Shown here: positions 1 to 64,000 of the stretch, piece after piece
Numbering within the stretch: position 1 is the stretch's first letter
How the letters are laid out: each line of letters starts with the position of its first letter
NCBI GenBank assembly: GCA_016188575.1
Contig: JACPHN010000032.1
Location: forward strand, 1 to 64,000
DNA length: 64,000 nt
Direction: 5' to 3'
From: Candidatus Schekmanbacteria bacterium
Lineage (GTDB): Bacteria > CSSED10-310 > JACPHN01
Position numbers and translations under genes: made by a program
The notes under the pieces: model-generated
What the model was told of the DNA's origin: nothing
The model's input: the letters and a program-made list of their open reading frames with translations, nothing else
The model's database searches: none

Positions 1-375
1 GAGCAGGGCACGCTCGTCTTCGAGCAGGGCGCGCATCAAGAGCGTCAGAGACTGGTCGCCGCGCTGGCCGCGCAGCGCCTGCAGGCACGCTTCGGCGAGG
101 GCCACGTGCAGGTCCGCCTGGTCCGGATCGGCGGCGAGGGCAACCTCGAACGCCTCTATCGCGCCAAGATAGTCCTCGTTTTGCCCTTTGAGCACGCCGT
201 CGAGGTAGTGAAAGAGCGGTTCGGCGTTCTCGGGAACCTGCAGCGCCACTGCGGCGCTGCTTTCGGCCGATGCAGCCGGCGGTCCGGGTGATGGGGGCGT
301 ATTGCCTACGCTGACGCGCGCTGTGGCACAGGAGGACAGGAGAAGGAGTACGCCGAGGAAAAGGAGCGATCTCAT
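1..375 (-). CDS. TPR lipoprotein, partial (runs off the left edge)
   Basis: This gene starts with ATG at 375 on the minus strand and stays open to base 1, so only the first 125 codons are visible. The N-terminus is a clear lipoprotein signal: MRSL, a leucine-rich core, then the lipobox LLSSC with Cys at residue 16. After a Pro/Ala/Ser-rich linker the protein becomes helical, and residues about 55-100 look like a tetratricopeptide unit (a YLGAIEAFEVALAADPDQAD segment). It is therefore probably a membrane-anchored protein-protein interaction or assembly factor, but no specific role can be read. A TACAAT -10-like hexamer lies on the minus strand at 451-456 without a good -35. Confidence 0.8.
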   Translation of the reverse strand, partial: MRSLLFLGVLLLLSSCATARVSVGNTPPSPGPPAASAESSAAVALQVPENAEPLFHYLDGVLKGQNEDYLGAIEAFEVALAADPDQADLHVALAEACLQALRGQRGDQSLTLLMRALLEDERALL

Positions 376-496
376 TGTCGGGGAAGCCGCGGGGACCCGG
401 CCTTCACGGACGCGGGCCCATCTGAGGGGGGAATGAACAACACGGCCGACATTGTAGCGCCGCATTCACGGCGCCGCACCCCCGTTATCCGGTGCG

Positions 497-665
497 CTGC
501 ATCCACCGCCTGTGCGACTGCGAGCGGTGCGGAAGGCGCATCGCGAAGACCCCCCACCTCGCCTCCCCCCGCATGCAGCCCGGCGGAGGCGAATACCCGG
601 CAGCTCGAAGAACCTCCCGCCGCATCGCCGGGGGAGGGACGGGGGCGAACAGGCGGTGGCATCAG
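497..665. repeat. Palindromic intergenic element, copy 1
   Basis: The left end CTGCATCCACC (497-507) and right end GGTGGCATCAG (655-665) are imperfect inverted copies of the ends of the copy at 30189-30326. The interior has a C-rich arm (CTCCCCCCGC) and a degenerate G-rich arm. The stop codon of the M16 peptidase gene (662-664) lies inside the right terminal repeat, so the element abuts or has extended that reading frame. Confidence 0.65.
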
Positions 666-3364
666 GGTGCGCCGTCGTCCGCCGTAAGGCGCGCCACCAC
701 CACGGAGCGCGGCGCGATAACGACCCGAGCGGCGTCTTGCAGATGCTCCGGGCAAAGTGCCGCCATCGCCTGTTCCTGGGTCAGGAAGGACTCGATGCTG
801 TCCTCGACCAGGGCGCAACCAGCGAGCTCGGCGGCGAGGGAACGCGCGCTCTGCAAGCCGGCAGCACGCGCCCCGAGATAATAGGTTCTTGCGATGTCCA
901 CCTCGGTGGTGGACAGGGGTTGGGCGGGGAGGCTCAAGAGCAGCTCCCGCGCCCGGGAAACGGCTTCGTCCTCCTTTTCGGCGGCGCACGCCAAGAAGAT
1001 GCCTATGGCACCTGATGCGACCGGGAAGGAAGCGAACGTTTGCACGACGTAGGCAAGGCTGCGCCGGCCCCGGAGCTCGAGCGACACGCGTCCCCCCGGC
1101 CCTCCAACCGCCGCGCGCAGCAGCTCAAGGGCCAGGCGGTGAGGTGAGGTCGCGTGCAAGCCGGGGCAACCGATCATGATGCCGCTCTGCTGCTTCCGAC
1201 GCCGTCTTGTCACCGCGAGTGGCGCGCCTGGAAAGGTCGGCTCGTCCACGCGCCAGCGGGCGCGAGGCGCACCGACGAGCGCAGTGAGCTGCTCGATTGC
1301 CAGGCGCGTGCGCGCGCGTGAAAGGTCGCCGACGAGAAAGGCCACGGCTGGATCTTGCTGCAGCCCGTCGCGGTGCCACTGGCGGAGACGGTCTGAGGTC
1401 AGTGCGGCCAGGTCCGCGGCGGCGCCGAGTACCGGCAAACCGTATGGGTGGTCTCCGTAGAGTGCCGCGCGAAACAGATCAGCGGTGGCGGCCGCAGTAT
1501 CGTCCTCGTGCGCCTGTATGGCGGCGAGCAGGACATTGCGTTCGGCGTCGACGCGCTCCGCCAGGAAGCTCGGTTCTGACAGGATCTCGGCCACCAGATC
1601 GAGACCCGGGGGAACGTGCCGCTCGGCGCTTTCCCACAGCCACCCGTAGGTATCCGCGCCGGTGATCCCTGCGAGGCGGCCGCCCAGACCGTCGATCGCG
1701 GCTGCCATTTCGGCTGCCGAGCGGCGGCGGGTATCTTTTTTCTGGACACTCATCATCAGCCGCGTGATGCCACAGCACCCCGGCCGCTCCCGCGCGCGCC
1801 CGCCGAGAAACAGGACGCCGGCCGTGACGAGGGGAATGAGCGGACGGTGACATAATACGACTCGCACGCCGCTCTGGGACTCCTCGATACTCGGGGTTTC
1901 CGGGGCAGGTAGCGTCCGGCGTCGCGGGGCCGCGCCCGCGGCTCGGCCCGCATGCGCCGCCAGCGCCGCCTCGCGATCCGGCATTCGCACGGGCGGATCG
2001 CCCAGGTGCGTGACGCTCGCAGGCGGCGCGCCGGACGCGACCAGTCCGTCCGCCGCGTCCTCCGGCAGAAACTCGAGGACAGTGGCGCCGTCGAGCACCA
2101 GGTATCGCCGCCCGACCTCGAGGAGCTCCTGCTCTTCGACGGCGCGCAGCGCTTCGAGGTACTCGTCGATTCCCGTGTAGCTCTCGTACGACTCGAACCA
2201 GGCAAGACTGCGCGCCAGCCCGAGCGCGCTCTCGAGCCCTGACAGAAAGGAAGTCTCGATGCGGGCGAGCGCGCGTTCCCGCTCCTCGGGCGCCGGACCA
2301 TCGAGCCGGAACCGCTCGATCTCCGCAACATACGCGTCCTCCGCTGCCTCGACCTTGTCAGCATCGACGGACATCTGAACGTAGATCAGCCCGGCGTCGC
2401 GAAACGCGTGCTGCAGCGCGCCAATGCCGGTGACGACGCGAAGATCCTCGCGCAGCCGCTGGTTAAGGCGAGCACTGACACCGCCGCCGAGCATGGTGGC
2501 CAGCAGGTCGAGAGCCGCCGCATCCGGGGTCGCCACTCCGGGCGCCCGGTATCCGACGTGCACGAGAGGCCGCCGCGTTGGGCCGTGCTGCTGGTACACG
2601 GCGAGCCCCGTCGGCGCGGGAAGCTCCTGTGGCAGAGGATCCGAACCCTCGTCGCCATCGGCGCGCGCCTGATCGGCTCCAAAGGCCGAGAACGCGGCGG
2701 CGATGCAGCCGGTGATTGCGGCCGCGTCGACCGGGCCAACAACGCTCACGACCGTGCGCTCGGGCCGGTAGAAACGGCGGTGAAATGCGAGCACGTCGTC
2801 GCGGCGATAGCTGCGAAGCTGCTCCGGCATGCCCATCCGCCATCGACCGATGGGATGGCGCGGAAACATCAGCCCAAGAAAGCGCTCGAAGCTGACCGCG
2901 GCCGGCGAATCCAGCTTGCGCAGCACCTCCTCGATGATGACCTCGAGCTCCCGCGCAAGCTCGTCCGCGCCAACCAGCGGGGACGTATAGCACTCGGCGA
3001 GCAGGTCGACGGCGGCGGGCACGTGTGCGGCCGGAACGGTCGCCGTGTACACCGTGCAGTCGTAGCCGGTGGCGGCGTTGCGGGCGGCTCCAAGGCGGCG
3101 GAAGGCCTCGTCGAGCCGTTCCTGAGAAGGGTACGACGGGGTGCCTTTCAGGCAGAGGTGCTCGAGAACGTGAGCGATGCCGACCGCTTCCGGCGCTTCA
3201 TCGAAGTAGCCGGCATTCACATGGATCGCGAGACCGGCGACGGCGGCGTGCTCCCAGCGGCGGACGAGTATGCGCAAGCCGTTTTCCAGCGTCGTCGCCA
3301 GCACGCCGCGGGAAAAAGCTGGCGTCCACGGGGTAAAGGCGGTGGAGGTTGTGCTCGCGCTCAT
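662..3364 (-). CDS. M16 (pitrilysin/insulinase) family zinc peptidase, two-domain
   Basis: The 900-residue protein has the inverted zinc motif HxxEH of M16 peptidases at H65-E68-H69 (HVLEHLCLKGT) and the distal glutamate ligand about 76 residues later (E145 in EVIIEEVLRK). The second half, from about residue 440, is a second M16 fold without the zinc motif, giving the usual clam-shell of catalytic plus inactive domains. No signal peptide is evident, so a cytoplasmic or periplasm-associated role in degrading peptides is possible. I chose ATG 3364 because AAGGA lies 8 nt upstream; the frame is open further upstream but that part is low-complexity and unconvincing. The stop codon lies within a repeat element. 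Confidence 0.88.
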   Translation of the reverse strand: MSASTTSTAFTPWTPAFSRGVLATTLENGLRILVRRWEHAAVAGLAIHVNAGYFDEAPEAVGIAHVLEHLCLKGTPSYPSQERLDEAFRRLGAARNAATGYDCTVYTATVPAAHVPAAVDLLAECYTSPLVGADELARELEVIIEEVLRKLDSPAAVSFERFLGLMFPRHPIGRWRMGMPEQLRSYRRDDVLAFHRRFYRPERTVVSVVGPVDAAAITGCIAAAFSAFGADQARADGDEGSDPLPQELPAPTGLAVYQQHGPTRRPLVHVGYRAPGVATPDAAALDLLATMLGGGVSARLNQRLREDLRVVTGIGALQHAFRDAGLIYVQMSVDADKVEAAEDAYVAEIERFRLDGPAPEERERALARIETSFLSGLESALGLARSLAWFESYESYTGIDEYLEALRAVEEQELLEVGRRYLVLDGATVLEFLPEDAADGLVASGAPPASVTHLGDPPVRMPDREAALAAHAGRAAGAAPRRRTLPAPETPSIEESQSGVRVVLCHRPLIPLVTAGVLFLGGRARERPGCCGITRLMMSVQKKDTRRRSAAEMAAAIDGLGGRLAGITGADTYGWLWESAERHVPPGLDLVAEILSEPSFLAERVDAERNVLLAAIQAHEDDTAAATADLFRAALYGDHPYGLPVLGAAADLAALTSDRLRQWHRDGLQQDPAVAFLVGDLSRARTRLAIEQLTALVGAPRARWRVDEPTFPGAPLAVTRRRRKQQSGIMIGCPGLHATSPHRLALELLRAAVGGPGGRVSLELRGRRSLAYVVQTFASFPVASGAIGIFLACAAEKEDEAVSRARELLLSLPAQPLSTTEVDIARTYYLGARAAGLQSARSLAAELAGCALVEDSIESFLTQEQAMAALCPEHLQDAARVVIAPRSVVVARLTADDGAP

Positions 3365-3702
3365 GGTCGTCCTTGTTAGTGCTGCTTGACAACAGGCAGG
3401 CAACTGGGCTAAGAGGGAACGATAGCGCCAGACGGCTGCCACGGGAAGAGCACCCAGGCCGGCGCCGCAGGCCGCGCGCGTCGCGCCGGGGTGGCGGTAA
3501 CCGAGCTTCCCGTGATGATTCTCAGGCACCGCAAGCTGCGGAGCGGGGCCGAGCACAGTCGATTGCCACGTGCGGCCAGCATGCGGTGCGCCGGGCGCCG
3601 CGATTGAGGCTCGGCAGCGCCCCGAGAATGGCCGAGTGACACGGCATCCAGAGGCACCGGTGCAAGCGGTGCTCGCGGCCAGGACGACGAACGAGGTTGG
3701 GG
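3365..3702. other. Divergent intergenic region between the M16 peptidase and korA
   Basis: This 338-bp gap separates two divergent genes. A TTGACA hexamer lies on the plus strand at 3386-3391, with only a weak -10 (CTAAGA) 17 bp further on, about 290 nt before korA. I see no RNA gene or convincing open frame here. Confidence 0.4.
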
Positions 3703-5700
3703 ATGAGCGCAATCGCGGCCCGCGCCGAGGCGGGCAATACGCCGGAAATAGACGAAGTAGATCAGGTCGTGGTGAGATTCGCGGGCGATTCCGGCGACGG
3801 AATTCAGCTCGCCGGCACGCAGTTCAGTACGACTGCCGTGGTCGTCGGCAATGATATCGCCACCTTCCCCGATTACCCAGCGGAAATCCGCGCGCCCGCC
3901 GGATCACTGCCGGGAGTCAGTGGCTACCAGATCCATCTCTCGAGCCACGACATCCGCACGCCCGGCGACTCCCCGAATGTGCTCGTGGCCATGAACCCGG
4001 CGGCGCTCAAGACGAACCTTCCGGCGCTCGAACGCGGCGGGATCGTCATCGTCAACAGCGACGCCTTCACGCCTCTGAACCTACAAAAAGCGGGATACGC
4101 GGACAACCCACTGAGCGGCGAGGCGCTGTCGAGCTACCGGGTCATCGCAGTGCCGATCAGCACGCTGAACTTCAAGGGTCTGGAGCGCGTAGAGTTGCCC
4201 AAGAAACAGCTCGATCGGTGCAAGAATTTCTTCGCGCTCGGCCTTGTCTACTGGATGTTCGATCGACCTCTGGAGCCCACCCTGCGCTGGATACAGGCCA
4301 AGTTTCGCAACGACGATCCCGTCGGCGAGGCCAACGCGCAGGCACTGCGCGAGGGGTATCACTACGGCGAGACCATCGAGGCGCCGAGCATGCGCATGCG
4401 CGTCGGCGCGGCGACCTTTCCGCCGGGCGTCTACCGCAACATCACGGGCAATGGCGCGCTTGCGCTCGGGTTGGTAGCAGCCTCGGCGCTTTCCGGGAAG
4501 CCGCTATTTTACGGGACGTATCCGATCACACCCGCCAGCGACATCCTTCACGATCTGAGCCGGCGCAAGGAATATGGGGTCAGGGTCTTCCAGGCGGAAG
4601 ACGAGATCGCCGCCATTGGTGCGGCTATCGGCGCGGCGTACGGAGGAGCGCTGGCGGTGACCGGAACCAGCGGGCCCGGGCTCGCCCTCAAGAGCGAGGC
4701 CATTGGTCTGGCTGTCATGACGGAGCTCCCGCTTGTGATCCTCGACGTGCAGCGCGCCGGGCCGAGCACCGGAATGCCGACAAAGACGGAGCAAAGCGAT
4801 CTGCTGCAGGCCATATATGGGCGCAACGGGGAATCGCCGGTCGCGGTCCTGGCGGCGGCGACGCCGTCTGACTGTTTCGACACCGCCCTCGAAGCCTGCC
4901 GCCTCGCGCTGGAGCTCATGACGCCGGTGATTCTGCTGTCGGACGCCTACCTCGGCAACGCCGCCGAACCCTGGAAGCTCCCTGAGCTGTCGTCGCTGCG
5001 CCCCATCACCATTAGCCATCCGCGGGCCGGGAACGGCTTCTTACCCTACGCGCGCGACCCCGAAACGATGGCGAGGCCCTGGGCGATCCCCGGAACCCCG
5101 CAACTGGAGCATCGCATCGGCGGGCTGGAGAAGGCCGACGGTAGCGGCCAGGTTTCCTACGATCCGCATAACCACGAGCACATGGTAGCGGTGCGCGCGG
5201 AGCGAATCGCGCGCATCTCACAGCGCATCGCGCCGGCATTCGTCTATGGCGCGGCCGCGGGAGACGTGCTCATCGTGAGCTGGGGGGGCACGAAGGGCGC
5301 GGTCTTCACGGCCGTGGATCAGCTCCGAAAACAGGGGCTAAGTGTGGCGGCGATGCACCTTCGACACCTCAATCCGCTTCCTGGCAACGTTGGAGAGGTG
5401 CTCGGCCGCTTCCGCCACGTGCTGGTCGCCGAGCTGAACCGCGGCCAGTTGCTCATGCTGCTGCGTGCTCGCTACCTGGTCGGTGCCACCGGATTGAACA
5501 AGGTTCAGGGCCTGCCGTTTCGCGTCTCGGAAATCGTCGACGCGGTGCGGGAGCTCCTCGGGCGCGGACGGCGGCATCTGAGGAAGGAGGAGAAACATGG
5601 AGCTCACGAGGACCGAGGTACCGGTGCCGGCAGCGACAGCGCCCTTGACGCGCGCAGACTTCGCTTCGGACCAAGAAGTGCGCTGGTGCCCGGGATGTGA
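3703..5700 (+). CDS. korA: 2-oxoacid:ferredoxin oxidoreductase subunit alpha (KorA-like, gamma-alpha fusion)
   Basis: This is the large subunit of a two-subunit 2-oxoacid:acceptor oxidoreductase, which decarboxylates a 2-oxoacid (probably 2-oxoglutarate) to its acyl-CoA and reduces ferredoxin. The N-terminal ~200 residues are the gamma-type domain (VVVRFAGDSGDGIQLAG), followed by the alpha pyrimidine-binding domain (GTYPITPASDILHDLSRR, then QAEDEIAAIGAAIGAA, then GPGLALKSEAIGLA) and the transketolase C-terminal domain. ATG 3703 has GAGG 6 nt upstream; a TTG two codons earlier is less likely. Family similarity ends near VRELLG at about 5560, and the frame then continues into korB to 5700. It is the first gene of a korAB pair. 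Confidence 0.92.
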   Translation: MSAIAARAEAGNTPEIDEVDQVVVRFAGDSGDGIQLAGTQFSTTAVVVGNDIATFPDYPAEIRAPAGSLPGVSGYQIHLSSHDIRTPGDSPNVLVAMNPAALKTNLPALERGGIVIVNSDAFTPLNLQKAGYADNPLSGEALSSYRVIAVPISTLNFKGLERVELPKKQLDRCKNFFALGLVYWMFDRPLEPTLRWIQAKFRNDDPVGEANAQALREGYHYGETIEAPSMRMRVGAATFPPGVYRNITGNGALALGLVAASALSGKPLFYGTYPITPASDILHDLSRRKEYGVRVFQAEDEIAAIGAAIGAAYGGALAVTGTSGPGLALKSEAIGLAVMTELPLVILDVQRAGPSTGMPTKTEQSDLLQAIYGRNGESPVAVLAAATPSDCFDTALEACRLALELMTPVILLSDAYLGNAAEPWKLPELSSLRPITISHPRAGNGFLPYARDPETMARPWAIPGTPQLEHRIGGLEKADGSGQVSYDPHNHEHMVAVRAERIARISQRIAPAFVYGAAAGDVLIVSWGGTKGAVFTAVDQLRKQGLSVAAMHLRHLNPLPGNVGEVLGRFRHVLVAELNRGQLLMLLRARYLVGATGLNKVQGLPFRVSEIVDAVRELLGRGRRHLRKEEKHGAHEDRGTGAGSDSALDARRLRFGPRSALVPGM

Positions 5701-6634
5701 TGATTATGCGATTCTGGCGCAGGTGCAGAAGACCATGCCGGCGCTCGGGATTCCGCGCGAGAACATCGTGATCGTCTCCGGAATCGGCTGCTCCAGTCGG
5801 TTTCCGTATTACATGGCGACCTACGGCTTTCACACCATCCACGGGCGCGCCCCCGCCATCGCGACGGGGCTCAAGATCGCCAGGCCGGAGCTGAGCGTGT
5901 GGGTGGTGACCGGAGACGGCGACGGGCTTTCGATCGGCGGCAATCACCTGCTTCACGCCATGCGCCGTAACGTCGGGCTCAAGATCTTGCTCTTCAACAA
6001 TCGCGTGTACGGCTTGACGAAGGGCCAGTTCTCGCCGACTTCCGAAGTCGGCAAGAAAACCAAGTCCAGTCCGATGGGGAGCATCGAGAGGCCGGTAAAT
6101 CCGGTGTCCTTCGCGCTCGCGGCGGAGGCCACATTTGTGGCACGGGTGGCGGCGGTCGATCAGGACCTGCTCGGGAAAATCCTGCGGCGCGCTGCCGTCC
6201 ATCGCGGCGTCGCCTTTGTCGAGATTCTGCAGAATTGCCCGATCTTCAATGACGGCACCTTCGACTCGCTCACGGACCGCCGCACGAAGACTGACAGGAC
6301 CGTGCTCCTCGAGCACGGCGCGCCGCTCATCTATGGGCGGCAGCGGGATCGCGGCCTCGCGCTCGACGGGCTTGACTTGCGCGTCACGACGGCTACGGGC
6401 GACGGAGCGACAAGTCGGCTACTCGTGCACGATGAGCAGGCGCCGAGCGCGACCCTCGCCTTCCTGCTGAGCAGGCTGGAAGACCCCGTGGCCGTTGGCG
6501 TATTTCGGGCCGTGGAGAGCCCGACGTTCGAAGACGGGGTCCTGCGGCAGGAGCGGAGCGCCGCGCGGGAAGGTAAGCAGGCCGACCTGGAGACCTTGCT
6601 ATACCGAGGAGCAGACACCTGGAAGGTCGAGTGA
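5597..6634 (+). CDS. korB: 2-oxoacid:ferredoxin oxidoreductase subunit beta (KorB-like)
   Basis: This is the 345-residue thiamine-diphosphate-binding partner of KorA. It has the CPGC motif at 31-34, GIGCSS at 63-68, and the TPP/Mg motif GDGDG at 106-110 followed by a GGNHLLHAMRRN stretch and LLFNNRVYGLTKGQ. The C-terminal ~100 residues are less conserved, as in other KorB proteins. The ATG at 5597 has a strong ribosome-binding site (AAGGAGGAG). It overlaps the korA frame by 104 nt, more than the usual few bases, so the two products should be translationally coupled. The substrate cannot be fixed from sequence alone; 2-oxoglutarate is the best guess from the length and the two-subunit form. 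Confidence 0.93.
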   Translation: MELTRTEVPVPAATAPLTRADFASDQEVRWCPGCDDYAILAQVQKTMPALGIPRENIVIVSGIGCSSRFPYYMATYGFHTIHGRAPAIATGLKIARPELSVWVVTGDGDGLSIGGNHLLHAMRRNVGLKILLFNNRVYGLTKGQFSPTSEVGKKTKSSPMGSIERPVNPVSFALAAEATFVARVAAVDQDLLGKILRRAAVHRGVAFVEILQNCPIFNDGTFDSLTDRRTKTDRTVLLEHGAPLIYGRQRDRGLALDGLDLRVTTATGDGATSRLLVHDEQAPSATLAFLLSRLEDPVAVGVFRAVESPTFEDGVLRQERSAAREGKQADLETLLYRGADTWKVE

Positions 6635-6846
6635 TGCCGCCGGCGCGACAATGATGCGCATTCCGCTTCCGCACAGCTTGCGGTCGAAGCAGGTGGCGAA
6701 TTCAGGGTGCTTGCGGAGCGCGGGCGGTTCGTGCTTCCTTTTGTTCACGCAACGCGCAATACTGTCTCCCCGATTCGGCACAGGACGGACCGCTGCCGAC
6801 ACCACAACTCAGCCACCACAACTCAGCGCCAGTACCTGATGAGCTC

Positions 6847-8907
6847 ATGACCAAAATCGCACCGACCCCGCCCCTGGCTGAGATTCGGCCCGAAGTGACC
6901 ACGATCCACGGCGAATCGCGCCTCGATGAATACTCCTGGATGCGCGATCGTAACGCCGCAATCCCCTACCTCGAAGCGGAAAACGCCTACGCCCGAGAGG
7001 CGACGGCGCCCCTCGCCGACCTGGAAGAGCAGCTCTTCTCGGAGCTGCGCGCGCGCCTGGCCGACAACGATGGGTCGGCGCCCGTAAAGCGGGGCCACTA
7101 CGTCTACTACTGGAAGACCCGAGTGGGCCAGCGGTACAAGGTGCACTGCCGGCGCCTGGAGGCGGACGCGGCAGCGAGCGAAGAGGTAATCCTCGATGAA
7201 AACGAGCTCGCGCGCGACCAGGAGTTCATGGCGCTGGCATTTGTCAAAGTCAGCCCGAACCACTGCTTGGTGGCGTTTGCCGTGGACACCACGGGGTACG
7301 AGTGCTACACGATCAGGGTGAAGGATCTGCGCACCGGCGGGCTACTGGCCGACGAGATTGCGGGCGCCGCGGAAACCTTCGCCTGGAATGGCGCGGGCAG
7401 CGGCTTCTACTATGGGCTACGCGACGACAGTAATCGGATAGATCGTCTGATGTATCACGAGCTCGGGGCACCGGTCGCGAGCGACCGTCTGGTTTATCGC
7501 GAGCCCGATCCCATCTTCGATGTCGATGTGCAGACGAGCCGGGACGGTCTGTACGACTTCCTGATCATCGCCGGCATGAATACGATGGAGATCCGCTTCC
7601 GGCCGACGGCCACGCCGGAGGCCGAGTTCCACGTCCTGCTTCCCCGCCGCACGCGGATTTGGGGGAGCGCGGAGCATCACCGCGGGCACTTCTACGTGCT
7701 GACAAATCTAAACGCTCCGGATGGGGTGTTGCTGCGGTCGCCGGTCGAGACCTGCGCGCGCGCATCCGCCTGGGTTCCGGTAGCCACCGCGGGTGCGGGT
7801 GAGAGCTTGAGCGCGTTCGACCTGTTCTCGAGCTACCTCGTCTTGTATATGCGGCGGAATGGGCGACAACTCATCCGCATCATCGCGCTCGACAACGGTG
7901 ACGCCCAACATGAGATCCGCTTTCCGGAAGCGTTGTTCGCGGTGACGCGCGAAGAGAATCCGGATTTCGACGCGACGCGCCTGCGCGTAGCGTACTCCTC
8001 TCTCAAGACTCCGCCGACGCTGTACGAGTACGACATGGCGGAACGTGCGCTAGGTGTGATCAAGAGCACGCCGATGCCCGGATATGACCCTGCGGCGTAC
8101 GAGCTTCACAGTCTGAGCGCCTTGGCGGCAGACGATACGCCCATCCCGTTGTCCGTAATCCACCGGCAGGGCGTCGATCTTCTTGGGAAGAATCCAGTGC
8201 TGCTTACGGCGTATGGGGCCTATGGTGTCAGCTACGAGCCGCGGTTTTCCAGCGATTGGCCGAGTCTACTGGACCGCGGCGTCGTCGTGGCCATCGCGCA
8301 TGTCAGGGGCGGCGGGGAGCTCGGGGACGCGTGGTATCGCCAGGGCACCTACCTCGCGAAGAAAACGACCTTCGCGGATCTGATCAGTTGCGCCGAGCAC
8401 CTGCTCGCGACGGGAATCGCCGCCAAGGGCAAGCTCGCACTGCAGGGTCGGAGCGCCGGCGGTCTGCTTACTGGAGCGGTCGCCTGTGTTCGGCCGGACC
8501 TCTTCACAGTCATCGTCTCGGAAGTCCCGTTTGTCGATGTTCTGACTGCCATGCTCGACCCGACCGTCCCCTTGACCACGACAACCTATGAGGAATGGGG
8601 CAACCCGAGCGAGGATCCGCGAGTCTACGACTACATCAAGTCCTACTCCCCGTACGAGAACGTGGGGCAGCGTGCGTACCCCCACATGATGGTCCTTGCC
8701 GGGCTCAACGACTATCGAGTGCAGTACTGGCAGCCAGCGAAGTGGGTCGCACGGCTCCGCGCGCGGAAGACGGACGACAATCAGTTGATCTTTCGCACCA
8801 ACATGGAGGCCGGGCACCGAGGTTCGTCGGATCGGATGGCGTCGCTGCGGGAGCGGGCGGCCGTCCAGGCCTTTGTGCTCCACCATCTGGGAGCTACGGG
8901 GCAATAG
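6847..8907 (+). CDS. ptrB: Oligopeptidase B (S9A family serine peptidase)
   Basis: The 686-residue protein is a full-length prolyl oligopeptidase-family enzyme, closest in pattern to oligopeptidase B, which cuts short peptides after basic residues in the cytoplasm. The N-terminal ~400 residues form the beta-propeller (start HGESRLDEYSWMRDRN). The hydrolase domain shows HVRGGGELGDAWYRQG, then the catalytic triad: Ser536 in GRSAGG, Asp622 in AGLNDYRVQYWQPAKW and His657 in EAGHRGSSDR. No signal peptide is present. ATG 6847 has only a weak upstream purine stretch. The gene stands alone between korB and the minus-strand kinase gene, whose stop is only 6 bp away in convergent orientation. Confidence 0.92.
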   Translation: MTKIAPTPPLAEIRPEVTTIHGESRLDEYSWMRDRNAAIPYLEAENAYAREATAPLADLEEQLFSELRARLADNDGSAPVKRGHYVYYWKTRVGQRYKVHCRRLEADAAASEEVILDENELARDQEFMALAFVKVSPNHCLVAFAVDTTGYECYTIRVKDLRTGGLLADEIAGAAETFAWNGAGSGFYYGLRDDSNRIDRLMYHELGAPVASDRLVYREPDPIFDVDVQTSRDGLYDFLIIAGMNTMEIRFRPTATPEAEFHVLLPRRTRIWGSAEHHRGHFYVLTNLNAPDGVLLRSPVETCARASAWVPVATAGAGESLSAFDLFSSYLVLYMRRNGRQLIRIIALDNGDAQHEIRFPEALFAVTREENPDFDATRLRVAYSSLKTPPTLYEYDMAERALGVIKSTPMPGYDPAAYELHSLSALAADDTPIPLSVIHRQGVDLLGKNPVLLTAYGAYGVSYEPRFSSDWPSLLDRGVVVAIAHVRGGGELGDAWYRQGTYLAKKTTFADLISCAEHLLATGIAAKGKLALQGRSAGGLLTGAVACVRPDLFTVIVSEVPFVDVLTAMLDPTVPLTTTTYEEWGNPSEDPRVYDYIKSYSPYENVGQRAYPHMMVLAGLNDYRVQYWQPAKWVARLRARKTDDNQLIFRTNMEAGHRGSSDRMASLRERAAVQAFVLHHLGATGQ

Positions 8908-8913
8908 CTGCCG

Positions 8914-11900
8914 CTACTGAGGTGTCGTGCGCGCGGCAGGCGGCAGCCCGCGCACTGCTGCGGAAGGCTGGCCCCGCAGCCCGGCGGGAAGGTCGTCAAC
9001 GCATTCGCCGTGGAAGGTAGCAACCGCGGGCGTGCCAGCGCCGGGGCCGGCCGCCGATGGCGACGCCACGGCAGCCATGGCGCGCTTTAGCCTGGCGATG
9101 GCATCGCTGAGGTCAGAGGTCGCCTCGCTGCCGAGCTCGGCGGCGAGCCGTTGTGCCTGGCACAGCTCGGACTCCGCCGTCGCCCCGCTTGCCAGTGCCA
9201 GAAACCCCATCTCACAGCGCGCGATCCCGCGCTGGAACGTGTCGTGGGCCGCAGCAAGCTTCGCGTCCGCCACGTCGAGATGGGTGTGCGCCTCCGTGTA
9301 GTGACCGTGGCGGCGCAGCAGGCGTGCCAGTCGCACGCGAATGATCGCCGCGCTGCGCGGCACGCCGCTACGCTCCAGAATCTCGATCGCCGCGGCGAAC
9401 CGGTCACCGGCCTCGCCAGGATCGCCGCCGTGCTGCGCGATCAGCGACGCCAGATTGCCCAAAACCACGCCTTCGCTATAGGTATCACCGACCTCCCGGT
9501 GCGATTCCAGCGCCTGCTCGAAGAGCTGCCGCGCGCGCTCTCCCTCGCGTGGGTCGCGCGCAAGCAGGCTCGCCAGATTGCCCAGGACGATTCCCTCCTG
9601 GTGCGTGTTGCCGTTGGCGCGATGCAGCACGAGCGCCGCTTCCATATACTGGCGGGCGCTTTCGAGGTGCCCGCGATGGGCGCTCGTAACTCCCAAGTTG
9701 CCGAGCGCCATGGCCTCCCCGTTACGGTTTCCCATGGCGCAGTGAATCGCCATTGCCCGCGTAAGAAGCCCTTCAGCGACGGCGAACGCGCCCGAGAAGA
9801 GGCTCAAGTTACCGAGCTGGCGATAGGCCGCGAGGGCCTGTTGAAGGAGCGCTTGCGCTTCCTCGAGAGCTCCGGAATCCATCAACGCCGCCGCGAGCCG
9901 GGCTCCGGAGCGCGCCACCGCCGCGGGATCGTCCCGCTCGGTGGCCATGCGGAACGCGCAGCGGTGCTGCTCGACCGCGTCTGTTACGCGTCCCAGGCGG
10001 TAGATCACCTCGGCGAGCTCGCCGTTGACGTCCGCGTCCGCCGCCGTCGGCGTGCCGGTCAGCGCCAGGCTGGCGCGGTAAAGCCTTTCGGCTTCCCGCG
10101 GCGCGTGGCGCGCGGCGTAGAAGCGCGCGGCATCGCGATAGGCTATTCTGGCGCGGTCCACCAGACCGGCCACGAGCAGGTGCTGCCCGTGGACGGCCAG
10201 ATAGTCCGCACGGGCCGCGTCCGGCAGAGCATCGATCGCCGCCGCCACCCGCCCATGGAGCTCGCAGCGTCGCGGCTCGTCGATCTCCTCGTAGGCGACC
10301 TCCCGGATCTTGTCATGGACGAAGCGGAGGCAACCAGGCGGCTCCTCGCGCGCGATCTGCCGCGGTGCGAGCGGCAAGGAGGCCTCCACGACGTCATCGC
10401 GATCCAGACCCACAACTGCGCTCAGCATCGAAAGCGGAGCCTGTCGCCCAATGACGGCCGCAGCCTGAACGACGAGCATGGATCGGGCGGGTAGCCCGGC
10501 CAGCCGGCGCTTGATCAGCTCCCGCACGGACCGCGGCAGCGGAATCCGCTCAAAGGCGTCGTCATCGTCGCTCATTTCCGGCCGCGGATCCGCCACGTAC
10601 CAGCAACCGCTCGCGTCGCGGCACAGCGCCCCAACTTCAATTGCGGCGCGCAGATACTCGCCGATGAAAAATGGGTTGCCCTCAGAAAAGCGCGCGACGT
10701 GTCTCCCGAAGTTGCGGGGCGGTGGCGACATGCCGAGCATGCTGCCGACGATCGCTACAACGTCCGCCTCGGCGAGCCCGCCGACCCGCACGTGGCGCAC
10801 CCCCGGCGCCGCCACGAGCGCGGCGAGGGCAGCGCCCACCTCTTCAGCCCGGTAGGTAGCTGCGACCAGTACCGGGATCCGCTCCAGATGCCCTTGCCCC
10901 AGCAGGTGCAGGAGCCAGTCAATCGTAAGGTCGTCCGCCCATTGCAAGTCGTCGAGGATCAGTACAACAGGTCCCTCTGCACTGAATGCCGCCAGGGTGG
11001 CGGTCAGGGCCGTGAGGACGTGCCGCCGGGCCAGGTCAGCGGGGACATCGATGGGCGGCGGTAACGTTAGCCGGGCGGCCAGCGCGCTGACCGCCGGTTC
11101 GTAGGGCGCCAGGACCGCTGCGCGTCGTCCAAGTAGCCGCTCGGCCGCAGCGCCGCCACCTGCGCTGTCCTCCTCCGCGAGCGCCAGATGTGCCACCGTG
11201 CGGAGTAAGGTGCGGACCGGTTGCAGCGGCGGGCACGCGCCGCTACCCCCAGCCGCGCTCGTCGCCTCCAGCGGCGTAACCTCGCCGAGCAGTACGCGCT
11301 TTCGAGTCACTCGCCCCCGCCGCGCGATCTCCATTACCAATCGCGTCTTGCCGGCGCCGCTTTCACCTCCAATCAGCACCAGGCTCCCCTGCGCCCGCTC
11401 GAGCCGGAGAAACGGCTCGTCGAGCTCCCGCAGCGCATCCTCACGGCCCGAAAACGCGGCGCGATACAAGTAGGCGCGCGGTCTCGCCGCCGCCTTGCCG
11501 GGAGGCGCGCTACTGCCAACGACGCGGTCGAGCACCGCACCGACATCGTCCGCGTGCCCCGGCCGATCTCCAGGGTCCTTGCGCAGAAGTCGCAACAGCA
11601 GCTCGTCAATGTCGGGATCAACCGCCGGAGCGTACACCGACACCGGCAGCGGCGGCGCGTGAAGGTGCATCTGCAGGAGCTCGCGCACCGTCTGCGCGGC
11701 GAACGGCGGACGCCCGGCCATGAGCTCGTAGCAGAGGCAGCCGAGCGCGTAGAGGTCAGCGCGGGCATCGACGAGGTCACCGCGGATCTGCTCGGGTGCC
11801 ATGAAGAAGGGTGTGCCCTCGATGACACCGGGAAGCTGCAGAGCTTCTCGCGACATGTCCTCCTCGCCGACGCGGGCGAATGGCGACATCATGCCGAAAT

Positions 11901-12510
11901 CGATGATGACGGGCTGCACACCGGCGATATCCGGAGCCGCGCCGGCGGCGGGCAAATCGGCGTCGCTCTGCCTGATAATGATGTTCTCAGGCTTGAGGTC
12001 ACGATGAACGATGCCTTCGCCGTGCAGATAGGACAGCGCGTCGCACAGGCGGCGAAGGACAGCGAAGAGCGCGCGCTGAGCATCGCGGGACAGCGCCGGA
12101 GGCGCTGACACGCGGCTCGGGGCGCCGGCAACGACATCGATTTCCGCCTCCGTGCTCGGGTTTTCGCCGAGTCGATGGAACGCGTACTCGCGCAACGTCT
12201 GCCCCGTCAGGGCCTCCATCGCGTACCAAGGGGCACCGTCCTCGACGCCGTGCGCGAGGATACGCACGATGCCGGGGTGGCGAAGGTGGCGCAGCGCGCG
12301 AATCTCGCGCTCGATGGCGGCCACGGCAACCTCGGAATAGCGGCGGCCGATCTTGATCGCCGCGATTTCGCCCGTTTCGCAGTGGTGAGCTCTGAGCACC
12401 ACGGCCTGCCCGCCTCTGCCCAGCAGACCAAGTGTGTGGTAGGGCCCGATGCGCTCAGGCCAGGTCACGAACGTTCCATTGCCGCGATTGCCCACGTCCC
12501 TTTGCACCAT
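8914..12510 (-). CDS. Ser/Thr protein kinase fused to AAA-type ATPase and TPR array
   Basis: This 1198-residue signalling protein begins with a Hanks-type kinase domain (about 20-330): glycine loop GRGGQAV, lysine K53 in AAIKIG, catalytic loop HRDLKPEN (D171), DFG at 204-206 and MAPEQIRGD in the activation segment. It continues with an AAA_16/STAND-type ATPase: Walker A GGESGAGKT at 381-389 and Walker B VVLILDDLQWAD. The last ~400 residues are TPR units with the recurring pattern EAMALGNLGV..G..E.A. All kinase catalytic residues are present, so it should be active. No transmembrane segment is visible. It is a paralogue of, and head to head with, the gene at 12722; about 210 bp separate the two starts. 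Confidence 0.93.
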   Translation of the reverse strand: MVQRDVGNRGNGTFVTWPERIGPYHTLGLLGRGGQAVVLRAHHCETGEIAAIKIGRRYSEVAVAAIEREIRALRHLRHPGIVRILAHGVEDGAPWYAMEALTGQTLREYAFHRLGENPSTEAEIDVVAGAPSRVSAPPALSRDAQRALFAVLRRLCDALSYLHGEGIVHRDLKPENIIIRQSDADLPAAGAAPDIAGVQPVIIDFGMMSPFARVGEEDMSREALQLPGVIEGTPFFMAPEQIRGDLVDARADLYALGCLCYELMAGRPPFAAQTVRELLQMHLHAPPLPVSVYAPAVDPDIDELLLRLLRKDPGDRPGHADDVGAVLDRVVGSSAPPGKAAARPRAYLYRAAFSGREDALRELDEPFLRLERAQGSLVLIGGESGAGKTRLVMEIARRGRVTRKRVLLGEVTPLEATSAAGGSGACPPLQPVRTLLRTVAHLALAEEDSAGGGAAAERLLGRRAAVLAPYEPAVSALAARLTLPPPIDVPADLARRHVLTALTATLAAFSAEGPVVLILDDLQWADDLTIDWLLHLLGQGHLERIPVLVAATYRAEEVGAALAALVAAPGVRHVRVGGLAEADVVAIVGSMLGMSPPPRNFGRHVARFSEGNPFFIGEYLRAAIEVGALCRDASGCWYVADPRPEMSDDDDAFERIPLPRSVRELIKRRLAGLPARSMLVVQAAAVIGRQAPLSMLSAVVGLDRDDVVEASLPLAPRQIAREEPPGCLRFVHDKIREVAYEEIDEPRRCELHGRVAAAIDALPDAARADYLAVHGQHLLVAGLVDRARIAYRDAARFYAARHAPREAERLYRASLALTGTPTAADADVNGELAEVIYRLGRVTDAVEQHRCAFRMATERDDPAAVARSGARLAAALMDSGALEEAQALLQQALAAYRQLGNLSLFSGAFAVAEGLLTRAMAIHCAMGNRNGEAMALGNLGVTSAHRGHLESARQYMEAALVLHRANGNTHQEGIVLGNLASLLARDPREGERARQLFEQALESHREVGDTYSEGVVLGNLASLIAQHGGDPGEAGDRFAAAIEILERSGVPRSAAIIRVRLARLLRRHGHYTEAHTHLDVADAKLAAAHDTFQRGIARCEMGFLALASGATAESELCQAQRLAAELGSEATSDLSDAIARLKRAMAAVASPSAAGPGAGTPAVATFHGECVDDLPAGLRGQPSAAVRGLPPAARTTPQ

Positions 12511-12721
12511 CGCCGTCAGGATCCTCGCAGTCGCCGCGCGGCCGGTATTACACCACGGTAGCGCCGCCCGCCGCTCGAGTCCATGGCGCGCTCGGCTGAT
12601 ACCGGTTGCTGCGCAGGGCTGGCCGACGGACTAGCCCTGCCATAAGCTGGCAGCACCACCCGATCCGTGGTAAGCCTGTCTGAACGGCGATCGGCCACCA
12701 CCCTCAGCATGGGATGAGACC
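12511..12721. other. Shared divergent region between two kinase genes
   Basis: This 211-bp region lies between two head-to-head paralogous kinase genes and must hold both promoters. I see no clear -35/-10 pair on either strand. The plus-strand gene appears to use a TTG start (12722), because the open frame begins after a TAA at 12671-12673 and contains no ATG or GTG before that codon. Confidence 0.4.
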
Positions 12722-15700
12722 TTGAACGAGCCTGCGACCGAACACATCGGTCCCTGCATCGGTCCCTACCGCCGCCTCGAGCGTATCGCCAGAGGAGGCA
12801 TGGGCACAGTCTGGCGCGCCGAGCACAGTGAAACCGGGGCGAGGGTCGCCCTCAAGACCGTGGACGTGCCGAGCGAGTGGTCGCTGGGCGGCATCCGCCG
12901 CGAGATTCACGCGCTCGCTCATGCCCGGCACCCCGGTATCGTGCGGATCACCGACCAGGGACTCCATGAGGGAATGCCATGGTATGCCATGGAGCTTGTC
13001 GAGGGGACCGCGCTCTATCGCTATTTTGACGCGCCACCCGGTGATGAGGTGACGCGTGTTCTCGCCAACCGCGGAGCCCCCGCCCTGGCAAGGCGGCGCC
13101 CGCGAAAGACCATGGTGTCCATGGCCAACTCGGAGCCGGCGATGGGCGGCGATCAGTCCAGGCAGCCCGTCCGCATCGGCCTCGCCATCACGCTCATCCG
13201 CCGGCTCTGTTCCCCTCTTGCCTACCTCCACGGCGAGGGAATCGTTCACGGAGACCTCAAGCCGGAAAATATCCTCGTTCGCCCAAATGGGATACCCGTC
13301 ATCATCGACTTTGGGCTGAGCTGCTGGTTCGCGGGAAAGACAGGACGGGACGCCCTCGATGTGGAGGGTGCCATCGGGGGAACGGTCGCCTACATCGCCC
13401 CTGAACAGATTCAGGGCGGTCTTCTCGACGCGCGTGTGGACCTCTATGCTCTCGGGTGCATCCTCTATGAGCTGCTCACGGGGATGCCACCGTTCCTCGG
13501 CAAAAGCGAAAGTGAGATCCTCCGTGCCCACTTATGCGCTGAACCGCCGCCTCCATCGCGGCGCGTGGCGGGGATTCCCACCGTGCTCGATGAGCTTGTC
13601 CTACGTCTTCTGGCCAAGAGGCCCCGGGACCGCCTGGGGTATGCGGACGTTCTCGCGACCGCGCTCGGGAATCTCGGCGCCGCGGCAGCACCCATCGTCC
13701 GGGGCGCCGCGGACACCTTGCCACCAGCGCCTCGCGCCTACCTTTACCGGCCGGGGTTGTTTGGGCGGTCGGAGGAGCTCGCCTCGTTTCGGGTTCACCT
13801 CGATCGCCTCGATGGCGGCCACGGAGGGCTCGTGCTGCTCGGCGGCGAGAGCGGGATCGGAAAGACCAGGCTCGCGATGGAGATCGCCAGGGAGGCGCTC
13901 AATCGTCAGTTGCTGGTGCTCGGCAGCGAGCACGGGGGCGGTGGCGGCCACGCTCTTCAGGCGTTTCGCAAACCACTGCGGATGATCGCTGATCGATGCC
14001 GCGAGCGCGGACGGGAGGAGACGGACCGCGTGCTGGGTCGCCGCGGAAAGGTGCTTGCGATGTTCGAACCTACGCTCGCGAACCTTCCCGGCCAGGACAG
14101 CTTTCCCGCGCCTGCCGAGCTTCCTGGAGCGGCGGCGCGACTGCGGGTGCTCGCGTTTCTCGCCGAAACGCTCGCAGCCGTGGCGGCCGACAGCCCGGCG
14201 CTGCTGGTCCTCGATGACCTGCAAGATGCGGACGAGCTCAGCCTCGGGTTTCTCGCTTACGCCTCCCGAAGCGACTATTTCAGCCACACGGCGCTCCTTG
14301 TCCTGGGAACCTATCGCCGCGAGGAGACAACGGCAGGGCTCGCCGGCCTACTGGCGATGGCAGGTACGGTGAGCATCGACCTCAAGCGCCTCGGCGACAA
14401 GGCCGTTGCCGGTCTGGTCGGGGAGATGCTCGCGATGTCGTCCGCACCGCCTCGGTTCGCCGCCTTCCTTGCTCAGGAATCGGAAGGAAACCCGTTTTTT
14501 GTGGCCGAGTACCTGCGCACCGCCGTAGACGAGAAGCTCATCTGGCGCGACGAGCGCGGTGCCTGGCAGGTCGCGAGGCCGGGCACGGGGACGGCGGCGG
14601 AGGCGAGCTACGGTACGCTCTTGCTGCCCCGCGCCTTGCGGAATCTGGTAGCGCGGCGACTGGCGAGCTTGCCCGCGATGGCGTTGGCGCTGGTCGAAGC
14701 GGCGGCGGTCGTCGGGCGAGAGGCCGCGTTGCTCGTGCTGCGGCATGTTGCCGATCTCGCCGACGACGACCTGATGAGCGCCATGGAAGACCTGAGCCGA
14801 CGGCAGGTGCTCGAGAGTGGCGAGCGGGGTTGTGCGCGCTTTGTTCACGGCAAGATCCGGGAGGTTGCCTACGCGCGAATCGCTCAAGATCGACTCGCTG
14901 ATCTGCATCGTCGGGCGGCGGAGGCGATTGAGAAGGTCTACGCCGAAGCGCGGCAAGAGCACCTCGCCGAGCTCGGCCGCCACTGGCGGGTCGCGGGCGA
15001 CAAGGAGAAGGCCCGGGCGTGTTACCTCGGGGCGGCCAGACGGGCGCGGGATCAGTGGGCGATGGCGACGGCGGTGCCGCTTTACGAGGCCTACTTGGAG
15101 CTGGCCGAGGGCGCCGCGACCGAGGAGAGCATCGAGGCTCGGCGAGAGCTGGGACACTCGGCCCTTCTCGTGCTGGGGCGGCTGGAGGAAGCCAGGACCG
15201 TGCTGCAGCGCGCGCTGGACGACGCCCGCAAGATCGGCGACGGGCAGCGGCAGGGGGTTCTGCTCAGAGACGTCGCTCATCTTTACCAGCTTCGCGGCCA
15301 ACCCGAGATGGCACAACATATCCTCAAGATGGCGCTAACCATGCACCCCCAGGAGCGCGATCAGCGCAACGAAGGGATGACACTCAACAGTCTCGGGGTT
15401 TGCTCGACGGAGCAGGGCAGGCTGGACGAAGCGCGAGACCTCTATGAGCGCGCACTCGCCATGCACCGCGGCACTCGCGACTGGCAGTCGGAGGCGGTAG
15501 TGCTCGGCAACCTTGCCGTCGTGCGGGCACACCAGGGCCAAATGGCGGCGGCGCGGGAGCTTTACGAGCAAGCGCTCGCCATTTTCCGCGACGCCGGCGA
15601 CCGAACATCCAACGAGGGGACCGTGCTTGGCAACCTTGGCATGTTGTACTATTACCAGGGTCTGAAAGCGGCCGCACACGAGACTCTTGAGCGTTCGCTC

Positions 15701-16060
15701 GCCATCGCCCGCGGGCTCGGCGACAGGGATGGCGAGGGGTACGCGCTGGTCTGCCTCGCCATGCTGCACCAGCACGATGGCCGGATGCCGGTAGCCCGGG
15801 AGCTCAACGAGCAGGCGCTGGCCATCGCCCGCGAGGTGGGCAGCCGCCGCTGCGAGGGGAGCTCGAGGCGGCGCATGAGACGTTGGAGCAGGCGCTTGCC
15901 ATCGACCGTGAGGTCGGAATCCCGCGAGGCGAGGCGGGCAGGTTGGGTGACCTTGCCGACTGGTGCCGCCTGGCGCTGGGTGACCTCGATGCCGCACACA
16001 AGCACGCGTCGCATGCGGCATCCCGCCTACGGGAGCATGGCACCCGGGTTGAGCTCCTGA
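12722..16060 (+). CDS. Ser/Thr protein kinase-ATPase-TPR protein, C-terminus frameshifted
   Basis: This paralogue of the 8914-12510 protein has a kinase domain (about 14-330) with ARGGMGTV, K45 in [14 protein letters not shown] (HRD changed to HGD, catalytic Asp kept) and IIDFGLS. An ATPase module follows ([20 protein letters not shown]), then TPR units. The frame reads normally to [17 protein letters not shown] at about 15853, after which 69 unrelated Arg/Ser-rich residues run to the stop at 16060. The expected continuation ([20 protein letters not shown]) lies in another frame. Compared with the preceding TPR, about 13 residues are missing at the junction, so a deletion of about 40 nt is inferred. 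The start is TTG 12722. The kinase could still be made with a truncated TPR tail. Confidence 0.85.
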
Positions 16061-16335
16061 AGCTGCTCTGCCAGCGGGGTCACATCGCTCTTGCTGCCGG
16101 CCGACCGGCGCGGGATCTCCTCGAGCAGGCAGGCGGGCTTGCGGCCACCTTGAGCCTGAGCACGGAGAGCGAGAGCGGCCTGAGAATCGCCCGCCTGCGT
16201 CGCGCGCAGGAGGCTTACGAGGCCGGCGAGCACGCGCGGCTGTTCCGCGGCCAGCTCCTCGAAGACTACACCGAGGGCCAGCGCCGCTGGCTCGCCGAGC
16301 ACGGGCAGCTCGACCGCGAGGGGGCCGTGCGCTGA
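15883..16335 (+). pseudogene. Displaced 3' end of the kinase-TPR gene
   Basis: This frame holds the true C-terminus of the gene that begins at 12722. Homology to the TPR repeats starts about 10 codons before the ATG at 15883 ([20 protein letters not shown]) and runs through [14 protein letters not shown] and LLCQRGHIALAAGRPARDL to the stop at 16335. The end matches the sister proteins here, which also finish with an LCERGHVSLALGRSARADL-type helix pair. It has no ribosome-binding site and is probably not translated on its own. Restoring one reading frame would give a protein of about 1200 residues, the same size as the sister kinase. Confidence 0.75.
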
Positions 16336-16493
16336 TCGGGGAGCGTCCTCGTTCCTCCAAGCTCCAACGCTTCCCGGAGCAGAAAGCAACGACCCCGGCC
16401 CGTGGACCGCTGTGGATGGTTGTTTCGCGGCTCGTGGGTGAGCGTCGAGAGGTAAGTGGCAGGCGTTGGCAGGCAGGACTATACTTTGAGCTC

Positions 16494-17513
16494 ATGAGTC
16501 ATGCTCAGGTGGCAGAAAAGCATCTTGACCCGCGAGCGGGGATGTGGGCGGATCTTGGCATCGACAACTTTCCTGCCGATGGTATTGTCTGGCCGCGGTC
16601 GCTGGCGCCGACCGTCGCCTCGCTCGAGTGGCTGGGCCTCGATGCGGAGCTGGACTGGGAGATCATCGGCGGGAGACTGTATGTGAAGTTTCCGGAAGGT
16701 AAAGCGCACCTGCGCGCCAAGGGTGCGATCGCCACGTGGCTTGTGCAGGCGTTGGCGGCGCTGCTGGGAAGCACCGAGACACGCTGGGACGTGCGCGAAG
16801 AAATTCGCGTTCAGTTTCCCCGTGGTTTTTACCAGCCCGACGCGACCGCTTTTGTAGGAGAATTGCCGCCGGAAGAGGATGCGGAGACCGCGGTACGACC
16901 TGTGCTGGTGGTGGAGGTCGAGAGTCGGGCGCGCGGCAATCGCCGGAGACCGCGAGACAAGCGGGCGGACTATCGGCAGCTTGGGGTCGGTCAGGTTTGG
17001 GTGTGGCTGGCTGACGAGAAGGTAGAGGTGGTGCGCTCGGATGGGTCGGTGAGCGTCTATCGGCCAGGGGAGCATCCCGCCATCCCATTTGGCGAGTATG
17101 GAGATGCGGAGCTCGCTGTGGAGGTAACGACCGTGCTTGCAGGAGTGAGAGCCGAGCAGGTGCGAGCGGAGCGGGCCGAGCAACGGGCGCTGGACGAATC
17201 CCGGCAGCGTCAACAGGCCGAGCAGCGGGCGCTGGACGAATCCCGGCAGCGTCAACAGGCCGAGCAACGGGCGCGGCAGGCCGAGCAGGAAACCCGGAAC
17301 GTACAGATGCAAGTGCGCGCCATTGAGGTCCGCTTGGCGCTCGCTCTGGGACACACCACAGAGGTGCAAGAGGCGCTCCTGAGCCTCAGTTTGGATGAGC
17401 GCGGAGCGCTGTGTGAGTTGCTGGGCCCGAATGCTGCCGAGGCGGTATCTGCCATTTTGGCGGCGCAAGACGCACCGGTGGACGCGGACGACGGCCACCA
17501 GGGCTGTCCATAG
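16494..17513 (+). CDS. Uma2-family (DUF820) nuclease-fold protein with coiled-coil tail
   Basis: The N-terminal ~200 residues match the Uma2/DUF820 pattern, a PD-(D/E)xK restriction-endonuclease fold: FYQPDATAFVGE, then VLVVEVESRARGNRRRPRDK with D and K in place, then YRQLGVGQVWVW. The middle part (encoded at about 17150-17290) is a Gln/Arg/Glu-rich coiled coil that includes a perfect 42-bp tandem duplication (unit EQRALDESRQRQQA). The C-terminus has a short helical domain like that of other Uma2 proteins (EALLSLSLDERGALCELLG). I chose ATG 16494; the frame is open back to 16416. Members are widespread with unclear roles. It lies alone between the kinase gene and the tRNA. Confidence 0.82.
   Translation: MSHAQVAEKHLDPRAGMWADLGIDNFPADGIVWPRSLAPTVASLEWLGLDAELDWEIIGGRLYVKFPEGKAHLRAKGAIATWLVQALAALLGSTETRWDVREEIRVQFPRGFYQPDATAFVGELPPEEDAETAVRPVLVVEVESRARGNRRRPRDKRADYRQLGVGQVWVWLADEKVEVVRSDGSVSVYRPGEHPAIPFGEYGDAELAVEVTTVLAGVRAEQVRAERAEQRALDESRQRQQAEQRALDESRQRQQAEQRARQAEQETRNVQMQVRAIEVRLALALGHTTEVQEALLSLSLDERGALCELLGPNAAEAVSAILAAQDAPVDADDGHQGCP
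17179..17262 (+). repeat. 42-bp perfect tandem duplication inside the Uma2 gene
   Basis: Two adjacent 42-bp units encode EQRALDESRQRQQA twice, followed by a partial third unit (EQRARQAEQ). The units are almost identical at the nucleotide level, including codon choice, so the duplication is recent. It keeps frame and lengthens the coiled coil by 14 residues. Confidence 0.85.
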
Positions 17514-17830
17514 TCCCCGCACCGCACTGAGCGGGAGCGTTGGCCAGAACAGGCAACCGCAGACTTCTCCACCTTGATTCCACGACAAATCGTAGCCGTT
17601 GGCTTTGCCGCGCCTCGCGCCGATCCGTCTTTGCGCCGGCAGCGGTTGCGAGTGCCAGGAGCCCAAACCTGACCTCGCCCCGCACGCGGGGGGAGGCAGG
17701 CGGGCACTGTCGCGTCGACCCCAACCCGGCGATGGATTCAGGAGGCCCGGGGGGAGTGGAAATGTTCGATCGGTCCTGCTATATTGCACGCACGCAGCAA
17801 GCGAGATGTGATCGCGCATTTCGCGGGCAC
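17514..17830. other. Intergenic region before tRNA-Thr, with a diverged repeat element
   Basis: This 317-bp region contains a diverged copy of the palindromic element: left end CTTGATTCCAC near 17573-17583, inner palindrome CCCCGCACGCGGGG near 17680, and right end GATGGATTCAG at 17731-17741. A TATATT hexamer at 17780-17785 is a plausible -10 for the tRNA, although its -35 region is poor. Confidence 0.5.
17573..17741. repeat. Palindromic intergenic element, copy 2 (diverged)
   Basis: The right terminus GATGGATTCAG matches the family terminus GGTGGATTCAG at 10 of 11 positions, and the internal GC palindrome is retained. The left terminus is only a partial match. The span of 169 bp equals that of copy 1, which supports the assignment, but the flanks have drifted. 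Confidence 0.45.
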
Positions 17831-17903
17831 GCCGGCGTAGCTCAGTCGGTAGAGCAGGGCTTTCGTAAAGCTCAGGTCGCGGGTTCGAGTCCCATCGCCG
17901 GCT
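17831..17903 (+). tRNA. tRNA-Thr (anticodon CGT)
   Basis: The cloverleaf is complete: acceptor GCCGGCG pairs with CGCCGGC, the D-arm is GCTC/GAGC, the anticodon stem GGGCT/AGCTC carries the loop TTCGTAA with anticodon CGT (reads ACG, Thr), and the T-arm has TTCGAGT. The T stem GCGGG/CCCAT contains one C-A mismatch. The 3' CCA is not encoded; TTC follows the discriminator T. Confidence 0.93.
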
Positions 17904-18019
17904 TCTTTATCTCACCCCTGCCCACTCCCCTTTTTCTTGCATCGCGCAAGGTTTGTCTAATCGCCGTATGTCTGCCATCCCCACCTACAGAACGTCCATT
18001 TCCGTTTCTGGAGGCACTT

Positions 18020-18973
18020 ATGAATACAGCACTTTATGTAGACTACGAATACGTCAGAAAGTCCTTTACCAGAAACAATGGGGAGCGCCGATCGCAGCCT
18101 GAGTCCGTCGTGAGCACCCTCGTCGAGGCCGTCAGAAGGCTCGAGCATGGACGCCGCCGGGTCGTTATCCGCGAAGTCTTCGCGGATTGGGACCGCGTCG
18201 AGGCGAGCGCGGTCTTGCAGAGTCTATTCCTCGCGGGATTCCACCCCGGTTACGCCGCCTCGCGTCGCGAACGAAACACGCCTGACGTCGAGCTGTCCTT
18301 GTCGGCACTGGAATGTCTGCTGACCCGAGACGACGTCACGCGTTTCGTGATCATGGCCGGCGACCGGGCCTTCATCCCGATCGCCACGCGCCTCCGCGAA
18401 TACGGTCGCGAGGTTACGATCCTCGCTTACTCCGACACGGCGGCTGCGGAGCTACTCGATGCGGTCGGCGCAAGCTGTGTTCTCGAGGCGGATTTCTTTG
18501 GCAGAAGCGGGCTCGAGCGAAATCCGGAGCGACGCCGGACCCTGCCGGGTGACCTTGCGATCGAGCGCAGCGGTGCCGACGAGCCCGGCGAGCTTCACAA
18601 GGAATGCGTGCGACTCGTGCTCGAGGCCGAGTCACGCCACGGCGCGGTCATCTGGCTCGTCCCCTTCTACAAGGAATACATGAACGTCCATTTTGACGAT
18701 CTCAACAACGTGCAGCGCAAGATGATCGTCAACGATCTCGTCGAGTGGGGCGTGCTCTCGATCGAGCAGCGCAGCTCCGGCGCCGGCGCTCAGGACCAGT
18801 TCTCCGTGCTCATGATCAACGACGACCACGAGCTGGTGCGGCAGGTGCGGGCGGCGCTGGCGCGAGACGAGCACGGTGGGAATGGCACGCTCGCCCGCGC
18901 CAGCAATCGCGACGATAGCAGTCGCGGTGGCGCCGAACCCCACCCGGCGCCGCGGCACAACTTCGACGACTAG
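18020..18973 (+). CDS. NYN-domain (PIN-like) putative RNase with C-terminal helical domain
   Basis: The 317-residue protein begins with a LabA/NYN-type PIN-like fold (about 1-150): ALYVDYEYVRKSF with the first acidic residue, TPDVELSLSALECL, and FVIMAGDRAFIPIATRLREYG with the later acidic site, as in Mg-dependent RNases of this family. Residues about 200-280 (HKECVRLVLEAES, then DLNNVQRKMIVNDLVEWGVL) look like a small winged-helix/OST-HTH-like domain, often seen fused to NYN and linked to RNA binding. The C-terminal 35 residues are disordered. ATG 18020 has GGAGG at 18010-18014. It lies 116 bp after the tRNA gene. An RNA target is inferred from the fold only. Confidence 0.82.
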   Translation: MNTALYVDYEYVRKSFTRNNGERRSQPESVVSTLVEAVRRLEHGRRRVVIREVFADWDRVEASAVLQSLFLAGFHPGYAASRRERNTPDVELSLSALECLLTRDDVTRFVIMAGDRAFIPIATRLREYGREVTILAYSDTAAAELLDAVGASCVLEADFFGRSGLERNPERRRTLPGDLAIERSGADEPGELHKECVRLVLEAESRHGAVIWLVPFYKEYMNVHFDDLNNVQRKMIVNDLVEWGVLSIEQRSSGAGAQDQFSVLMINDDHELVRQVRAALARDEHGGNGTLARASNRDDSSRGGAEPHPAPRHNFDD

Positions 18974-18981
18974 GCGTCGGC

Positions 18982-19641
18982 CTACGCCGCCAGCGGGATC
19001 ACGTAGTAGAGAATGGCGAAGAAGTGCAGAGCGCTTCCGGCGAGCACGAACAGGTGCCAGATCGCGTGATTGTACGGTAGCGCCTTCCAACCAAAAAAAA
19101 CGGTGCCCGCCGTGTACGCAACGCCGCCGGCCGCCAGGAGCGCCAGGCCGCCCGGCGCGACCGCCTCGGCAAGCGGCTTCGCGGCCACGACGATGGCCCA
19201 ACCCATGGCGATGTACAGCCAGATCATCGCGCCGCGCCCGTCCCGCCGCGAAACGACTCGCAGCACGATCCCCAACGCCGCGAGCCCCCAGATCACAGCA
19301 AATAACGACCATCCCCACGGCCCGCGCAGATTCACGAGCGTGAACGGGGTATACGTGCCGGCAATCAGCGCGAAGATGGCGCAATGATCGAGCAGCCGCA
19401 GGATCGGCTTGGCGCCCGCATGCGGAATGCTGTGGTACAGCGTCGACGCCATGTAAAGCAGCACGAGCGTCGACCCGAACACGCTGCAGCTCACCACGTG
19501 CCACGCCGTGCCGTACAGCGCCGCAGACGCCACCAGCACGCCGAGCCCCGCAATGGCCAAAAGCGCGCCCACACCATGAGTGATGCTGTTGGCGAGCTCT
19601 TCGCCGACGCTGTATCCCTGTGCCTCTGCTTCACGAGTCAT
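18982..19641 (-). CDS. Hemolysin III / YqfA-type membrane protein (PAQR family)
   Basis: This 219-residue protein is predicted to have seven transmembrane helices. It shows the family marks: GEELANSITHGVGALLA at the N-terminus with the conserved His, SCSVFGSTLVLLYMASTLYHS with a Ser and His, LLDHCAIFALIAGTYTPF in the middle, and NHAIWHLFVLAGSALHFFAI near the end. The conserved Ser, Asp and His residues form the metal site typical of the PAQR/hemolysin III superfamily. The ATG at 19641 has GGAGAAG upstream. Despite the name, bacterial members are not proven toxins; a membrane lipid or ion homeostasis role is more likely. It converges with the NYN gene, leaving 8 bp between the stops. Confidence 0.9.
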   Translation of the reverse strand: MTREAEAQGYSVGEELANSITHGVGALLAIAGLGVLVASAALYGTAWHVVSCSVFGSTLVLLYMASTLYHSIPHAGAKPILRLLDHCAIFALIAGTYTPFTLVNLRGPWGWSLFAVIWGLAALGIVLRVVSRRDGRGAMIWLYIAMGWAIVVAAKPLAEAVAPGGLALLAAGGVAYTAGTVFFGWKALPYNHAIWHLFVLAGSALHFFAILYYVIPLAA

Positions 19642-19902
19642 CGCTGCTTCTCCGTGCCGCAAACGCGGCTGTGCTCGCTCGAAGAAATCGCCCGCGCGGG
19701 AGCGTCGCGGCCGCGGCCGAGCCCACACGCCCACGGCGATAGAAATGCTGCGAGTGAGATGATACAGTACAAGTGTAACGCCGGATTGCTGCTTTGAATA
19801 CCCCCCAACGCCCCTCAACCGGCGCCCGCGGCGCGTGGGTGCGCATTGCCGCCACGCGCCCGGAAGGTCTCCGCGCATGCTGTCCCGCCCGGGAGGTCGC
19901 CC

Positions 19903-20586
19903 ATGAAGAATATACGAATCACGGAACACGCGTTCGAGAAGACGGGCCACGTCCGATGGCTACTCGGCCGAGCTTTCCTCCGCCTCATGGGATGGCGCCT
20001 CGAGGGCGAGTTGCCGCAGTGCGGGGCGGCGGTCATCATCGCGGCTCCCCACACCAGCAACTGGGACATGTTCTACATGCTCGCCGTGGCGTGGTCCTAT
20101 CGCGTCAAACTAAGCTGGCTCGGCAAGCACACGATTTTCCGCCCGCCCTTCGGCTGGCTGCTCAAGAAACTCGGCGGCATTCCCGTCGACCGCCGGCAAC
20201 CGGGCGGCCTCGTCGAGCAGGCTGCGGCGCGATTGCGCACGGAACGAAAGTTCCTGCTGCTCATGGCGCCCTCCGGAACGCGCGGGAAGCGGCCGTGCTG
20301 GAAGTCCGGTTTCTATCACATCGCGCACAGCGCAAATGTCCCCGTGATCTGCTCCTTTCTCGACTACGGCCGGCGCGTTACGGGAATCGGCCCAAGCTTT
20401 CTGCTTGAAGGCAACCCCGCGGTCGACATGAAAAAGATCCGCGGGTTCTACTCCGGCATGCAAGGCAAGCGCCCGGAATGCATGACGCCGGCGCTTCTCC
20501 GCGAGGAGATCGAGGACGCGGAAACGGCCGGCGGGGCGCGAGCGGTTCTCGAGGCGGCGCGCGGTGAGGGCCACGCACAAGCGTAG
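19903..20586 (+). CDS. 1-acyl-glycerol-3-phosphate acyltransferase-type protein (PlsC-like)
   Basis: The 227-residue protein has the acyltransferase catalytic motif HxxxxD in APHTSNWDMFY, the substrate-binding block GGIPVDRRQPGG, and the later block MAPSGTRGK, in which APEGTR is replaced by APSGTR. This is the order seen in PlsC-like lysophospholipid acyltransferases. It lacks strong membrane helices, as in the short soluble-like members. The ATG at 19903 has GGGAGG about 6 nt upstream. The acyl acceptor is unknown; lysophosphatidic acid or an ornithine-type lipid precursor is possible. No co-transcribed neighbour is evident. Confidence 0.85.
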   Translation: MKNIRITEHAFEKTGHVRWLLGRAFLRLMGWRLEGELPQCGAAVIIAAPHTSNWDMFYMLAVAWSYRVKLSWLGKHTIFRPPFGWLLKKLGGIPVDRRQPGGLVEQAAARLRTERKFLLLMAPSGTRGKRPCWKSGFYHIAHSANVPVICSFLDYGRRVTGIGPSFLLEGNPAVDMKKIRGFYSGMQGKRPECMTPALLREEIEDAETAGGARAVLEAARGEGHAQA

Positions 20587-20775
20587 CCGCGCCTGCCCAC
20601 GCCAATCCGCCGGGTCCAAGCCAAGCGTCGCAATTGGCAGGCTCAAACTGCCTGCAAATTGGCGCTCGACGAGCAGCCGATTACCGCGTAGACTGCGGCC
20701 GAAGCGCTTTCCTGAAGACCCGCGCGACCGCCGGGGGGGAAGCGCCCATTATCCGTAGCCCGCGAGGTCCCCATC

Positions 20776-22272
20776 ATGGTGCTCGTCACTCTTGATCCCC
20801 AAGATGCTGTGCCGATTTATCTGCAAATCGTCGCGCAGCTTCGCGCGCAAATCGACTGCGGCACGCTCGAAGCCGGCGGCATTCTGCCGCCGACGCGGCG
20901 TTTTGCCGAGCGGCTCGGCGTGAGCCGCTCCACCGTCTATCGAGCCTACGAGGAGCTGTGGGCGCTCGGCTATCTGGACGGGCGACCCGGTTCGTACTCG
21001 CGCGTGCGGGAACGACCGCGCACGGCGCTCCCTGGGCCCGCCATGCCCGACAGTCTGCTGGACTGGCGGGAGCTATCGGCTCCCGGCGTGGACGCGACAC
21101 TGGGGGCGATTCACTCGCAGCGCAGTGAGCCGGAGGTTCGCGACGCAGCAAGCACGATCAACTTCAGCCCTCTGGACATGGACCCGGAGCTCATCCCCGT
21201 CGACGATTTTCGGCGCAGCGTCGGCGCCGTCTTGCGCGCGCCCGGAACCGCGGTGCTTCGTTATTGCGCGCACGCGGGGTACCTGCCGCTACGCGAGTAT
21301 CTGGCGCAGCGGCTGCGCCGCCATGGGGTGGCCGCGAACGCGGACCAGGTCGTCGTGACCAACGGCTCACAGCAGGGTCTCGATCTGATCATCCGGTTGC
21401 TCGCCGGTCCAGGTACGAGCGTGGCCGTCGAGGAGCCCACCTACGCTTTGCTACTGCCGCTCTTGCGGTTGCACCAGGTCCGCATCGTGCCCGTGCCCAT
21501 GAACGCGGCAGGGGTCGACCTCGGCATTCTGGAGGATTGCTTCAAGAAATCGCGCATTGCGTTCTTCTACACCATGCCCAACTTCCAGAATCCGACGGGC
21601 ATAACCACCGCGCAACCGCACCGGGAGGCGCTCCTGGCGCTCTGTGAGGCGTATCGCGTGCCGCTCGTCGAGGACGGGTTCGAGGAGGAGATGAAGTATT
21701 TCGGCAAGGTTTCCTTGCCCATCAAGTCCATGGATGAGCGCAACATCGCGCTGTATGCCGGCACGTTCTCGAAAGTTCTCATGCCGGGCCTTCGCATCGG
21801 CTGGATTGTCGCCCACCGCGATTGTATTGACCGGCTGGTCGCTATCAAGCGCTTTTCGGATCTGTCCTCCAGCACGCTCACCCAGGCCGCCGTCCTCGAT
21901 TTCTGCCAGCGAGGTCTCTACGATCATCACCTGCAGCGGATGTTTCGGGTCTACCGGCGGCGTATGGGGGTGGCGCTGCGGGCCCTCCGGGAGCATGTCG
22001 CCAGCGAGGATGCGGTCTACACGGAGCCCGCCGGGGGGTACCTGCTTTGGGTGCGGCTACCTGGGCCGGTTGCCGCCGGGGAGCTGTACGAGCGGCTGCG
22101 GGCGCACGGCGTCGTCGTCTCGCCGGGAGAGCCGTATTTTACCGAGCCTCCTCGGGAAGCGTGCTTTCGGCTGTCGATCTCGACATTGAACGAGCAGCAG
22201 ATCGCCGAGGGAATTCGCCGCTTGGGTGCCGCGATCGCGGCGGTTCGCGGGAGGTGCGCTCATGTTGCTTGA
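20776..22272 (+). CDS. MocR-family regulator (GntR HTH fused to class I aminotransferase fold)
   Basis: The 498-residue protein has an N-terminal GntR-type winged helix (about 10-80: PIYLQIVAQLRAQI, LPPTRRFAERLGVSRSTVYR, AYEELWALGYL) followed by a fold-type I PLP domain. The PLP-binding motif is TFSKVLMPGLRIGW, with the Schiff-base lysine near residue 332, and MPNFQNPTG carries the cofactor-ring Asn region. MocR/PdxR proteins sense PLP or amino-acid-derived ligands and control neighbouring genes. Its stop overlaps the start of the radical SAM gene by 11 nt, so the two are co-transcribed and the radical SAM enzyme may act in the regulated pathway. Confidence 0.92.
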   Translation: MVLVTLDPQDAVPIYLQIVAQLRAQIDCGTLEAGGILPPTRRFAERLGVSRSTVYRAYEELWALGYLDGRPGSYSRVRERPRTALPGPAMPDSLLDWRELSAPGVDATLGAIHSQRSEPEVRDAASTINFSPLDMDPELIPVDDFRRSVGAVLRAPGTAVLRYCAHAGYLPLREYLAQRLRRHGVAANADQVVVTNGSQQGLDLIIRLLAGPGTSVAVEEPTYALLLPLLRLHQVRIVPVPMNAAGVDLGILEDCFKKSRIAFFYTMPNFQNPTGITTAQPHREALLALCEAYRVPLVEDGFEEEMKYFGKVSLPIKSMDERNIALYAGTFSKVLMPGLRIGWIVAHRDCIDRLVAIKRFSDLSSSTLTQAAVLDFCQRGLYDHHLQRMFRVYRRRMGVALRALREHVASEDAVYTEPAGGYLLWVRLPGPVAAGELYERLRAHGVVVSPGEPYFTEPPREACFRLSISTLNEQQIAEGIRRLGAAIAAVRGRCAHVA

Positions 22273-23020
22273 GCTCAAAGACAGCATCACCTATGGCCCG
22301 GTGCGCTCCCGGCGGCTCGGGAGCTCGCTTGGAATCAACATTCTGCCGGCTCGCAGGAAGACTTGCACGTTCGACTGCATTTATTGTCAGTATGGTTTCG
22401 CGCCATCGTATTCCGCAGGCGAGGTGGCGGGTCTGGTCTTTCCGCACGCGGACGCCGTGTTCGCCGCGGTCGCGGAGCGGCTCGCGACGCTGCCGGCGCC
22501 GCCCGAGTACCTGACGTTTTCGGGAAACGGAGAGCCGACGCTGCATCCCGACTTCGCGGCGATTGCGCGCGGCGTCGCATCGCTCCGCGACCGCCTGGTG
22601 CCGTCGGCACGGACCGCGATCCTTTCGAACGCCTCGACGGTGGGCAGCGCGGCGACGCGGGCCGGCCTACAGGTACTGGACGAGCGAATCATGAAGCTCG
22701 ACGCCGGCAACAGCGTGATGTTTTCGAGCTACGATCGGCCGCATGCCAGTATTGGTCTGGAGGAGATCGTGGCCGCCCTGGCCGCGCTGGGCAGGGTGAC
22801 GATTCAGGCGCTGTTCGCCGGAGGGCCGCGCGGTAACCTCGCGGAGGAGCACGTTGGCGCGTGGACCGAGGCGGTTCGGGCGATTCGTCCTGTCGCGGTG
22901 CAGGTGTATACGCTGGCGCGCCCGGTGCCGAGCCGGGCGATCACAGCGGCGACGCCCGCGGAGCTCGACGCGGTAGCCGCGCGGCTGACACGGTACGGCA
23001 TCGCCGCCGAAGTGTACTGA
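22262..23020 (+). CDS. Radical SAM protein
   Basis: The 252-residue protein carries the radical SAM cluster motif CTFDCIYC (CxxxCxxC) near residue 35, then LTFSGNGEPTLHPDF, which corresponds to the SAM-binding GGEP-type motif, and LSNAS. It resembles the small radical SAM family that includes COG0731-like wyosine-type and archaeal/bacterial Fe-S oxidoreductases, but no auxiliary-cluster cysteines are visible. The ATG at 22262 has GGGAGG upstream and lies inside the end of the MocR gene, giving translational coupling. The substrate is unknown. Confidence 0.85.
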   Translation: MLLELKDSITYGPVRSRRLGSSLGINILPARRKTCTFDCIYCQYGFAPSYSAGEVAGLVFPHADAVFAAVAERLATLPAPPEYLTFSGNGEPTLHPDFAAIARGVASLRDRLVPSARTAILSNASTVGSAATRAGLQVLDERIMKLDAGNSVMFSSYDRPHASIGLEEIVAALAALGRVTIQALFAGGPRGNLAEEHVGAWTEAVRAIRPVAVQVYTLARPVPSRAITAATPAELDAVAARLTRYGIAAEVY

Positions 23021-23139
23021 GGGGCCCCTCCGTCCGGCGGAGTTTGGAGGCCTCCCCCCGTGTGCGGGGGGAGGTGCGGTGGGGGGTCTTCGTGATACTC
23101 TTTCCGCGTCGCTGGCGGTCGCACAGATGGTGGATTCAG
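23021..23139. repeat. Palindromic intergenic element, copy 3 (left end truncated)
   Basis: This copy directly follows the radical SAM stop codon. It has the inner palindrome CTCCCCCCGTGTGCGGGGGG, then the family right arm (GAGGTGCGGTGGGGGGTCTT) and the right terminus GGTGGATTCAG at 23129-23139. The left terminus is missing. Confidence 0.7.
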
Positions 23140-23154
23140 GGCGAGCGGGGCGGC

Positions 23155-23183
23155 TTGACAAATCGCCGTCTGCGCCATAAGTC
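23155..23183 (+). promoter_or_regulatory. Sigma-70-type promoter of csoR-copA
   Basis: A perfect -35 TTGACA (23155-23160) is followed after 17 bp by a -10-like TAAGTC (23178-23183). It lies 36 bp upstream of the csoR start, directly before the operator-like site. Confidence 0.5.
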
Positions 23184-23187
23184 AATA

Positions 23188-23208
23188 GGCATAGGGGGTA
23201 TACCTTCC
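23188..23208. promoter_or_regulatory. CsoR operator-like site
   Basis: The sequence GGCATAGGGGGTATACCTTCC contains the G-tract plus TATACC half-site layout of known CsoR operators, with a perfect GGTATACC palindrome at 23197-23204. It sits between the proposed -10 and the csoR start, where a bound repressor would block transcription until copper releases it. Confidence 0.55.
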
Positions 23209-23219
23209 AGGAGGGCAGC

Positions 23220-23498
23220 GTGGAGCTCGATCGCAAAACCACCGTTCAACAACGCATGCTAAAGATCGAAGGACAGCTCAAAGGCGTGCAGCGCATGGTC
23301 GCCGAAGAACGTCTGTGCATCGACGTCCTCAGGCAGATCTCCAGCGTCCAGCAAGCGCTCAATGGCGTCGCCCGCGTCGTCATGGAAGGACACCTCCAAA
23401 ACTGCGTGAAAAAGGCCATGAGAAGCGCTGACGAGGAAACCCAGGATCAGATGATCAACGAGGTGCTCGAGACGCTTTTCGCTATCAAAAAGAGGTGA
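23220..23498 (+). CDS. csoR: Copper-sensing repressor CsoR
   Basis: The 92-residue all-helical protein is a CsoR/RcnR family repressor. The Cu(I) ligands are in register: C33, H58 and C62, with the C-x24-H-x3-C spacing of CsoR. KIEGQLKGVQRMV and HLQNCVKKAM are family signatures. The GTG start at 23220 follows GGAGGG. Binding of Cu(I) should release it from the operator just upstream and switch on copA, which begins 3 nt after its stop codon. Confidence 0.92.
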   Translation: MELDRKTTVQQRMLKIEGQLKGVQRMVAEERLCIDVLRQISSVQQALNGVARVVMEGHLQNCVKKAMRSADEETQDQMINEVLETLFAIKKR

Positions 23499-23501
23499 GT
23501 T

Positions 23502-25535
23502 ATGGGAGCGGACGGGGTCGCGGCCGCGATTGATCTGGGCGCCAACGAACACCGGCGCTTCGACCTTCCCATCGAAGGAATGAGCTGCGCGAGCTGTGCG
23601 GCCAAGGTCGAAAAGGCCCTGGGGTCGCTGCACGGTGCCCGCCGCGCCGCGGTCAACCTGGCCACGAAGGTAGCGACGGTAGAGGGCGCCGTCACTTTGC
23701 GGGAGGTGCTCGACACCGTGACGGGAACCGGGTTCACCGTGCCCACGCGAACACACGTGTTGCCGGTTAGCGGGATGTCCTGCGCGAGCTGCGCCAGCAA
23801 GATCGAGCGCCTCGTCGGCGCGCTGCCAGGCGTCACCGCGGCGGCGGTGAGCTTTGCCGATGAAACCTTGACGGTGTCGCTGGTGCCGGGCATGATCACC
23901 CGGGCCGGAGTAGCCGCCACGGTCGGTGAAGCCGGCTACACGGCGATCGTGCCTGAAGGTGGCGATACCGACCTCTTGGCGATCGCCGATGAGATGCGCA
24001 GCCGGGAAAAGCGCGAGCTGCGCCGCCGACTGCTCGTGGCGGTGCCGATCGCGGTCCTGTTCATGGTGGCCATGTCGCTGCGCTCGCGCCTGGCGCTGAT
24101 CGAGCGCATCTGGTCTCCGTGGCTCGAGCTCGTGCTCGCGACGCCCGTGCAATTCTACGCGGGCTGGCCGTTTCTCGCGGGAAGCTGGAAGGCGCTGCGG
24201 ACGCGATCCACGGACATGAACGTCCTGATCGCTACCGGGACGCTGGCGGCCTACGGGTTCAGCCTCGCAATGCTCCTGTTTCCCACCTTCTTTTCCGGAG
24301 CACACGCCTCACACGTCTATTTCGAGGCCGCGGTCGAAATCATCGCGCTCATTCTGCTCGGCCGCTATCTGGAGGCGTCGGCCAAGGCCAAGACGGGCAC
24401 GGCGATTCGACTGCTGGTGGGGCTGCAGCCCAAGGAGGCGCTGCGACTGGAGGGTGACACCACGCGGCCGGTGCCCATCGACCGCTTGCGCTCCGGGGAC
24501 CTCATCGTGGTCGCTCCGGGGGAACGCATCCCTGTGGACGGTGTCGTTGCGGACGGACAGAGCGCCGTCGATGCCAGTGCCTTGACCGGTGAGGCCGAAC
24601 CCGTCGATCGCGGCGTGGGGGACGAGGTCATGAGCGGTTCGGTAAACGTGTCGGGGCGATTGGTGCTGCGCGCCAGCCGCGTCGGCGAAGAGACGACGCT
24701 GGCGCAGGTCGTGCGCCTGGTGCGCGAGGCCCAGGGCACCAAGGCCCCCGTGCAGCGTCTCGCCGACCGCGTCAGCGCGGTTTTTGTCCCGGCGGTCATG
24801 GTCGTGGCGACACTGTCGTTCATCGGCTGGCTGGCGCTCGGTCCGGAGCCGCGGCTGGCCAACGCGGTGGTGAGCGCTGTTACGGTTCTCATCATCGCCT
24901 GCCCCTGTGCGCTCGGTCTGGCCACCCCGACGGCGGTCATCGTCGGCGTCGGGCGCGGCGCGACTCAGGGCATTTTGATCAAGAACGCGGAGGCCATCGA
25001 GCAGATGCAATCGCTTCGTGTCCTTGCGCTCGACAAGACGGGAACGCTTACCGCCGGCAAGCCGGTCGTGCAGACGGTGCTCGCGGTCGCCGGCAAGTCG
25101 CGCGCGGACGTGTTGCGCATCGCGGCCTCGGCCGAGCTTGGCAATCGCCATCCGATCGCGATCGGGATCGTTCGCGCCGCGGAGTCCGAGGGGATCGCGG
25201 AGCTTACGCACCCATCGCGCACGCGCAATCATCCCGGCGGCGGTCTGGAAGCCATCGTCGGTGGGCAAACGGTGTGGATCGGTAGCCCGGTGTTCGTGCG
25301 CCGCATGGCCGGTGGCGTGGAAGTTCCGGAGGCGTGGCAACGCGAGCTCGATGCGGCTCGCAGCTCGGTCATCGCGGTGGCGGTGGAGCAGCGCCTGAGT
25401 GGCGTCCTCGGCACCGCGGACCCGCTGCGCCCGGAAGCCCGCGCCTTCAGAAGCTCGACGAAATCAAACGTCTGCAGTCGACGGTCGGCCCGGTCGCCAT
25501 GGTCGGAGACGGCATCAACGACGCCCCCGCACTGA
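23502..25535 (+). pseudogene. copA: Copper-exporting P1B-type ATPase CopA, 5' part of a broken gene
   Basis: This frame encodes two heavy-metal-binding domains (GMSCASC near residue 27 and again near residue 90), the membrane region with ACPCALG (CPC near 467), the actuator TGEAEP, the phosphorylation motif DKTGT (near 510) and the ATP-binding HP motif (NRHPIAIG). It then reads GVLGTADPLRPEA and runs into about 30 unrelated Ser/Arg residues. The next family segment appears in a different frame from about 25450. The phosphatase-like TGD(N) motif and its surrounding ~40 residues are absent from all frames between the two parts. As sequenced, the pump should not be functional. Confidence 0.85.
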
Positions 25536-25852
25536 CTCAGGCCGATGTCGGCGTCGCCATCGGTGCGGGCAGCGACATTGCCGCCGAAGCCGGCGATATC
25601 GTCCTGGTCCAGAGCCGTCTGGACCAGGTAAGCACGGCGGTGGCGCTCAGCCGCACCACCATGCGCACGATCAAGCAGAATCTATTCCTCAGCTTCGTCT
25701 ACAACACGCTGGCAATCCCGATTGCCGCCGGGCTCTTGTACCCGTTCTTGGGGCTGCGCTTGCAGCCGTGGATGGCTGCAGCAGCCATGGCGCTCTCCGA
25801 CGTATCTGTCATCGGCAACAGTCTGCTTCTGCGCCGGCGTCCGTTGAGATAA
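25334..25852 (+). pseudogene. copA: CopA, displaced 3' part
   Basis: Homology begins at about 25450 with QKLDEIKRLQ and continues with MVGDGINDAPALTQADVGVA, the metal-coordinating hinge motif, then the last two transmembrane helices and the Ser/Asn-containing LSDVSVIGNSLLLRRR of the copper pathway. The stretch from the ATG at 25334 to about 25449 overlaps the 5' part in another frame and is not family sequence. The shift relative to the upstream frame equals a net loss of one base modulo three. Confidence 0.82.
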
Positions 25853-26050
25853 CGCGCGGCTCCCGCCACGGGCGCGTGATGCACATTGCCACAGACGCTG
25901 AAGTGACGCACCTGTTCACCTTCCCCCGGCTTGGAGGCGGGAGGTGAACAGGTACAAGCAACGTGCATCACGCGTTACCGCGGAGAGCGCCGGGGTAAGT
26001 GCTCACCTCCCCCCCGCTTGCGGAGGGGACAGAGGGGGGGCGACAACGGC
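25853..26050. other. Convergent intergenic region rich in hairpins
   Basis: This region between copA and the hydantoinase gene holds a 100-bp nested inverted repeat and then a C-rich/G-rich palindrome (about 25999-26042) resembling the core of the intergenic element family. Both genes end here, so the structures could act as bidirectional terminators, although no T-run follows either. Confidence 0.5.
25874..25973. repeat. 100-bp nested inverted repeat
   Basis: The outer arms GCGTGATGCAC (25874-25884) and GTGCATCACGC (25963-25973) are perfect inverted copies. Inside, ACCTGTTCACCT (25910-25921) and AGGTGAACAGGT (25942-25953) are a second perfect pair around a CCCCCGGC-rich loop. The layout fits a small mobile or REP-like element. 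Confidence 0.75.
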
Positions 26051-27445
26051 TCAGCGCAACAGCTCCCCGTAGCGCGCGCGCCGGACGAAGCGGCCGCCAC
26101 CTGACAAAAGCTGCCTGCCGGAATCGACGACGACACGGCCGCGCGATAGCACCACCTCGGGCCAACCCTGCACTTCGACTCCCTCGTACGCGCTGTAATC
26201 CACGCGCATGTGGTGCGTGTCCGGATTGCCAGCGGAGATCACGGTGCGGCGATCCGGGTCAAACACGACCAGGTCTGCATCGCTGCCGACGGCAACCGTG
26301 CCCTTCTTCGGGAACAGGCCGAACGTCCTGGCGGCCGCGGTGGAGGTCAGGTTTACGAACTGATTCAGGGTCAGCCGCCCGCCGGCCACGCCCGCGCTAT
26401 AGATCAGGCTCATGCGGTTCTCGAGCCCAGGAGCGCCGTTCGGGATCTTCGTGAAGCTGTCGAGGCCAAGCTCCTTCTGGCCCTTGAAGCAAAACGGGCA
26501 GTGATCTGTAGCGACGAGCGCGAGGTCGCCCATGCGTAGGCCCTCCCACAGCTTGTCCTGATTCCATTTTTCGCGCAGTGCGGGGGTCATCACCCATTTC
26601 GCGCCTTCGAACCCGGGACGCTCGTAGTAGCTGTGGTCGAGCAGCAGGTACTGTGGGCACGTCTCCGCCTGCACGTTCAAGCCGCGGTCGCGCGCGAGCT
26701 TTACCTGCTCCAGAGCATCGTGGCAGGATAGATGCACGATGTGCAGCGGCACGTTGGCGACTTCGGCGATCGCGATCGAGCGGAATACCCCTTCCGCCTC
26801 CATGCGCGTCGGGCGGGTCAGGGCGTGCCACCGCGGCTCCGTCTTCCCCTCTGCGACGGCGCGCTTGACGATTTCGTCGATGACGATGCCATTTTCGGCG
26901 TGCATGCAGATCATCGTGTGGTTCTCGCCAGCCTGGCGGAAGGTCCGATAGAGAACGCCATCGTCTACGTAGAGCACGCCAGGGTAGGCCATGAACAGCT
27001 TGTAGCTGGTAACGCCGCTATCCGCGAGACGTTCCATCTCTCCGAGGCGCTCCTCGGGCATGTCGGTGACGATCATGTGAAAACCGTAATCGATCGTCGC
27101 CTTGCCCTCGGCTTTGGCATGCCAGGTGTCCAGGCCCTCAAGCGTCGACCGTCCCTTGCTCTGAATGGCAAAGTCGATCAGCGTTGTCGTGCCCCCAAAC
27201 GCCGCGGCGCGAGTGCCGGACGCGAAGTCGTCAGCGGATGTGGTGCCCCCGAACGGCATATCCAGATGGGTGTGTGGGTCGATGCCACCGGGAATGACGA
27301 GCTTGTTGGTGGCATCGATGACGTGGTCGGCGCGATGCGGCAGACTGGCGCCGATGTGGGTGATCTTTTCGCCCTGAATAAAGATGTCAGCGAAGTAATC
27401 GTCGGCGGATGTGATTACCCGCCCGTTGCGAATCAGCACGGACAT
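26051..27445 (-). CDS. hydA: D-hydantoinase / dihydropyrimidinase
   Basis: The 464-residue cyclic amidohydrolase opens hydantoin or dihydropyrimidine rings in the cytoplasm. All metal ligands are in place: H58 and H60 (DPHTHLD), the carboxylated lysine K149 (TSYKLFMAYPG), H182 (CMHAENG), H238 (HIVHLSCHDA) and D314 (ATDHCPF). The binuclear zinc site should be intact. I chose the ATG at 27445 because GAGGAG lies 9 nt upstream; the ATG at 27451 would leave only 3 nt. No carbamoylase or transporter gene is adjacent, so the physiological substrate cannot be inferred. Confidence 0.92.
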   Translation of the reverse strand: MSVLIRNGRVITSADDYFADIFIQGEKITHIGASLPHRADHVIDATNKLVIPGGIDPHTHLDMPFGGTTSADDFASGTRAAAFGGTTTLIDFAIQSKGRSTLEGLDTWHAKAEGKATIDYGFHMIVTDMPEERLGEMERLADSGVTSYKLFMAYPGVLYVDDGVLYRTFRQAGENHTMICMHAENGIVIDEIVKRAVAEGKTEPRWHALTRPTRMEAEGVFRSIAIAEVANVPLHIVHLSCHDALEQVKLARDRGLNVQAETCPQYLLLDHSYYERPGFEGAKWVMTPALREKWNQDKLWEGLRMGDLALVATDHCPFCFKGQKELGLDSFTKIPNGAPGLENRMSLIYSAGVAGGRLTLNQFVNLTSTAAARTFGLFPKKGTVAVGSDADLVVFDPDRRTVISAGNPDTHHMRVDYSAYEGVEVQGWPEVVLSRGRVVVDSGRQLLSGGGRFVRRARYGELLR

Positions 27446-27563
27446 GAGCATCGTCTCCTCTTTGAGATGCTTCGGCGATAATCGTAGGATAGCCGGGCCG
27501 GCGGGCGGTGCCAAGAAGCGGGTTTCATGCTCGATATCATCGCTAATCTGCGCGTGTTTCCGC

Positions 27564-28223
27564 TCAGTCAGCACGGAACGGTGGCAGCGGTTCCCACGGC
27601 AAGCCCGCTCTGGGAACGGCAATAGATAGCTCTTCGCGCAGCTCATCGAGCGCTTGCAGGTGAGCGGCGCGCTCGACGCCGGCGGTCTTCGCCGCCCAGT
27701 AGCGGGCACAAGCGAGCAGAAAATCGCGCTCGGCAGCGTACGCGGGGCCCTCATTGGTGCTGCCGGAGTCGAAATGAGAGAGCTCGTGAAGCAGCACGGA
27801 GGCGATGTAGAACCAGGACTTGGCGCGCGCGACGCGATCGAGGGGTGAGGCGGACTCGTAGCGCCCTTTCATGGTCACTTCCGAAACGTAGATGCGGCCA
27901 TGGTCGGCGACCAGCGACAATCCCCCGTTGAGCACACATGCGGCGAGATCTCCCTCCATCTCGGGCGCTACATGGACCTTGCCGCTGTAGCACAGGTACA
28001 GGAGCCGCTGCGCCTGCCGCCGATAGCCGACTGCGTGCAGGGCGTCAAGGGCACGCCACAAGTGTCGCCAGGCCAGATTTCGCGCCGCCGGGTCGCCTCC
28101 CGGGCCGTCAAGGGGCCACGTCTTCCAGCCCACGTGTTGCCACCGCGCCTGGGTCGATCCCAGAAAGGCGGACACCTCGATCACTGCTACCGTGGTTGCC
28201 AGGGTAAGCAACTTGTCCCACAT
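27564..28223 (-). CDS. Putative HExxH metallopeptidase, membrane-anchored, unknown family
   Basis: The 219-residue protein has an N-terminal hydrophobic segment (LLTLATTVAVIEVSAFLG) that could be a signal anchor, and a zinc-type motif HELSH in LLHELSHFDSGSTNEG. The residues after it (DSGSTNEGPAYAAERD) contain acidic candidates for the third ligand, as in gluzincin-like peptidases. It is not an enzyme family I can name. The ATG at 28223 has an ideal AAGGAGG 6 nt upstream. It is oriented like the hydantoinase gene, 118 bp apart, so the two may be co-transcribed. Confidence 0.7.
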   Translation of the reverse strand: MWDKLLTLATTVAVIEVSAFLGSTQARWQHVGWKTWPLDGPGGDPAARNLAWRHLWRALDALHAVGYRRQAQRLLYLCYSGKVHVAPEMEGDLAACVLNGGLSLVADHGRIYVSEVTMKGRYESASPLDRVARAKSWFYIASVLLHELSHFDSGSTNEGPAYAAERDFLLACARYWAAKTAGVERAAHLQALDELREELSIAVPRAGLPWEPLPPFRAD

Positions 28224-28479
28224 GCAAACCTCCTTGGCGTCTGGTGGCCCTCCAGATCTCCACGCTTGGAGGGGGCGCGCCAGGGTTCGGGGCGGCGCGA
28301 TATTCGCTGCAGCCATGAATACACTATAGCGCCGAGCGTTCGCGCCTGTACGCCACGGGCTCGACATGTGCCGGCCCGTGGCGAGGCCCGGCAACGACAG
28401 TATAAGATCACCGTACGGATCGCGATCGCGGGTTGTGGAGCAGCGCCGCCGCCGCCCTTCTCGGATCGCCTGCACATCG

Positions 28480-30003
28480 ATGGCCACACGTCACTCGCAC
28501 CCCTACCGCATCGCAGTTCTCGCCGAAAGCGCCTCCGAGCTCAGGGCGCTCCGGCCACTGATCAACCTCAGCGAGCAAATCGACTGCTTTCACGCGCCGA
28601 ACGTCGAAGCCGTGACGGCCGAAGCTCAGACGGTGCTCGTCGTGGTCGGCGATCCGCCCGGTGCAGCGATCACTGCAGCCACGGAGCTCCGCCAGCGCGC
28701 GCCCGGAAGGACGCTGATCGGGGTCGGGAAAAACCTGGCGGTTGAGCGCATCGTCGCGTTGGCGAGAGGCGGCTGTGCACACGTCGTCGATCTGGCGCTG
28801 GGGTCCGAGCCCCTGACCTCCGTGATCCTCGACGGATTTCATGCCTGGCGCTCCGCCGTGAAATCCGAGCCGCACCGCGTGGCGAGGACGCCGGACAGCT
28901 TGGAGCGGCTTGTCGGGGTGAGCACGCCGTGGCGGGAGGCGCTCGCCCGCATCGCGCTGGCGCAGCGGCGGCAGGGCCTCACCGTGCTCATTTCCGGCGA
29001 GACCGGGACAGGCAAGGGCGTGGTGGCGCGAGCGATCCACGGAAGGCACGACGTGCCGGAGCACCCGTTTGTGGACATCAACTGCTCGGCCCTGCCCGAG
29101 ACGCTGCTGGAAGCGGAGCTGTTTGGACACGAGCGCGGCGCGTTCACGGACGCCCAGCGCCGGCGGCGCGGCATCTTCGAGCTCGCACACGGCGGCACCC
29201 TGTTCCTCGACGAGATTGGCGCGATGCCGCTGCACGTTCAGGCAAAGCTGCTCAAGGTCGTCGAGGACCGGACTTTCCGCCGGCTCGGCGGGGAGCAGCC
29301 GATCAGCGTGAGCTGCAGGGTGGTCGCCGGTACCAACGTGGATCTCGCGGAGCTCGTGGCAAGCGGGAGATTTCGGGAGGATCTCTACTACCGGGTCAAA
29401 GTGTTCACGATCGAGCTGCCCCCTCTGCGCGCCCGCCCAGGAGACGCCGAGGTGCTGGCGGAGCATTTCCTGGCCGAAGTACGCGAGCGCTACGGGCTCG
29501 AGGTCACTGGCATCGCGCCGGCGGCGCTGCGATCGCTGGCCGCCTATCGCTGGCCGGGGAACACGCGCGAGTTGCAGCACGCCATAGAACGTGCCGCAAT
29601 CGTCGCGGAGCATGGGCGGATCGAGCTTACCCACCTCGATCCGGCGATCTCCGGCGGTGGCCAGGTCGCCGCTCCGAAAGCGCGCGAGAGTGATGGGGCA
29701 GCCACCCATCGTGTGGCCGCCGCGGGCGCGACCATCGAGATCCCACCGGAGGGGCTGTCGCTGGCGGCTCTGGAGCGGCGGGCCGTCGTGGCAACGCTGC
29801 GGATGGTGGGCGGCAACCGCAGCCGCGCCGCGCGCCTGCTTGGCATTTCGCGTACGCGACTGCTGCGCAGGATCGCAGAGCTCGAGCAGGAGAGGCAACG
29901 GCGCACAGATTCTCGCTCTCCGGGTGGCGGCGCCGGGGTATGGGAGCAAGATCCGGATGAGGGCGAGGATGCTGGGCACCAGGCTCCGGGCTGCGAGGAA
30001 TGA
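28480..30003 (+). CDS. Sigma-54-dependent transcriptional activator (NtrC-type AAA+)
   Basis: The 507-residue protein has a degenerate receiver-like N-terminal domain (about 8-125) without the phospho-acceptor Asp pattern, then a sigma-54 AAA+ domain: Walker A GETGTGKG at 173-180, the sigma-54 contact loop GAFTDA at 220-225 (GAFTGA in most members), Walker B TLFLDEIG, and LPPLRARPGDAEVLAEHFL. A Fis-type HTH closes the conserved part (NRSRAARLLGISRTRLLRR). The unusual Asp in the contact loop may weaken or alter sigma-54 contact. A -24/-12 promoter lies 71 bp after its stop codon, so the lipoprotein-TPR pair downstream is its most likely target. Confidence 0.9.
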   Translation: MATRHSHPYRIAVLAESASELRALRPLINLSEQIDCFHAPNVEAVTAEAQTVLVVVGDPPGAAITAATELRQRAPGRTLIGVGKNLAVERIVALARGGCAHVVDLALGSEPLTSVILDGFHAWRSAVKSEPHRVARTPDSLERLVGVSTPWREALARIALAQRRQGLTVLISGETGTGKGVVARAIHGRHDVPEHPFVDINCSALPETLLEAELFGHERGAFTDAQRRRRGIFELAHGGTLFLDEIGAMPLHVQAKLLKVVEDRTFRRLGGEQPISVSCRVVAGTNVDLAELVASGRFREDLYYRVKVFTIELPPLRARPGDAEVLAEHFLAEVRERYGLEVTGIAPAALRSLAAYRWPGNTRELQHAIERAAIVAEHGRIELTHLDPAISGGGQVAAPKARESDGAATHRVAAAGATIEIPPEGLSLAALERRAVVATLRMVGGNRSRAARLLGISRTRLLRRIAELEQERQRRTDSRSPGGGAGVWEQDPDEGEDAGHQAPGCEE

Positions 30004-30073
30004 GACAGGGGCCGAGGAATCGACGCCGCAAGGCACGGGGTATCGCGGTAGGACAGTTCCCCTGCAAAAGGCC

Positions 30074-30090
30074 GGGCACGGTATTTGCAT
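30074..30090 (+). promoter_or_regulatory. Sigma-54 (-24/-12) promoter
   Basis: GGGCACGGTATTTGCAT matches the sigma-54 consensus TGGCACGNNNNTTGCW at all but the first base. The -24 GG (30075-30076) and -12 GC (30087-30088) are separated by exactly 10 bp. Transcription should begin near 30100, upstream of the lipoprotein and TPR genes and just after the sigma-54 activator gene. Confidence 0.75.
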
Positions 30091-30188
30091 CCTCGTTGCC
30101 TGAGTGACTGCGCACCCCACAAGCCGGAAAGGAGGGCTACAGAGCCGTGAAACGATGGCCTTGTCGAAACGCCGCGCGCCTGGCGATC

Positions 30189-30326
30189 CTGAATCCACCG
30201 CCTGTTCGACGTCGGCGTGACAGCGCCCCTCGCCGTCCCTCCCCCCGCTTGTACGGGGAGATGAGGTGGGGGATCTTCGCGACGCGCATTCCGCGCCCGT
30301 TGCAGGCGAACCGGTGGTGGATTCAG
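30189..30326. repeat. Palindromic intergenic element, copy 4 (complete, type copy)
   Basis: The ends CTGAATCCACC (30189-30199) and GGTGGATTCAG (30316-30326) are perfect 11-bp inverted repeats. Inside are a C-rich arm (CCCTCCCCCCGC) and a G-rich arm (GGGGAGATGAGGTGGGGG) around a short loop. The right arm is read through as the start of the following lipoprotein gene. Confidence 0.85.
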
Positions 30327-30839
30327 GCGATCCTGTACGCACTTGCCGTGGTCCTGTTGGGCTCATGCGACGTGCTGGACGGCAGGCGGTCGTCTACGGG
30401 ACCCGACCAGAATGGCTGCGAGGGCGGCAATCACACCATGACGTTCGTCTCCCAGACGCTGATCTCCGCCGCGTCGGGCGGCGTCTTCTCGTTTCGCGCC
30501 GGGACGCTGACGGTGCGGGCAGGTTCCATCCCCGCGGATACCGTCATCCAGGGGACGGTGCGCGTGACGCAGTGCGACGTCTTTCGCAACGAGTACGAGT
30601 TTGCTCCGTCCGGGCTGCGGTTCGATCCGCCGGCGACGCTGGCGCTGAGCTACGGCATGATGTCCGGAGCGGATCTGGACACGGTCACGCTGATGCTGTT
30701 CGACGAGCAGACCGGCGAGTGGGTGGTAGCTGCCGAGATGGCAAGGGACCCCAGTGGGCACAGGTATGTCGGCGAGATATCACATTTTTCGCGATACTCG
30801 CTGTCGGCGAACGGCCAGTCGGCGCGACCTGCGCCGTGA
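30261..30839 (+). CDS. Lipoprotein with ZU5-like beta domain
   Basis: The protein begins with a lipoprotein signal: a basic stretch (FATRIPRPLQANRWW), a hydrophobic core and the lipobox LLGSC. The mature part has the ZU5-like pattern: GGVFSFRAGTLTVRAGSIP, then LRFDPPATLALSYG, and SHFSRYSL at the end, as in many secreted myxobacterial proteins. The basic part of the signal is encoded by the right arm of the palindromic element. ATG 30261 is the first usable start after the element's centre, though its GGGGAG sits too close; an ATG at 30147 would add 38 low-complexity residues. It lies downstream of the sigma-54 promoter and 36 bp before the TPR gene. Confidence 0.65.
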   Translation: MRWGIFATRIPRPLQANRWWIQAILYALAVVLLGSCDVLDGRRSSTGPDQNGCEGGNHTMTFVSQTLISAASGGVFSFRAGTLTVRAGSIPADTVIQGTVRVTQCDVFRNEYEFAPSGLRFDPPATLALSYGMMSGADLDTVTLMLFDEQTGEWVVAAEMARDPSGHRYVGEISHFSRYSLSANGQSARPAP

Positions 30840-30875
30840 GGCCCGTTCGACCGTAGGCGAGCAGCGGGAGGCCTC

Positions 30876-32108
30876 GTGTCGCGGTTGCAGGAAATGGACC
30901 ACTGGGGACGCGTGATCCAGTCGCTGGAGGCGCTCGCGGGGGACACTGCGGCGCCGGCCGAGGTTTCGGCGGGTGCCGTGGCGCGGCTCGAAGCGGATAT
31001 TCTGACTGCCTGCGCCACCGGCGCGGCGTGCCCCGCCGACCGCCTGCTGGCCTGTGCTTTCCGCCTGGTAGACGGCCCCGCTTCGGGAACGGCGCCCGCC
31101 TCTCGGGCGCGCATGGCCCTGGCCAGCGCGCGCATGCTGGCGCGCTGCGGCCACGCTGCCGCCGCGTCCGCCGTGCTCGAGCGCCTGGCGACCATGGCAA
31201 AGGGCGAGCGCCTGGCGCGCGTTGAGCTCGTGGCGCTCATGGAGCTCGCCGACCTGTATCGGCGGCAGGGGAAGCTGGCTGAGGCCGAGGTCGTCTACGA
31301 CTCCGCCGGTGAGCGCGCCGCCCGCGAGGGCCACCTACGAGAGCACGCCGATGCCCTCAATGGGCGGGCGACGGTGTTGCTGGAAGGTGGACATGTCGCG
31401 CGGGCCGACGCCCTGCTCAGGCACGCGCTTGAAATCGCCGTGGAGATTGACGACGCCCGCCTGACCGGCCACATTTATAACAATCTCGGCGTGCTCTGCT
31501 GCATCCGCGGTGACTATGCCGCCGGAGCGTGCGAGCTCGCACGCGCGCTCGCGGCACGGCAGAGTGTAGGGAACGCCGGTGCGTTTGCGGAGACGTACCA
31601 CAACCTCGGCCTGGCCGCACGCCGCCGCCAACGGCCGGACGAAGCCCGAGAACACCTTCGCCGAGCGAGTGAATACGCCCGCATGTCCGGCGATGGGCGG
31701 CTGGCAGGCAACGTCTTTCTCGCCGAGACCGAGCTCGATCTCGACAGCGGCGATCTGCGCCTGGCGCGTTTCCACGCCGAGCGGGCGCTGGCCATTCACC
31801 GCGAGCACGGTGACGCCCTCGGGATTGCCGAGGCGAGGCGCTTTACGGGTCTGGTGGCGCACCTTCAGGGCGACGCGAACGAGGCCTGTCGCATCCTGGA
31901 GGAGGCACTGGCTGCTTTTGAGAAGGTGGGCCATCTGCTGGGAATCGCGGAAACCGCCGAAGATCTGGCGCACGTCGCACGCACTCTTGGCGACCGTGAG
32001 CGGGCGCAGGCGCTCCTGGCACAGGCCGCGGCGATCTTCGGCGAGCTGGGTGACACCCGTAGAGCGGCAAGCGCCGCCGCGCAGGCGGCGTCGCCCGGGT
32101 GCGCTTGA
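30876..32108 (+). CDS. TPR-repeat protein
   Basis: The 410-residue protein is almost entirely tetratricopeptide repeats (about 90-390), with units such as LTGHIYNNLGVLCCIRGDY and AFAETYHNLGLAARRRQRP. It resembles the C-terminal TPR arrays of the kinase-ATPase proteins in this window but has no enzymatic domain and no signal peptide. The GTG start at 30876 has GGGAGG four bases upstream. Together with the lipoprotein gene it forms a likely two-gene unit under the sigma-54 promoter. It may act as a scaffold or as the partner of one of the kinase proteins. Confidence 0.85.
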   Translation: MSRLQEMDHWGRVIQSLEALAGDTAAPAEVSAGAVARLEADILTACATGAACPADRLLACAFRLVDGPASGTAPASRARMALASARMLARCGHAAAASAVLERLATMAKGERLARVELVALMELADLYRRQGKLAEAEVVYDSAGERAAREGHLREHADALNGRATVLLEGGHVARADALLRHALEIAVEIDDARLTGHIYNNLGVLCCIRGDYAAGACELARALAARQSVGNAGAFAETYHNLGLAARRRQRPDEAREHLRRASEYARMSGDGRLAGNVFLAETELDLDSGDLRLARFHAERALAIHREHGDALGIAEARRFTGLVAHLQGDANEACRILEEALAAFEKVGHLLGIAETAEDLAHVARTLGDRERAQALLAQAAAIFGELGDTRRAASAAAQAASPGCA

Positions 32109-32114
32109 GGTCGC

Positions 32115-32314
32115 CTCAATCTACCGCCTCTTCGACGTCGGCGTGACAATGCCCCGCTCCGCCCTCCCCCCCTGCGCGCGGGGGACGTGCTCCGTGGGTC
32201 TTCGTGAAGCTCGGGGGCGCTTGCCCTCCCCCTCGCGCGCGGGGGAGGTGCGGTAGGGGGATGTTCGTGATGCGCTTTCCGCGCAGCTTGCAGGCGAAGA
32301 GGCGGTGGCTTCAG
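32115..32314. repeat. Palindromic intergenic element, copy 5 (with duplicated core)
   Basis: The ends CTCAATCTACC (32115-32125) and GGTGGCTTCAG (32304-32314) are imperfect terminal repeats. The first 33 bp are nearly identical to copy 4 (shared TTCGACGTCGGCGTGACA). The C/G-rich hairpin core occurs twice, which makes this copy about 60 bp longer. It fills the gap between the TPR gene and the convergent lipoprotein gene. Confidence 0.8.
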
Positions 32315-32327
32315 GGTCAGCCGCAGA

Positions 32328-32810
32328 CTACTGCATGTGCACCGTATGGTGCTGGTGGTTGGAGTCGTGACCGTCCTGGTCCTCACACCAGAAGTCGTAG
32401 TCGTAGTCACCGGAGGCGGCGCCGTCACCGTGGCAGCCGGCGCCCTCGCCGTGATCCTCATGGCAAAAGTCCCCATCTCCCGCTACCCCGTCGCAGCCGT
32501 GACCGTCATCGTGAAGCTCCACGACGCCCTGCCTGCCGTGCATGCCCATCGGCCGGTTGTAGCGCACGTAGACGGCGCGAATCTGCCCGAGCCCGCGAGG
32601 ATCCGTGACGTGTGCGCGGAACATGGTGCTTTCTCCGTTCTCGTGCGAGACAGTCATGCCGGCGACCGAAACGCCGTCCACGAGAACGTCGGAATTGACC
32701 AGGCTGGGACGCGGGTCCTGTGGCGCCGCCGGACTGCCGTCCTCGGAGCAGGCGAGCAAAAGGGTAGCGGCAGCAAGACAGCTTAGAGAGAGTAGAAGTG
32801 AGGATCGCAT
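32328..32810 (-). CDS. Lipoprotein with His/Asp/Cys-rich C-terminus
   Basis: The 160-residue protein has a lipoprotein signal (MRSSLLLSLSCLAAATLLLA followed by Cys) and a short Ig-like region (VLVDGVSVAGMTV). The C-terminal 60 residues are very rich in Asp, Gly, His and Cys, beginning with VELHDDGHGCDGVAGDGDF. The DDG-GDG layout resembles calcium-binding loops of bacterial Ig-like domains, but the many His and Cys residues are unusual and suggest transition-metal binding. The ATG at 32810 has AGGAG 8 nt upstream. It stands alone between the repeat element and the ketosynthase operon promoter. Confidence 0.75.
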   Translation of the reverse strand: MRSSLLLSLSCLAAATLLLACSEDGSPAAPQDPRPSLVNSDVLVDGVSVAGMTVSHENGESTMFRAHVTDPRGLGQIRAVYVRYNRPMGMHGRQGVVELHDDGHGCDGVAGDGDFCHEDHGEGAGCHGDGAASGDYDYDFWCEDQDGHDSNHQHHTVHMQ

Positions 32811-33032
32811 GCGGCATCTCCTGTGGAAGTGGGGAACGTCTGGTCCGCGCACGCCTGTCACTTGCAAGATCTTTGCCACCTCTGGTCGAAGCGCGACAGT
32901 GTGCGCCTCTCCACGTTGGCACGACTGTCTGGCGGTATCGACCACGCGGAAGCCCCTCTCACCATGAAACAGTCCTCGGAGTGTAGCGCGGTGATACACC
33001 GTACCGCAGCGCCGGATTGGGCCGCCGCGCGA

Positions 33033-33061
33033 TTGACGGCCTGCGGGCCAATCGTTATAGT
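33033..33061 (+). promoter_or_regulatory. Sigma-70-type promoter of the ketosynthase-ACP operon
   Basis: The -35 TTGACG (33033-33038) and -10 TATAGT (33056-33061) are separated by 17 bp, an excellent match. Transcription would start near 33068, about 30 nt before the GTG start of the first ketosynthase. Confidence 0.65.
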
Positions 33062-33099
33062 CGCAGACGTGGCTAGAGCCACATCGATGGGGGAGGCCC

Positions 33100-34377
33100 G
33101 TGAATCGCAACAGTGGAAATCGCCGCGCGCCCGTGCTCGTCACCGGTATCGGTGTGGTCGCTCCCGGGGCGGTAGGCCGGGAGGCTTTTTGGGCCCGTAT
33201 CCTCGATGCGCGCCCGCAAACGCGGCCGGTAACGCTGTTCGACACGTCGCGGTTTCGCTCCGTGCTCGGAGGCGAGGTGCCACGAGAGGACTTGGCGCTG
33301 GCGCTCGACGACTTCGCCGCGCGCACGCATGCGGCGGTGCCCGCCGGCAGAACGGCGCGGCTCCTTCTGGTCGCGGCCGATGAGGCCCTCGCCAGTGCGG
33401 GCCTCGGCGATGCGGAGCTGCGGCGCGCGACGGCGTTCGTGTTCGGGAGCACCCTGCCTGAGGATGCCTTTGAACAGCACGCGCTGCGGCGCTTCGCATG
33501 CCAGCAGCAAGGGGTTCCGTTCGCGGCTCCTGAACCTGCCGAGATGTTCGCGGCAGCATACGCGGGCGGCGCGCGCGCCGTCGGCCGAGCACTCGGTCTG
33601 AGCGACGTGCGCCTCGGTGTCCCCGGCGCCTGTGCAGCGGGCAACTACGCCTTGCTGCTTGGCGCCCTGTTGATTCGTGACGGGGCTGCCGAGCGGGTTC
33701 TGTGCTGCGGAGCAGACCACCTGTCGCCGGTGAATTTCGCGGGCTTCGGCCAGCTTGGGCTGCTTGCCGATGACGTTTGCCGCCCGTTCGACGCATGCCG
33801 GCGCGGTCTCATCCCCGCCGAGGGAGCGGGTGCCCTGCTTCTGGAATCTCGCTCGTCGGCAGCCGCGCGGGGCGCCACCGTGCTTGCCGAGCTGCGCGGT
33901 GCGGGAATGGCAACGGATGCCTATCACGTGAGCGCTCCGGATCCAAGCGGACGTGGCCTCACATTGGCAATCGAGCGCGCGCTCGGCGATGCCGAAGCCA
34001 GCGGCGACGCGATCGACTACGTGAGCGCCCACGGCACGGGGACGCCCGCAAATGATCGGGTGGAGTCCCTGGCGCTGCGCCGGGTGTTCGGATCGCGGCT
34101 CGATCACTTGCCGGTTTCTTCGATCAAATCGATCTTCGGTCACTCCATGGGGGCGGCCTCCGCCATCGAGGCGGTCGCGACCGTGCAAGCGATCCGTGCC
34201 GGCGTGCTTCCACCCACCATCAACCACGTCACTCCGGACCCCGACTGCGTGCCCGACGTCGTTCCCAATGCGCCGCGCCCGGCTCGCGTGAAGCTCGCCC
34301 TGAGCAATGGCTACGCCTTCGGAGGCGGCGCCGTGGCGATCATCTTGGCCGCAGCAACGGGCGAGGTCGCGCGGTGA
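33100..34377 (+). CDS. Beta-ketoacyl-ACP synthase (FabF/KS-alpha type)
   Basis: The 425-residue condensing enzyme has the full thiolase-fold catalytic set: Cys178 in GACAAGNYAL, His311 in SAHGTGTPANDRVE, Lys343 and His348 in SIKSIFGHSMGAASAIEA, and the glycine-rich end SNGYAFGGGAV. It should elongate an ACP-bound acyl chain with malonyl-ACP. The GTG start at 33100 has a strong GGGGGAGG upstream. Its stop overlaps the next gene as GTGA, and the order KS, KS-like, ACP is that of a minimal type II polyketide synthase. No ketoreductase, dehydratase or acyltransferase gene is nearby. Confidence 0.9.
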   Translation: MNRNSGNRRAPVLVTGIGVVAPGAVGREAFWARILDARPQTRPVTLFDTSRFRSVLGGEVPREDLALALDDFAARTHAAVPAGRTARLLLVAADEALASAGLGDAELRRATAFVFGSTLPEDAFEQHALRRFACQQQGVPFAAPEPAEMFAAAYAGGARAVGRALGLSDVRLGVPGACAAGNYALLLGALLIRDGAAERVLCCGADHLSPVNFAGFGQLGLLADDVCRPFDACRRGLIPAEGAGALLLESRSSAAARGATVLAELRGAGMATDAYHVSAPDPSGRGLTLAIERALGDAEASGDAIDYVSAHGTGTPANDRVESLALRRVFGSRLDHLPVSSIKSIFGHSMGAASAIEAVATVQAIRAGVLPPTINHVTPDPDCVPDVVPNAPRPARVKLALSNGYAFGGGAVAIILAAATGEVAR

Positions 34378-35402
34378 GCCCGCCGCGCGTAATGCCGTCG
34401 ATAGGTGCCTCGATGCCGGTGACCGTGACGGGGTTCGCCTTGTTTTCGCCCGCCGGTCTGGACTGGCGGCACGCCCTGGCCCGCGTTACCGAACGAGACG
34501 GCGGCAGCGTGCGGTCGCTCCCACCTCTGCCGGAGACCGTAGACTTCGACGCGGCCGCCCTGCTTGGCAAGAAGGGGCTACGCGTGCTGGACCGGGCTTC
34601 CTGCTTGCTCGCCGCCACCATTCGCAGCGCCGCACACGAAGCCGGTCTGGGTGACGCGCTGGCGGGCGCGGAGACGGCTCTGGTTGCCGGCACGTGTTAC
34701 GCGTTTGCCGAGAGCTATGCCACGTTCGTGGACGACGCGGCGGAGCACGGGCCGACGCTGGCGAATCCCACGTTTTTCGCGCGGGCGATCGCCTCGGCGG
34801 CACCCAGTTTGGCGGCGCTTCGGCTCGGGATCACTGGAGCGGTGGTACCGGTGTGCGGAGGTCTGTGCGCTGGCGGCACCGCCTTGGCGGTCGCGCATCA
34901 GCTCGTCGCGGCGGGCAGGTTTCCGCGAGCCGTGGCGGCGTCAGTAGCGACGGTCGAGCCGCGAGTGGCGGAGCTGACGCGCCGGTCCTGCCCCGGGCGA
35001 CGCCCGATCGAGCTGGCCGCTGCCATGATTGTGGAGCCCCTGGACACGAGCTCGCCCGACGCCGAGCCTTCCCGCATCAGACTGGAGGAATCCAGAATCA
35101 TGGAGCTTTCGGCACCGCAGGTGCTGCCGGAACCCTCTTCCGTGCCCGCCACCGCAGTCTCAACGTGGATCGTGTTTGGAGACGAGCCGATCGGCCGGCC
35201 CGCTCTTGCACCGGCAGCGAGATTGCTCAGGCCCGAGTGGGACCTCGGCACCGGCGTCGGCGTCGCGGGGCTTGCGGAAGCGGTGCTCGCCGCCGGGCTG
35301 CTGAGATCCGCTGCCGGCGGACAACCCGAGGCAGGCGCAATCGCGGCGTCTACTGTCGATCCGTGGGACGACAAGCAATGTTTGTTCGTGTTCAGGCGAT
35401 AA
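34374..35402 (+). CDS. Ketosynthase-like protein lacking catalytic His (chain-length-factor-like)
   Basis: The 342-residue protein has only the first half of a ketosynthase fold in recognisable form: FALFSPAGLDWRHAL at the N-terminus and a nucleophile-elbow-like CGGLCAGGTALAVAHQ with Cys161 and Cys165. The C-terminal part is shortened and has no HGTGT, Lys or GH motif, so it cannot carry out a normal condensation alone. By order and size it resembles a KS-beta or chain-length factor that pairs with the preceding KS. It differs from classical factors, where the Cys is usually replaced by Gln. The GTG start overlaps the previous stop by 4 bp. Confidence 0.75.
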   Translation: MSPPRVMPSIGASMPVTVTGFALFSPAGLDWRHALARVTERDGGSVRSLPPLPETVDFDAAALLGKKGLRVLDRASCLLAATIRSAAHEAGLGDALAGAETALVAGTCYAFAESYATFVDDAAEHGPTLANPTFFARAIASAAPSLAALRLGITGAVVPVCGGLCAGGTALAVAHQLVAAGRFPRAVAASVATVEPRVAELTRRSCPGRRPIELAAAMIVEPLDTSSPDAEPSRIRLEESRIMELSAPQVLPEPSSVPATAVSTWIVFGDEPIGRPALAPAARLLRPEWDLGTGVGVAGLAEAVLAAGLLRSAAGGQPEAGAIAASTVDPWDDKQCLFVFRR

Positions 35403-35486
35403 TTAATGCGAAGCTGAGGCTTCTTGGCAAAGCGCATTCCGAGGGTCGAAGAAGCGGCCGATGACACGAGAGAGCTAGAGGTGAAA

Positions 35487-35789
35487 ATGCGTGCGTTGCA
35501 GGACACCGATGAGGTCCGAAGCATCATTCGCAAGCTGGTTGCGGACCTTGCCGAGCGGGAGTTGGACGAAGTCGGCGACGACGACGATTTTTTCGATTCC
35601 CTTGGCCTTGACTCGATGCATGCTCTGGAGCTTGGCATCGAGCTGGAAAAAGCGCTCGGGATTCAAGTCCGCGGCGAGGATATCGCAGAGCTGAGAACAG
35701 TGAGCAAAGCAGTAGCTTTTGTGGTCGCAAACGACCCTGAAAGTCAGGGGGTCCGGCGCGCCAGCGCCAAGCAGGAGGCACGTCCATGA
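35487..35789 (+). CDS. Acyl carrier protein
   Basis: The 100-residue protein has the 4'-phosphopantetheine site LGLDSMHALEL with Ser43, preceded by the acidic run DDDDFFDSL and followed by the helix-III pattern of ACPs. The last 15 residues are a basic tail. I chose ATG 35487 because AGAGG lies about 7 nt upstream; the in-frame GTG at 35481 is an alternative. The stop overlaps the next start as ATGA, so the ACP and the giant protein are translationally coupled, which suggests the acyl-ACP is used by or for that protein. Confidence 0.9.
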   Translation: MRALQDTDEVRSIIRKLVADLAERELDEVGDDDDFFDSLGLDSMHALELGIELEKALGIQVRGEDIAELRTVSKAVAFVVANDPESQGVRRASAKQEARP

Positions 35790-38700
35790 CAGTTGATTCG
35801 ACGCAATTTCGCCCGCAGGGACCGATCGCGATGCCGCCGAGGTTGCCGGAGCCACAGCAGATTGTGCCTTCGGCCGCCCAGATCGCGCAGCCTTTCTTGA
35901 TGAACGCGCTCGGCGCGTCGGGCGCTCCGCGCGACCTTCTCTCCTGCGTGCAGGGCTGCTTTGGAAACCCGGCCGGTTTCGCGCCCGCTGACCTCGGTAA
36001 GGCGGTTGCGCAGCTTGTCGGTGGGCTCGCCCAGGATTCCCCGTCTGGTGCAGCGAGCGCGGTGCAGGCCGGACTTTCCGGCGTGGGCACCGCGCTGCTG
36101 GACTGGGGCGGAGCCACGGGGGCGTTTTCGCAAATGGGCGCGGTCCGCGTGCTGGTGGATGAGGCCTCATCGATGCTTGCGGGTGCGACCCGCGAGTTGC
36201 CCGGGGGACAGCCTGCCGGTGCCGGCTTCGCACCGTTCGCCGGCGCCGCGGAGCAATTCGCGCAAGACCTTACGGGCGCCGGAAGCTACCTCGCCGGTCC
36301 CGCGTTCCACCCGCCGTTCGACGCGATTGCCTCCGTCGGCACCGCGCTGGCCGGCGCGGCACAGTCCTGCCTGCTGGGCGACGCCTCGGCCGGGGCCGCA
36401 GGCGGGGTGCACCGCGGCGGGTCTCCCGTTGCCCAGGCCGCGGGCACGGTGCAGCGGCGGCGTGATTTCGCCCCTCCGGCCCCCTTTCTCGCGGCCCCCG
36501 CGGGCGGCTATCCATCGCTCGCGCAGCTCGGGACAGACCTCGGGAAGTCCATGCGCGCCCTGTGCTCCCAGTGCGGCGTCCCGCCTAGTAGCGGTTTCGA
36601 CGCGCAGGTTGCCGCACTGATGCGACAGGTCGGCGCCGCGCCGACACTGCCGACGCAGCTTCCCGGCCCCGGTGGGCCCGGCCAGCAGATCACGCCCGAG
36701 GCCGCGCTGTTCACGCTACTCGGGATGGTAAACCAGATCAACTCGCAGATGCAGACCCCCACGGGGGCGCCCCCGCTTTCACAGCGCCCGATCGCACCTG
36801 CGACCGCCGGGATCCAGAATCTGTGCCAGCAGTACGGCCAGTTTTTTGCCGGACCGCAAAGCCCCTTCGGACCTGGAGCGATGGCCCCCGGCATGCAAAT
36901 GTTTGGGCCGCAGCCGGGCCGACAACCGGGCGCCTTCGTCGACACCCAGTCGATCATGCGCCAGCTCCAGGCGATGCTCGCCGCTCTGGCGTCGGGTGCG
37001 AGCCCGGCGGAAGCGGCACGGCAGGGCATGCTCGCCGCCCAGGGTCCCGGCAGTCCCGCGCCGATGGGCGCCCCCGCCGCCGGAGCAGCGCGCCCCGAAG
37101 CGGCTGCCGGCCCCGCGGCGAGCGCCGGCCCGGCTGCCTCCGGAGGCGCGGACGCCGCCAGCGGTCCGAGCAAACCAGCGGTAAAGGATCCCGCCGACGG
37201 CATGTCGGCCGAGGAAAAGAAGACCCGCCAGGACAAGATCCAGGAGGCCATCGACGACGAGGACGAAGATGCGCTCGAAAGCATCTCCAAGGACCCCAAG
37301 ATGATGGCCGCGGCATCTCCCGAGCAAAAGGCCGCGATCATCAAGGAGTTCGTCGACGGCACGACCAAGAATTCCGAGGACCGAGGCATTCTCGACGTGC
37401 TCGAGTCCTGCGCGAGCCCCGAGGAGTTCGAAAAGGTTGTCGAGCTCTCGGGAGGCAAGGAGGCTTTCGACGAGATCGACCTCGACGAGGTCAAGGAGAA
37501 GATGAGCATGCTCGCCGGCGGTTATGGTCGCACCGACCTGGCTACCGACAAGGAAGCCGCGTCCCTCATGGAAGGCGAGCTGCTCAAACCGGAGTCAGAT
37601 CTCTTCGTCGCTAGCGACCCCACCTCCCTCGACCCCTACTATTCCCAATCAGCCGACCCTAACGCCAGCGCCGGGGATCGGTTCGAAAACCTCAACGAGG
37701 GACGAATCAAGGAAAAGGCGTACTACAACATCGAGCCGGCGGCGCAAAAAGAGCTGATGATGGAGAACGCCAAGCGCCGCAAGGACGGCAAGGAACCGCT
37801 CGACCTCACGAGCTTGACCGCAGAGATGGAAAGGATCCGCGCCGACAAGAGCCTGTCGAAGGAAGAGCGCGAAGAGAAAATCGAACAGCTCCGCAACGAC
37901 ACAGGGTTAACCGAGGACACGATGCGCCAACTCGGCACGCAGCGGCTCGGCACCATTTACAACGAATCGGCGTCCGAGGGCGGAGCAATCGCGGAGCAGA
38001 TGCTCGGACAGCTCCAGCAGCAATACCAGCAGGCCGTAGCCACCTACGGTGAGGATTCCGAAGAAGCCAAGGAGCTCAAGGAGCAGATCGACGACCTGAA
38101 GGCGAAGTCGGAGCCGTATCTCAAGGAGCTCGGCGACGTCGGCCAGCAGCTCATGGAGCTGTATCCGGTACCCAAGGACTTCTGGGAACAGTTCGGCAGC
38201 ATATTCACAAAAATCCTTGACCTGCTGTCGCCGCTGCTGAACCTTATTCCCGGCATCGGTTCGGCGCTCTATGCCGGCTACATGGGTGTGAAACTGATCA
38301 TCGCCGCGGTTCAGGGCGACATCGCGGGTGTTATCGGGTCCGCGGCCGGCATGCTCGGCCCCATCGGCGGCGCCATCGGGGGGACGGTAGGAACGGTGTT
38401 GACGACAACGGGGAAAGTCATGCAGGCGGGCCTGGGAGTCGAGCAGGGCGTGGAAGCTGCCGCGCGCGGCGACGTGCTCGGGGCGGTGACTTCGTTCGGC
38501 GGCGCCGCGATGGCGGGTGCCGGGGCGGCCGGTGTCGATGGAGATTCGCTCAAGAGCATCCAGCAGGGTGTCAATCTCGCGACCAGCGGCGCCAAATTCG
38601 GGGTCGGGGTGGCCAACGGCGACTGGGAGCAGGCGCTTTCGGGCCTCGGGGGCATGGCCGCCGGTGTGCGATCGTTTGGCGGCCCCGCACTTGGAGACCC

Positions 38701-39874
38701 AGACAGCCCCGGCGGGAGACTTCTCAACGTCATCGACCAGGGGGCTCAGTTCGGCCTCAACGTCGCCAACGGCAACGTTGCCGGCGCGTTCGGGCAGCTT
38801 TCCAACGGCTTCGGGGACCCCACGGTGCAGGGATGGCTCGATAGCGTGGCGGGCAATTCGGTCGTCGGCGACGTTCTCGGCGTCACCCGCCAGGGCATCG
38901 ACTTCTTCAACAATGTGCAGAACGGGAACTATGGAGCGGCTTTCGGCAACGCGGCCAATGCGCTCGGGAACGTGCCGGGGCTGGAAGGATTCGTGGGCGA
39001 CCCGACCGTGCAGCAGGCACTGACCTTTGGCAGGCAGGGCGTGGACTTCTTCACGAACCTCGGCAATGGGAACTATGGGCAGGCGCTCGGGACGCTCGCG
39101 CAAGGTGTCGCGCCCTACTTCGGCGGCCAGGATTTCATCAACGGCGTGGGCGCGGTGCGCGGCCTGGCTGGCGCTGTCCAGTCGCTGGCCGACGGAGACC
39201 TGCTCGGCCTGCAGCGCTCGCTCGCGGGTGGGCTTGGCGACACCATGCCCTTGCTTCAGGGCCTCGGAACGGGACAGCTCGGACAGAACCTCCAGGGCCT
39301 GTTTGACGGTGCCGGGCAGATCTTCGGCAACCCGAACGTGCAGACGGCATGGAGCATGCTTTCCCAGGGTGCTCCCTTCGTCCAGGCGCTGGTGCGCGGA
39401 GACGTTCAGAATGCCTTCCAGTCCCTCGGGCAGATGCCGGCTCTGGGCAACATTCACCCGGCACTGAACCAGGCGCTCGGCTATGCGTCGCAGGCGGGCT
39501 CCTTCATGACGGCGATGGCGAGCGGCAACTATCTGCAGGGGTTGAACATGGTTGCGGGACCCAATGGACCGCTGGCGGGTGTTCCCGGCTTTGCCGAGGC
39601 CATGCCCTTCGTGCAGCAAGCCGGAGCGTTCTTTGGGTCCATGGCCAACGGCACATTCGCGAACGGCCCCGGCGGTCTGCTGCCGGTGCTCGGAAATATG
39701 GCGGGCAACAGCGGCGCGGTGATGGCCGGCTTCGGGCAGCTCGAAGGCGTGGCGCGGCAGCTCTTGAATGCTTCGGGAGGAGACGTGAACAAGGCGATGC
39801 GCATGCTGTGGCAGATGAGCGGTGGTGGCGCTCCCGTGCTACCTGCCACGCTCTTCGCTCAGCAGATGCGCTGA
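35786..39874 (+). CDS. Giant hydrophobic-repeat protein of the ketosynthase-ACP operon, unknown function
   Basis: The 1362-residue protein matches no family I can name. Residues 1 to about 465 are Ala/Pro/Gly/Gln-rich with scattered Cys. Residues about 465-590 are acidic and helical. Residues about 630-800 look like a coiled coil (EMERIRADKSLSKEEREEKI). A hydrophobic Gly/Ala-rich segment at about 810-915 (SPLLNLIPGIGSALYAGYMG, GPIGGAIGGTVGTVL) could insert into membrane. From about 830 to 1310 there are roughly ten degenerate repeats with the consensus QGxxFxxxxxNGNxxxAFxxL, for example RQGIDFFNNVQNGNYGAAFG and RQGVDFFTNLGNGNYGQALG. No Sec signal is visible. The coupling to an ACP suggests an acylated or lipid-associated structural or toxin-like protein. 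Confidence 0.8.
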   Translation: MTVDSTQFRPQGPIAMPPRLPEPQQIVPSAAQIAQPFLMNALGASGAPRDLLSCVQGCFGNPAGFAPADLGKAVAQLVGGLAQDSPSGAASAVQAGLSGVGTALLDWGGATGAFSQMGAVRVLVDEASSMLAGATRELPGGQPAGAGFAPFAGAAEQFAQDLTGAGSYLAGPAFHPPFDAIASVGTALAGAAQSCLLGDASAGAAGGVHRGGSPVAQAAGTVQRRRDFAPPAPFLAAPAGGYPSLAQLGTDLGKSMRALCSQCGVPPSSGFDAQVAALMRQVGAAPTLPTQLPGPGGPGQQITPEAALFTLLGMVNQINSQMQTPTGAPPLSQRPIAPATAGIQNLCQQYGQFFAGPQSPFGPGAMAPGMQMFGPQPGRQPGAFVDTQSIMRQLQAMLAALASGASPAEAARQGMLAAQGPGSPAPMGAPAAGAARPEAAAGPAASAGPAASGGADAASGPSKPAVKDPADGMSAEEKKTRQDKIQEAIDDEDEDALESISKDPKMMAAASPEQKAAIIKEFVDGTTKNSEDRGILDVLESCASPEEFEKVVELSGGKEAFDEIDLDEVKEKMSMLAGGYGRTDLATDKEAASLMEGELLKPESDLFVASDPTSLDPYYSQSADPNASAGDRFENLNEGRIKEKAYYNIEPAAQKELMMENAKRRKDGKEPLDLTSLTAEMERIRADKSLSKEEREEKIEQLRNDTGLTEDTMRQLGTQRLGTIYNESASEGGAIAEQMLGQLQQQYQQAVATYGEDSEEAKELKEQIDDLKAKSEPYLKELGDVGQQLMELYPVPKDFWEQFGSIFTKILDLLSPLLNLIPGIGSALYAGYMGVKLIIAAVQGDIAGVIGSAAGMLGPIGGAIGGTVGTVLTTTGKVMQAGLGVEQGVEAAARGDVLGAVTSFGGAAMAGAGAAGVDGDSLKSIQQGVNLATSGAKFGVGVANGDWEQALSGLGGMAAGVRSFGGPALGDPDSPGGRLLNVIDQGAQFGLNVANGNVAGAFGQLSNGFGDPTVQGWLDSVAGNSVVGDVLGVTRQGIDFFNNVQNGNYGAAFGNAANALGNVPGLEGFVGDPTVQQALTFGRQGVDFFTNLGNGNYGQALGTLAQGVAPYFGGQDFINGVGAVRGLAGAVQSLADGDLLGLQRSLAGGLGDTMPLLQGLGTGQLGQNLQGLFDGAGQIFGNPNVQTAWSMLSQGAPFVQALVRGDVQNAFQSLGQMPALGNIHPALNQALGYASQAGSFMTAMASGNYLQGLNMVAGPNGPLAGVPGFAEAMPFVQQAGAFFGSMANGTFANGPGGLLPVLGNMAGNSGAVMAGFGQLEGVARQLLNASGGDVNKAMRMLWQMSGGGAPVLPATLFAQQMR

Positions 39875-39949
39875 CAACGCACATTGATCGGGCGGCTCGA
39901 CTGGCGGGGCCGCCCGTTGCCAGCCACCACGCCAGAATTGACGGGAGAC

Positions 39950-40264
39950 ATGAGCCAGCAGCCCCCGAAGATCGAGGTGACGGCCGCAGGAATCGGCCGT
40001 CTCCTCAGTTTCTTGCTTGGTGCGTGCGTGATCGGCGGCCTCGTCGCGGCGGTGCTCGTGGGGCGCGGCGCGCTCGCGGTTGCCGGCGTGGCGATGCTGC
40101 TCGCGGAGCTAGGCGTCCTGCTGCCTGGCGACGCCGGCGCCGGATATCGGGAAACCTTGGGCTGGCCCTTGGATTGGCACCAGCAGTGGAATTACCGACT
40201 CGGGCTCCTGCTCGGTGCGGCAATCGGCCTCGCGCTGCTACAATACGGGGTCAGCGTCGACTAG
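39950..40264 (+). CDS. Small two-TM membrane protein
   Basis: The 104-residue protein has two to three hydrophobic segments: LLSFLLGACVIGGLVAAVLV, ALAVAGVAMLLAELGVLL and, near the C-terminus, LGLLLGAAIGLALLQYGVS. The last ~30 residues between them are aromatic and charged (WPLDWHQQWNYR). I chose the ATG at 39950 with GGGAG upstream. It lies 75 bp after the giant protein gene on the same strand and may belong to the same operon, perhaps as a membrane partner. No family is recognised. Confidence 0.65.
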   Translation: MSQQPPKIEVTAAGIGRLLSFLLGACVIGGLVAAVLVGRGALAVAGVAMLLAELGVLLPGDAGAGYRETLGWPLDWHQQWNYRLGLLLGAAIGLALLQYGVSVD

Positions 40265-40331
40265 AGAGCTGCGGCGGCGCGGATCGACGCGCCACGTAGC
40301 TCCTGAGGACCGCGATTCGGAGCTCGTAGAC

Positions 40332-40724
40332 GTGTGGCTGCCCGGGGACGATGACGAAGCAAAGACAGTGACAGCGCTGGTGGTGGAGGACCTCTACGAC
40401 CATCGCGAAATCCTGCGCGAAACGCTGGAGGAGCTCGGTGTGCGCGTGCTCGAGGCACGCGACGGCCGCGAGGCCATACGCGTGTTCAAGCAGCACCGGG
40501 CGGCGGTGGACCTGCTCGTTACCGACATCGTGATGCCAAAAATGGACGGCTTCGAGCTCGCGGAACGGCTCCGGGCGCTGGCACCGCCGCTGCGCGTGCT
40601 GTTCGTGTCTGGCCTGTCCAATCCGGAACCAAACAGCGGCATGGCCTACCTCGAAAAGCCCTTTCGCCGCGAGGATTTCATTGCGGCCATCCAGAAGCTG
40701 CTACCGGATCTGCGCGAGCCGTAG
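40332..40724 (+). CDS. Stand-alone response-regulator receiver domain
   Basis: The 130-residue protein is a CheY-like receiver without an output domain. The acidic pair E19-D20 (VVEDLYDHREIL), phospho-acceptor D65 (LLVTDIVMPKMDGFEL), a switch Ser (FVSGLS) and K109 (YLEKPFRREDF) are all present, so phosphorylation should be possible. The start is uncertain: GTG 40332 has GGAG 9 nt upstream and GTG 40368 is an alternative. It is the last gene of the ketosynthase-ACP run and has no cognate kinase beside it. Confidence 0.85.
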   Translation: MWLPGDDDEAKTVTALVVEDLYDHREILRETLEELGVRVLEARDGREAIRVFKQHRAAVDLLVTDIVMPKMDGFELAERLRALAPPLRVLFVSGLSNPEPNSGMAYLEKPFRREDFIAAIQKLLPDLREP

Positions 40725-40866
40725 ACGCGCCGCCACGCCGCCCAGAACCGCCCACAAGCAACCGAAGAGCGCCGCCGCTTGAAATACCTGCCCATGAAAG
40801 GGCAGGGAAGCGGGCGCCTGCGACATTTGCAAAGGAGCATCACCCAACATTCGGCCGGCGCAAGAA

Positions 40867-40915
40867 AACCCTCCCTCCCTTTGCCCGCGGGGGGAGGGTT
40901 GGGGGGGGGGAAATT
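40867..40915. terminator. GC-rich hairpin between convergent genes
   Basis: AACCCTCC and GGAGGGTT form the arms of a hairpin around TTTGCCCGCGGG, followed by a run of about ten G. It resembles the core of the intergenic element family and may terminate both flanking transcripts, although the T-run of a classical terminator is missing. Confidence 0.4.
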
Positions 40916-40962
40916 GCCGACAAGCTCAGGCTGCTTCCCCCCTGCCCCGGCGATGCGCTATC

Positions 40963-41910
40963 CTACAGCGGAATGCGCTCCTTGTTGCGCGCCAGCCACT
41001 GAGCGAAGGTTTGAAGCTCCGGGTTGAGCCGCCGCGATGTCGCCAGATCCCGGTGCCCGCAGAACACGCTCTCAAAATCGCGCTTGAACTGGAACATGTT
41101 GCCGAGATCGGCGGCTCCCGGGAAACCGAGCCCACGGTAGACTTCGGGAGGGACGTACGTATAGACGACCTCGCGGCCGAGCGCCACCGAGAGCTCGGCA
41201 GCCATCTGCTCCCCGGTCAGATGCTCACCCGCGATGCCGACCGTTCTGCCCAGGTATTCGTCCGGAGATCTGAACACCCCGAGCGCGCACCTCCCGATAT
41301 CCTCCGAGGCGATTCCCGGCAGCTTCTTGTCCGCCATTGGGAGAACGAATTCGAGCTTCCCGCTCTGGCCGATCTTTGGTCCCATTCCGAAGTGAATCAG
41401 GTTGTCCCAGTAGAACGAAGTCCACAAGCAGGTAGTCGGCACGTCGACCTCCGCGAAGATCGCGTCGCCTTCTCCCTTGGCATCGAAGTGGGGGACCTTA
41501 TACCGTTCCATGAGCGTGGGCATGCGGTTGTCGCGCAGCGGCACCCAGCGGCGTGTGTCTTCAAGCGTGGACCAGATCACGTGGCGCATGCGGGCTTCGC
41601 GCGCCGCGTGCGCCATGTTCTGGATCTGCGCTAGCTCTTTCGCCGGAGAGAAATGCTCCCAGAAGAAAGTCACGCAGTACGCGCCGTAGGCGCCGGCAAA
41701 GGCGTCCTTCAAGCTCGCGAGGTTATCGAGGTCGCCGGCGACGACTTCGGCTCCGGACTCGCGGAGCTGCATCGCCTGGTCCGACTTGACGTTTCGCGTA
41801 ATGGCGCGGACCGCGAATTGCTGCGCCGGATCGCTCAGAAGTGCGCGGACGAGCCCGCCTCCCTGAGCTCCCGTCGCTCCCGTAACGGCAATGATCCTGC
41901 GGTCTACCAT
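40963..41910 (-). CDS. NmrA-family NAD(P)-binding protein
   Basis: The 315-residue protein has a Rossmann fold of the atypical SDR type with the dinucleotide motif VTGATGAQGGG at the N-terminus, a GDLDNLASL segment and no YxxxK active site, as in NmrA/HSCARG redox-sensing proteins. It probably binds NADP(H) as a sensor or acts on a quinone-like substrate. The ATG at 41910 has AAAGGAGCGAGCG upstream. It converges with the receiver gene and is separated from the next plus-strand gene by a 351-bp region. Confidence 0.88.
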   Translation of the reverse strand: MVDRRIIAVTGATGAQGGGLVRALLSDPAQQFAVRAITRNVKSDQAMQLRESGAEVVAGDLDNLASLKDAFAGAYGAYCVTFFWEHFSPAKELAQIQNMAHAAREARMRHVIWSTLEDTRRWVPLRDNRMPTLMERYKVPHFDAKGEGDAIFAEVDVPTTCLWTSFYWDNLIHFGMGPKIGQSGKLEFVLPMADKKLPGIASEDIGRCALGVFRSPDEYLGRTVGIAGEHLTGEQMAAELSVALGREVVYTYVPPEVYRGLGFPGAADLGNMFQFKRDFESVFCGHRDLATSRRLNPELQTFAQWLARNKERIPL

Positions 41911-42261
41911 CGCTCGCTCCTTTCCTGATCGTTGGCACCCGCCGGGTTAGCTCGCTGAGCCAAACTTCCACCCGGATGCCATCACCTCCTTGGCGGCGCA
42001 TTCGCCCCGCTGTGCGGCGCGAATGCCGCTATACCTTACCATATAGCACTCCGGTGGCGCTACGCCAGTCACTGAAGCCCCGGCACCTCTCTCTCCTGAC
42101 TTCGCGGCCGGTTCGGGAGGCCGCCGGTGCGGATGCCTTGCTCGTCACTCCGGCGGAGGCCGGGGTCGAGCTTGACGGCTCGGCGATTGCGTGGTAGGGA
42201 GCGGAGGCGACGGTGGCCCGCCCCGCGGTGGTCAGGGCCAGCGCGCAGGAGGTGGCGAACG
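41911..42261. other. Intergenic region with inverted repeat and REP-like sequence
   Basis: This 351-bp divergent region contains a perfect inverted repeat GCATTCGC/GCGAATGC at 41998-42026, a candidate operator for either neighbour, and a REP-like sequence CTCCGGCGGAGGCCGGGGTC near 42148-42168. An AT-rich spot at 42029-42045 could hold a promoter. I see no gene. Confidence 0.45.
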
Positions 42262-42876
42262 ATGACAACCGCGGCAGGACTCAAGTTGACCATCTCGAGT
42301 GACGTCGAGAAGGTGAATCTGGAACGGTATGCCCGCTATTTGTCGTGGATTCCGGATTACGCCGGCTACTTTGTTTCACCCGCCGGACGAGAGCACTACA
42401 AGCTACTCTCATTCCTTACCGCTCAGCTTCCGAATGGGTCAAAGGTAGCGGATCTGGGTACGTTGTATGGCTCGAGCGCCCTCGCGCTTGCGACGAACCT
42501 GGGATGTCGGGTTGTCACGTACGACATAGAGGATCACGTGAAATGTCTCGTGCCCTCCGTTCGGTACTTCAGCAATGTCGAGCTTCGCGTAAGAGATTGC
42601 GTCTCAAGCCTTGACGAGTACCTGGATTCCCTGCTCATCCTTCTGGATATCGATCCTCACGACGGCGTTCAGGAGCGTATCATCGTCGACAAGATGATCG
42701 AAAAGCGCTACCGGGGCATTGTCGTTTGCGACGACATCAACCTCAACGCGGGGATGAGAGAGTTTTGGCACCGCGTTGCCCTGGAGAAGCACGATGTGAC
42801 GCGGTTCGGCCACTGGTCGGGAACTGGGATCATCGTATTTGATCCCTCCCACGTTTCCGTGCGCATCAGTGGATGA
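42262..42876 (+). CDS. SAM-dependent methyltransferase-like protein
   Basis: The 204-residue protein has the class I methyltransferase motif I as VADLGTLYGSSALALATN, the acidic end of beta-2 (VVTYDIED) and a motif resembling sugar or macrocin O-methyltransferases (LLDIDPHDGVQERIIVDKM, then IVVCDDI). The acceptor substrate is not evident. The ATG at 42262 has AGGAGGTG about 9 nt upstream. Its end overlaps the convergent pabB gene by 11 bp. Confidence 0.8.
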   Translation: MTTAAGLKLTISSDVEKVNLERYARYLSWIPDYAGYFVSPAGREHYKLLSFLTAQLPNGSKVADLGTLYGSSALALATNLGCRVVTYDIEDHVKCLVPSVRYFSNVELRVRDCVSSLDEYLDSLLILLDIDPHDGVQERIIVDKMIEKRYRGIVVCDDINLNAGMREFWHRVALEKHDVTRFGHWSGTGIIVFDPSHVSVRISG

Positions 42877-44506
42877 TCCGCAAAGCTCGCGGCGGGGGTA
42901 GCGGCGGACCTGGCCACAGCGAGAGGAGCCGGCGCCCCTTGAGCAGCGCTTCCTCCCACTCGGCCGCGGGATGCGAATCCGCGACGATGCCGCCTCCCAC
43001 TCCCCAGTAGCCCCAAGAAGGCCGCTGGCGCCCCGGCAATGACCCCAGCACGAGGGTGCGGATCGTGACGGCCGAATCCGCTGAGCCATCGACGCCAAGG
43101 TAGCCGAACGCCCCTCCGTACAGCTCCCGAGACCAGTCCTCCAGGTCCGCGAGAATCTGGCGCGCGCGCAGCCGTGGCGCGCCCGTCATGCTGCCTGGCG
43201 GAAAGGCGGCCCGCAAGGCATCCAGGGCGTCCGCATCCGGGCGCAAGGCGCCGGTCACCGTGCTCACCATCTGGAATACTGTCGGATGCGCCTCGACCTC
43301 CAGCAGGCGCGGCACGGCGATCGAGCCCGGGCAGCAAACGCGGCCGAGATCGTGGCGGACGAGGTCGACGATCATGACGTTCTCGGCGCAGTCCTTTGCC
43401 GAGCGCGCCAGCGCCGCCCGGTTTTTCTCGTCCGCGTCCGGCGTATTCCCGCGCGGCCGCGTTCCCTTCATCGGCGAGATCTCAATAACACCGCGCTCGA
43501 CCCGCAAGAACCGCTCGAGCGACCCGGAGACGACGTCCAGCCGTTCCTCAGATCCCTCTGACGGCAGACGGAAGCCGAGCCAGCTCGCAAACGGCGCGTC
43601 CTGCCCCACGTCGGCGAACAACGCCTCGCGGCCGATGACCACGTCATCGACCGCATCGAGCTCATCGACTGCTTCGAGCTCCCCGAATTCCCTCGAGGGC
43701 AGACAGAGCGGAAAGGTGAGGCATGCCTGATAGCACTCACCGCGCGAAATCCGGCGCTTGATCTCCTCGACTCGTCTCAGGTATTCGGAGCGCCTGATTC
43801 CTAACCGTGGGCGATGTAGCCGCCACACCCGCCGATTGCCGAGGCCCTGCCCGCTCGCGGCGGCGGCGGCGGCACTCATGCGCTCCCGCAGCACGCCGAG
43901 CTGTCTCCGGGCGACCACGCCGTCCGCGCCGCCGCCTGGCGTTTCGATGCCCCGCGACCACAGCCACACCTCTCCCGTCCGTTGGTCGCGCGTGACCCCG
44001 GAGCTCACCAGCAGCCACGCACCCTGTAGTCGTGAGCGCAGCAGGCGCTCGTAGGGCACATCCTGTCGGAGCGGTTCCCAAAGATTCCCGAGCTCGTAGC
44101 CAAAAATGCCGATCAGGCCGCCCGTGAAGCCCGGAACCGCCGTTTCCTCCGGAGTTCGGTGCCGCGCCTGCGGGCCAAAGCGCCGCGGATGCGGCCAGCC
44201 GAGCAAGGCGCGAAAACGGGCAGCCAGCGTGTCAACGGCGGCACGGCTGACGAGCTGCCATCGTCGTGGGGAGCGCAACCAGATCTCCAGAATGTCCGCT
44301 CGCGCCACGATGATGGCCACCGGGTCCGCAAACACGTGGGCGTAGCGCGCGCCCCATGCCGCGCTTCCCTGATCCGGCCGCTGCATCCATCCCGCATTAT
44401 CCTGCCCCTTGCCCACGCCGAACGCCTCACGAACGCAACCGTCTCCAGGCCACGGTCCGTGGTGCGGCTCCACCCAGAGCTGCTGATATCGAGGTTCGGT
44501 GATCAC
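42866..44506 (-). CDS. pabB: Aminodeoxychorismate synthase component I (PabB-like)
   Basis: The 546-residue chorismate-utilising enzyme makes 4-amino-4-deoxychorismate for folate synthesis, using ammonia from a glutaminase subunit. Signatures are GECYQACLTFPL, SLERFLRV, ISPMKGTRPRG, MIVDLVRHDLGRV, and PPGSMTGAPRLRARQIL near the C-terminus. The GTG start at 44506 follows GAGGAG. It lies 51 bp after pabC on the same strand, and the pair with PabC supports the folate assignment over anthranilate synthesis. An acidic insertion (FGELEAVDELDAVDDV) sits near residue 290. No PabA gene is in the window. Confidence 0.88.
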   Translation of the reverse strand: MITEPRYQQLWVEPHHGPWPGDGCVREAFGVGKGQDNAGWMQRPDQGSAAWGARYAHVFADPVAIIVARADILEIWLRSPRRWQLVSRAAVDTLAARFRALLGWPHPRRFGPQARHRTPEETAVPGFTGGLIGIFGYELGNLWEPLRQDVPYERLLRSRLQGAWLLVSSGVTRDQRTGEVWLWSRGIETPGGGADGVVARRQLGVLRERMSAAAAAASGQGLGNRRVWRLHRPRLGIRRSEYLRRVEEIKRRISRGECYQACLTFPLCLPSREFGELEAVDELDAVDDVVIGREALFADVGQDAPFASWLGFRLPSEGSEERLDVVSGSLERFLRVERGVIEISPMKGTRPRGNTPDADEKNRAALARSAKDCAENVMIVDLVRHDLGRVCCPGSIAVPRLLEVEAHPTVFQMVSTVTGALRPDADALDALRAAFPPGSMTGAPRLRARQILADLEDWSRELYGGAFGYLGVDGSADSAVTIRTLVLGSLPGRQRPSWGYWGVGGGIVADSHPAAEWEEALLKGRRLLSLWPGPPLPPPRALRIIH

Positions 44507-44557
44507 CCGACTCTCCTCACCTGCGCAGAGCTGAGCGCCTCAGCATGCGCCGGCGAA

Positions 44558-45439
44558 TTACTCGGTGGCCTCTAGCGAAATCCGGTACCTGGCCAGGTAT
44601 CGCCGGAGCAGCTCCGCGCTCACCGGTCCCTGCACACCCGCACCTACAGCGATCCTGTCGAGCCGCGTGATCGACAGCACGCCTACCGAGGTCTTCGTGA
44701 TGAAAATCTCGTCCGCGCTCGCGAGCGCCAGCGCTGGTGCGCACACTTCGTGAACGGAGAAACCGGCCTCGGAGGCGAGCTCGAGAATGGCGCGACGGGT
44801 GATGCCGGGCAAGAGCCCGGTTGAAGGGTCTGGCGTAAACAGCGTTCCGCCGGCACACCAAAACAAGTTCGCCACCGTCGTCTCGGCAACCTGGCCATGA
44901 ATATCGAGCATGATCGCTTCGTCGGCGCCGGCCTCCTCGGCCTCTGCCGTGGCCAGGATTCCGGGAAGGTAGTGCGTCGCCTTCGCCTCGACCGGTATGC
45001 ACTCCGCCGGAATTCGGCGGTATCGCGACACGATCGCCGAGATCCCGCGCCGGTACTGCGACGCCGCCAGCGGCTGGTGCGGGATGACAATGATGGTCAC
45101 CGTGGGTTGGCCCTCTGCGAGACGCGGGGACAAGCCTGGGCGATGGGCGCGCCCGCGGCTCACGGAGAGGCGGATGATGGCGCTGTCACCGCCATCGTGC
45201 TGGATCGCGGCGAGAATCTGTTCGCTGAGCTGCAGCCGGCTCCAGTGCGCAAACAGGGGAATGCGCAGCGTTTCCGCGGATCCCGCCAGGCGGTCGAGGT
45301 GCGCCTCCAGCTCTATGGGCCGTCCGCCCGCCACGCGGAGCGTCTCGAAGCATCCATCGCCATACAAGAAGCCGCGATCAAGAGGGGAGATCAGCGTGCT
45401 ATCGGGATCGGCGATCTTTCCGTTTACGAGGACGATCAT
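44558..45439 (-). CDS. pabC: Aminodeoxychorismate lyase / class IV aminotransferase (PabC-like)
   Basis: The 293-residue PLP enzyme has the class IV pattern: ISPLDRGFLYGDGCFETLRV at the N-terminus, the catalytic lysine in VEAKATHYLPGILA, and ADEAIMLDIHGQVAETTVAN followed by LPGITRRAILELA. With pabB directly downstream it most likely releases pyruvate from aminodeoxychorismate to give p-aminobenzoate. A branched-chain or D-amino-acid aminotransferase cannot be excluded by sequence alone. The ATG at 45439 has AAGGAG 9 nt upstream and lies 41 bp inside the end of the pseudouridine synthase gene. Confidence 0.86.
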   Translation of the reverse strand: MIVLVNGKIADPDSTLISPLDRGFLYGDGCFETLRVAGGRPIELEAHLDRLAGSAETLRIPLFAHWSRLQLSEQILAAIQHDGGDSAIIRLSVSRGRAHRPGLSPRLAEGQPTVTIIVIPHQPLAASQYRRGISAIVSRYRRIPAECIPVEAKATHYLPGILATAEAEEAGADEAIMLDIHGQVAETTVANLFWCAGGTLFTPDPSTGLLPGITRRAILELASEAGFSVHEVCAPALALASADEIFITKTSVGVLSITRLDRIAVGAGVQGPVSAELLRRYLARYRISLEATE

Positions 45440-46370
45440 GGGTGGCCACTCCTTGTCCAGGCGGGCGACGGCGATGTCCGGGAGTGCCGCCTTCTCCTTT
45501 CCTCTCCGCTCCACGCGCCGGGGCTCCCGCTGACCTGGCCGGCGCGCCCGGTTGCTCCACCGCCGGTTGCCGCGGCGGCGCGCCCTCGGCCAGCTTTACC
45601 GCGGCCCTCAGCGCGAACAGCTCACGGCTTGTCAGGCGGCGCACGCTCCCGCTTTTGAGGTCGTCAATCTCGAGTGGACCGACCGCGGTCCGCACCAACC
45701 GCAGCACGGGGTGTTCGATGGCGTCGAGCATGCGCCGCACGAGGTGCTGTTGGCCCTCGTGGACCTCGATCTGGAGCCAGGTGTTGATCCTCAGGGTCTC
45801 CAGGACGTGCACGTTTGCACGTGGGCTGAGCTGCTGAGGGGCGCGGGCGGCCGGCGGGCCGCTCCGCGAACAGGCGGGTGGCGCCATCATGACACCGCTT
45901 CGCAGCCGTCGTAACGCCTCAGCGGAAGGATGACCCTTCACCTTCACGGCGTACACTTTCGCAACGCCAAAGCTCGGGTGCATGAGCCGGCGGGCCAGCT
46001 CGCCATCGTTGGTGAGAATGAGCAGCCCTTCCGAGGCGTAGTCGAGCCGACCGACGGGAAATACACGCGGGCCGTTCGCGTCAAGGAAGTCGGCAATCGT
46101 CGGTCGCCCCTGCGGATCAGTCATCGTCGTCACCACGCCGCGAGGCTTGTTGAAGGCCAGAGTCATGAGCTCCTGCCACTCCAGAACCTGTCCGTCGAGC
46201 TGAACGATATCCCTGCCGCGTGCTACCTGGCACCCTGGCACGGTCACCACCTGGTTGTTTACCGAGACGCGGCCGGACGTGATCAGAGCTTCCGCCCTTC
46301 GCCGCGATGCCACTCCGGCCCGGGCCAGATATGCTTGCAGTCGTACCTCGCGATCTGCCTTCGCGGTCAT
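45399..46370 (-). CDS. rRNA pseudouridine synthase, RsuA/RluB/E/F family
   Basis: The 323-residue protein has an S4 RNA-binding domain (RLQAYLARAGVASRRRAEAL) and the catalytic pseudouridine-synthase motif VGRLDYASEGLLILTNDG with the nucleophilic Asp. It modifies a uridine in ribosomal RNA. The C-terminal ~60 residues form a basic Pro/Ala/Arg-rich tail that may help RNA binding. The usual ..NRQVRRM motif appears as EGQQHLVRRM, a small deviation. The ATG at 46370 has AAGG 6 nt upstream; a GTG two codons earlier is possible. It lies 9 bp after the lipoprotein gene and overlaps pabC, so these genes form one transcription unit. Confidence 0.9.
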   Translation of the reverse strand: MTAKADREVRLQAYLARAGVASRRRAEALITSGRVSVNNQVVTVPGCQVARGRDIVQLDGQVLEWQELMTLAFNKPRGVVTTMTDPQGRPTIADFLDANGPRVFPVGRLDYASEGLLILTNDGELARRLMHPSFGVAKVYAVKVKGHPSAEALRRLRSGVMMAPPACSRSGPPAARAPQQLSPRANVHVLETLRINTWLQIEVHEGQQHLVRRMLDAIEHPVLRLVRTAVGPLEIDDLKSGSVRRLTSRELFALRAAVKLAEGAPPRQPAVEQPGAPARSAGAPARGAERKGEGGTPGHRRRPPGQGVATHDRPRKRKDRRSR

Positions 46371-46379
46371 GAGCACCTT

Positions 46380-47354
46380 CTACCGCTGCGACCCGCCGGT
46401 GCCTTGCACGAACCCCGCCAGCGACACCGTGTCATCGGTCGGCGAAAAACCTGCAGGAATCCCTTCCTGAACGTGCAAGACGCGCATCAGCACCGACAAC
46501 TGTCGCGTGTCGCTGGAGCCGCCCTTGGCGGCGGGGACAAACGATTGGTCACAGGTGACGGTGAGGTCCGCGCGCGGTTGCTCGCCGAGAAGCGCCGGCG
46601 GAACGGCTTTCATGAACACAAAGGTCCCATCCGGGGTGATGCTCGCCAGCTCCTGTCCATTGATCAGCAGCTTGACATTGGCCGGAGCCGCGAACTCCGT
46701 CGCCGGCACCGAGCCGGAAAGAAAGAGCACCGAGTCCCGCTTCGGGCGCGGCACGCTGGCGACGCTCTTGGGACCGGACCACCGCCAGTGATTGTCGGAG
46801 ACAGGATCGAACTCGGGTGCGTACCAGCCTTCCAGGAAGATCGTGTCCAGGCCCTCTATTGGCGTGAAGGGAATGATGCTGCGGGTCGCGGCCAGCGACG
46901 CTGGCACGGCGTCGCGGGAATCGCCGCCCGCAAGCTGGTAGCGAGCACCGTCTGGGACCGGATCATAGACGCCGACAACGACGGTCAGGCGGCTATCCAG
47001 CTCGAGAGGGGGCGCGTAGATCAGGCGGCGGTACGAGATCGTTGAGCCCGGCTTCCACTCCGACATGGGAGGAAGCGGCGCGTGATCGTCCTGAAACAGG
47101 ATGCGGCCGCGCTCGTCGACGAAGTGCGCGTACACCATGGCCTTGGGCGGTGGCGCAAAATCGGTGCCCGGGTGATGAATGTACTCGGCGACAAAGACGC
47201 CGGGGGTCTGGATTTGGTCGCTTGGCAGCTCGACTTTCGAGCTGAGGGCGAGCCGCGGTCCGCTCGGGGTCTCGCGCGACCGCTGGCAGGCCGACACCGT
47301 AACGGTGGCGAGGAGAAGCACGATGGGACCGTAAACGTGCCGCTGTGATCGCAT
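46380..47354 (-). CDS. Lipoprotein of unknown function
   Basis: The 324-residue protein starts with a lipoprotein signal (IVLLLATVTVSAC lipobox). The mature part is beta-rich and acidic-aromatic with no named domain: segments such as VFVAEYIHHPGTDFAPPPKA and FLEGWYAPEFDPVSDNHWRW may describe an extracellular carbohydrate- or protein-binding surface. It follows the tandem kinase gene by 111 bp and precedes the pseudouridine synthase gene by 9 bp on the same strand. I do not recognise the family. Confidence 0.78.
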   Translation of the reverse strand: MRSQRHVYGPIVLLLATVTVSACQRSRETPSGPRLALSSKVELPSDQIQTPGVFVAEYIHHPGTDFAPPPKAMVYAHFVDERGRILFQDDHAPLPPMSEWKPGSTISYRRLIYAPPLELDSRLTVVVGVYDPVPDGARYQLAGGDSRDAVPASLAATRSIIPFTPIEGLDTIFLEGWYAPEFDPVSDNHWRWSGPKSVASVPRPKRDSVLFLSGSVPATEFAAPANVKLLINGQELASITPDGTFVFMKAVPPALLGEQPRADLTVTCDQSFVPAAKGGSSDTRQLSVLMRVLHVQEGIPAGFSPTDDTVSLAGFVQGTGGSQR

Positions 47355-47465
47355 GATGATCGCTCTCCGGGGCGGTTGTGGGAAGCCTGGGGAGGGGGGC
47401 TTCGGTGGCGGTATGGCCAGGACCTTTGCGGCGCCTCCCGGCTGAAAATCCGGTTGAAGTCGGGC

Positions 47466-50400
47466 CTATTGGTTGAGCAGCGCCGCACGCACTCCGGCAA
47501 GGGCTTCGGACATGTGTTTTGCGGACTGGAAACGGCTAGTGGGGTCCTTTGCCACGGAGCGCAGGATGATCTGCTCGAGCTCGATCGGGAGGTCTGGGCG
47601 GAGCAGGCGCGGTTGCGCGGGAGTCTCCCGCAGGTGCTTCAGTGCCATCGACATTGCGCTTTCGGCGGTAAACGGCAGCTTTCCGGTGAAGGTCTCGAAC
47701 ATCGTAATGCCGACGCTGTAGAGGTCGGACTGCCCGGTCAGTGGGCGTCCTTCGACTTGCTCGGGGCTCATGTATTCCGGGGTACCGATGACGACTCCCG
47801 TGGTGGTGATGGCGCTGAGCGTTTGCACGGTGGCGATCCCAAAGTCGACGATGCGTGCGTTTTCCGCATCGTCGATCAGGATGTTCTGCGGCTTGATGTC
47901 GCGATGAATGATCCCGATCTTGTGCGCTGCCGCCAGCGCCTCGAGCACTTGCTGAAACCACCGCACCCCCTGCGCCAACGGCAGTCGGCCGTTCTTTGCG
48001 ACCAGATCCTTGAGCGACAGGCCAGGGATAATTTCCATGGTGATGAACTTGATTCCGTCGGCCTCGCCGAGATCGTAGATTTGCACGACGTTGGGGTGCT
48101 GGATCATCCGCGTGAGCTTGATTTCCCGTTTGAATCGGGTCAGCGCCTCGCCGTCCTCCGCGATGGCTGGTTTCAGCACCTTGATCGCGAGTTTCTCGTC
48201 AAGCTCGCGATCATGAGCGGCGTATACCCTGCCCATGCCGCCCTGGCCGAGGATGCCGGTAATCTCGTAGCGGCTACCGAGAAACGCGCCCACCTCCAGC
48301 GTCGACGGCTTCAGGGCGGCGATGGCGTCGTCCGCGGATTCGTATCGATCTTCGGGATTCCTGCTCAGGCACTGCATGGTCACCTTGCAGATGCGGATGG
48401 GCAGATCGGGAGCGATGGATTGAATGTCGGCCGGAGCGGGATGGGCGCTGTTGGCGGCGCTCCTGTCCACCGGGAACGGGAGCTTGCCGGTAAGAAACTC
48501 GTACATGACCACGCCGAAGGAAAAAAGGTCGCTGGCGGCGCTGATCGGCTTGCCGCCGACCTGTTCTGGAGAGACGTATGCCAGGTAGCGCGCGCCGTAG
48601 GGTGCGTCAACCAGATCGGACAGCCGTTCCGTGAGGCCGAAGTCGGTGATCTTGACCTCGCCGGTGGCGTCGATGAAGACATTCTCGGGTCGCAGATTGC
48701 CATGGACGACGCCGCGTGAGTGGGCAAACCCGAGCCCCGTGAGGAGCTGGGAAGCGACCTCGATCTGCGTCGTCACGGGGGTCGCTTGCCCAGACGAGAT
48801 GAGGTCGCGAAGAGATGGGCCCTTGACGTAGTCCATGGCGATGAATTTCTTTTGCCGATACGTTCCCGTGTCAAAGATCGTGACCACGTTGCGATGCGAC
48901 AATCGCGACGCGTTGCGGGCGTTGGCAATGAACCGCTCTACCTTGTGCGGCTCTTGCATCAAGCGGTCGTTGAGCAGCTTGAGGGCAAGTCGGCGATCGA
49001 GCAGGTTATCGCGAACGAGAAACACGGTGCCTTGGCCGCCGGAGCCAAGTTCTTGCTCGATCTCATACCGCGAATCGGCGGAGCTCTCGGTAGCCTGGAG
49101 CCGGCGATCGGTGTCGGTGACTCTGGGTGGCGTGCCATCGGCTGCGGAGCGTTCGCGGGCAAGCACCGCGAGCCGTTGGCGAATGGCCGCGAGTCTGGCG
49201 CTGGCGTCCTTGTACGCGTAATCGTGCGAGAGCACGCGAGCGAAGGCGGCAGCGGCGTCTCTCAGCCGTTTTGCCTGCTCCAACGCCAACCCGAACAGAT
49301 AATTGAGCTCGAGCCAGTAGGTGGGGTCGTCGCCGGCAACGGTGGCCGCGGCCTGGAGCTTCTCAATGGCGGCTGCCGGCAGCTTCTTGCGGACGAAGAG
49401 ATGACCGAGCAGCAAACAGGCGGGGACGTAGCTCGCGTCGCTCTTCTCCAGCGATTGCAGCGCGGTGATGGCCTGGTCGTCCTCGCCCATTTCGGTCCAC
49501 ATGGAAGCCGCGGCGAGGGGATTCCCCGAGCGTTCAAACATCGCCGCGGCGGCGGCGAAGTCCTTTGCGGTCTTGTAGAGCTCCGCGGCTGCCGGCAAGT
49601 CACCCGCTTCCTGCATCATCCGCGCGGCATCTGTGGTCGCCCCAATACGGGCGTAGAGATCTCCGGCGCGTGCAAACTGCCCGGCCGACTCCCAGGCTGA
49701 CGCGGCCTGCTTGAGGTCGCCGACGGCGTCGAAGCACTCGCCCGCGCGAGCGAACTCACCGAGCTCCACGTAGATCGGAGCCGCGGCGTGATACTCTGCG
49801 CAGCCGTAGAGAACGTCGGCGTAAACCTTGCGAAACCGCATTAGACTGGGCGCATCCAGCCTGCGCGGGTCGACGGTATTGAGCAGCCGCCGGGCCTCTT
49901 CGGGTCGCCCGCCCTTGACGTAACATTCGATCGCCTCGAGCGAGCGGCCGAGCTTTTCCAGGGCGCGTCCCGCGGGAAAGTACTCCTTCACGGCCAGGAG
50001 AAGTTGCGCCGCCTCTTTGAAATGCTGCTCCTTGTAGAACAAGTCGGCGGCCATCTTGCCGAACCGGCGCCGCTTGTCCGCCAGGGTCGCGGCGTCGTAG
50101 CTGTCCGCAGCCGGTTCGGCGTTGAGCTCTCCGCGGTGGAGCCCGTCGAGGAGGCGGGCCGCACGGAGGTAGTGCCCGCACTTCACGTACAGCATCGCGG
50201 CGCGCTCGTGGCAGTTGGCCCGCTCATATTGCTCGGCGGCCTCCAGCGCCAAGCCGGCGCGTTCAAGATGCCCTGCGGCCTGAAAAAAGTCGCCGGTTCC
50301 GATCATCATCCGCGCGGCTTCGACCTTGTCCCCCGCTGCGAGAAACATCTTCGCGGCCCGTGGAAAATCCCCGGCGCGCTGGTAGTGCCGCGCCGCTTCG

Positions 50401-50570
50401 CGGTTATTTCCGAGCCGCTCCAGCAGGCGCGCCGCGAGAATGTCCTGGCCCGCCTGCCGATACATCTCAAGCGCCTCCTCCGTCTCGCCCGCCAGGTCGA
50501 ACAGGTCGCCCGCTCTCATGTAGTCGCCGCGCCGCCGACAGCGCCGCGCTTCGCGCAGAAAATTCGGCAT
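47466..50570 (-). CDS. Tandem pseudokinase-kinase with N-terminal helical repeats
   Basis: The 1034-residue protein begins with about 470 residues of TPR/SNAP-like helical repeats (RAGDLFDLAGETEEALEMYR and similar). A first kinase domain follows with GSGGQGTV, LALKLL and DFG, but its catalytic loop reads HGNLRPEN: the catalytic Asp is Asn625, so it is probably a pseudokinase. A second, complete kinase domain comes next: GQGGMGRV, LAIKVLK, HRDIKPQN with Asp891, and VDFGIA, then MSPEQVEGRPL. This order of inactive then active kinase resembles JAK-type regulation. The ATG at 50570 has GGTGGG upstream. It is the first gene of the lipoprotein-rluB-pab unit. Confidence 0.92.
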   Translation of the reverse strand: MPNFLREARRCRRRGDYMRAGDLFDLAGETEEALEMYRQAGQDILAARLLERLGNNREAARHYQRAGDFPRAAKMFLAAGDKVEAARMMIGTGDFFQAAGHLERAGLALEAAEQYERANCHERAAMLYVKCGHYLRAARLLDGLHRGELNAEPAADSYDAATLADKRRRFGKMAADLFYKEQHFKEAAQLLLAVKEYFPAGRALEKLGRSLEAIECYVKGGRPEEARRLLNTVDPRRLDAPSLMRFRKVYADVLYGCAEYHAAAPIYVELGEFARAGECFDAVGDLKQAASAWESAGQFARAGDLYARIGATTDAARMMQEAGDLPAAAELYKTAKDFAAAAAMFERSGNPLAAASMWTEMGEDDQAITALQSLEKSDASYVPACLLLGHLFVRKKLPAAAIEKLQAAATVAGDDPTYWLELNYLFGLALEQAKRLRDAAAAFARVLSHDYAYKDASARLAAIRQRLAVLARERSAADGTPPRVTDTDRRLQATESSADSRYEIEQELGSGGQGTVFLVRDNLLDRRLALKLLNDRLMQEPHKVERFIANARNASRLSHRNVVTIFDTGTYRQKKFIAMDYVKGPSLRDLISSGQATPVTTQIEVASQLLTGLGFAHSRGVVHGNLRPENVFIDATGEVKITDFGLTERLSDLVDAPYGARYLAYVSPEQVGGKPISAASDLFSFGVVMYEFLTGKLPFPVDRSAANSAHPAPADIQSIAPDLPIRICKVTMQCLSRNPEDRYESADDAIAALKPSTLEVGAFLGSRYEITGILGQGGMGRVYAAHDRELDEKLAIKVLKPAIAEDGEALTRFKREIKLTRMIQHPNVVQIYDLGEADGIKFITMEIIPGLSLKDLVAKNGRLPLAQGVRWFQQVLEALAAAHKIGIIHRDIKPQNILIDDAENARIVDFGIATVQTLSAITTTGVVIGTPEYMSPEQVEGRPLTGQSDLYSVGITMFETFTGKLPFTAESAMSMALKHLRETPAQPRLLRPDLPIELEQIILRSVAKDPTSRFQSAKHMSEALAGVRAALLNQ

Positions 50571-50763
50571 CGCCCACCGGTTTTTTTTCTGAAGCTACGA
50601 TTCTTGCGTCACTGTTTATCGCGATTCGGCCCGCTGTGTCAAGAAGAATACGCCTCGCGGGCGATGTCCACGCCAGCCGCGGACGCTTCGGGCTGCTCCT
50701 CCGCGCCGGGGCTTGCCTTGTCCGCGTCGCCGCGCCACACTGTTGACGCAGAGGTCGTGACCT

Positions 50764-51708
50764 GTGACCAGTTTCTCATCATCTCCATCTTTCCAGCCCC
50801 GGCGCAGCCGCTGGCCGCGCGGCACTGCCCCGCTAGCGGCCGGCCTGCTGATCGTCGCCCTGGGCGGGCTTCTCGCCACCTGTGGCCTGGTGCATCGTAA
50901 CCACGTCTTCTGGAAGTTGCGCTCAGAGACCGCCACTCTTTACCTGCTCGGATCCATTCACTTCGCCTCGGCCAGCATGTTCCCCCTGGATTCGGTCATC
51001 GAGAAGGCGTACGCGGAAAGCGACGTACTGGTGGTCGAGGCCAACGTGCTCAAGTACGACCAGGCAGCCATGCAACAGATGATCACCTTCCACGCGGTCG
51101 CCACCGATCAGCGCCGGCTATCCGAGCGCCTCGGTGATCCAGATCTCTATCGCCGGCTGCAAGTAGCCTGTGCCGAGTATAACGTGGACTTGGAGCTGAT
51201 GCAGAGAATGGAGATCTGGTTCGTCGCCATCTCTCTCGCAGCTCAGGCCATCCAACAGCTCGGTTACAGCCCCGAGCATGGCATCGACATGTACTTCCTC
51301 AGGCGCGCCATTGCCGAAAAGGACATCGCGGAAGTCGAAGGCATGGACGAGCAGATGCGCCTGTTCGACTTCCTGCCGCGGGCTCAGCAACTCCTGTTGC
51401 TCGATTACACGCTACGCGATCTTGGATCCTTACCTGTGGAGCTGCCTCTGCTCATCAGTGCTTGGGAGACGGGAAACGTGGCGTCGATCGAGCAAAGCGT
51501 GTTTCGGCAGCTCCGCGAAGCACCGCCGCTGCAGCCGATCTTCGAAGTCGTCTTCAAGAAACGCAACCAGAGCATGGCCGACCGCATTCGCCGCCTCATG
51601 CTCAAGTCGCACACGTACTTCGCGGTGGTGGGCGCCGGCCACCTCGTGGGCGCCGACAGCCTTCTCGAGCTGCTCACCCGCAAGGGTTACCAGGTCGAGC
51701 AGCTCTGA
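50764..51708 (+). CDS. TraB/GumN-family protein, membrane-anchored
   Basis: The 314-residue protein has an N-terminal hydrophobic segment (APLAAGLLIVALGGLLATCG) and the TraB/GumN (Tiki-like) fold: LLGSIHFASASMFPL at the first conserved His, then VVGAGHLVGADSLLELL near the C-terminus. Such proteins are thought to be metal-dependent peptidases or regulators, mostly periplasmic. The GTG start at 50764 has GAGG 9 nt upstream. It is on the same strand as, and 93 bp before, the MoxR-VWA pair. Confidence 0.85.
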   Translation: MTSFSSSPSFQPRRSRWPRGTAPLAAGLLIVALGGLLATCGLVHRNHVFWKLRSETATLYLLGSIHFASASMFPLDSVIEKAYAESDVLVVEANVLKYDQAAMQQMITFHAVATDQRRLSERLGDPDLYRRLQVACAEYNVDLELMQRMEIWFVAISLAAQAIQQLGYSPEHGIDMYFLRRAIAEKDIAEVEGMDEQMRLFDFLPRAQQLLLLDYTLRDLGSLPVELPLLISAWETGNVASIEQSVFRQLREAPPLQPIFEVVFKKRNQSMADRIRRLMLKSHTYFAVVGAGHLVGADSLLELLTRKGYQVEQL

Positions 51709-51801
51709 GCCTCTATCCGCACGACCCCGCGGCATAGCTTCCATCCCTCGGGCGAGGCCGATTGCCACGAACCATGAATCGAAAAGGACAAGCAACCGAT
51801 C

Positions 51802-52623
51802 ATGCACGTTTTCCGCGGAAGTGACACATACGTCCTGGACGACGAGCTCGCCGAGATCGTCAACATTAGCATTCGTCTCGAAATGCCCTTGCTTCTTAAA
51901 GGGGAGCCAGGAACGGGGAAAACACTGCTCGCCCACGAAATCGCGCGTTCGCTGCAAGCATGCCTCCATGTCCTCAACGTCAAGAGCTCCATGAAGGCCG
52001 TGGAAGCTCTGTACCGATATGATACGCTGACCAGGCTAAACGACTCGCGCTTCGGAGACAGCCGGCGCGACGTCAGCAACATCAAAGACTATATTCGCAT
52101 GGGCAAGATTGGGCAGGCCTTTACCAGTGATGTCCGCGCCGTCTTGCTCATTGACGAAATCGACAAAGCCGAATCAGATTTCCAGGATGACCTGCTCGAC
52201 GTGCTCGATCAGATGACGTTCGATATTCTGGAGATCGACGAGACCGTCCAGGCGCGCCATCGACCGATCATCATTATCACTTCGAACGCAAAGCGCGACC
52301 TGTCCGACCCGTTCCTGGGGCGGTGCAACTTCCACCATATCGCCTTTCCCGACAAATCGATGATGCAGCGCATCGTGCGCGCGCACTTCCCGGATCTGGA
52401 GCAGCAGCTCGTCGATCGCGCGATCGAGCTGTTCTTTCGCATCCGCGGGCTGGAAGACGTCGAGAAGAAACCGGCAACTCGCGAGCTCATCAACTGGCTG
52501 CGGGCCCTGACCCTTGCGGACGTCGATGCCGAGCAACTGCGCAGCCGCGTCCCCTTCCTGGGAGTGCTCGTCAAGAAATCCAACGACCTCGCCGTCGCGC
52601 GCCAGCGTCTGGGCGTGCGCTGA
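51802..52623 (+). CDS. MoxR-type AAA+ ATPase
   Basis: The 273-residue ATPase has Walker A GEPGTGKT at 34-41, Walker B VLLIDEIDKA, and sensor-1 Asn and the arginine-finger region (TSNAKRDLSDPFLGRC). MoxR ATPases act with VWA proteins as chaperones that insert metals or assemble complexes. The VWA partner begins 13 bp downstream, and a TraB-type gene lies upstream. The C-terminal lid is shorter than in canonical MoxR. Confidence 0.9.
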   Translation: MHVFRGSDTYVLDDELAEIVNISIRLEMPLLLKGEPGTGKTLLAHEIARSLQACLHVLNVKSSMKAVEALYRYDTLTRLNDSRFGDSRRDVSNIKDYIRMGKIGQAFTSDVRAVLLIDEIDKAESDFQDDLLDVLDQMTFDILEIDETVQARHRPIIIITSNAKRDLSDPFLGRCNFHHIAFPDKSMMQRIVRAHFPDLEQQLVDRAIELFFRIRGLEDVEKKPATRELINWLRALTLADVDAEQLRSRVPFLGVLVKKSNDLAVARQRLGVR

Positions 52624-52636
52624 GCCGCCAACACCC

Positions 52637-53836
52637 GTGTTCATCGACTTTTTCGAGCGATTGAGAGAGGCGGGCATTCCCGTCAGTCCCACCGAGCTGC
52701 TGCGCTTGCATCGGGGACTTTCCCTCGACCTGGCGCGCTCGAATCTGGATGCGTTCTATTTGCTGGCGCGCACCGTGCTCGTCAAGCATGAGAAGTATTT
52801 CGACGCTTACGACCGCGTATTTCTCGAACACTTTCGCGGCGTCGAGCTGGCCGGGGAGGAGCTTCTGGACAAGCTCGACCAGGCCATCCGCGACTGGCTC
52901 GACGACCCGCGCGGGCTGGATGAGGAGATGCTCGCGCGCCTCCGCGCCGAGATCGGCGCCGAGGCCATGGGTCTGGATGAGCTCCGCCGGTTGTTTCTAC
53001 AGCGCCTCGCCGAGCAGTCCGAGCGGCACGATGGTGGGAACCGCTGGATCGGAACCGGCGGAACGTCGCCTTTTGGTCACTCCGGTTTCCATCCTGGAGG
53101 GTTCCGCATCGGCGGCGGTGGCGGCGGGCGCAGCGCCATCAAAGTGGCCGGCGAGCGGCGCTACAAGGACTACTCGGCCTATGGCGAGATGGGATCGGGG
53201 GCCATCAAGGAGGCACTGGCTCGCTTGCGCCATCTGGTCGAACACGGTGTGGCCGACGAGCTGGACCTGCCGGAAACGCTGCGGCGCCTTGACCGTACCG
53301 GCGGTGACATCGAGATCGTGCTGCGACCCGGCAAGCGGAATCGGGTGCGCGTGCTGCTGCTCATCGATAACGGCGGCTGGTCGATGGACCCGTATGTGGT
53401 TCTGGTCAGCCGCCTTTTCGCGGCCGCCAGCTCCTGCTTTCGCCAGCTCTCCATCTATTACTTCCACAATTGCATCTATCAAACAGTCTGGTCAGACCCG
53501 CCGCGGACGCGACCGGTGGCCACGCTCGAGGTCATGCAGGCGCTTCCGGAGGCGAAAGTATTCGTCGTTGGCGATGCCGCGATGAGCCCGACCGAGCTCT
53601 TCTGGCCGGATGGCTGCATCGAATGGACCATGCGCAATGAAGAAGCCGGCAAGGTGTGGCTGGAACGTCTGCGTGATCGCTTTCCCGCTGCCGTCTGGCT
53701 CAACCCTCTGGAGCGCGCGCACTGGGCACGAGCCTATGGTCATCGCACAGTCGCGGAGATCGGCAAGATCTTTCCCATGTTCGACCTCACTCTCGACGGC
53801 TTGACGGCCGCAATCGAGCATTTGCAGCAGCGGTGA
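52637..53836 (+). CDS. VWA-domain protein, CoxE-like
   Basis: The 399-residue protein has an N-terminal helical region and a C-terminal von Willebrand A-type domain of the CoxE kind. The metal-adhesion motif reads LIDNGGWSM instead of DxSxS, so Ser residues are partly replaced by Gly. A glycine-rich linker (FRIGGGGGGRSAIKV) separates the halves. The GTG start at 52637 follows the MoxR stop by 13 bp, so the two are co-translated. No carbon monoxide dehydrogenase genes are present, so a CoxE role in CO metabolism is unlikely; a MoxR-VWA assembly pair is the safer call. Confidence 0.85.
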   Translation: MFIDFFERLREAGIPVSPTELLRLHRGLSLDLARSNLDAFYLLARTVLVKHEKYFDAYDRVFLEHFRGVELAGEELLDKLDQAIRDWLDDPRGLDEEMLARLRAEIGAEAMGLDELRRLFLQRLAEQSERHDGGNRWIGTGGTSPFGHSGFHPGGFRIGGGGGGRSAIKVAGERRYKDYSAYGEMGSGAIKEALARLRHLVEHGVADELDLPETLRRLDRTGGDIEIVLRPGKRNRVRVLLLIDNGGWSMDPYVVLVSRLFAAASSCFRQLSIYYFHNCIYQTVWSDPPRTRPVATLEVMQALPEAKVFVVGDAAMSPTELFWPDGCIEWTMRNEEAGKVWLERLRDRFPAAVWLNPLERAHWARAYGHRTVAEIGKIFPMFDLTLDGLTAAIEHLQQR

Positions 53837-53862
53837 AGGACCCGTCGCCGCCGGTCAGCGGT

Positions 53863-56007
53863 TCATTCCTCGACCTTCCAGTGATCGAGTCGCGTGCGCA
53901 CGAGCCGAGCGAGCTCGCGCCCTCCGAAGGGCTTTCTGATCAGGGAGCTGTTACTCGCTTCGGCAATTCGCTCGCCCAGCTCCGGCCGCGCGTAGCCGCT
54001 CATGAAAATCACGGGTAGCTCGCCGTACCGTTTCGCGAGCGCCTCGGCCAATGCGGGGCCGGTCATTTCCGGCAGTACCACATCGGTGAGCAGCAGGTGA
54101 AAATCGCCGCGTGCCGCTTCGGCCGTGGCGATGGCGTCCTCGGCGCTGCGCGCTGCGCGCACGCGGTAGCCTTGCAGCTCGAGGATTTCAGTAACCATGG
54201 CGCGCACGCTCTCCTCGTCTTCGACCAGGAGAATCGTCTCACCGCCGCGACCCGTGGGATCGATACCAGGGGTAGGCAGCGCTCCTTCCTGGTCAACGGA
54301 CTTGAGGCCACTCAGGCGGGGCAGGTACACGTCGAAGGTGGATCCTGCGCCCTGCTCGCTGGTGACGTCGACGTAGCCACCGTGACGCTCGAGCGCACGG
54401 AACACGATGGGAAGGCCCAGCCCCGACCCCTGTGAGGCCTCCTTCGTCGTAAAGAATGGTTCGAAAATTCGCGCCAACGTCTGGCTGTCCATGCCGACGC
54501 CCGAGTCTGCCACGCTGAGGCACACGTAGTCGCCTGGCGGAATGTCCTTGACAAAGGCTCGTTGCGTGGCACGCACCGCGCGCGCGCTGGTCGTAACGAC
54601 CAGTTGACCACCCGTGGGCATGGCGTCGCGGGCATTGAGCAACAGGTTCATGCAGATCTGCTCTAGCTGCGCCTGCTCGCCGCGCACGCATGCCGGCTGC
54701 TCGCTCAACCGCCACTCGATACGGATATTCTCGCCGAGCAAACGGGTCACGATGGGTCTGAGCCGCCCGATCACGTCGTTCAGATCCAGGCGAGTCGGTT
54801 CGATGTCCTGGCTTCGCGCGAGGCTGAGGAGCTTGCGGGTGAGACCACCCGCCTCCTGTGCCGCCACGGCCATGGCGGTGACGCACCTGGCGGCGAAGGC
54901 CGGCATGTCTTTTCTCTCCGCGAGCAACTCGCAATAGCTCTGAATGATGGTGATGTGGTTGTTGAAATCGTGCGCCACTCCTCCCGAAAGCTCGCCGATG
55001 GCCTTGATCCGCTGCGCCTGGAGAAGTTGCCGTTCCGTCCTGCGGAGCTCGGACACGTCTCTGCCGGAACAGAGCACCCCGGAAACAGCACCGCAGTCGT
55101 CCCGCAACAGTCGGTACCGCCACTGAACCAGGTGGACCTCGCCCGATTGAGAGCGGATCTCACCTTCCGTGCTGCCGAGCAGATCCTCGCTTCCCGACAC
55201 GAGCGCGGCGTGAAGCCCGCGCATCCGCTGCCGCATGTGCGGCGGGACGCTCGACTCGAACCAGTCGCGACCAACGAGCTCTGCTTCCTCAATCTCGAGC
55301 AGCTCGCAGGTTTTTCGGTTCACCAGGGTGATGCGTCCGGCGTTGTCCAGTCCGACGAACAGGTCGTCGGCGAGATCCAGATAGGACTGAGCGCGGCTGC
55401 GCTCATGCTCCAACTGAACCTCCGCCCGCTTGCGCGCCGTCAAGTCCCTGGATACCACCAAGACCAGCGGCGGGTGCCCATCTGCAGAGGGGATGGGAGC
55501 CAGCCGGGTGTCCAGATAGACCAGGCCGGTCGGGAACGGCACGTACGCCTCAACTGCCAGGATCTCGCCCGTCTCGAGCACACGGCGAACGTTTTCGGTC
55601 ATCCGCGCTCCGTACGGCGGGGCGAAGAGCATCGCGAGCTCCTCCCCCACTATCGGCCCGCCCCGACCGCTCAGCGCGCGTTGCGCCGCGGGGTTGGTGT
55701 AGCACACGTGGGTCGCCGCATCGAGGACTACGACAAGGTCGGGCGAAATGTCGAAAAGCGCCTGGTACCGACCATTGCTCTCCAGCAGCGTGCGCTGCAT
55801 GTTGCGCAGTCTGGCGTTTTCTTCCTGCAGCGCGCTGACCTCACGCTGGAGCGCCGCGCGGCTATCACCGCCGGTGATCTCCGGAGCCTGGTTCGGCGCG
55901 GCGTGCACGTCACGGTTCGCCGCGATTGACACAAGTCTGCCTTCTTCAGTGCAGCTCGAGTCTGGTGAGGCACCGGTGCCGAGAAAGGGCCGAGTATGAC
56001 CTGTCAT
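53863..56007 (-). CDS. Hybrid PAS sensor histidine kinase with C-terminal receiver
   Basis: The 714-residue protein has a short coiled coil, two PAS domains (around 85-200 and 215-325), a HisKA domain with the phospho-acceptor in GGVAHDFNNHITII, an HATPase_c domain (NLLLNARDAMPTGG, DSGVGMD, GSGLGLPIV) and a receiver domain (LLVEDEE, Asp in LLLTDVVLPEM, Lys in LIRKPFGG). There is no transmembrane segment, so it senses a cytoplasmic signal. It lies 126 bp downstream of the ATPase-TPR gene in the same direction and converges with the VWA gene, leaving 26 bp. Confidence 0.93.
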   Translation of the reverse strand: MTGHTRPFLGTGASPDSSCTEEGRLVSIAANRDVHAAPNQAPEITGGDSRAALQREVSALQEENARLRNMQRTLLESNGRYQALFDISPDLVVVLDAATHVCYTNPAAQRALSGRGGPIVGEELAMLFAPPYGARMTENVRRVLETGEILAVEAYVPFPTGLVYLDTRLAPIPSADGHPPLVLVVSRDLTARKRAEVQLEHERSRAQSYLDLADDLFVGLDNAGRITLVNRKTCELLEIEEAELVGRDWFESSVPPHMRQRMRGLHAALVSGSEDLLGSTEGEIRSQSGEVHLVQWRYRLLRDDCGAVSGVLCSGRDVSELRRTERQLLQAQRIKAIGELSGGVAHDFNNHITIIQSYCELLAERKDMPAFAARCVTAMAVAAQEAGGLTRKLLSLARSQDIEPTRLDLNDVIGRLRPIVTRLLGENIRIEWRLSEQPACVRGEQAQLEQICMNLLLNARDAMPTGGQLVVTTSARAVRATQRAFVKDIPPGDYVCLSVADSGVGMDSQTLARIFEPFFTTKEASQGSGLGLPIVFRALERHGGYVDVTSEQGAGSTFDVYLPRLSGLKSVDQEGALPTPGIDPTGRGGETILLVEDEESVRAMVTEILELQGYRVRAARSAEDAIATAEAARGDFHLLLTDVVLPEMTGPALAEALAKRYGELPVIFMSGYARPELGERIAEASNSSLIRKPFGGRELARLVRTRLDHWKVEE

Positions 56008-56133
56008 GGTGGTGGCAGCGCGCCCGATTGGTCGCCGTGAATCGCGAGGCTTGGGTACCGACGAATGCTACCGCGGCCGGGGCAGAGTTGGCAAGCGTAT
56101 CGTCGTCCCGGGATCGCCCGTAGGCCGCCGGGC

Positions 56134-59100
56134 TCACAGCCACAGCTCCCCCTGGGACAGCGGCACACCACTCTCGAACGCGCCCTGCGCGGATCTCAGC
56201 TCGTGGATCGCCCGCGCGAGCCGACTGTGCTCGGCGACATCCAGAACCTGCACAATGCCCTCGGCTTCCGACAGGTCGGCGCGAGCACTTCTGCCGAGCG
56301 CGAGCGACACGTGACCGCGCTCACAAAGCACCGTCGCCAGCCGCGCCGCGTCGCCGGCCCGACGCACCAGTTGCACGGCGCGATTGATGTTGCTCTCCGC
56401 CTCGATGAAGCGATGGTTCCGGCGATCGAGCCGCGACAAACCAGCGAGACTCGTGCCCTCCCCGCGCAGTGATCCTAGCTCGCAGTGCAGCGCAATGGCC
56501 TCCTCGAGAAAGGATCTGCCTTCGTCGAACAGCCCCTCATCCGTGAACAGAATCCCGAGATGATACAGTGTATAAGCTTCGGGGCCGCGGTTGCCCGTTT
56601 CACGGTTGAGGCTCAGTGCCTCCGCAAACCGCTCGCGCGCGGCGTCCGGTTCGCCGGCATCCATGAGAGCGGCGCCGAGGTGGGTCAGAGCAAAGCCCTG
56701 CTGGCGCCGATCGCCGGTGCCAACAAAACGGTCGATTGCCTGCTCGAAAAGCTGAATCGCGTCCTGCGCCTCCCCTCGCAAGCGCTGCAACGCCCCGTAG
56801 TTGACTAGCGCCAGGCCCTCGAGGCGGGTATCGCCGAGCTCGGCGCGAATCGCAAGCGCCTCCTTGTACAGCGCTTCGGCAAGGCCGACGAAGCCCAGAC
56901 GCGCATATACGTCACCCAGCTTGACGATGACGCGCGCCTCATCCCGCCGGCTCCTGCCGCGCGAAAAAACAGTGAGCGCCCGATCGAGCAGGGTCGCGGC
57001 CTCTGCCAGCTCACCTTGCGACTGATTGATGCGGGCGAGTTGTTCCAGCGCGGCGCCGAGCTGCGTCACGTCGTTCCCCTGCTCCCCGCAGATCGCCAGC
57101 GAGCGCTCGACCTCTTGCCTGGCCTCGTCGAACCGCAGGAGTGCAGTCAGCGTCTTGCCCAGCAGGAGATGCGCCCGTGCCTGCGCCTGGAGGTCGTCCG
57201 CCGGCAGGAGAGGCAGCGCGAGGCGGCACTCGCGCTCCGCATCGGCCCAGCGTTCGAGACCGCCATAAACCGACTCGGCCAGCTCCAGGTGGGTCGTGGC
57301 GAGCGGGTGGCGGCCTTTTCGGCCGGCGGCAAGAGCGCACGCGTACCGCTGCTCGGCAGAGGCGACATCCAGTTGCAGCCACGCCTCGCGCGCCGCCGCG
57401 ACATAGCTCCCGAAGGCGGCGTCGTCTTCCAGCGCATCCAGCCTACAGGCATTGGCCGCCGGATCTTCACCGATCCTTGCGCCCCACGACGAGTCAAGAA
57501 TGGCTTGCGCTCGACGTCTTGGGCGCTGTAACGCCCGGGGACCTGGGGCACACGCCACGACATCGGCAATGGCGCGATGCGCGAACCGCAGAAAGTCTCC
57601 CTGGCACTCCAGAATGAGGCCATCCGCGCACAGATCAGCTTCCACGCCAAAGCGCTGCTCGTGGGATAGGCGCGCCACGCGGCCCGCGACAGCGCCCGGC
57701 CACGGTCCACCGCTGCCTGTGGCGAATGCCGCATCGAGGTAGCGCCGCGCCGCGTCCGGCAGCGAGCTCAGCAGCGCGCGTGCGGCGCCGTCGACCGGGG
57801 CGTCGACGGCGGAGCTCGCGGCGGGGGCCGCTCCGGCGGAGCTTCGCGTGCCTTCCGATTCTGGCGGCAGGAAGCGGGTTCCAGGACGCCACGCCCGACA
57901 CGCCAGCGCGATCGCCAGCGGTAGCCCCGCGCCGTGCTTTACGATGGACCGCACCGCCTCCGGATCGTCCAGCGCACGCCCACCGCGGCAGGCCCGCACC
58001 AGCTCGAGCGCCGCATCCTGGTCCAGCGGAGGCAGAGCGATGCGGATCGCTCGTCGCGTCGCAAGCAGCTCTTGAACCGCCTCCGCTGGCGCTGGTATCG
58101 TCACCACGCCCACAACCAGCAATGCGCCCCGCCCGAATGGGCGGTTTTTCGCCACATGCTCCAAGAAACCCAACGTCAGGCCATCGAGCTGTGCGAGATC
58201 GTCGAGCACCAGGACGACGGGCGCCTGCGACGCCAGCGCCAACAGGACGTCCACCATCGCTTCAAACAGCATCCGCGTCGAGTCCCTCGCGCTGAGTCGC
58301 AACAGCTCGATGCCCTCGCCGGCGTTTCGCAGTGGTTTGGGCACATCGAAGTAGTGCGCGAGCAATCGCGCATGCCGCCGCAGCGAGCCGATTGCCAGCG
58401 GCGTCGCATGCGCCGCAAGGGTGGCGATGACTTGCGCCATGGGCGCGCGCAGGGCAGACAATGCGGGCGGCGACAGCGGCTGCGGAGCACGCGGCGACCG
58501 TGGCCCCGTAACGCCCGCGCCCCACACGATTCGCGCTCCCAGAGCGGCGGCTCTGGCGGCCAGCTCGGCCACGAGCCGAGTTTTCCCTGAGCCGGCCGGT
58601 CCGGTCACGAGCGTCACGGGGGAAACCCTGTCGCCGAGGTCGCGCAGGATCGCCAGCAGCTCTGCCAACTGGCGGTCGCGTCCGACGAGGGGGGGGTGTG
58701 GCGGTACTTCCCGGTCGTCCTCAGGGCCATGAGCGGCGATCGCCAACGCCTCCGGCAGGGGGTGGCCATCGCCTCCAACGGGAACGGAAAGGCCCGGCGA
58801 CGCCGCCGCACGCCTCGCTATCCCGCGCAGGTCCCGTCCGAGGTCCCACTCATGCCGTGGGGCAGGGAGCACGGTCGTGAAGACAACTCTGCCCTCTTCA
58901 GTCCGCCCGAGCTCGTATTCCCGAGCCCCGTCCTGCCCGGCGCCCGCGCCGCGCGGCGAGCGCGCGTGGCGGCTCACGCCGCCTTCCCCGTCCGCAGCGG
59001 GAAGCGCCGCATAAGGCGGCGTCGCGTACCAGACGAGGTTGCGCCGATTTCCCCAGGCCAGGATGGGAATCACGTCCGGGTGGGCATGCCGCTGGGCGCC

Positions 59101-59364
59101 GACCAGACGGCGCAGCGCCGGCGCCACGTCGGCGGCTCGGGGCACCACGATGACGTGGATGATGACGCCGCCGGCAGCGCCGGAACGGGTCCCCAGAAAC
59201 CTGCGAAAACCCGGCGGTGCCGCGGTCTGAAGCTCGCACTCGAGCGAAAACGGGCCGAAATGTGGAGGGAGGCGATGCAACTGGGGCTCCCGACCTGCCG
59301 TCGCCATGCCGCGGAACGCGAAGCCGTGGTCGCGGCAGCGACACCTGGGTGCGGCCGGCCTCAT
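56134..59364 (-). CDS. AAA-type ATPase-TPR protein with vestigial kinase N-lobe
   Basis: The protein of about 1076 residues has an AAA_16/STAND-type ATPase (Walker A GPAGSGKTRLV, Walker B VLVLDDLAQLD) followed by TPR units (VNYGALQRLRGEAQDAIQLF, LTHLGAALMDAGEPDAARER), like the kinase-ATPase-TPR proteins here. Before the ATPase, residues encoded at about 58996-59262 align by eye with the N-lobe of those kinases (HFGPFSLECEL against RIGPYHTLGLL; HPDVIPILAWGNR against HPGIVRILAHGVE), but the glycine loop, lysine, HRD and DFG are gone. The start is uncertain: ATG 59364 is used; GTG 59400 and ATG 59307 are alternatives. It is head to head with the cyclase gene. Confidence 0.82.
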   Translation of the reverse strand: MRPAAPRCRCRDHGFAFRGMATAGREPQLHRLPPHFGPFSLECELQTAAPPGFRRFLGTRSGAAGGVIIHVIVVPRAADVAPALRRLVGAQRHAHPDVIPILAWGNRRNLVWYATPPYAALPAADGEGGVSRHARSPRGAGAGQDGAREYELGRTEEGRVVFTTVLPAPRHEWDLGRDLRGIARRAAASPGLSVPVGGDGHPLPEALAIAAHGPEDDREVPPHPPLVGRDRQLAELLAILRDLGDRVSPVTLVTGPAGSGKTRLVAELAARAAALGARIVWGAGVTGPRSPRAPQPLSPPALSALRAPMAQVIATLAAHATPLAIGSLRRHARLLAHYFDVPKPLRNAGEGIELLRLSARDSTRMLFEAMVDVLLALASQAPVVLVLDDLAQLDGLTLGFLEHVAKNRPFGRGALLVVGVVTIPAPAEAVQELLATRRAIRIALPPLDQDAALELVRACRGGRALDDPEAVRSIVKHGAGLPLAIALACRAWRPGTRFLPPESEGTRSSAGAAPAASSAVDAPVDGAARALLSSLPDAARRYLDAAFATGSGGPWPGAVAGRVARLSHEQRFGVEADLCADGLILECQGDFLRFAHRAIADVVACAPGPRALQRPRRRAQAILDSSWGARIGEDPAANACRLDALEDDAAFGSYVAAAREAWLQLDVASAEQRYACALAAGRKGRHPLATTHLELAESVYGGLERWADAERECRLALPLLPADDLQAQARAHLLLGKTLTALLRFDEARQEVERSLAICGEQGNDVTQLGAALEQLARINQSQGELAEAATLLDRALTVFSRGRSRRDEARVIVKLGDVYARLGFVGLAEALYKEALAIRAELGDTRLEGLALVNYGALQRLRGEAQDAIQLFEQAIDRFVGTGDRRQQGFALTHLGAALMDAGEPDAARERFAEALSLNRETGNRGPEAYTLYHLGILFTDEGLFDEGRSFLEEAIALHCELGSLRGEGTSLAGLSRLDRRNHRFIEAESNINRAVQLVRRAGDAARLATVLCERGHVSLALGRSARADLSEAEGIVQVLDVAEHSRLARAIHELRSAQGAFESGVPLSQGELWL

Positions 59365-59529
59365 GTCCGAAGCCCCTTGCTGCCCATCACCTGGCGCCAC
59401 CCCGTCTTCGTTCCGTTTCCAACATCTTAGTACTCTGTCGGACGCGGCGTCGCAACGCCGCGCGGCGCTAACCGCCGCGATTGCCCTTGAACCTGCGGCG
59501 CGCTACTCTGAGCGCGACAGCGTGAGCTG

Positions 59530-62500
59530 ATGTCGCTAGACACGCCGGGGTCACGAATGGCAGGTGAGCTGTGCGGAGCATGTGGGATCTCCTTGCCGGA
59601 GGGCGCGCGTTTCTGTACTGGCTGTGGCGCCCCCGCCAGCGCTCGGTGCACCGGTTGCGGGATCGATCTGGTGCGTGGCGCGCGGTTTTGCCACGCGTGC
59701 GGCGCGCGGGTGGCTTCGGGGCCTGATCCTGGCGGGTCACCACCGGGGCCGGGGGCAGGAGGCCTGAACCTTCCGGCGGCGACGACTCGCGACGATGGAG
59801 GTGAAATCCGCCAGGCGACGATTCTCTTTGCGGATGTCGTGGGGTACACCTCGTTTTCCGCGGCGCTCGATCCGGATGACGTCCATCAGCTCATGCGCCG
59901 CGTATTCGCAGTCACGGACAGCGCGATCCAGACCCATGGGGGGGTTGTCGACAAGCACCTTGGCGACGGCGTAATGGCGGTTTTCGGGTTGCCTCGCGCG
60001 AGTGAGGACGATCCGCTGCGGGCAATCCGGGCGGCGCTGGAGTTCCAGCGCAACATGCTGGCGCTCAATCGCACCTTCGCCCTGCAGCGACTGCCCGAGG
60101 CGCGCCTGCGCGTCGGCATCAATACGGGACGGGTTCTCGCGGGCGGCGTCGGCGCCAGCGGGCAGGAAAGATCGGTCGTCGGCGATGCCGTCAACGTCGC
60201 GGCACGGCTGCAGACGGCCTGCGTGCCCGGAGGCGTGCTGGTTTCTCATGAGACCTATCGGCACGTCCGCGGGCTCTTCGACGTCGTCCCCCAGGCGCCG
60301 ATCTCGCTAAAGGGCCTACCGCATCCGCTCACCACGTACCTGGTCAAGGCGGCCAAGAGCGAGCGTCTCTTCATCGGCACCCAGCAGGTCCTCGGACACG
60401 AGACCGCGCTGGTTGGCCGCGATCGCGAGATGGCGCAGCTCTGGGCAGCATTCGATCGCTCGAGTCATGGCAACGAGTCGGTCATCGTGACCATCGTGGG
60501 CCCGGCCGGGCTCGGCAAGAGTCGACTGCTCCACGAGCTCCACAAGCAGCTCGAAACGCTCGAGCATCCCATTTACTTGCTGCGCGCCCGGGCGTCGACG
60601 GAAAGCGCGATCGTGCCCTACGACCTGCTCGGCACGGCGCTCAAGGGCCGCGCCGGGATCCGCGATGAGGACGAGGCCGCAACTGCTCGCCAAAAGCTAC
60701 TGGCTTGGGTCGCAGGGTTGCTGGACGAGCCGCCCCGGCTGTGGGGTCGGCGTCGCGACGACCCGCCGCCACCTCCGGCGCCGCCTTCGCCCGCTACCGC
60801 CGGCCTCGCATCCGCGACAGCCACCGAAGCAGCGCACCTGATCGGGGAGCTCCTTGGCCTGACGTTTCCCGATTCTCCCTACCTCGCGCCGCTCCGCGCC
60901 GATCCCGTATCGCGGCGCGACCGCAGCTTGTGGGCACTCGAGCGGCTCGTCAGGCGACTCACCATTGCCACGACCGTAATCGAGCTGGAAGATGTCCAGT
61001 GGGCGGATCGCTCCTCCCTCGACGTGTTCCTGCACCTGCACGGCAAGCTTGCCGACCGGCCGCTATTTGTCCTGGCCACGGCTCGCCCCGAGGCCGCCAG
61101 AATCCATCCCGAATGGAGCGCCATTGCCGAGCGGCGCCTGACGATCCCGCTGGCGCCGCTACAGCCCGACGCCGCGCGCGAGCTCGCCGAGCACCTCCTA
61201 CAGTACGTGGAGGACATGCCGCCGGACCTCGCCGAGGAAATCGCCGTGCGCTCGGCGGGGACACCGTACTTCGCGGAGGAGATGGTCAAGAGTCTGGCTG
61301 ACCTCGGCGCTCTCGACCTGCGCGCCGGCCGGTGGCGCTTTCTGCCGGAAAAGATGCACGCCATCGAGATCCCGTCGACGGTCGAGGGGCTGCTGCAGGC
61401 GCGCCTGGATCGCTTGAGCGAGACCGAGCTACGCGCGGTCAGAATGGCGGCGGTAGTGGGAAAGGTGTTCTGGGACCGCGCCGTGTCTCGACTCTGGGAG
61501 CAGCCAGACGCGGATGCCGGCCTTGCCCCTCTGCTCGCGGGCCTCGTGCGGCGTGAGATGGTCGTGCGACGGCCCGTCTCGACTTTTCGCGGTTGCGAGG
61601 AGTACGCCTTCATCCACGACCTGATGCGGGACGTTGCCTATCGCGGGCTGGTCAAGCGAGTGCGGCGTGAGCTTCACGGGCTCGTCGCGAGCTGGCTCGA
61701 GGCGCAGACCGGCGATCGTCTGCGCGAGCGCGCCTCGCTGCTCGGCTATCACTGGCATGAGGCGGGCGAGGTTGACCGGGCGCGCCTCCTGTACTTGAGC
61801 GGCGCCCGCGACGCGGCGGCGCGCTACGCCCATTCCGAAGCCGAGCGCCTGCTCAGAGCCTATCTGTCCCTGGTCACCGACGTGACTCCAGAGGCTGTCG
61901 ACGCCCGCGTCAGCCTGGCCGTCGACGTGCTCCACGTGCTTGGCCGAAACGACCTGGCGAAGGCGGAGCTCCTCGAGGCGCTGGAGGCTGCGACCACCCA
62001 GGCGTATCGCGCCGGTGCGGCCCGCGCTCTGCTCGGCCTCGCCACCGTGCAGAACATTCTCGGCGAGACCGCTGAAGCGCTGGCGTCGTGTCAGGCGGGG
62101 CTCGCCACCTACCGCGAGCTCGGGGAGCAAAAGGCCGAGGGCGATGCGCTCTGTGAGATGGCTCACATTCTCATGCGCCTGGGGCGGCTGCCGGAGTCGC
62201 TGCAGGTTTACGAGCAAGCGCTGGCCCTGCACCGAGCGCTTGGCGAACGGCGCAGCGAGGGGCAGACGCTGAGCGGCATGGCCGCGTTGCTGTCCTTCTC
62301 CGGCAAGACGCGAAGTGCCGCGGACTGTTTTCGGGAGGCCATCGCCATTTTTCGGGAGCTTGGGGATCGCATGCTGGAAGGGCGCGCGCTCGGAAACCTG
62401 GCGCTTTGCCAGCTCGAGATTCAGGAGGACGAACAAGCTGAGCAAAACATGCGGGGCGCGCTGGAAATCTATCGCGTGACGGGAGACCGGCGGTACGAAG

Positions 62501-63138
62501 GCTGGATGCTGAGCAACCTGGGAACGCTCGCGCAAAAACAGCAAGGTCTCGAGGCAGCGGAAGCGCTGTATCAGCAGGCTCTCGGAGTCCACCGCGAGGT
62601 CGGAAACCGCATCTACGAAGCCGACACGCTTGTCCAGCTTGCCAACTTGAAGGTCGAGAAAGGTGAGCTCGGCGAGGCCCGGGCGCTGCTAGGGCAGGCG
62701 GAGCAGCTCAATCGCGAGGCCGGGAACCGGCTGTTCCGGGCGATATCTCAGCTCGAGCAGGCGCGGCTGGAGCGTTGGATCGAGGGCGACGCGGAGCGCG
62801 GCGCGGCACTGCTGGAGATGGCCGAGAAGACGTTCCGGACCTTGGGAGCGGAAGCGATGCTCTTTCGCTGCGCGGTCGAGCGCGGTCACGTGGCGCTTGC
62901 GGCCGGGGGTGATGGCCGATCGTGGCTGGCCGGGGCATCTGAGATGCTGGCGGAACCGGGGATGGAGGAGACCGGCGAGTTGCGGCGGGAGCTCGAGAAA
63001 CTGGAGCTGGCCGTGGCCGCGCAGGGGCGCGGCGAGGTGCTCGTCGCCGGGGAATGTCCGGAGCATGTTCCGCGCGGGATTCGCGCGCTCGCCGAGCACC
63101 GCGGCGGCGGCGACTCCGGGCGTGGCGAGCGACCCTGA
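59530..63138 (+). CDS. Class III adenylate/guanylate cyclase fused to ATPase and TPR array
   Basis: The 1202-residue protein begins with two zinc-ribbon pairs (C15/C18 with C29/C32, C40/C43 with C54/C57), then a class III cyclase catalytic domain: ATILFADVVGYTSF with metal-binding Asp102, KHLGDGVMAVFG, and VVGDAVNVAARLQ. An AAA-type ATPase (VGPAGLGKSRLL near residue 325, VIELEDVQWAD) and a long TPR array follow (EGRALGNLALCQLEIQEDE and similar). It should make cyclic nucleotide in response to a ligand sensed by the ATPase-TPR part. Start ATG 59530 has no clear ribosome-binding site; ATG 59557 is possible. It forms a head-to-head pair with the gene ending at 59364. Confidence 0.93.
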   Translation: MSLDTPGSRMAGELCGACGISLPEGARFCTGCGAPASARCTGCGIDLVRGARFCHACGARVASGPDPGGSPPGPGAGGLNLPAATTRDDGGEIRQATILFADVVGYTSFSAALDPDDVHQLMRRVFAVTDSAIQTHGGVVDKHLGDGVMAVFGLPRASEDDPLRAIRAALEFQRNMLALNRTFALQRLPEARLRVGINTGRVLAGGVGASGQERSVVGDAVNVAARLQTACVPGGVLVSHETYRHVRGLFDVVPQAPISLKGLPHPLTTYLVKAAKSERLFIGTQQVLGHETALVGRDREMAQLWAAFDRSSHGNESVIVTIVGPAGLGKSRLLHELHKQLETLEHPIYLLRARASTESAIVPYDLLGTALKGRAGIRDEDEAATARQKLLAWVAGLLDEPPRLWGRRRDDPPPPPAPPSPATAGLASATATEAAHLIGELLGLTFPDSPYLAPLRADPVSRRDRSLWALERLVRRLTIATTVIELEDVQWADRSSLDVFLHLHGKLADRPLFVLATARPEAARIHPEWSAIAERRLTIPLAPLQPDAARELAEHLLQYVEDMPPDLAEEIAVRSAGTPYFAEEMVKSLADLGALDLRAGRWRFLPEKMHAIEIPSTVEGLLQARLDRLSETELRAVRMAAVVGKVFWDRAVSRLWEQPDADAGLAPLLAGLVRREMVVRRPVSTFRGCEEYAFIHDLMRDVAYRGLVKRVRRELHGLVASWLEAQTGDRLRERASLLGYHWHEAGEVDRARLLYLSGARDAAARYAHSEAERLLRAYLSLVTDVTPEAVDARVSLAVDVLHVLGRNDLAKAELLEALEAATTQAYRAGAARALLGLATVQNILGETAEALASCQAGLATYRELGEQKAEGDALCEMAHILMRLGRLPESLQVYEQALALHRALGERRSEGQTLSGMAALLSFSGKTRSAADCFREAIAIFRELGDRMLEGRALGNLALCQLEIQEDEQAEQNMRGALEIYRVTGDRRYEGWMLSNLGTLAQKQQGLEAAEALYQQALGVHREVGNRIYEADTLVQLANLKVEKGELGEARALLGQAEQLNREAGNRLFRAISQLEQARLERWIEGDAERGAALLEMAEKTFRTLGAEAMLFRCAVERGHVALAAGGDGRSWLAGASEMLAEPGMEETGELRRELEKLELAVAAQGRGEVLVAGECPEHVPRGIRALAEHRGGGDSGRGERP

Positions 63139-63599
63139 TCTCGCCGCCTTCGCCAGCCCCTCCGGTCCCTCCAAACGCCGCATCACCTCGCGCAGCCATC
63201 GGTCCTCGTTGCGGTCCCCGTCGCTACCGCGCTCGCGGCCTGCGCGCTCCGCCATGAGAGCTCGCCACCGCGGGAGAAAGTCGCCGAGCCCCAGGAGCGG
63301 CTCCACAGCGATGCGCTCCATCTCCCGAATGGGCGCCCAGAAGCTCCCGGCGGCGGCAGCCGCAGCCAGCCGTCGTCTTGCATCCGCAGCATGGCGACGC
63401 GGCAGCTCATGTCCTTGGGCCGTCCGTCGTCTCGTCGCCATCCGAGCTGCGCGCAGACGAGGCGAGAGAGATGAGCACGAGTGGCCGTCGGGTGATCCTC
63501 AATCAGCTTCCGGGTTGCCGCCGGTCACCGAAGCCGCCGTCGAGCGGGCACGGATGAATGGCTCGACGTCGAGCGCCGGTGCGCGCTACATTGGCCGGC
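63139..63599. other. Decayed region after the cyclase gene
   Basis: This 461-bp region contains the DUF4338 remnant on the minus strand and otherwise no intact gene. Open frames on both strands here are short, Arg-rich and lack family patterns. Confidence 0.5.
63183..63524 (-). pseudogene. DUF4338 (DruA-like) remnant
   Basis: On the minus strand an open frame after a TGA at 63525-63527 reads KLIEDHPTATRAHLSRLV, then LVCAQLGWRRDDGRPKD, then MSCRVAMLRMQDDGWLRLPP. This is the N-terminal pattern of DUF4338 proteins, which include the DruA component of Druantia anti-phage systems and transposase-linked relatives. The frame lacks a start codon before 63410, and the rest of the domain is absent, so this is a truncated relic. 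No other Druantia gene is present. Confidence 0.6.
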
Positions 63600-63860
63600 A
63601 TGAGCCTCAGGAATGCCATCCGCTTCCTCGGCGAGATCCGCGCCGATCCATCCCTACGCGGCGCTCTGACCGGCGGCGCCCACGAGCCGACCCTGGCCGC
63701 CGTCGCGCAACTGGCCGCGAGCCGGGGATGCGCGTGCAGCGAGGACGATTTGCGCCTGGCCTTTCGCTACGACTGGGTCATGCGCGCCACCTACTTCAAC
63801 CTGCGAACACAACCGGGAGCACCGTCGACTCTCGCACCAGACGATAGGGTCGCCAGATGA
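63600..63860 (+). CDS. Nif11-type leader peptide family protein
   Basis: The 86-residue protein starts MSLRNAIRFLGEIRADPSLR, the signature of the Nif11/NHLP leader family (Nif11 domain about 1-60), and continues with AAVAQLAASRGCACSEDDLR. Such peptides are usually leaders of ribosomally made, modified natural products. The short C-terminal part (NLRTQPGAPSTLAPDDRVAR) would be the core, but it lacks Cys and the usual Gly-Gly cleavage site is not clear. The ATG at 63600 has no strong ribosome-binding site. No maturase or protease-transporter gene is visible before the window ends. Confidence 0.65.
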   Translation: MSLRNAIRFLGEIRADPSLRGALTGGAHEPTLAAVAQLAASRGCACSEDDLRLAFRYDWVMRATYFNLRTQPGAPSTLAPDDRVAR

Positions 63861-64000
63861 GCGCCTCCGGCGGCAGCGCCAGGCGGGGCCGGCGACGCAG
63901 GTCCAGCGCGTCCGGGTTGGCAAAGCGCGCCGGGTCGCGGTTGGCGGCATCGAGGATGGCGAACATGGCCCGAGCGATTCATTGGGCTACGTCGATCGTG
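63796..64000 (-). pseudogene. Cytochrome P450 C-terminal remnant
   Basis: The minus strand reads FAILDAANRDPARFANPDAL, which is the conserved ANRDP..F.dPd block of bacterial P450s, and directly afterwards LALPPEALIWRPYRLVREST, which is the P450 C-terminal strand. The heme-binding loop (FGxGxHxCxG, about 35 residues) that should lie between them is absent, and an in-frame TGA interrupts the preceding IAR block near 63979. The gene runs off the right edge. It cannot bind heme and is a decayed copy. Its end overlaps the Nif11 gene by 65 bp. Confidence 0.65.

What the first reader, a model, noticed from the sequence alone, without database searches (positions are those of the whole stretch)
33033..40724. 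Ketosynthase / ketosynthase-like / ACP operon coupled to a giant repeat protein
Seen: the KS, KS-like and giant genes are joined by 4-bp GTGA and ATGA overlaps around an ACP, behind a clean promoter, with no ketoreductase, dehydratase, acyltransferase or export gene. Established: KS-KSbeta-ACP in this order is the minimal type II polyketide synthase. Inference: the acyl chain built on the ACP is used on, or with, the 1362-residue protein, giving an acylated membrane-active or surface protein. I know of no described system with this composition.
Basis: partly seen in the sequence, partly recalled or inferred. Interest (0 to 1): 0.78.

Follow-up and report, generated by a model that had tools for sequence, protein, structure and literature searches.

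The report
Acyl-chain genes joined to secretion-linked giant
A four-gene operon in a poorly known bacterium joins a stripped-down polyketide/fatty-acid-type chain-building set (ketosynthase, dead ketosynthase partner, acyl carrier protein) to a huge unnamed protein whose relatives so far occur only in genomes with a type III secretion system, hinting at a secreted protein that is fitted with a lipid before export.

Summary
The operon is real: KS 33100-34377, KS-like 34374-35402, ACP 35487-35789 and giant 35786-39874, with GTGA and ATGA overlaps behind a 10-of-12 promoter match. The KS is catalytically intact (Cys178-His311-His348); the KS-like protein has lost all three residues. Both resemble the KS/chain-length-factor pairs of highly reducing type II PKSs more than FabF. 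Their closest relatives (39-42%) sit in ordinary clusters, mostly with KR and DH; here none is nearby.

The giant belongs to an unnamed family (no Pfam match): a helical domain, a conserved hydrophobic LIPGIG module and weak C-terminal repeats. No relative seen elsewhere has KS/ACP beside it. The new observation: every genome with a confident match carries the type III secretion gate SctV (5 of 5, against 13 of 386 genomes), the window's own genome included. A precedent exists: Salmonella's dedicated ACP, IacP, lipidates the T3SS translocator SipB and binds a ketosynthase.

Best reading: a lineage-specific operon that builds an acyl chain on its own ACP and attaches it to a T3SS-exported, membrane-inserting giant. 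Acylation, secretion and the KS/ACP-giant link are inferred (confidence 0.4).

The parts
33033..33061 (+). sigma-70-like promoter, TTGACG-17-TATAGT
   Evidence: 10 of 12 consensus bases; 0.7 sites expected by chance in the 8.2-kb region scanned
33100..34377 (+). ketosynthase (425 aa), catalytic Cys178, His311, His348
   Evidence: PF00109 8e-30 and PF02801 6e-35; best PDB match 9s5h_B 1.8e-81, then ishigamide KS 6kxd; residue positions
34374..35402 (+). KS-like, chain-length-factor-like protein (342 aa) without catalytic residues
   Evidence: PF00109 1.1e-5; 9s5h_C 1e-12; best pairwise matches are CLFs; nucleophile column is Leu with Cys at +1, both His columns Thr; KS fold predicted
35487..35789 (+). 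acyl carrier protein (100 aa from ATG; alternative TTG start 35424), Ser43 in GLDSM
   Evidence: PF00550 2.3e-14; Ser position
35786..39874 (+). giant protein, 1362 aa, pI 4.5, no annotated family
   Evidence: no Pfam/NCBIfam/PHROG match above cut-off; homologues in G002, G134, G270, G386, G387
35786..37195 (+). giant aa 1-470: Ala/Gly/Gln/Pro-rich N-terminal region without a detected homologue; holds 6 of the 7 Cys
37202..37516 (+). giant aa 473-577: helical domain (DPKMMAAASPEQKAAIIKEF...), also in G002 (2 copies), G386 (2 copies) and G371 (3 copies)
   Evidence: pLDDT mostly 72-91 in single-sequence AlphaFold2
38180..38425 (+). giant aa 799-880: hydrophobic module FWEQF...LLNLIPGIGSALYAGYMGVKLIIAAVQGD...GGAIGGTVG, the best conserved part of the family
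   Evidence: alignment A2, hydropathy, pairwise matches
38483..39775 (+). giant C-terminal weak helical repeats of about 48 aa (QGxxFFxNLxNGNYGxALG)
39889..39916 (+). GC-rich hairpin just after the giant stop codon (no T tract)
   Evidence: -23 kcal/mol for the 56-base stretch

Best explanation
The operon makes a lipid-modified, type III-secreted, membrane-inserting protein. The KS and its catalytically dead partner form a KS-CLF-type heterodimer that extends or loads an acyl chain on the operon's own ACP, borrowing malonyl transfer and any reduction from the housekeeping fatty-acid synthase. The acyl group is passed to the giant, which is made immediately downstream by translational coupling to the ACP. 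The giant is then exported by the cell's non-flagellar T3SS and uses its hydrophobic LIPGIG module, helped by the acyl group, to enter a target membrane. Shown here: the operon, intact KS, dead KS-like protein, ACP, the giant family with its conserved hydrophobic module, a T3SS in the same genome, and co-occurrence of the giant family with SctV. Inferred: heterodimer formation, the acyl donor, transfer to the giant, secretion and membrane insertion.
For: Operon with GTGA/ATGA overlaps and a promoter. KS triad intact, KS-like triad lost; CLF-type matches. SctV above its curated cut-off occurs in 13 of 386 genomes, and all 5 with a giant-profile match at E<1e-9 are among them (hypergeometric p 2e-8, 3e-5 if three lineages are counted). 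Two further giant-bearing genomes also encode SctV, in one of them split by a frameshift. The window's genome has SctV (816 bits as SctV against 682 as FlhA) with an LcrH/SycD-like chaperone beside it, SctR/S/T/U with an FHA-SctQ fusion, and a separate flagellar set. In G134 and G270 the giant lies divergent to an LcrH/SycD-like TPR gene (5.6e-13), and near a gene with a weak match to the T3SS translocon protein NolX (9e-4, below cut-off). Precedent: IacP acylates the T3SS translocator SipB and interacts with the ketosynthase FabB (PMC5279801).
Against: No giant homologue elsewhere has KS/ACP beside it. No protein acyltransferase is recognised in the operon. No Cys lies near the hydrophobic module, unlike SipB Cys316; the nearest is Cys542. 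The giant matches no known translocator family, and no T3SS gene was recognised in the window. The closest KS/CLF/ACP sets lie in clusters that look like small-molecule or lipid pathways. Co-occurrence with SctV rests on few lineages (essentially two phyla for the full core), and genome size may confound it. 4-bp overlaps are common between neighbouring bacterial genes.
Confidence: 0.4

Rival explanations
1. The KS/KS-like/ACP set is a minimal type II PKS that makes a small molecule or special lipid, by one or few condensations with FAS enzymes recruited in trans. The giant is only co-transcribed, or concerned with export or resistance.
For: The KS is nearest to highly reducing type II PKS ketosynthases, and the closest relatives lie in such clusters. 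Cispentacin AmcF-AmcG shows that a KS plus a motif-less partner plus ACP can act with a single elongation and a recruited FAS FabI; minimal clusters of ACP, KS, partner and ligase exist (PMC10698177). The giant exists elsewhere without KS/ACP.
Against: No tailoring, ligase, thioesterase or exporter gene was recognised in the locus. The KS scores 212.8 against the AmcF cut-off of 325. It does not explain why ACP and giant are translationally coupled.
Confidence: 0.32
2. The giant is a cytoplasmic or membrane helical scaffold that gathers KS, KS-like and ACP, or their lipid product, at a membrane. It is neither acylated nor secreted.
For: All-helical prediction with ARM/HEAT-like and repeat parts and no obvious Sec-type signal in the sequence; in G002 the gene just downstream overlaps by ATGA and has a weak HEAT-repeat match.
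Against: Family members without KS/ACP would then need another client. The SctV association is unexplained.
Confidence: 0.13
3. The association of the giant family with T3SS is a by-product of large genomes and few lineages; the giant is an unrelated surface or phage-tail-like protein.
For: The giant-positive genomes are all large (4.5-10 Mb) and fall in few families. The full core is confirmed in two phyla only; counting just two lineages gives p of about 0.001. Weak tape-measure-like match (phrog_1272, E 0.03).
Against: Among the genomes of 6 Mb or more listed, giants fall in 4 of 5 SctV-positive and 0 of 6 SctV-negative genomes (p 0.015). LcrH/SycD-like neighbour in G134 and G270. No relative found in IMG/VR contigs or plasmids.
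Confidence: 0.15

Closest known systems
IacP-SipB translocon acylation of the Salmonella SPI-1 T3SS (PMC5279801)
   Same: dedicated ACP gene close to a large hydrophobic protein linked to a T3SS; published interaction of that ACP with a ketosynthase (FabB)
   Different: here the ketosynthase and a CLF-like partner are in the operon itself; the giant is unrelated to SipB by Pfam, is about twice as long, and lacks a Cys next to its hydrophobic module; acylation untested
Highly reducing type II PKS KS-CLF (ishigamide IgaKS-CLF, PDB 6kxd; PDB 9s5h chains B and C; Streptomyces ACP-KS-CLF-FabG clusters)
   Same: KS/CLF/ACP composition and nearest sequence relationship
   Different: no KR, DH or other tailoring gene; 342-aa KS-like protein with about 80 residues missing and all catalytic residues lost; giant protein attached
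Cispentacin AmcB-AmcF-AmcG (PMC10698177)
   Same: KS plus a partner lacking functional motifs plus ACP, with FAS enzymes recruited in trans
   Different: KS below the AmcF model cut-off; no AmcH-like ligase recognised in the locus
HlyC/RTX toxin acylation (as described in PMC5279801)
   Same: acyl-ACP used to lipidate a secreted membrane-active protein before export
   Different: no HlyC-like acyltransferase, RTX repeats or type I exporter recognised here

Membership tests
minimal type II PKS (KS-CLF-ACP) | KS with Cys-His-His catalytic triad | tested here: met
   Cys178, His311, His348
minimal type II PKS (KS-CLF-ACP) | KS-homologous partner without catalytic Cys | tested here: met
   Leu at the nucleophile column (Cys at +1), both His columns Thr
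minimal type II PKS (KS-CLF-ACP) | ACP with phosphopantetheine serine | tested here: met
   PF00550 2.3e-14; Ser43
minimal type II PKS (KS-CLF-ACP) | KS and partner form a heterodimer that condenses malonyl units | not testable with these tools
   biochemistry needed
highly reducing type II PKS | KS falls in the highly reducing clade | tested here: inconclusive
   groups with Streptomyces KSs and 9s5hB at SH-aLRT 87 in a quick 23-row tree
highly reducing type II PKS | KR and DH genes in the cluster | tested here: not met
   none recognised at about 28-42 kb (gene calls read by eye); a KR is present in relatives G086, G244 and G356, and a DH in G086 and G244
cispentacin-type (AmcF) | KS above NCBIfam NF058662 cut-off of 325 bits | tested here: not met
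   212.8 bits
T3SS translocator (known Pfam/NCBIfam families) | match to a translocator family model | tested here: not met
   no match above cut-off for the giant or its homologues
IacP-SipB-like acylated translocon | genome encodes a non-flagellar T3SS | tested here: met
   SctV; SctR/S/T/U and FHA-SctQ
IacP-SipB-like acylated translocon | ACP gene within five genes of the translocator | tested here: inconclusive
   ACP overlaps the giant gene, but the giant's translocator role is inferred
IacP-SipB-like acylated translocon | Cys just upstream of the first hydrophobic segment | tested here: not met
   nearest Cys is 542; hydrophobic module starts near 800
IacP-SipB-like acylated translocon | target protein carries an ACP-dependent acyl group | not testable with these tools
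   mass spectrometry needed

The most novel reading that the evidence does not exclude
A self-contained protein-lipidation operon in which a dedicated KS-CLF pair builds a custom acyl chain on a dedicated ACP for a giant type III-secreted membrane protein: a polyketide synthase whose product is a protein modification rather than a free metabolite.
Probability: 0.25. Interest if true: 0.85.

Novelty: new variant of a known kind. Interest (0 to 1): 0.6.

Why it matters
If the reading holds, ACP-based lipidation of type III-secreted proteins reaches beyond SPI-1-like systems into an almost unsampled phylum, and carries its own chain-building enzymes. That would let one ask directly whether ketosynthases supply the acyl group, a step left open for IacP-SipB, where the authors only suggest FabB. 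Independently of the acylation, the giant family is an unnamed protein family whose distribution follows SctV, and so a candidate for unrecognised T3SS translocators or effectors in large-genome environmental bacteria.

Tried and rejected
Ordinary FabF/KAS: rejected as the best label, because the KS and KS-like proteins match KS/CLF pairs better than FabF. Aryl polyene or complete highly reducing cluster: no KR or DH recognised near the locus. Known fold for the giant: the single-sequence model of aa 473-1163 was poor (mean pLDDT 56); structural matches were generic helical repeats with Z under 9, and no claim is made from them. Close relatives of the giant or KS in 84,980 genomes by exact peptides: none for the giant, only generic KSs at 30-40% for the KS. 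Giant core in plasmids and viral contigs: none. Identity of PDB 9s5h: not found in the paper library and not listed by the structure searches, so it is cited by code only. Tail tape-measure reading: E 0.03 only. G165 giant match (8e-5): judged chance, no SctV above cut-off.
Full report
OBSERVATION. The window is bases 1-64000 of a 162-kb contig in a 9.2-Mb genome from a phylum with only eight genomes held. The four genes stand as described: KS 33100-34377, KS-like 34374-35402, ACP (ATG 35487, or TTG 35424)-35789, giant 35786-39874. The GTGA and ATGA overlaps are present. A 10-of-12 promoter match lies at 33033-33061, where 0.7 are expected by chance in the region scanned. Codon-position GC supports all four as genes. 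After the giant's stop codon there is a GC-rich hairpin; the next genes (a small membrane protein, a response regulator) are not shown to belong.

THE KS-KS-LIKE-ACP SET. The KS keeps Cys178, His311 and His348. In the KS-like protein the nucleophile column holds Leu (a Cys follows at +1), both His columns hold Thr, and about 80 residues are missing, so it is CLF-like and should be inactive. AlphaFold2 with eight KS relatives gives a KS fold (pTM 0.68, mean pLDDT 59; Z about 22 to many KSs), though the alignment favours that outcome. In the PDB, 9s5h chains B and C are the best match for KS and KS-like respectively, ahead of FabF; ishigamide KS (6kxd) is second for the KS. Against a small reference set the KS matches highly reducing type II KSs best and the KS-like protein matches CLFs best. 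A quick tree puts the KS with them (SH-aLRT 87); the KS-like branch is very long. In 386 genomes the closest KSs are 39-42% identical. They sit beside CLF-type and ACP genes, with KR in G086, G356 and G244, DH in G086 and G244, and an MMPL exporter in G086. Streptomyces plasmid relatives are ACP-KS-CLF followed by fabG in two of the three read, and with FabG, DH and malonyltransferase genes nearby in the third. The window's trio is therefore a reduced version of a known type of gene set; malonyl loading and reduction would have to come from the housekeeping FAS (FabF/ACP pair on contig C68). That is inference.

THE GIANT. No curated family is met. Homologues: G002 (1762 aa), G134 (942), G270 (932), G386 (740 and 1301), G387 (752). 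G371 shares only the helical domain, in three copies, upstream of a zinc-protease-like HExxH region. The most conserved part is a hydrophobic module around LIPGIG...GVKLI...QGD...GxIGG (36-39% identity to G386 and G387 around it). The C-terminal repeats are weak. The N-terminal 470 residues had no detected homologue and hold six of the seven Cys. There is no obvious Sec-type signal. None of the homologues has a KS or ACP gene beside it; in G002 only 655 bases upstream can be read.

THE T3SS LINK. SctV (TIGR01399, above curated cut-off) is found in 13 of the 386 sampled genomes. All five genomes with a giant-profile match at E<1e-9 (G000, G002, G134, G270, G371) are among the 13; by the hypergeometric this is 2e-8, or 3e-5 if only three lineages are counted, and about 0.001 if only two are. 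G386 encodes SctV above cut-off, and G387 encodes it split by a frameshift. Genome size could confound; among the genomes of 6 Mb or more listed the association holds weakly (p 0.015). The window's own genome has SctV next to an LcrH/SycD-like TPR gene and a Gln/Gly-rich 762-aa protein, SctR/S/T/U with an FHA-SctQ fusion on another contig, and a distinct flagellar set. In G134 and G270 the giant is divergent to an LcrH/SycD-like gene, and a nearby gene has a sub-threshold NolX match.

MECHANISM. Viala et al. (PMC5279801) showed that the SPI-1 ACP IacP binds the translocator SipB and the ketosynthase FabB, and that SipB is acylated in an IacP-dependent way that needs Cys316; they propose ACP-based lipidation as a general route for cytoplasmically made secreted proteins. 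The window's operon would be a more self-contained version: its own KS, CLF-like partner and ACP, translationally coupled to a hydrophobic protein of a T3SS-associated family. I give this 0.4. It is weakened by the absence of KS/ACP near every other giant, by the absence of a Cys near the hydrophobic module, and by the lack of a known translocator signature. The main rival, a small-molecule minimal type II PKS of the cispentacin kind (PMC10698177), is nearly as likely.

VERDICT. Real operon, composition correctly read; interpretation partly supported. New: the giant's family is linked to type III secretion. The system is a new variant of a known kind unless acylation of the giant by the KS/ACP set is shown.

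Noticed in passing
L081:8428-13471 (G000:C195): SctV flanked by an LcrH/SycD-like TPR gene and a 762-aa Gln/Gly-rich protein (pI 4.4) without family, a possible T3SS substrate; composition resembles the giant but no sequence match.
   Followed up: partly
L104:10012-11658 (G000:C227): FHA domain fused to a FliM/N-type C-ring protein (SctQ-like) beside SctR/S/T/U.
   Followed up: no
L049:10105-12768 (G371:C2): 659-aa protein with three copies of the giant's helical domain and an HExxH zinc-protease-like region, followed by a 223-aa gene of unknown family; looks like a secreted protease with a partner gene.
   Followed up: no
L106:3119-5460 (G000:C150:67119-69460, beyond the window): asparagine-synthase-like gene directly next to a PqqD-like gene, the pair typical of lasso peptide clusters.
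   Followed up: no
L006:5941-7665 (G002:C70): 574-aa protein with a weak HEAT-repeat match, overlapping the G002 giant gene by ATGA.
   Followed up: partly
L050:8548-10299 (G000:C22): second KS-type locus in the same genome: one KS 34% identical to the window KS, a further KS-like sequence (one reading has an in-frame TGA) and a 157-aa dehydratase-like gene that was read by eye only.
   Followed up: partly
G387:C721:417-2506: SctV gene split into two frames, either an assembly error or a broken gene.
   Followed up: no
window 59530-63138: 1202-aa protein joining zinc ribbons, adenylate cyclase, AAA and TPR domains.
   Followed up: no

Follow-up and report, generated by a model that had tools for sequence, protein, structure and literature searches.

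Does a bacterial protein with an inactive kinase domain directly in front of an active one use the first domain to control the second? This question is raised by a single gene (Table 1) of the window, that is, the whole stretch of 64,000 nucleotides of Candidatus Schekmanbacteria DNA analysed here. The initial annotation had read the gene as a tandem of pseudokinase and kinase behind a helical region and had suggested allosteric control as in JAK kinases. Bacterial pseudokinases have been catalogued and, according to a 2025 review of their families (PMC12599244), a mechanism is known for hardly any of them. To our reading of the locus contribute the catalytic residues of both domains, a homologue from another family of the phylum, related kinases without the first domain, and predicted structures.

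Table 1. Features of the tandem kinase locus, in positions of the window
Feature	Position	Strand	Description and evidence
Tandem pseudokinase-kinase gene	47466..50570	(-)	1034 aa, ATG start; open reading frame and full-length homologue (34% identity)
N-terminal alpha-solenoid, residues 1-478	49137..50570	(-)	~31 helices, 13-residue helix period, TPR-like; periodicity, AlphaFold2, weak Pfam TPR/SNAP matches
PK1, pseudokinase domain, residues 501-755	48306..49070	(-)	Pkinase 145.1 bits, modelled kinase fold, motif losses
PK1 catalytic loop HGNLRPEN, residues 623-630	48681..48704	(-)	motif reading; HRNLCPEN in the homologue
PK2, canonical Ser/Thr kinase domain, residues 767-1020	47511..48272	(-)	Pkinase 181.3 bits, motifs, VIA-align Z 34 to PknA/PknB
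Downstream neighbour gene	46380..47354	(-)	324 aa, lipobox-like signal (VSAC), no Pfam family; adjoins the tandem kinase on the same strand, homologue placed alike in the second genome

Domain layout and catalytic residues

The order described initially, with a helical region followed first by an inactive and then directly by an active kinase, was recovered with the domain boundaries given in Table 1. Pfam Pkinase matched the protein twice, each time above the cut-off of 31.7 bits, so that each domain taken by itself qualifies as Hanks-type, and in the AlphaFold2 models the secondary-structure elements of both PK1 and PK2 follow one another as in a bilobal kinase. The N-terminal region is modelled as all-helical with pLDDT mostly around 90, and its 13-residue period is visible from a lag-13 identity of 0.182, compared to 0.092 ± 0.013 in shuffles. 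In Pfam, this region returned weak TPR-like matches of other families and nothing more.

Catalytic positions were read from an alignment of 32 kinase domains. PK1 retains the Gly loop GSGGQG (509-514), Lys531 in beta3, Asn630 in the catalytic loop and D643-F644-G645, while in the catalytic loop itself, H623-G624-N625-L626-R627-P628-E629-N630, the HRD aspartate is replaced by Asn625 (codon AAT, 48698-48696 on the minus strand). The motifs listed in the initial annotation, a Gly loop, Lys and DFG together with HGN at 623-625, could thus be reproduced, but the list of losses was incomplete: the alphaC Glu is replaced by Asn550, the HRDxK Lys by Arg627, and the P+1 loop is without its GT-Thr (RYLAYVSPE compared to GTPEYMSPE). 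PK2 is, as had been stated, complete, being canonical at all positions compared, with Lys797, alphaC Glu816, HRDIKPQN at 889-896, DFG at 909-911 and GTPEYMSPE. If a pseudokinase is recognised in sequence by the loss of at least one of the VAIK Lys, HRD Asp and DFG Asp, PK1 is one through Asn625. Both the HRD Asp and the DFG Asp were present in all 105 other kinase domains sampled from the window genome, a sample taken among the Pkinase matches listed, about 15-20 lower-scoring members of which had unreadable N-lobe motifs. Phosphate transfer by a kinase domain without catalytic Asp, alphaC Glu and HRDxK Lys is inefficient, and the Lys, loop Asn and DFG Asp of kinases are the residues that hold nucleotide and cation. 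Judged by these residues, PK1 appears to be catalytically dead and probably binds nucleotide, while PK2 is apparently active.

It should be noted that the gene is expected to be misnamed as a PASTA kinase by automatic annotation, since the NCBIfam model of this class is passed with 595 bits against a cut-off of 450, the two kinase domains summing up. We rejected an assignment to the PASTA kinases (Stk1/PknB) because no PASTA domain is found in Pfam, the protein ends with PK2, and the NCBIfam score is a two-domain artefact. A role as anti-phage defence kinase (PADLOC PD-T4-6, MAD6) was likewise discarded, the matches being those of a generic kinase with two stretches and not specific. Other kinase arrangements occur in the same genome. 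Two loci (L009, G000:C217, ~40-44 kb; L010, G000:C98, ~26-30 kb) encode paralogous proteins of 1.3-1.4 kaa with two tandem kinase domains, both catalytically intact (HRD, then HFD or HLD) and followed by an apparent ATPase and a helical-repeat region. At a third (L008, G000:C216:26000-33000), the gene of a sensor-type transmembrane kinase is followed directly, on the same strand, by a small stand-alone kinase gene.

Conservation of the arrangement and origin of PK1

Our collection of the phylum comprised eight genomes, each of a different genus. With the whole protein as query, a single full-length homologue was found (G006:C45, L012), which belongs to another family of the same small phylum and displays the same solenoid-PK1-PK2 architecture. 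Its PK1 repeats all four losses, with Asn again at the position of the HRD Asp, Lys for the alphaC Glu, Cys for the HRDxK Lys and the GT-Thr gone, and it keeps the nucleotide-contacting Lys, loop Asn and DFG Asp as PK1 of the window protein does. It is more eroded than the latter, lacking the APE Glu and showing a degenerate activation segment, and the two PK1 domains share 28.8% identity compared to 47.5% for the two PK2 domains. The initial annotation had named HRD in the first domain of close homologues as the sign of a local error at Asn625. The sole full-length homologue has HRN instead, and this together with the three further losses in PK1 rules out a sequencing error. Since the architecture is kept in a distantly related species, the arrangement of a dead before a live kinase is probably a real regulatory device.

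Two domain-wide searches, covering 386 and 385 genomes that were mostly the same (E 1e-100 and 1e-95, the best two candidates per genome being scored), returned no further tandem homologue. A search of genome contigs gave one match, a single kinase from Nitrospiria, and no homologue of the whole protein; plasmids yielded single kinases only, none of which reached 80% query coverage.

The six other genomes of the phylum encode the same TPR-like solenoid with a single C-terminal kinase of the PK2 type (L020-L030, L040, L041). These proteins align with PK2, the PK1 stretch being absent, and their kinase domains are intact, HRD or HSD being kept along with the remaining catalytic residues. PK1 can therefore be considered an extra domain. 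A tree of the domains places the two PK2 domains of the tandem proteins among the single-kinase solenoid kinases and both PK1 domains on long, unresolved branches, with end branches of 1.43 and 2.97 compared to 0.70 and 0.53 for PK2, i.e. about two to five times longer. A recent duplication of PK2 in place was rejected, since the AU test does not allow PK1 and PK2 of the window protein as sisters (p 0.0046); one origin of both PK1 domains was not rejected (p 0.26). As the identity between the two PK1 domains is not above that of PK1 to ordinary kinases, their common origin rests on position, shared losses and synteny, not on the tree. Taking the sequences of the relatives into account, the most likely history is that PK1 entered between solenoid and kinase, or that the other proteins have lost it.

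The long branches and the low identity between the PK1 domains, as well as the further erosion in the homologue, are what would be expected if PK1 were a domain added to a solenoid kinase and now decaying, losing its function without acquiring a role. We consider this improbable, since two genera from separate families retain an open frame with a recognisable PK1, both have lost the same catalytic and kept the same nucleotide positions, and the model of the window protein shows a full kinase fold.

Synteny concerns the lipoprotein-like gene downstream, which is a conserved neighbour of the tandem kinase in both genomes that have one. In the second genome, its homologue follows the tandem kinase at a distance of 13 bases, is 26% identical and carries an N-terminal membrane segment, and neither of the two neighbour proteins has a Pfam match. 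The gene is not exclusive to the tandem kinase, since each of the eight genomes of the phylum has the family (46380-47354 of the window; L142-L151), and six of them encode no tandem kinase. Several genomes have it next to hpt and a second lipoprotein gene. Just upstream of the tandem kinase, the second genome has a gene with a cNMP-binding domain, which is not at that place in the window. There, a TraB/PrgY gene divergent from the kinase and then a MoxR-like AAA ATPase gene occupy 50764-53836, together with an open reading frame that overlaps the ATPase gene and may encode a vWA-type partner. Counts of SpoIIE phosphatases showed nothing specific.

Proposed control of PK2 and competing roles of PK1

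We propose, with a probability of roughly 0.55, that the protein is a signal-gated Ser/Thr kinase in which PK1 links engagement of the solenoid to the activity of PK2. The tandem kinase would be a cytosolic Hanks-type enzyme, the solenoid would bind a partner or assemble the protein, and PK1, catalytically dead but probably still able to bind nucleotide, would couple the solenoid to PK2. The latter would be the sole catalytic domain, its activity blocked or sustained by PK1 until engagement of the solenoid. A coupling element is favoured by the position of PK1 between solenoid and kinase, by the short linker to PK2, which is gapless between the window protein and its homologue, and by conservation. 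PK1 would act on PK2 allosterically, with either sign, and its likeliest function, by inference, would be to gate PK2. The solenoid may serve as the sensor, and the exported 324-aa protein may be linked to the tandem kinase.

PK1 could instead be a scaffold that offers a docking site to a substrate, to a phosphatase or to another molecule of the same protein and exerts no allosteric control on PK2. Such roles have precedents, the bacterial pseudokinase EssB/YukC working by scaffolding and dimerisation (PMC12599244) and PK1 of obscurin being an inactive scaffold within a tandem (PMC10129394). Furthermore, the models predict no orientation of PK1 relative to PK2, the pTM of AlphaFold2 being 0.41 for the whole protein and 0.53 for the PK1-PK2 pair. 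A pure scaffold, however, would have no need of the nucleotide-contacting Lys, loop Asn and DFG Asp that PK1 keeps in both species, and its place behind the solenoid, joined to the kinase by a short linker, also speaks against it, rendering this role unlikely, but worth weighing. That PK1 is an atypical active kinase or another ATP-using enzyme relying on other residues would fit the retained Lys, Asn and DFG Asp and the weak or different chemistry of some pseudokinases (JAK2 JH2, SelO and SidJ: PMC4718504, PMC12599244), but is highly improbable, since catalytic base, alphaC Glu, HRDxK Lys and P+1 Thr are all lost in both homologues and no family of SelO or SidJ type is among the profile matches.

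Comparison with known kinases and pseudokinases

A dead kinase domain before a live one is already known in bacteria, so the arrangement is not unprecedented. PglW has two kinase domains with a predicted ATP site only in the second (PMC4365076), and in three PglW loci, one of them from the window genome, the degenerate domain reads HRA or HRS with no DFG, and the active one reads HRDIKPDN. Both PglW and the window protein thus combine, in a single chain, a degenerate kinase domain with an active Hanks-type kinase behind it. In contrast, PglW carries an N-terminal NERD domain, whereas the window protein has a solenoid and no NERD, and the first domain of PglW is much more degraded than PK1. The window protein scored 136.9 bits with the NCBIfam PglW model (BREX type 2), for which the cut-off is 990. 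The PglW of BREX type 2 in the same genome (G000:C47:5168-9319, L157; 1482 bits) is unrelated to the tandem kinase. The solenoid, the absence of NERD and the far better kept pseudokinase set the window protein apart from PglW. The 2025 review (PMC12599244) lists named bacterial pseudokinase families (ActPs1-3, GLW, CP1, DYD, DLHK) with the motif losses specific to each; neither a fusion to an active kinase nor HGN or HRN is described in the available part of it, and we met no earlier description of such a solenoid-pseudokinase-kinase in the open-access literature consulted.

In its fold, PK2 matches mycobacterial PknB and PknA (Z ~34 over 254-268 residues, 36-39% identity), which differ from the window protein in having one kinase domain and neither pseudokinase nor solenoid. 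PknB is also the solved chain whose sequence is most similar to PK1 (E 9e-42).

The comparison with JAK kinases is one of mechanism, an analogy that does not imply descent. In JAK JH2, HGN replaces HRD, a change that marks these domains (PMC6287396), the Lys-Glu bridge is lost, and nucleotide is bound with the help of the retained Asn (PMC6287396, PMC4718504). The window protein likewise places a pseudokinase directly before an active kinase, with HGN, a lost alphaC Glu bridge and the catalytic-loop Asn kept. For both predicted models, the best Foldseek match was the pseudokinase-kinase chain of TYK2 (4oli). Superposition on 4oli succeeds domain by domain, while the whole-chain rmsd is 20 A, to be read with the uncertain orientation of PK1 and PK2. 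The suggestion of JAK-like allosteric control is thus supported in part, by motif and fold match, the models leaving the orientation of the two domains unfixed; the observation behind it is confirmed and extended, and the interpretation is a plausible hypothesis.

It is a tentative idea, which we hold to be somewhat doubtful, that bacteria evolved on their own a counterpart of JAK regulation, in which a nucleotide-binding pseudokinase, placed behind a ligand-binding solenoid and in front of a Ser/Thr kinase, would be the allosteric switch of the latter, with the same HGN solution. If true, gating by a pseudokinase in cis would have had a separate origin in bacteria. The natural relatives that lack just the dead domain offer a clean comparison of solenoid kinases with and without pseudokinase, and the idea of such gating, taken from eukaryotes, becomes testable on an independent evolutionary case. 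The window protein differs from JAK in several respects: FERM and SH2 precede JH2 in JAK, whereas the window protein has an alpha-solenoid and neither of the two in Pfam; the active domain of JAK is a tyrosine kinase, whereas PK2 is a PknB-like Ser/Thr kinase; and DFG is intact in PK1. The window protein resembles the JAK JH2-JH1 pair in motif and order, but is not a JAK.
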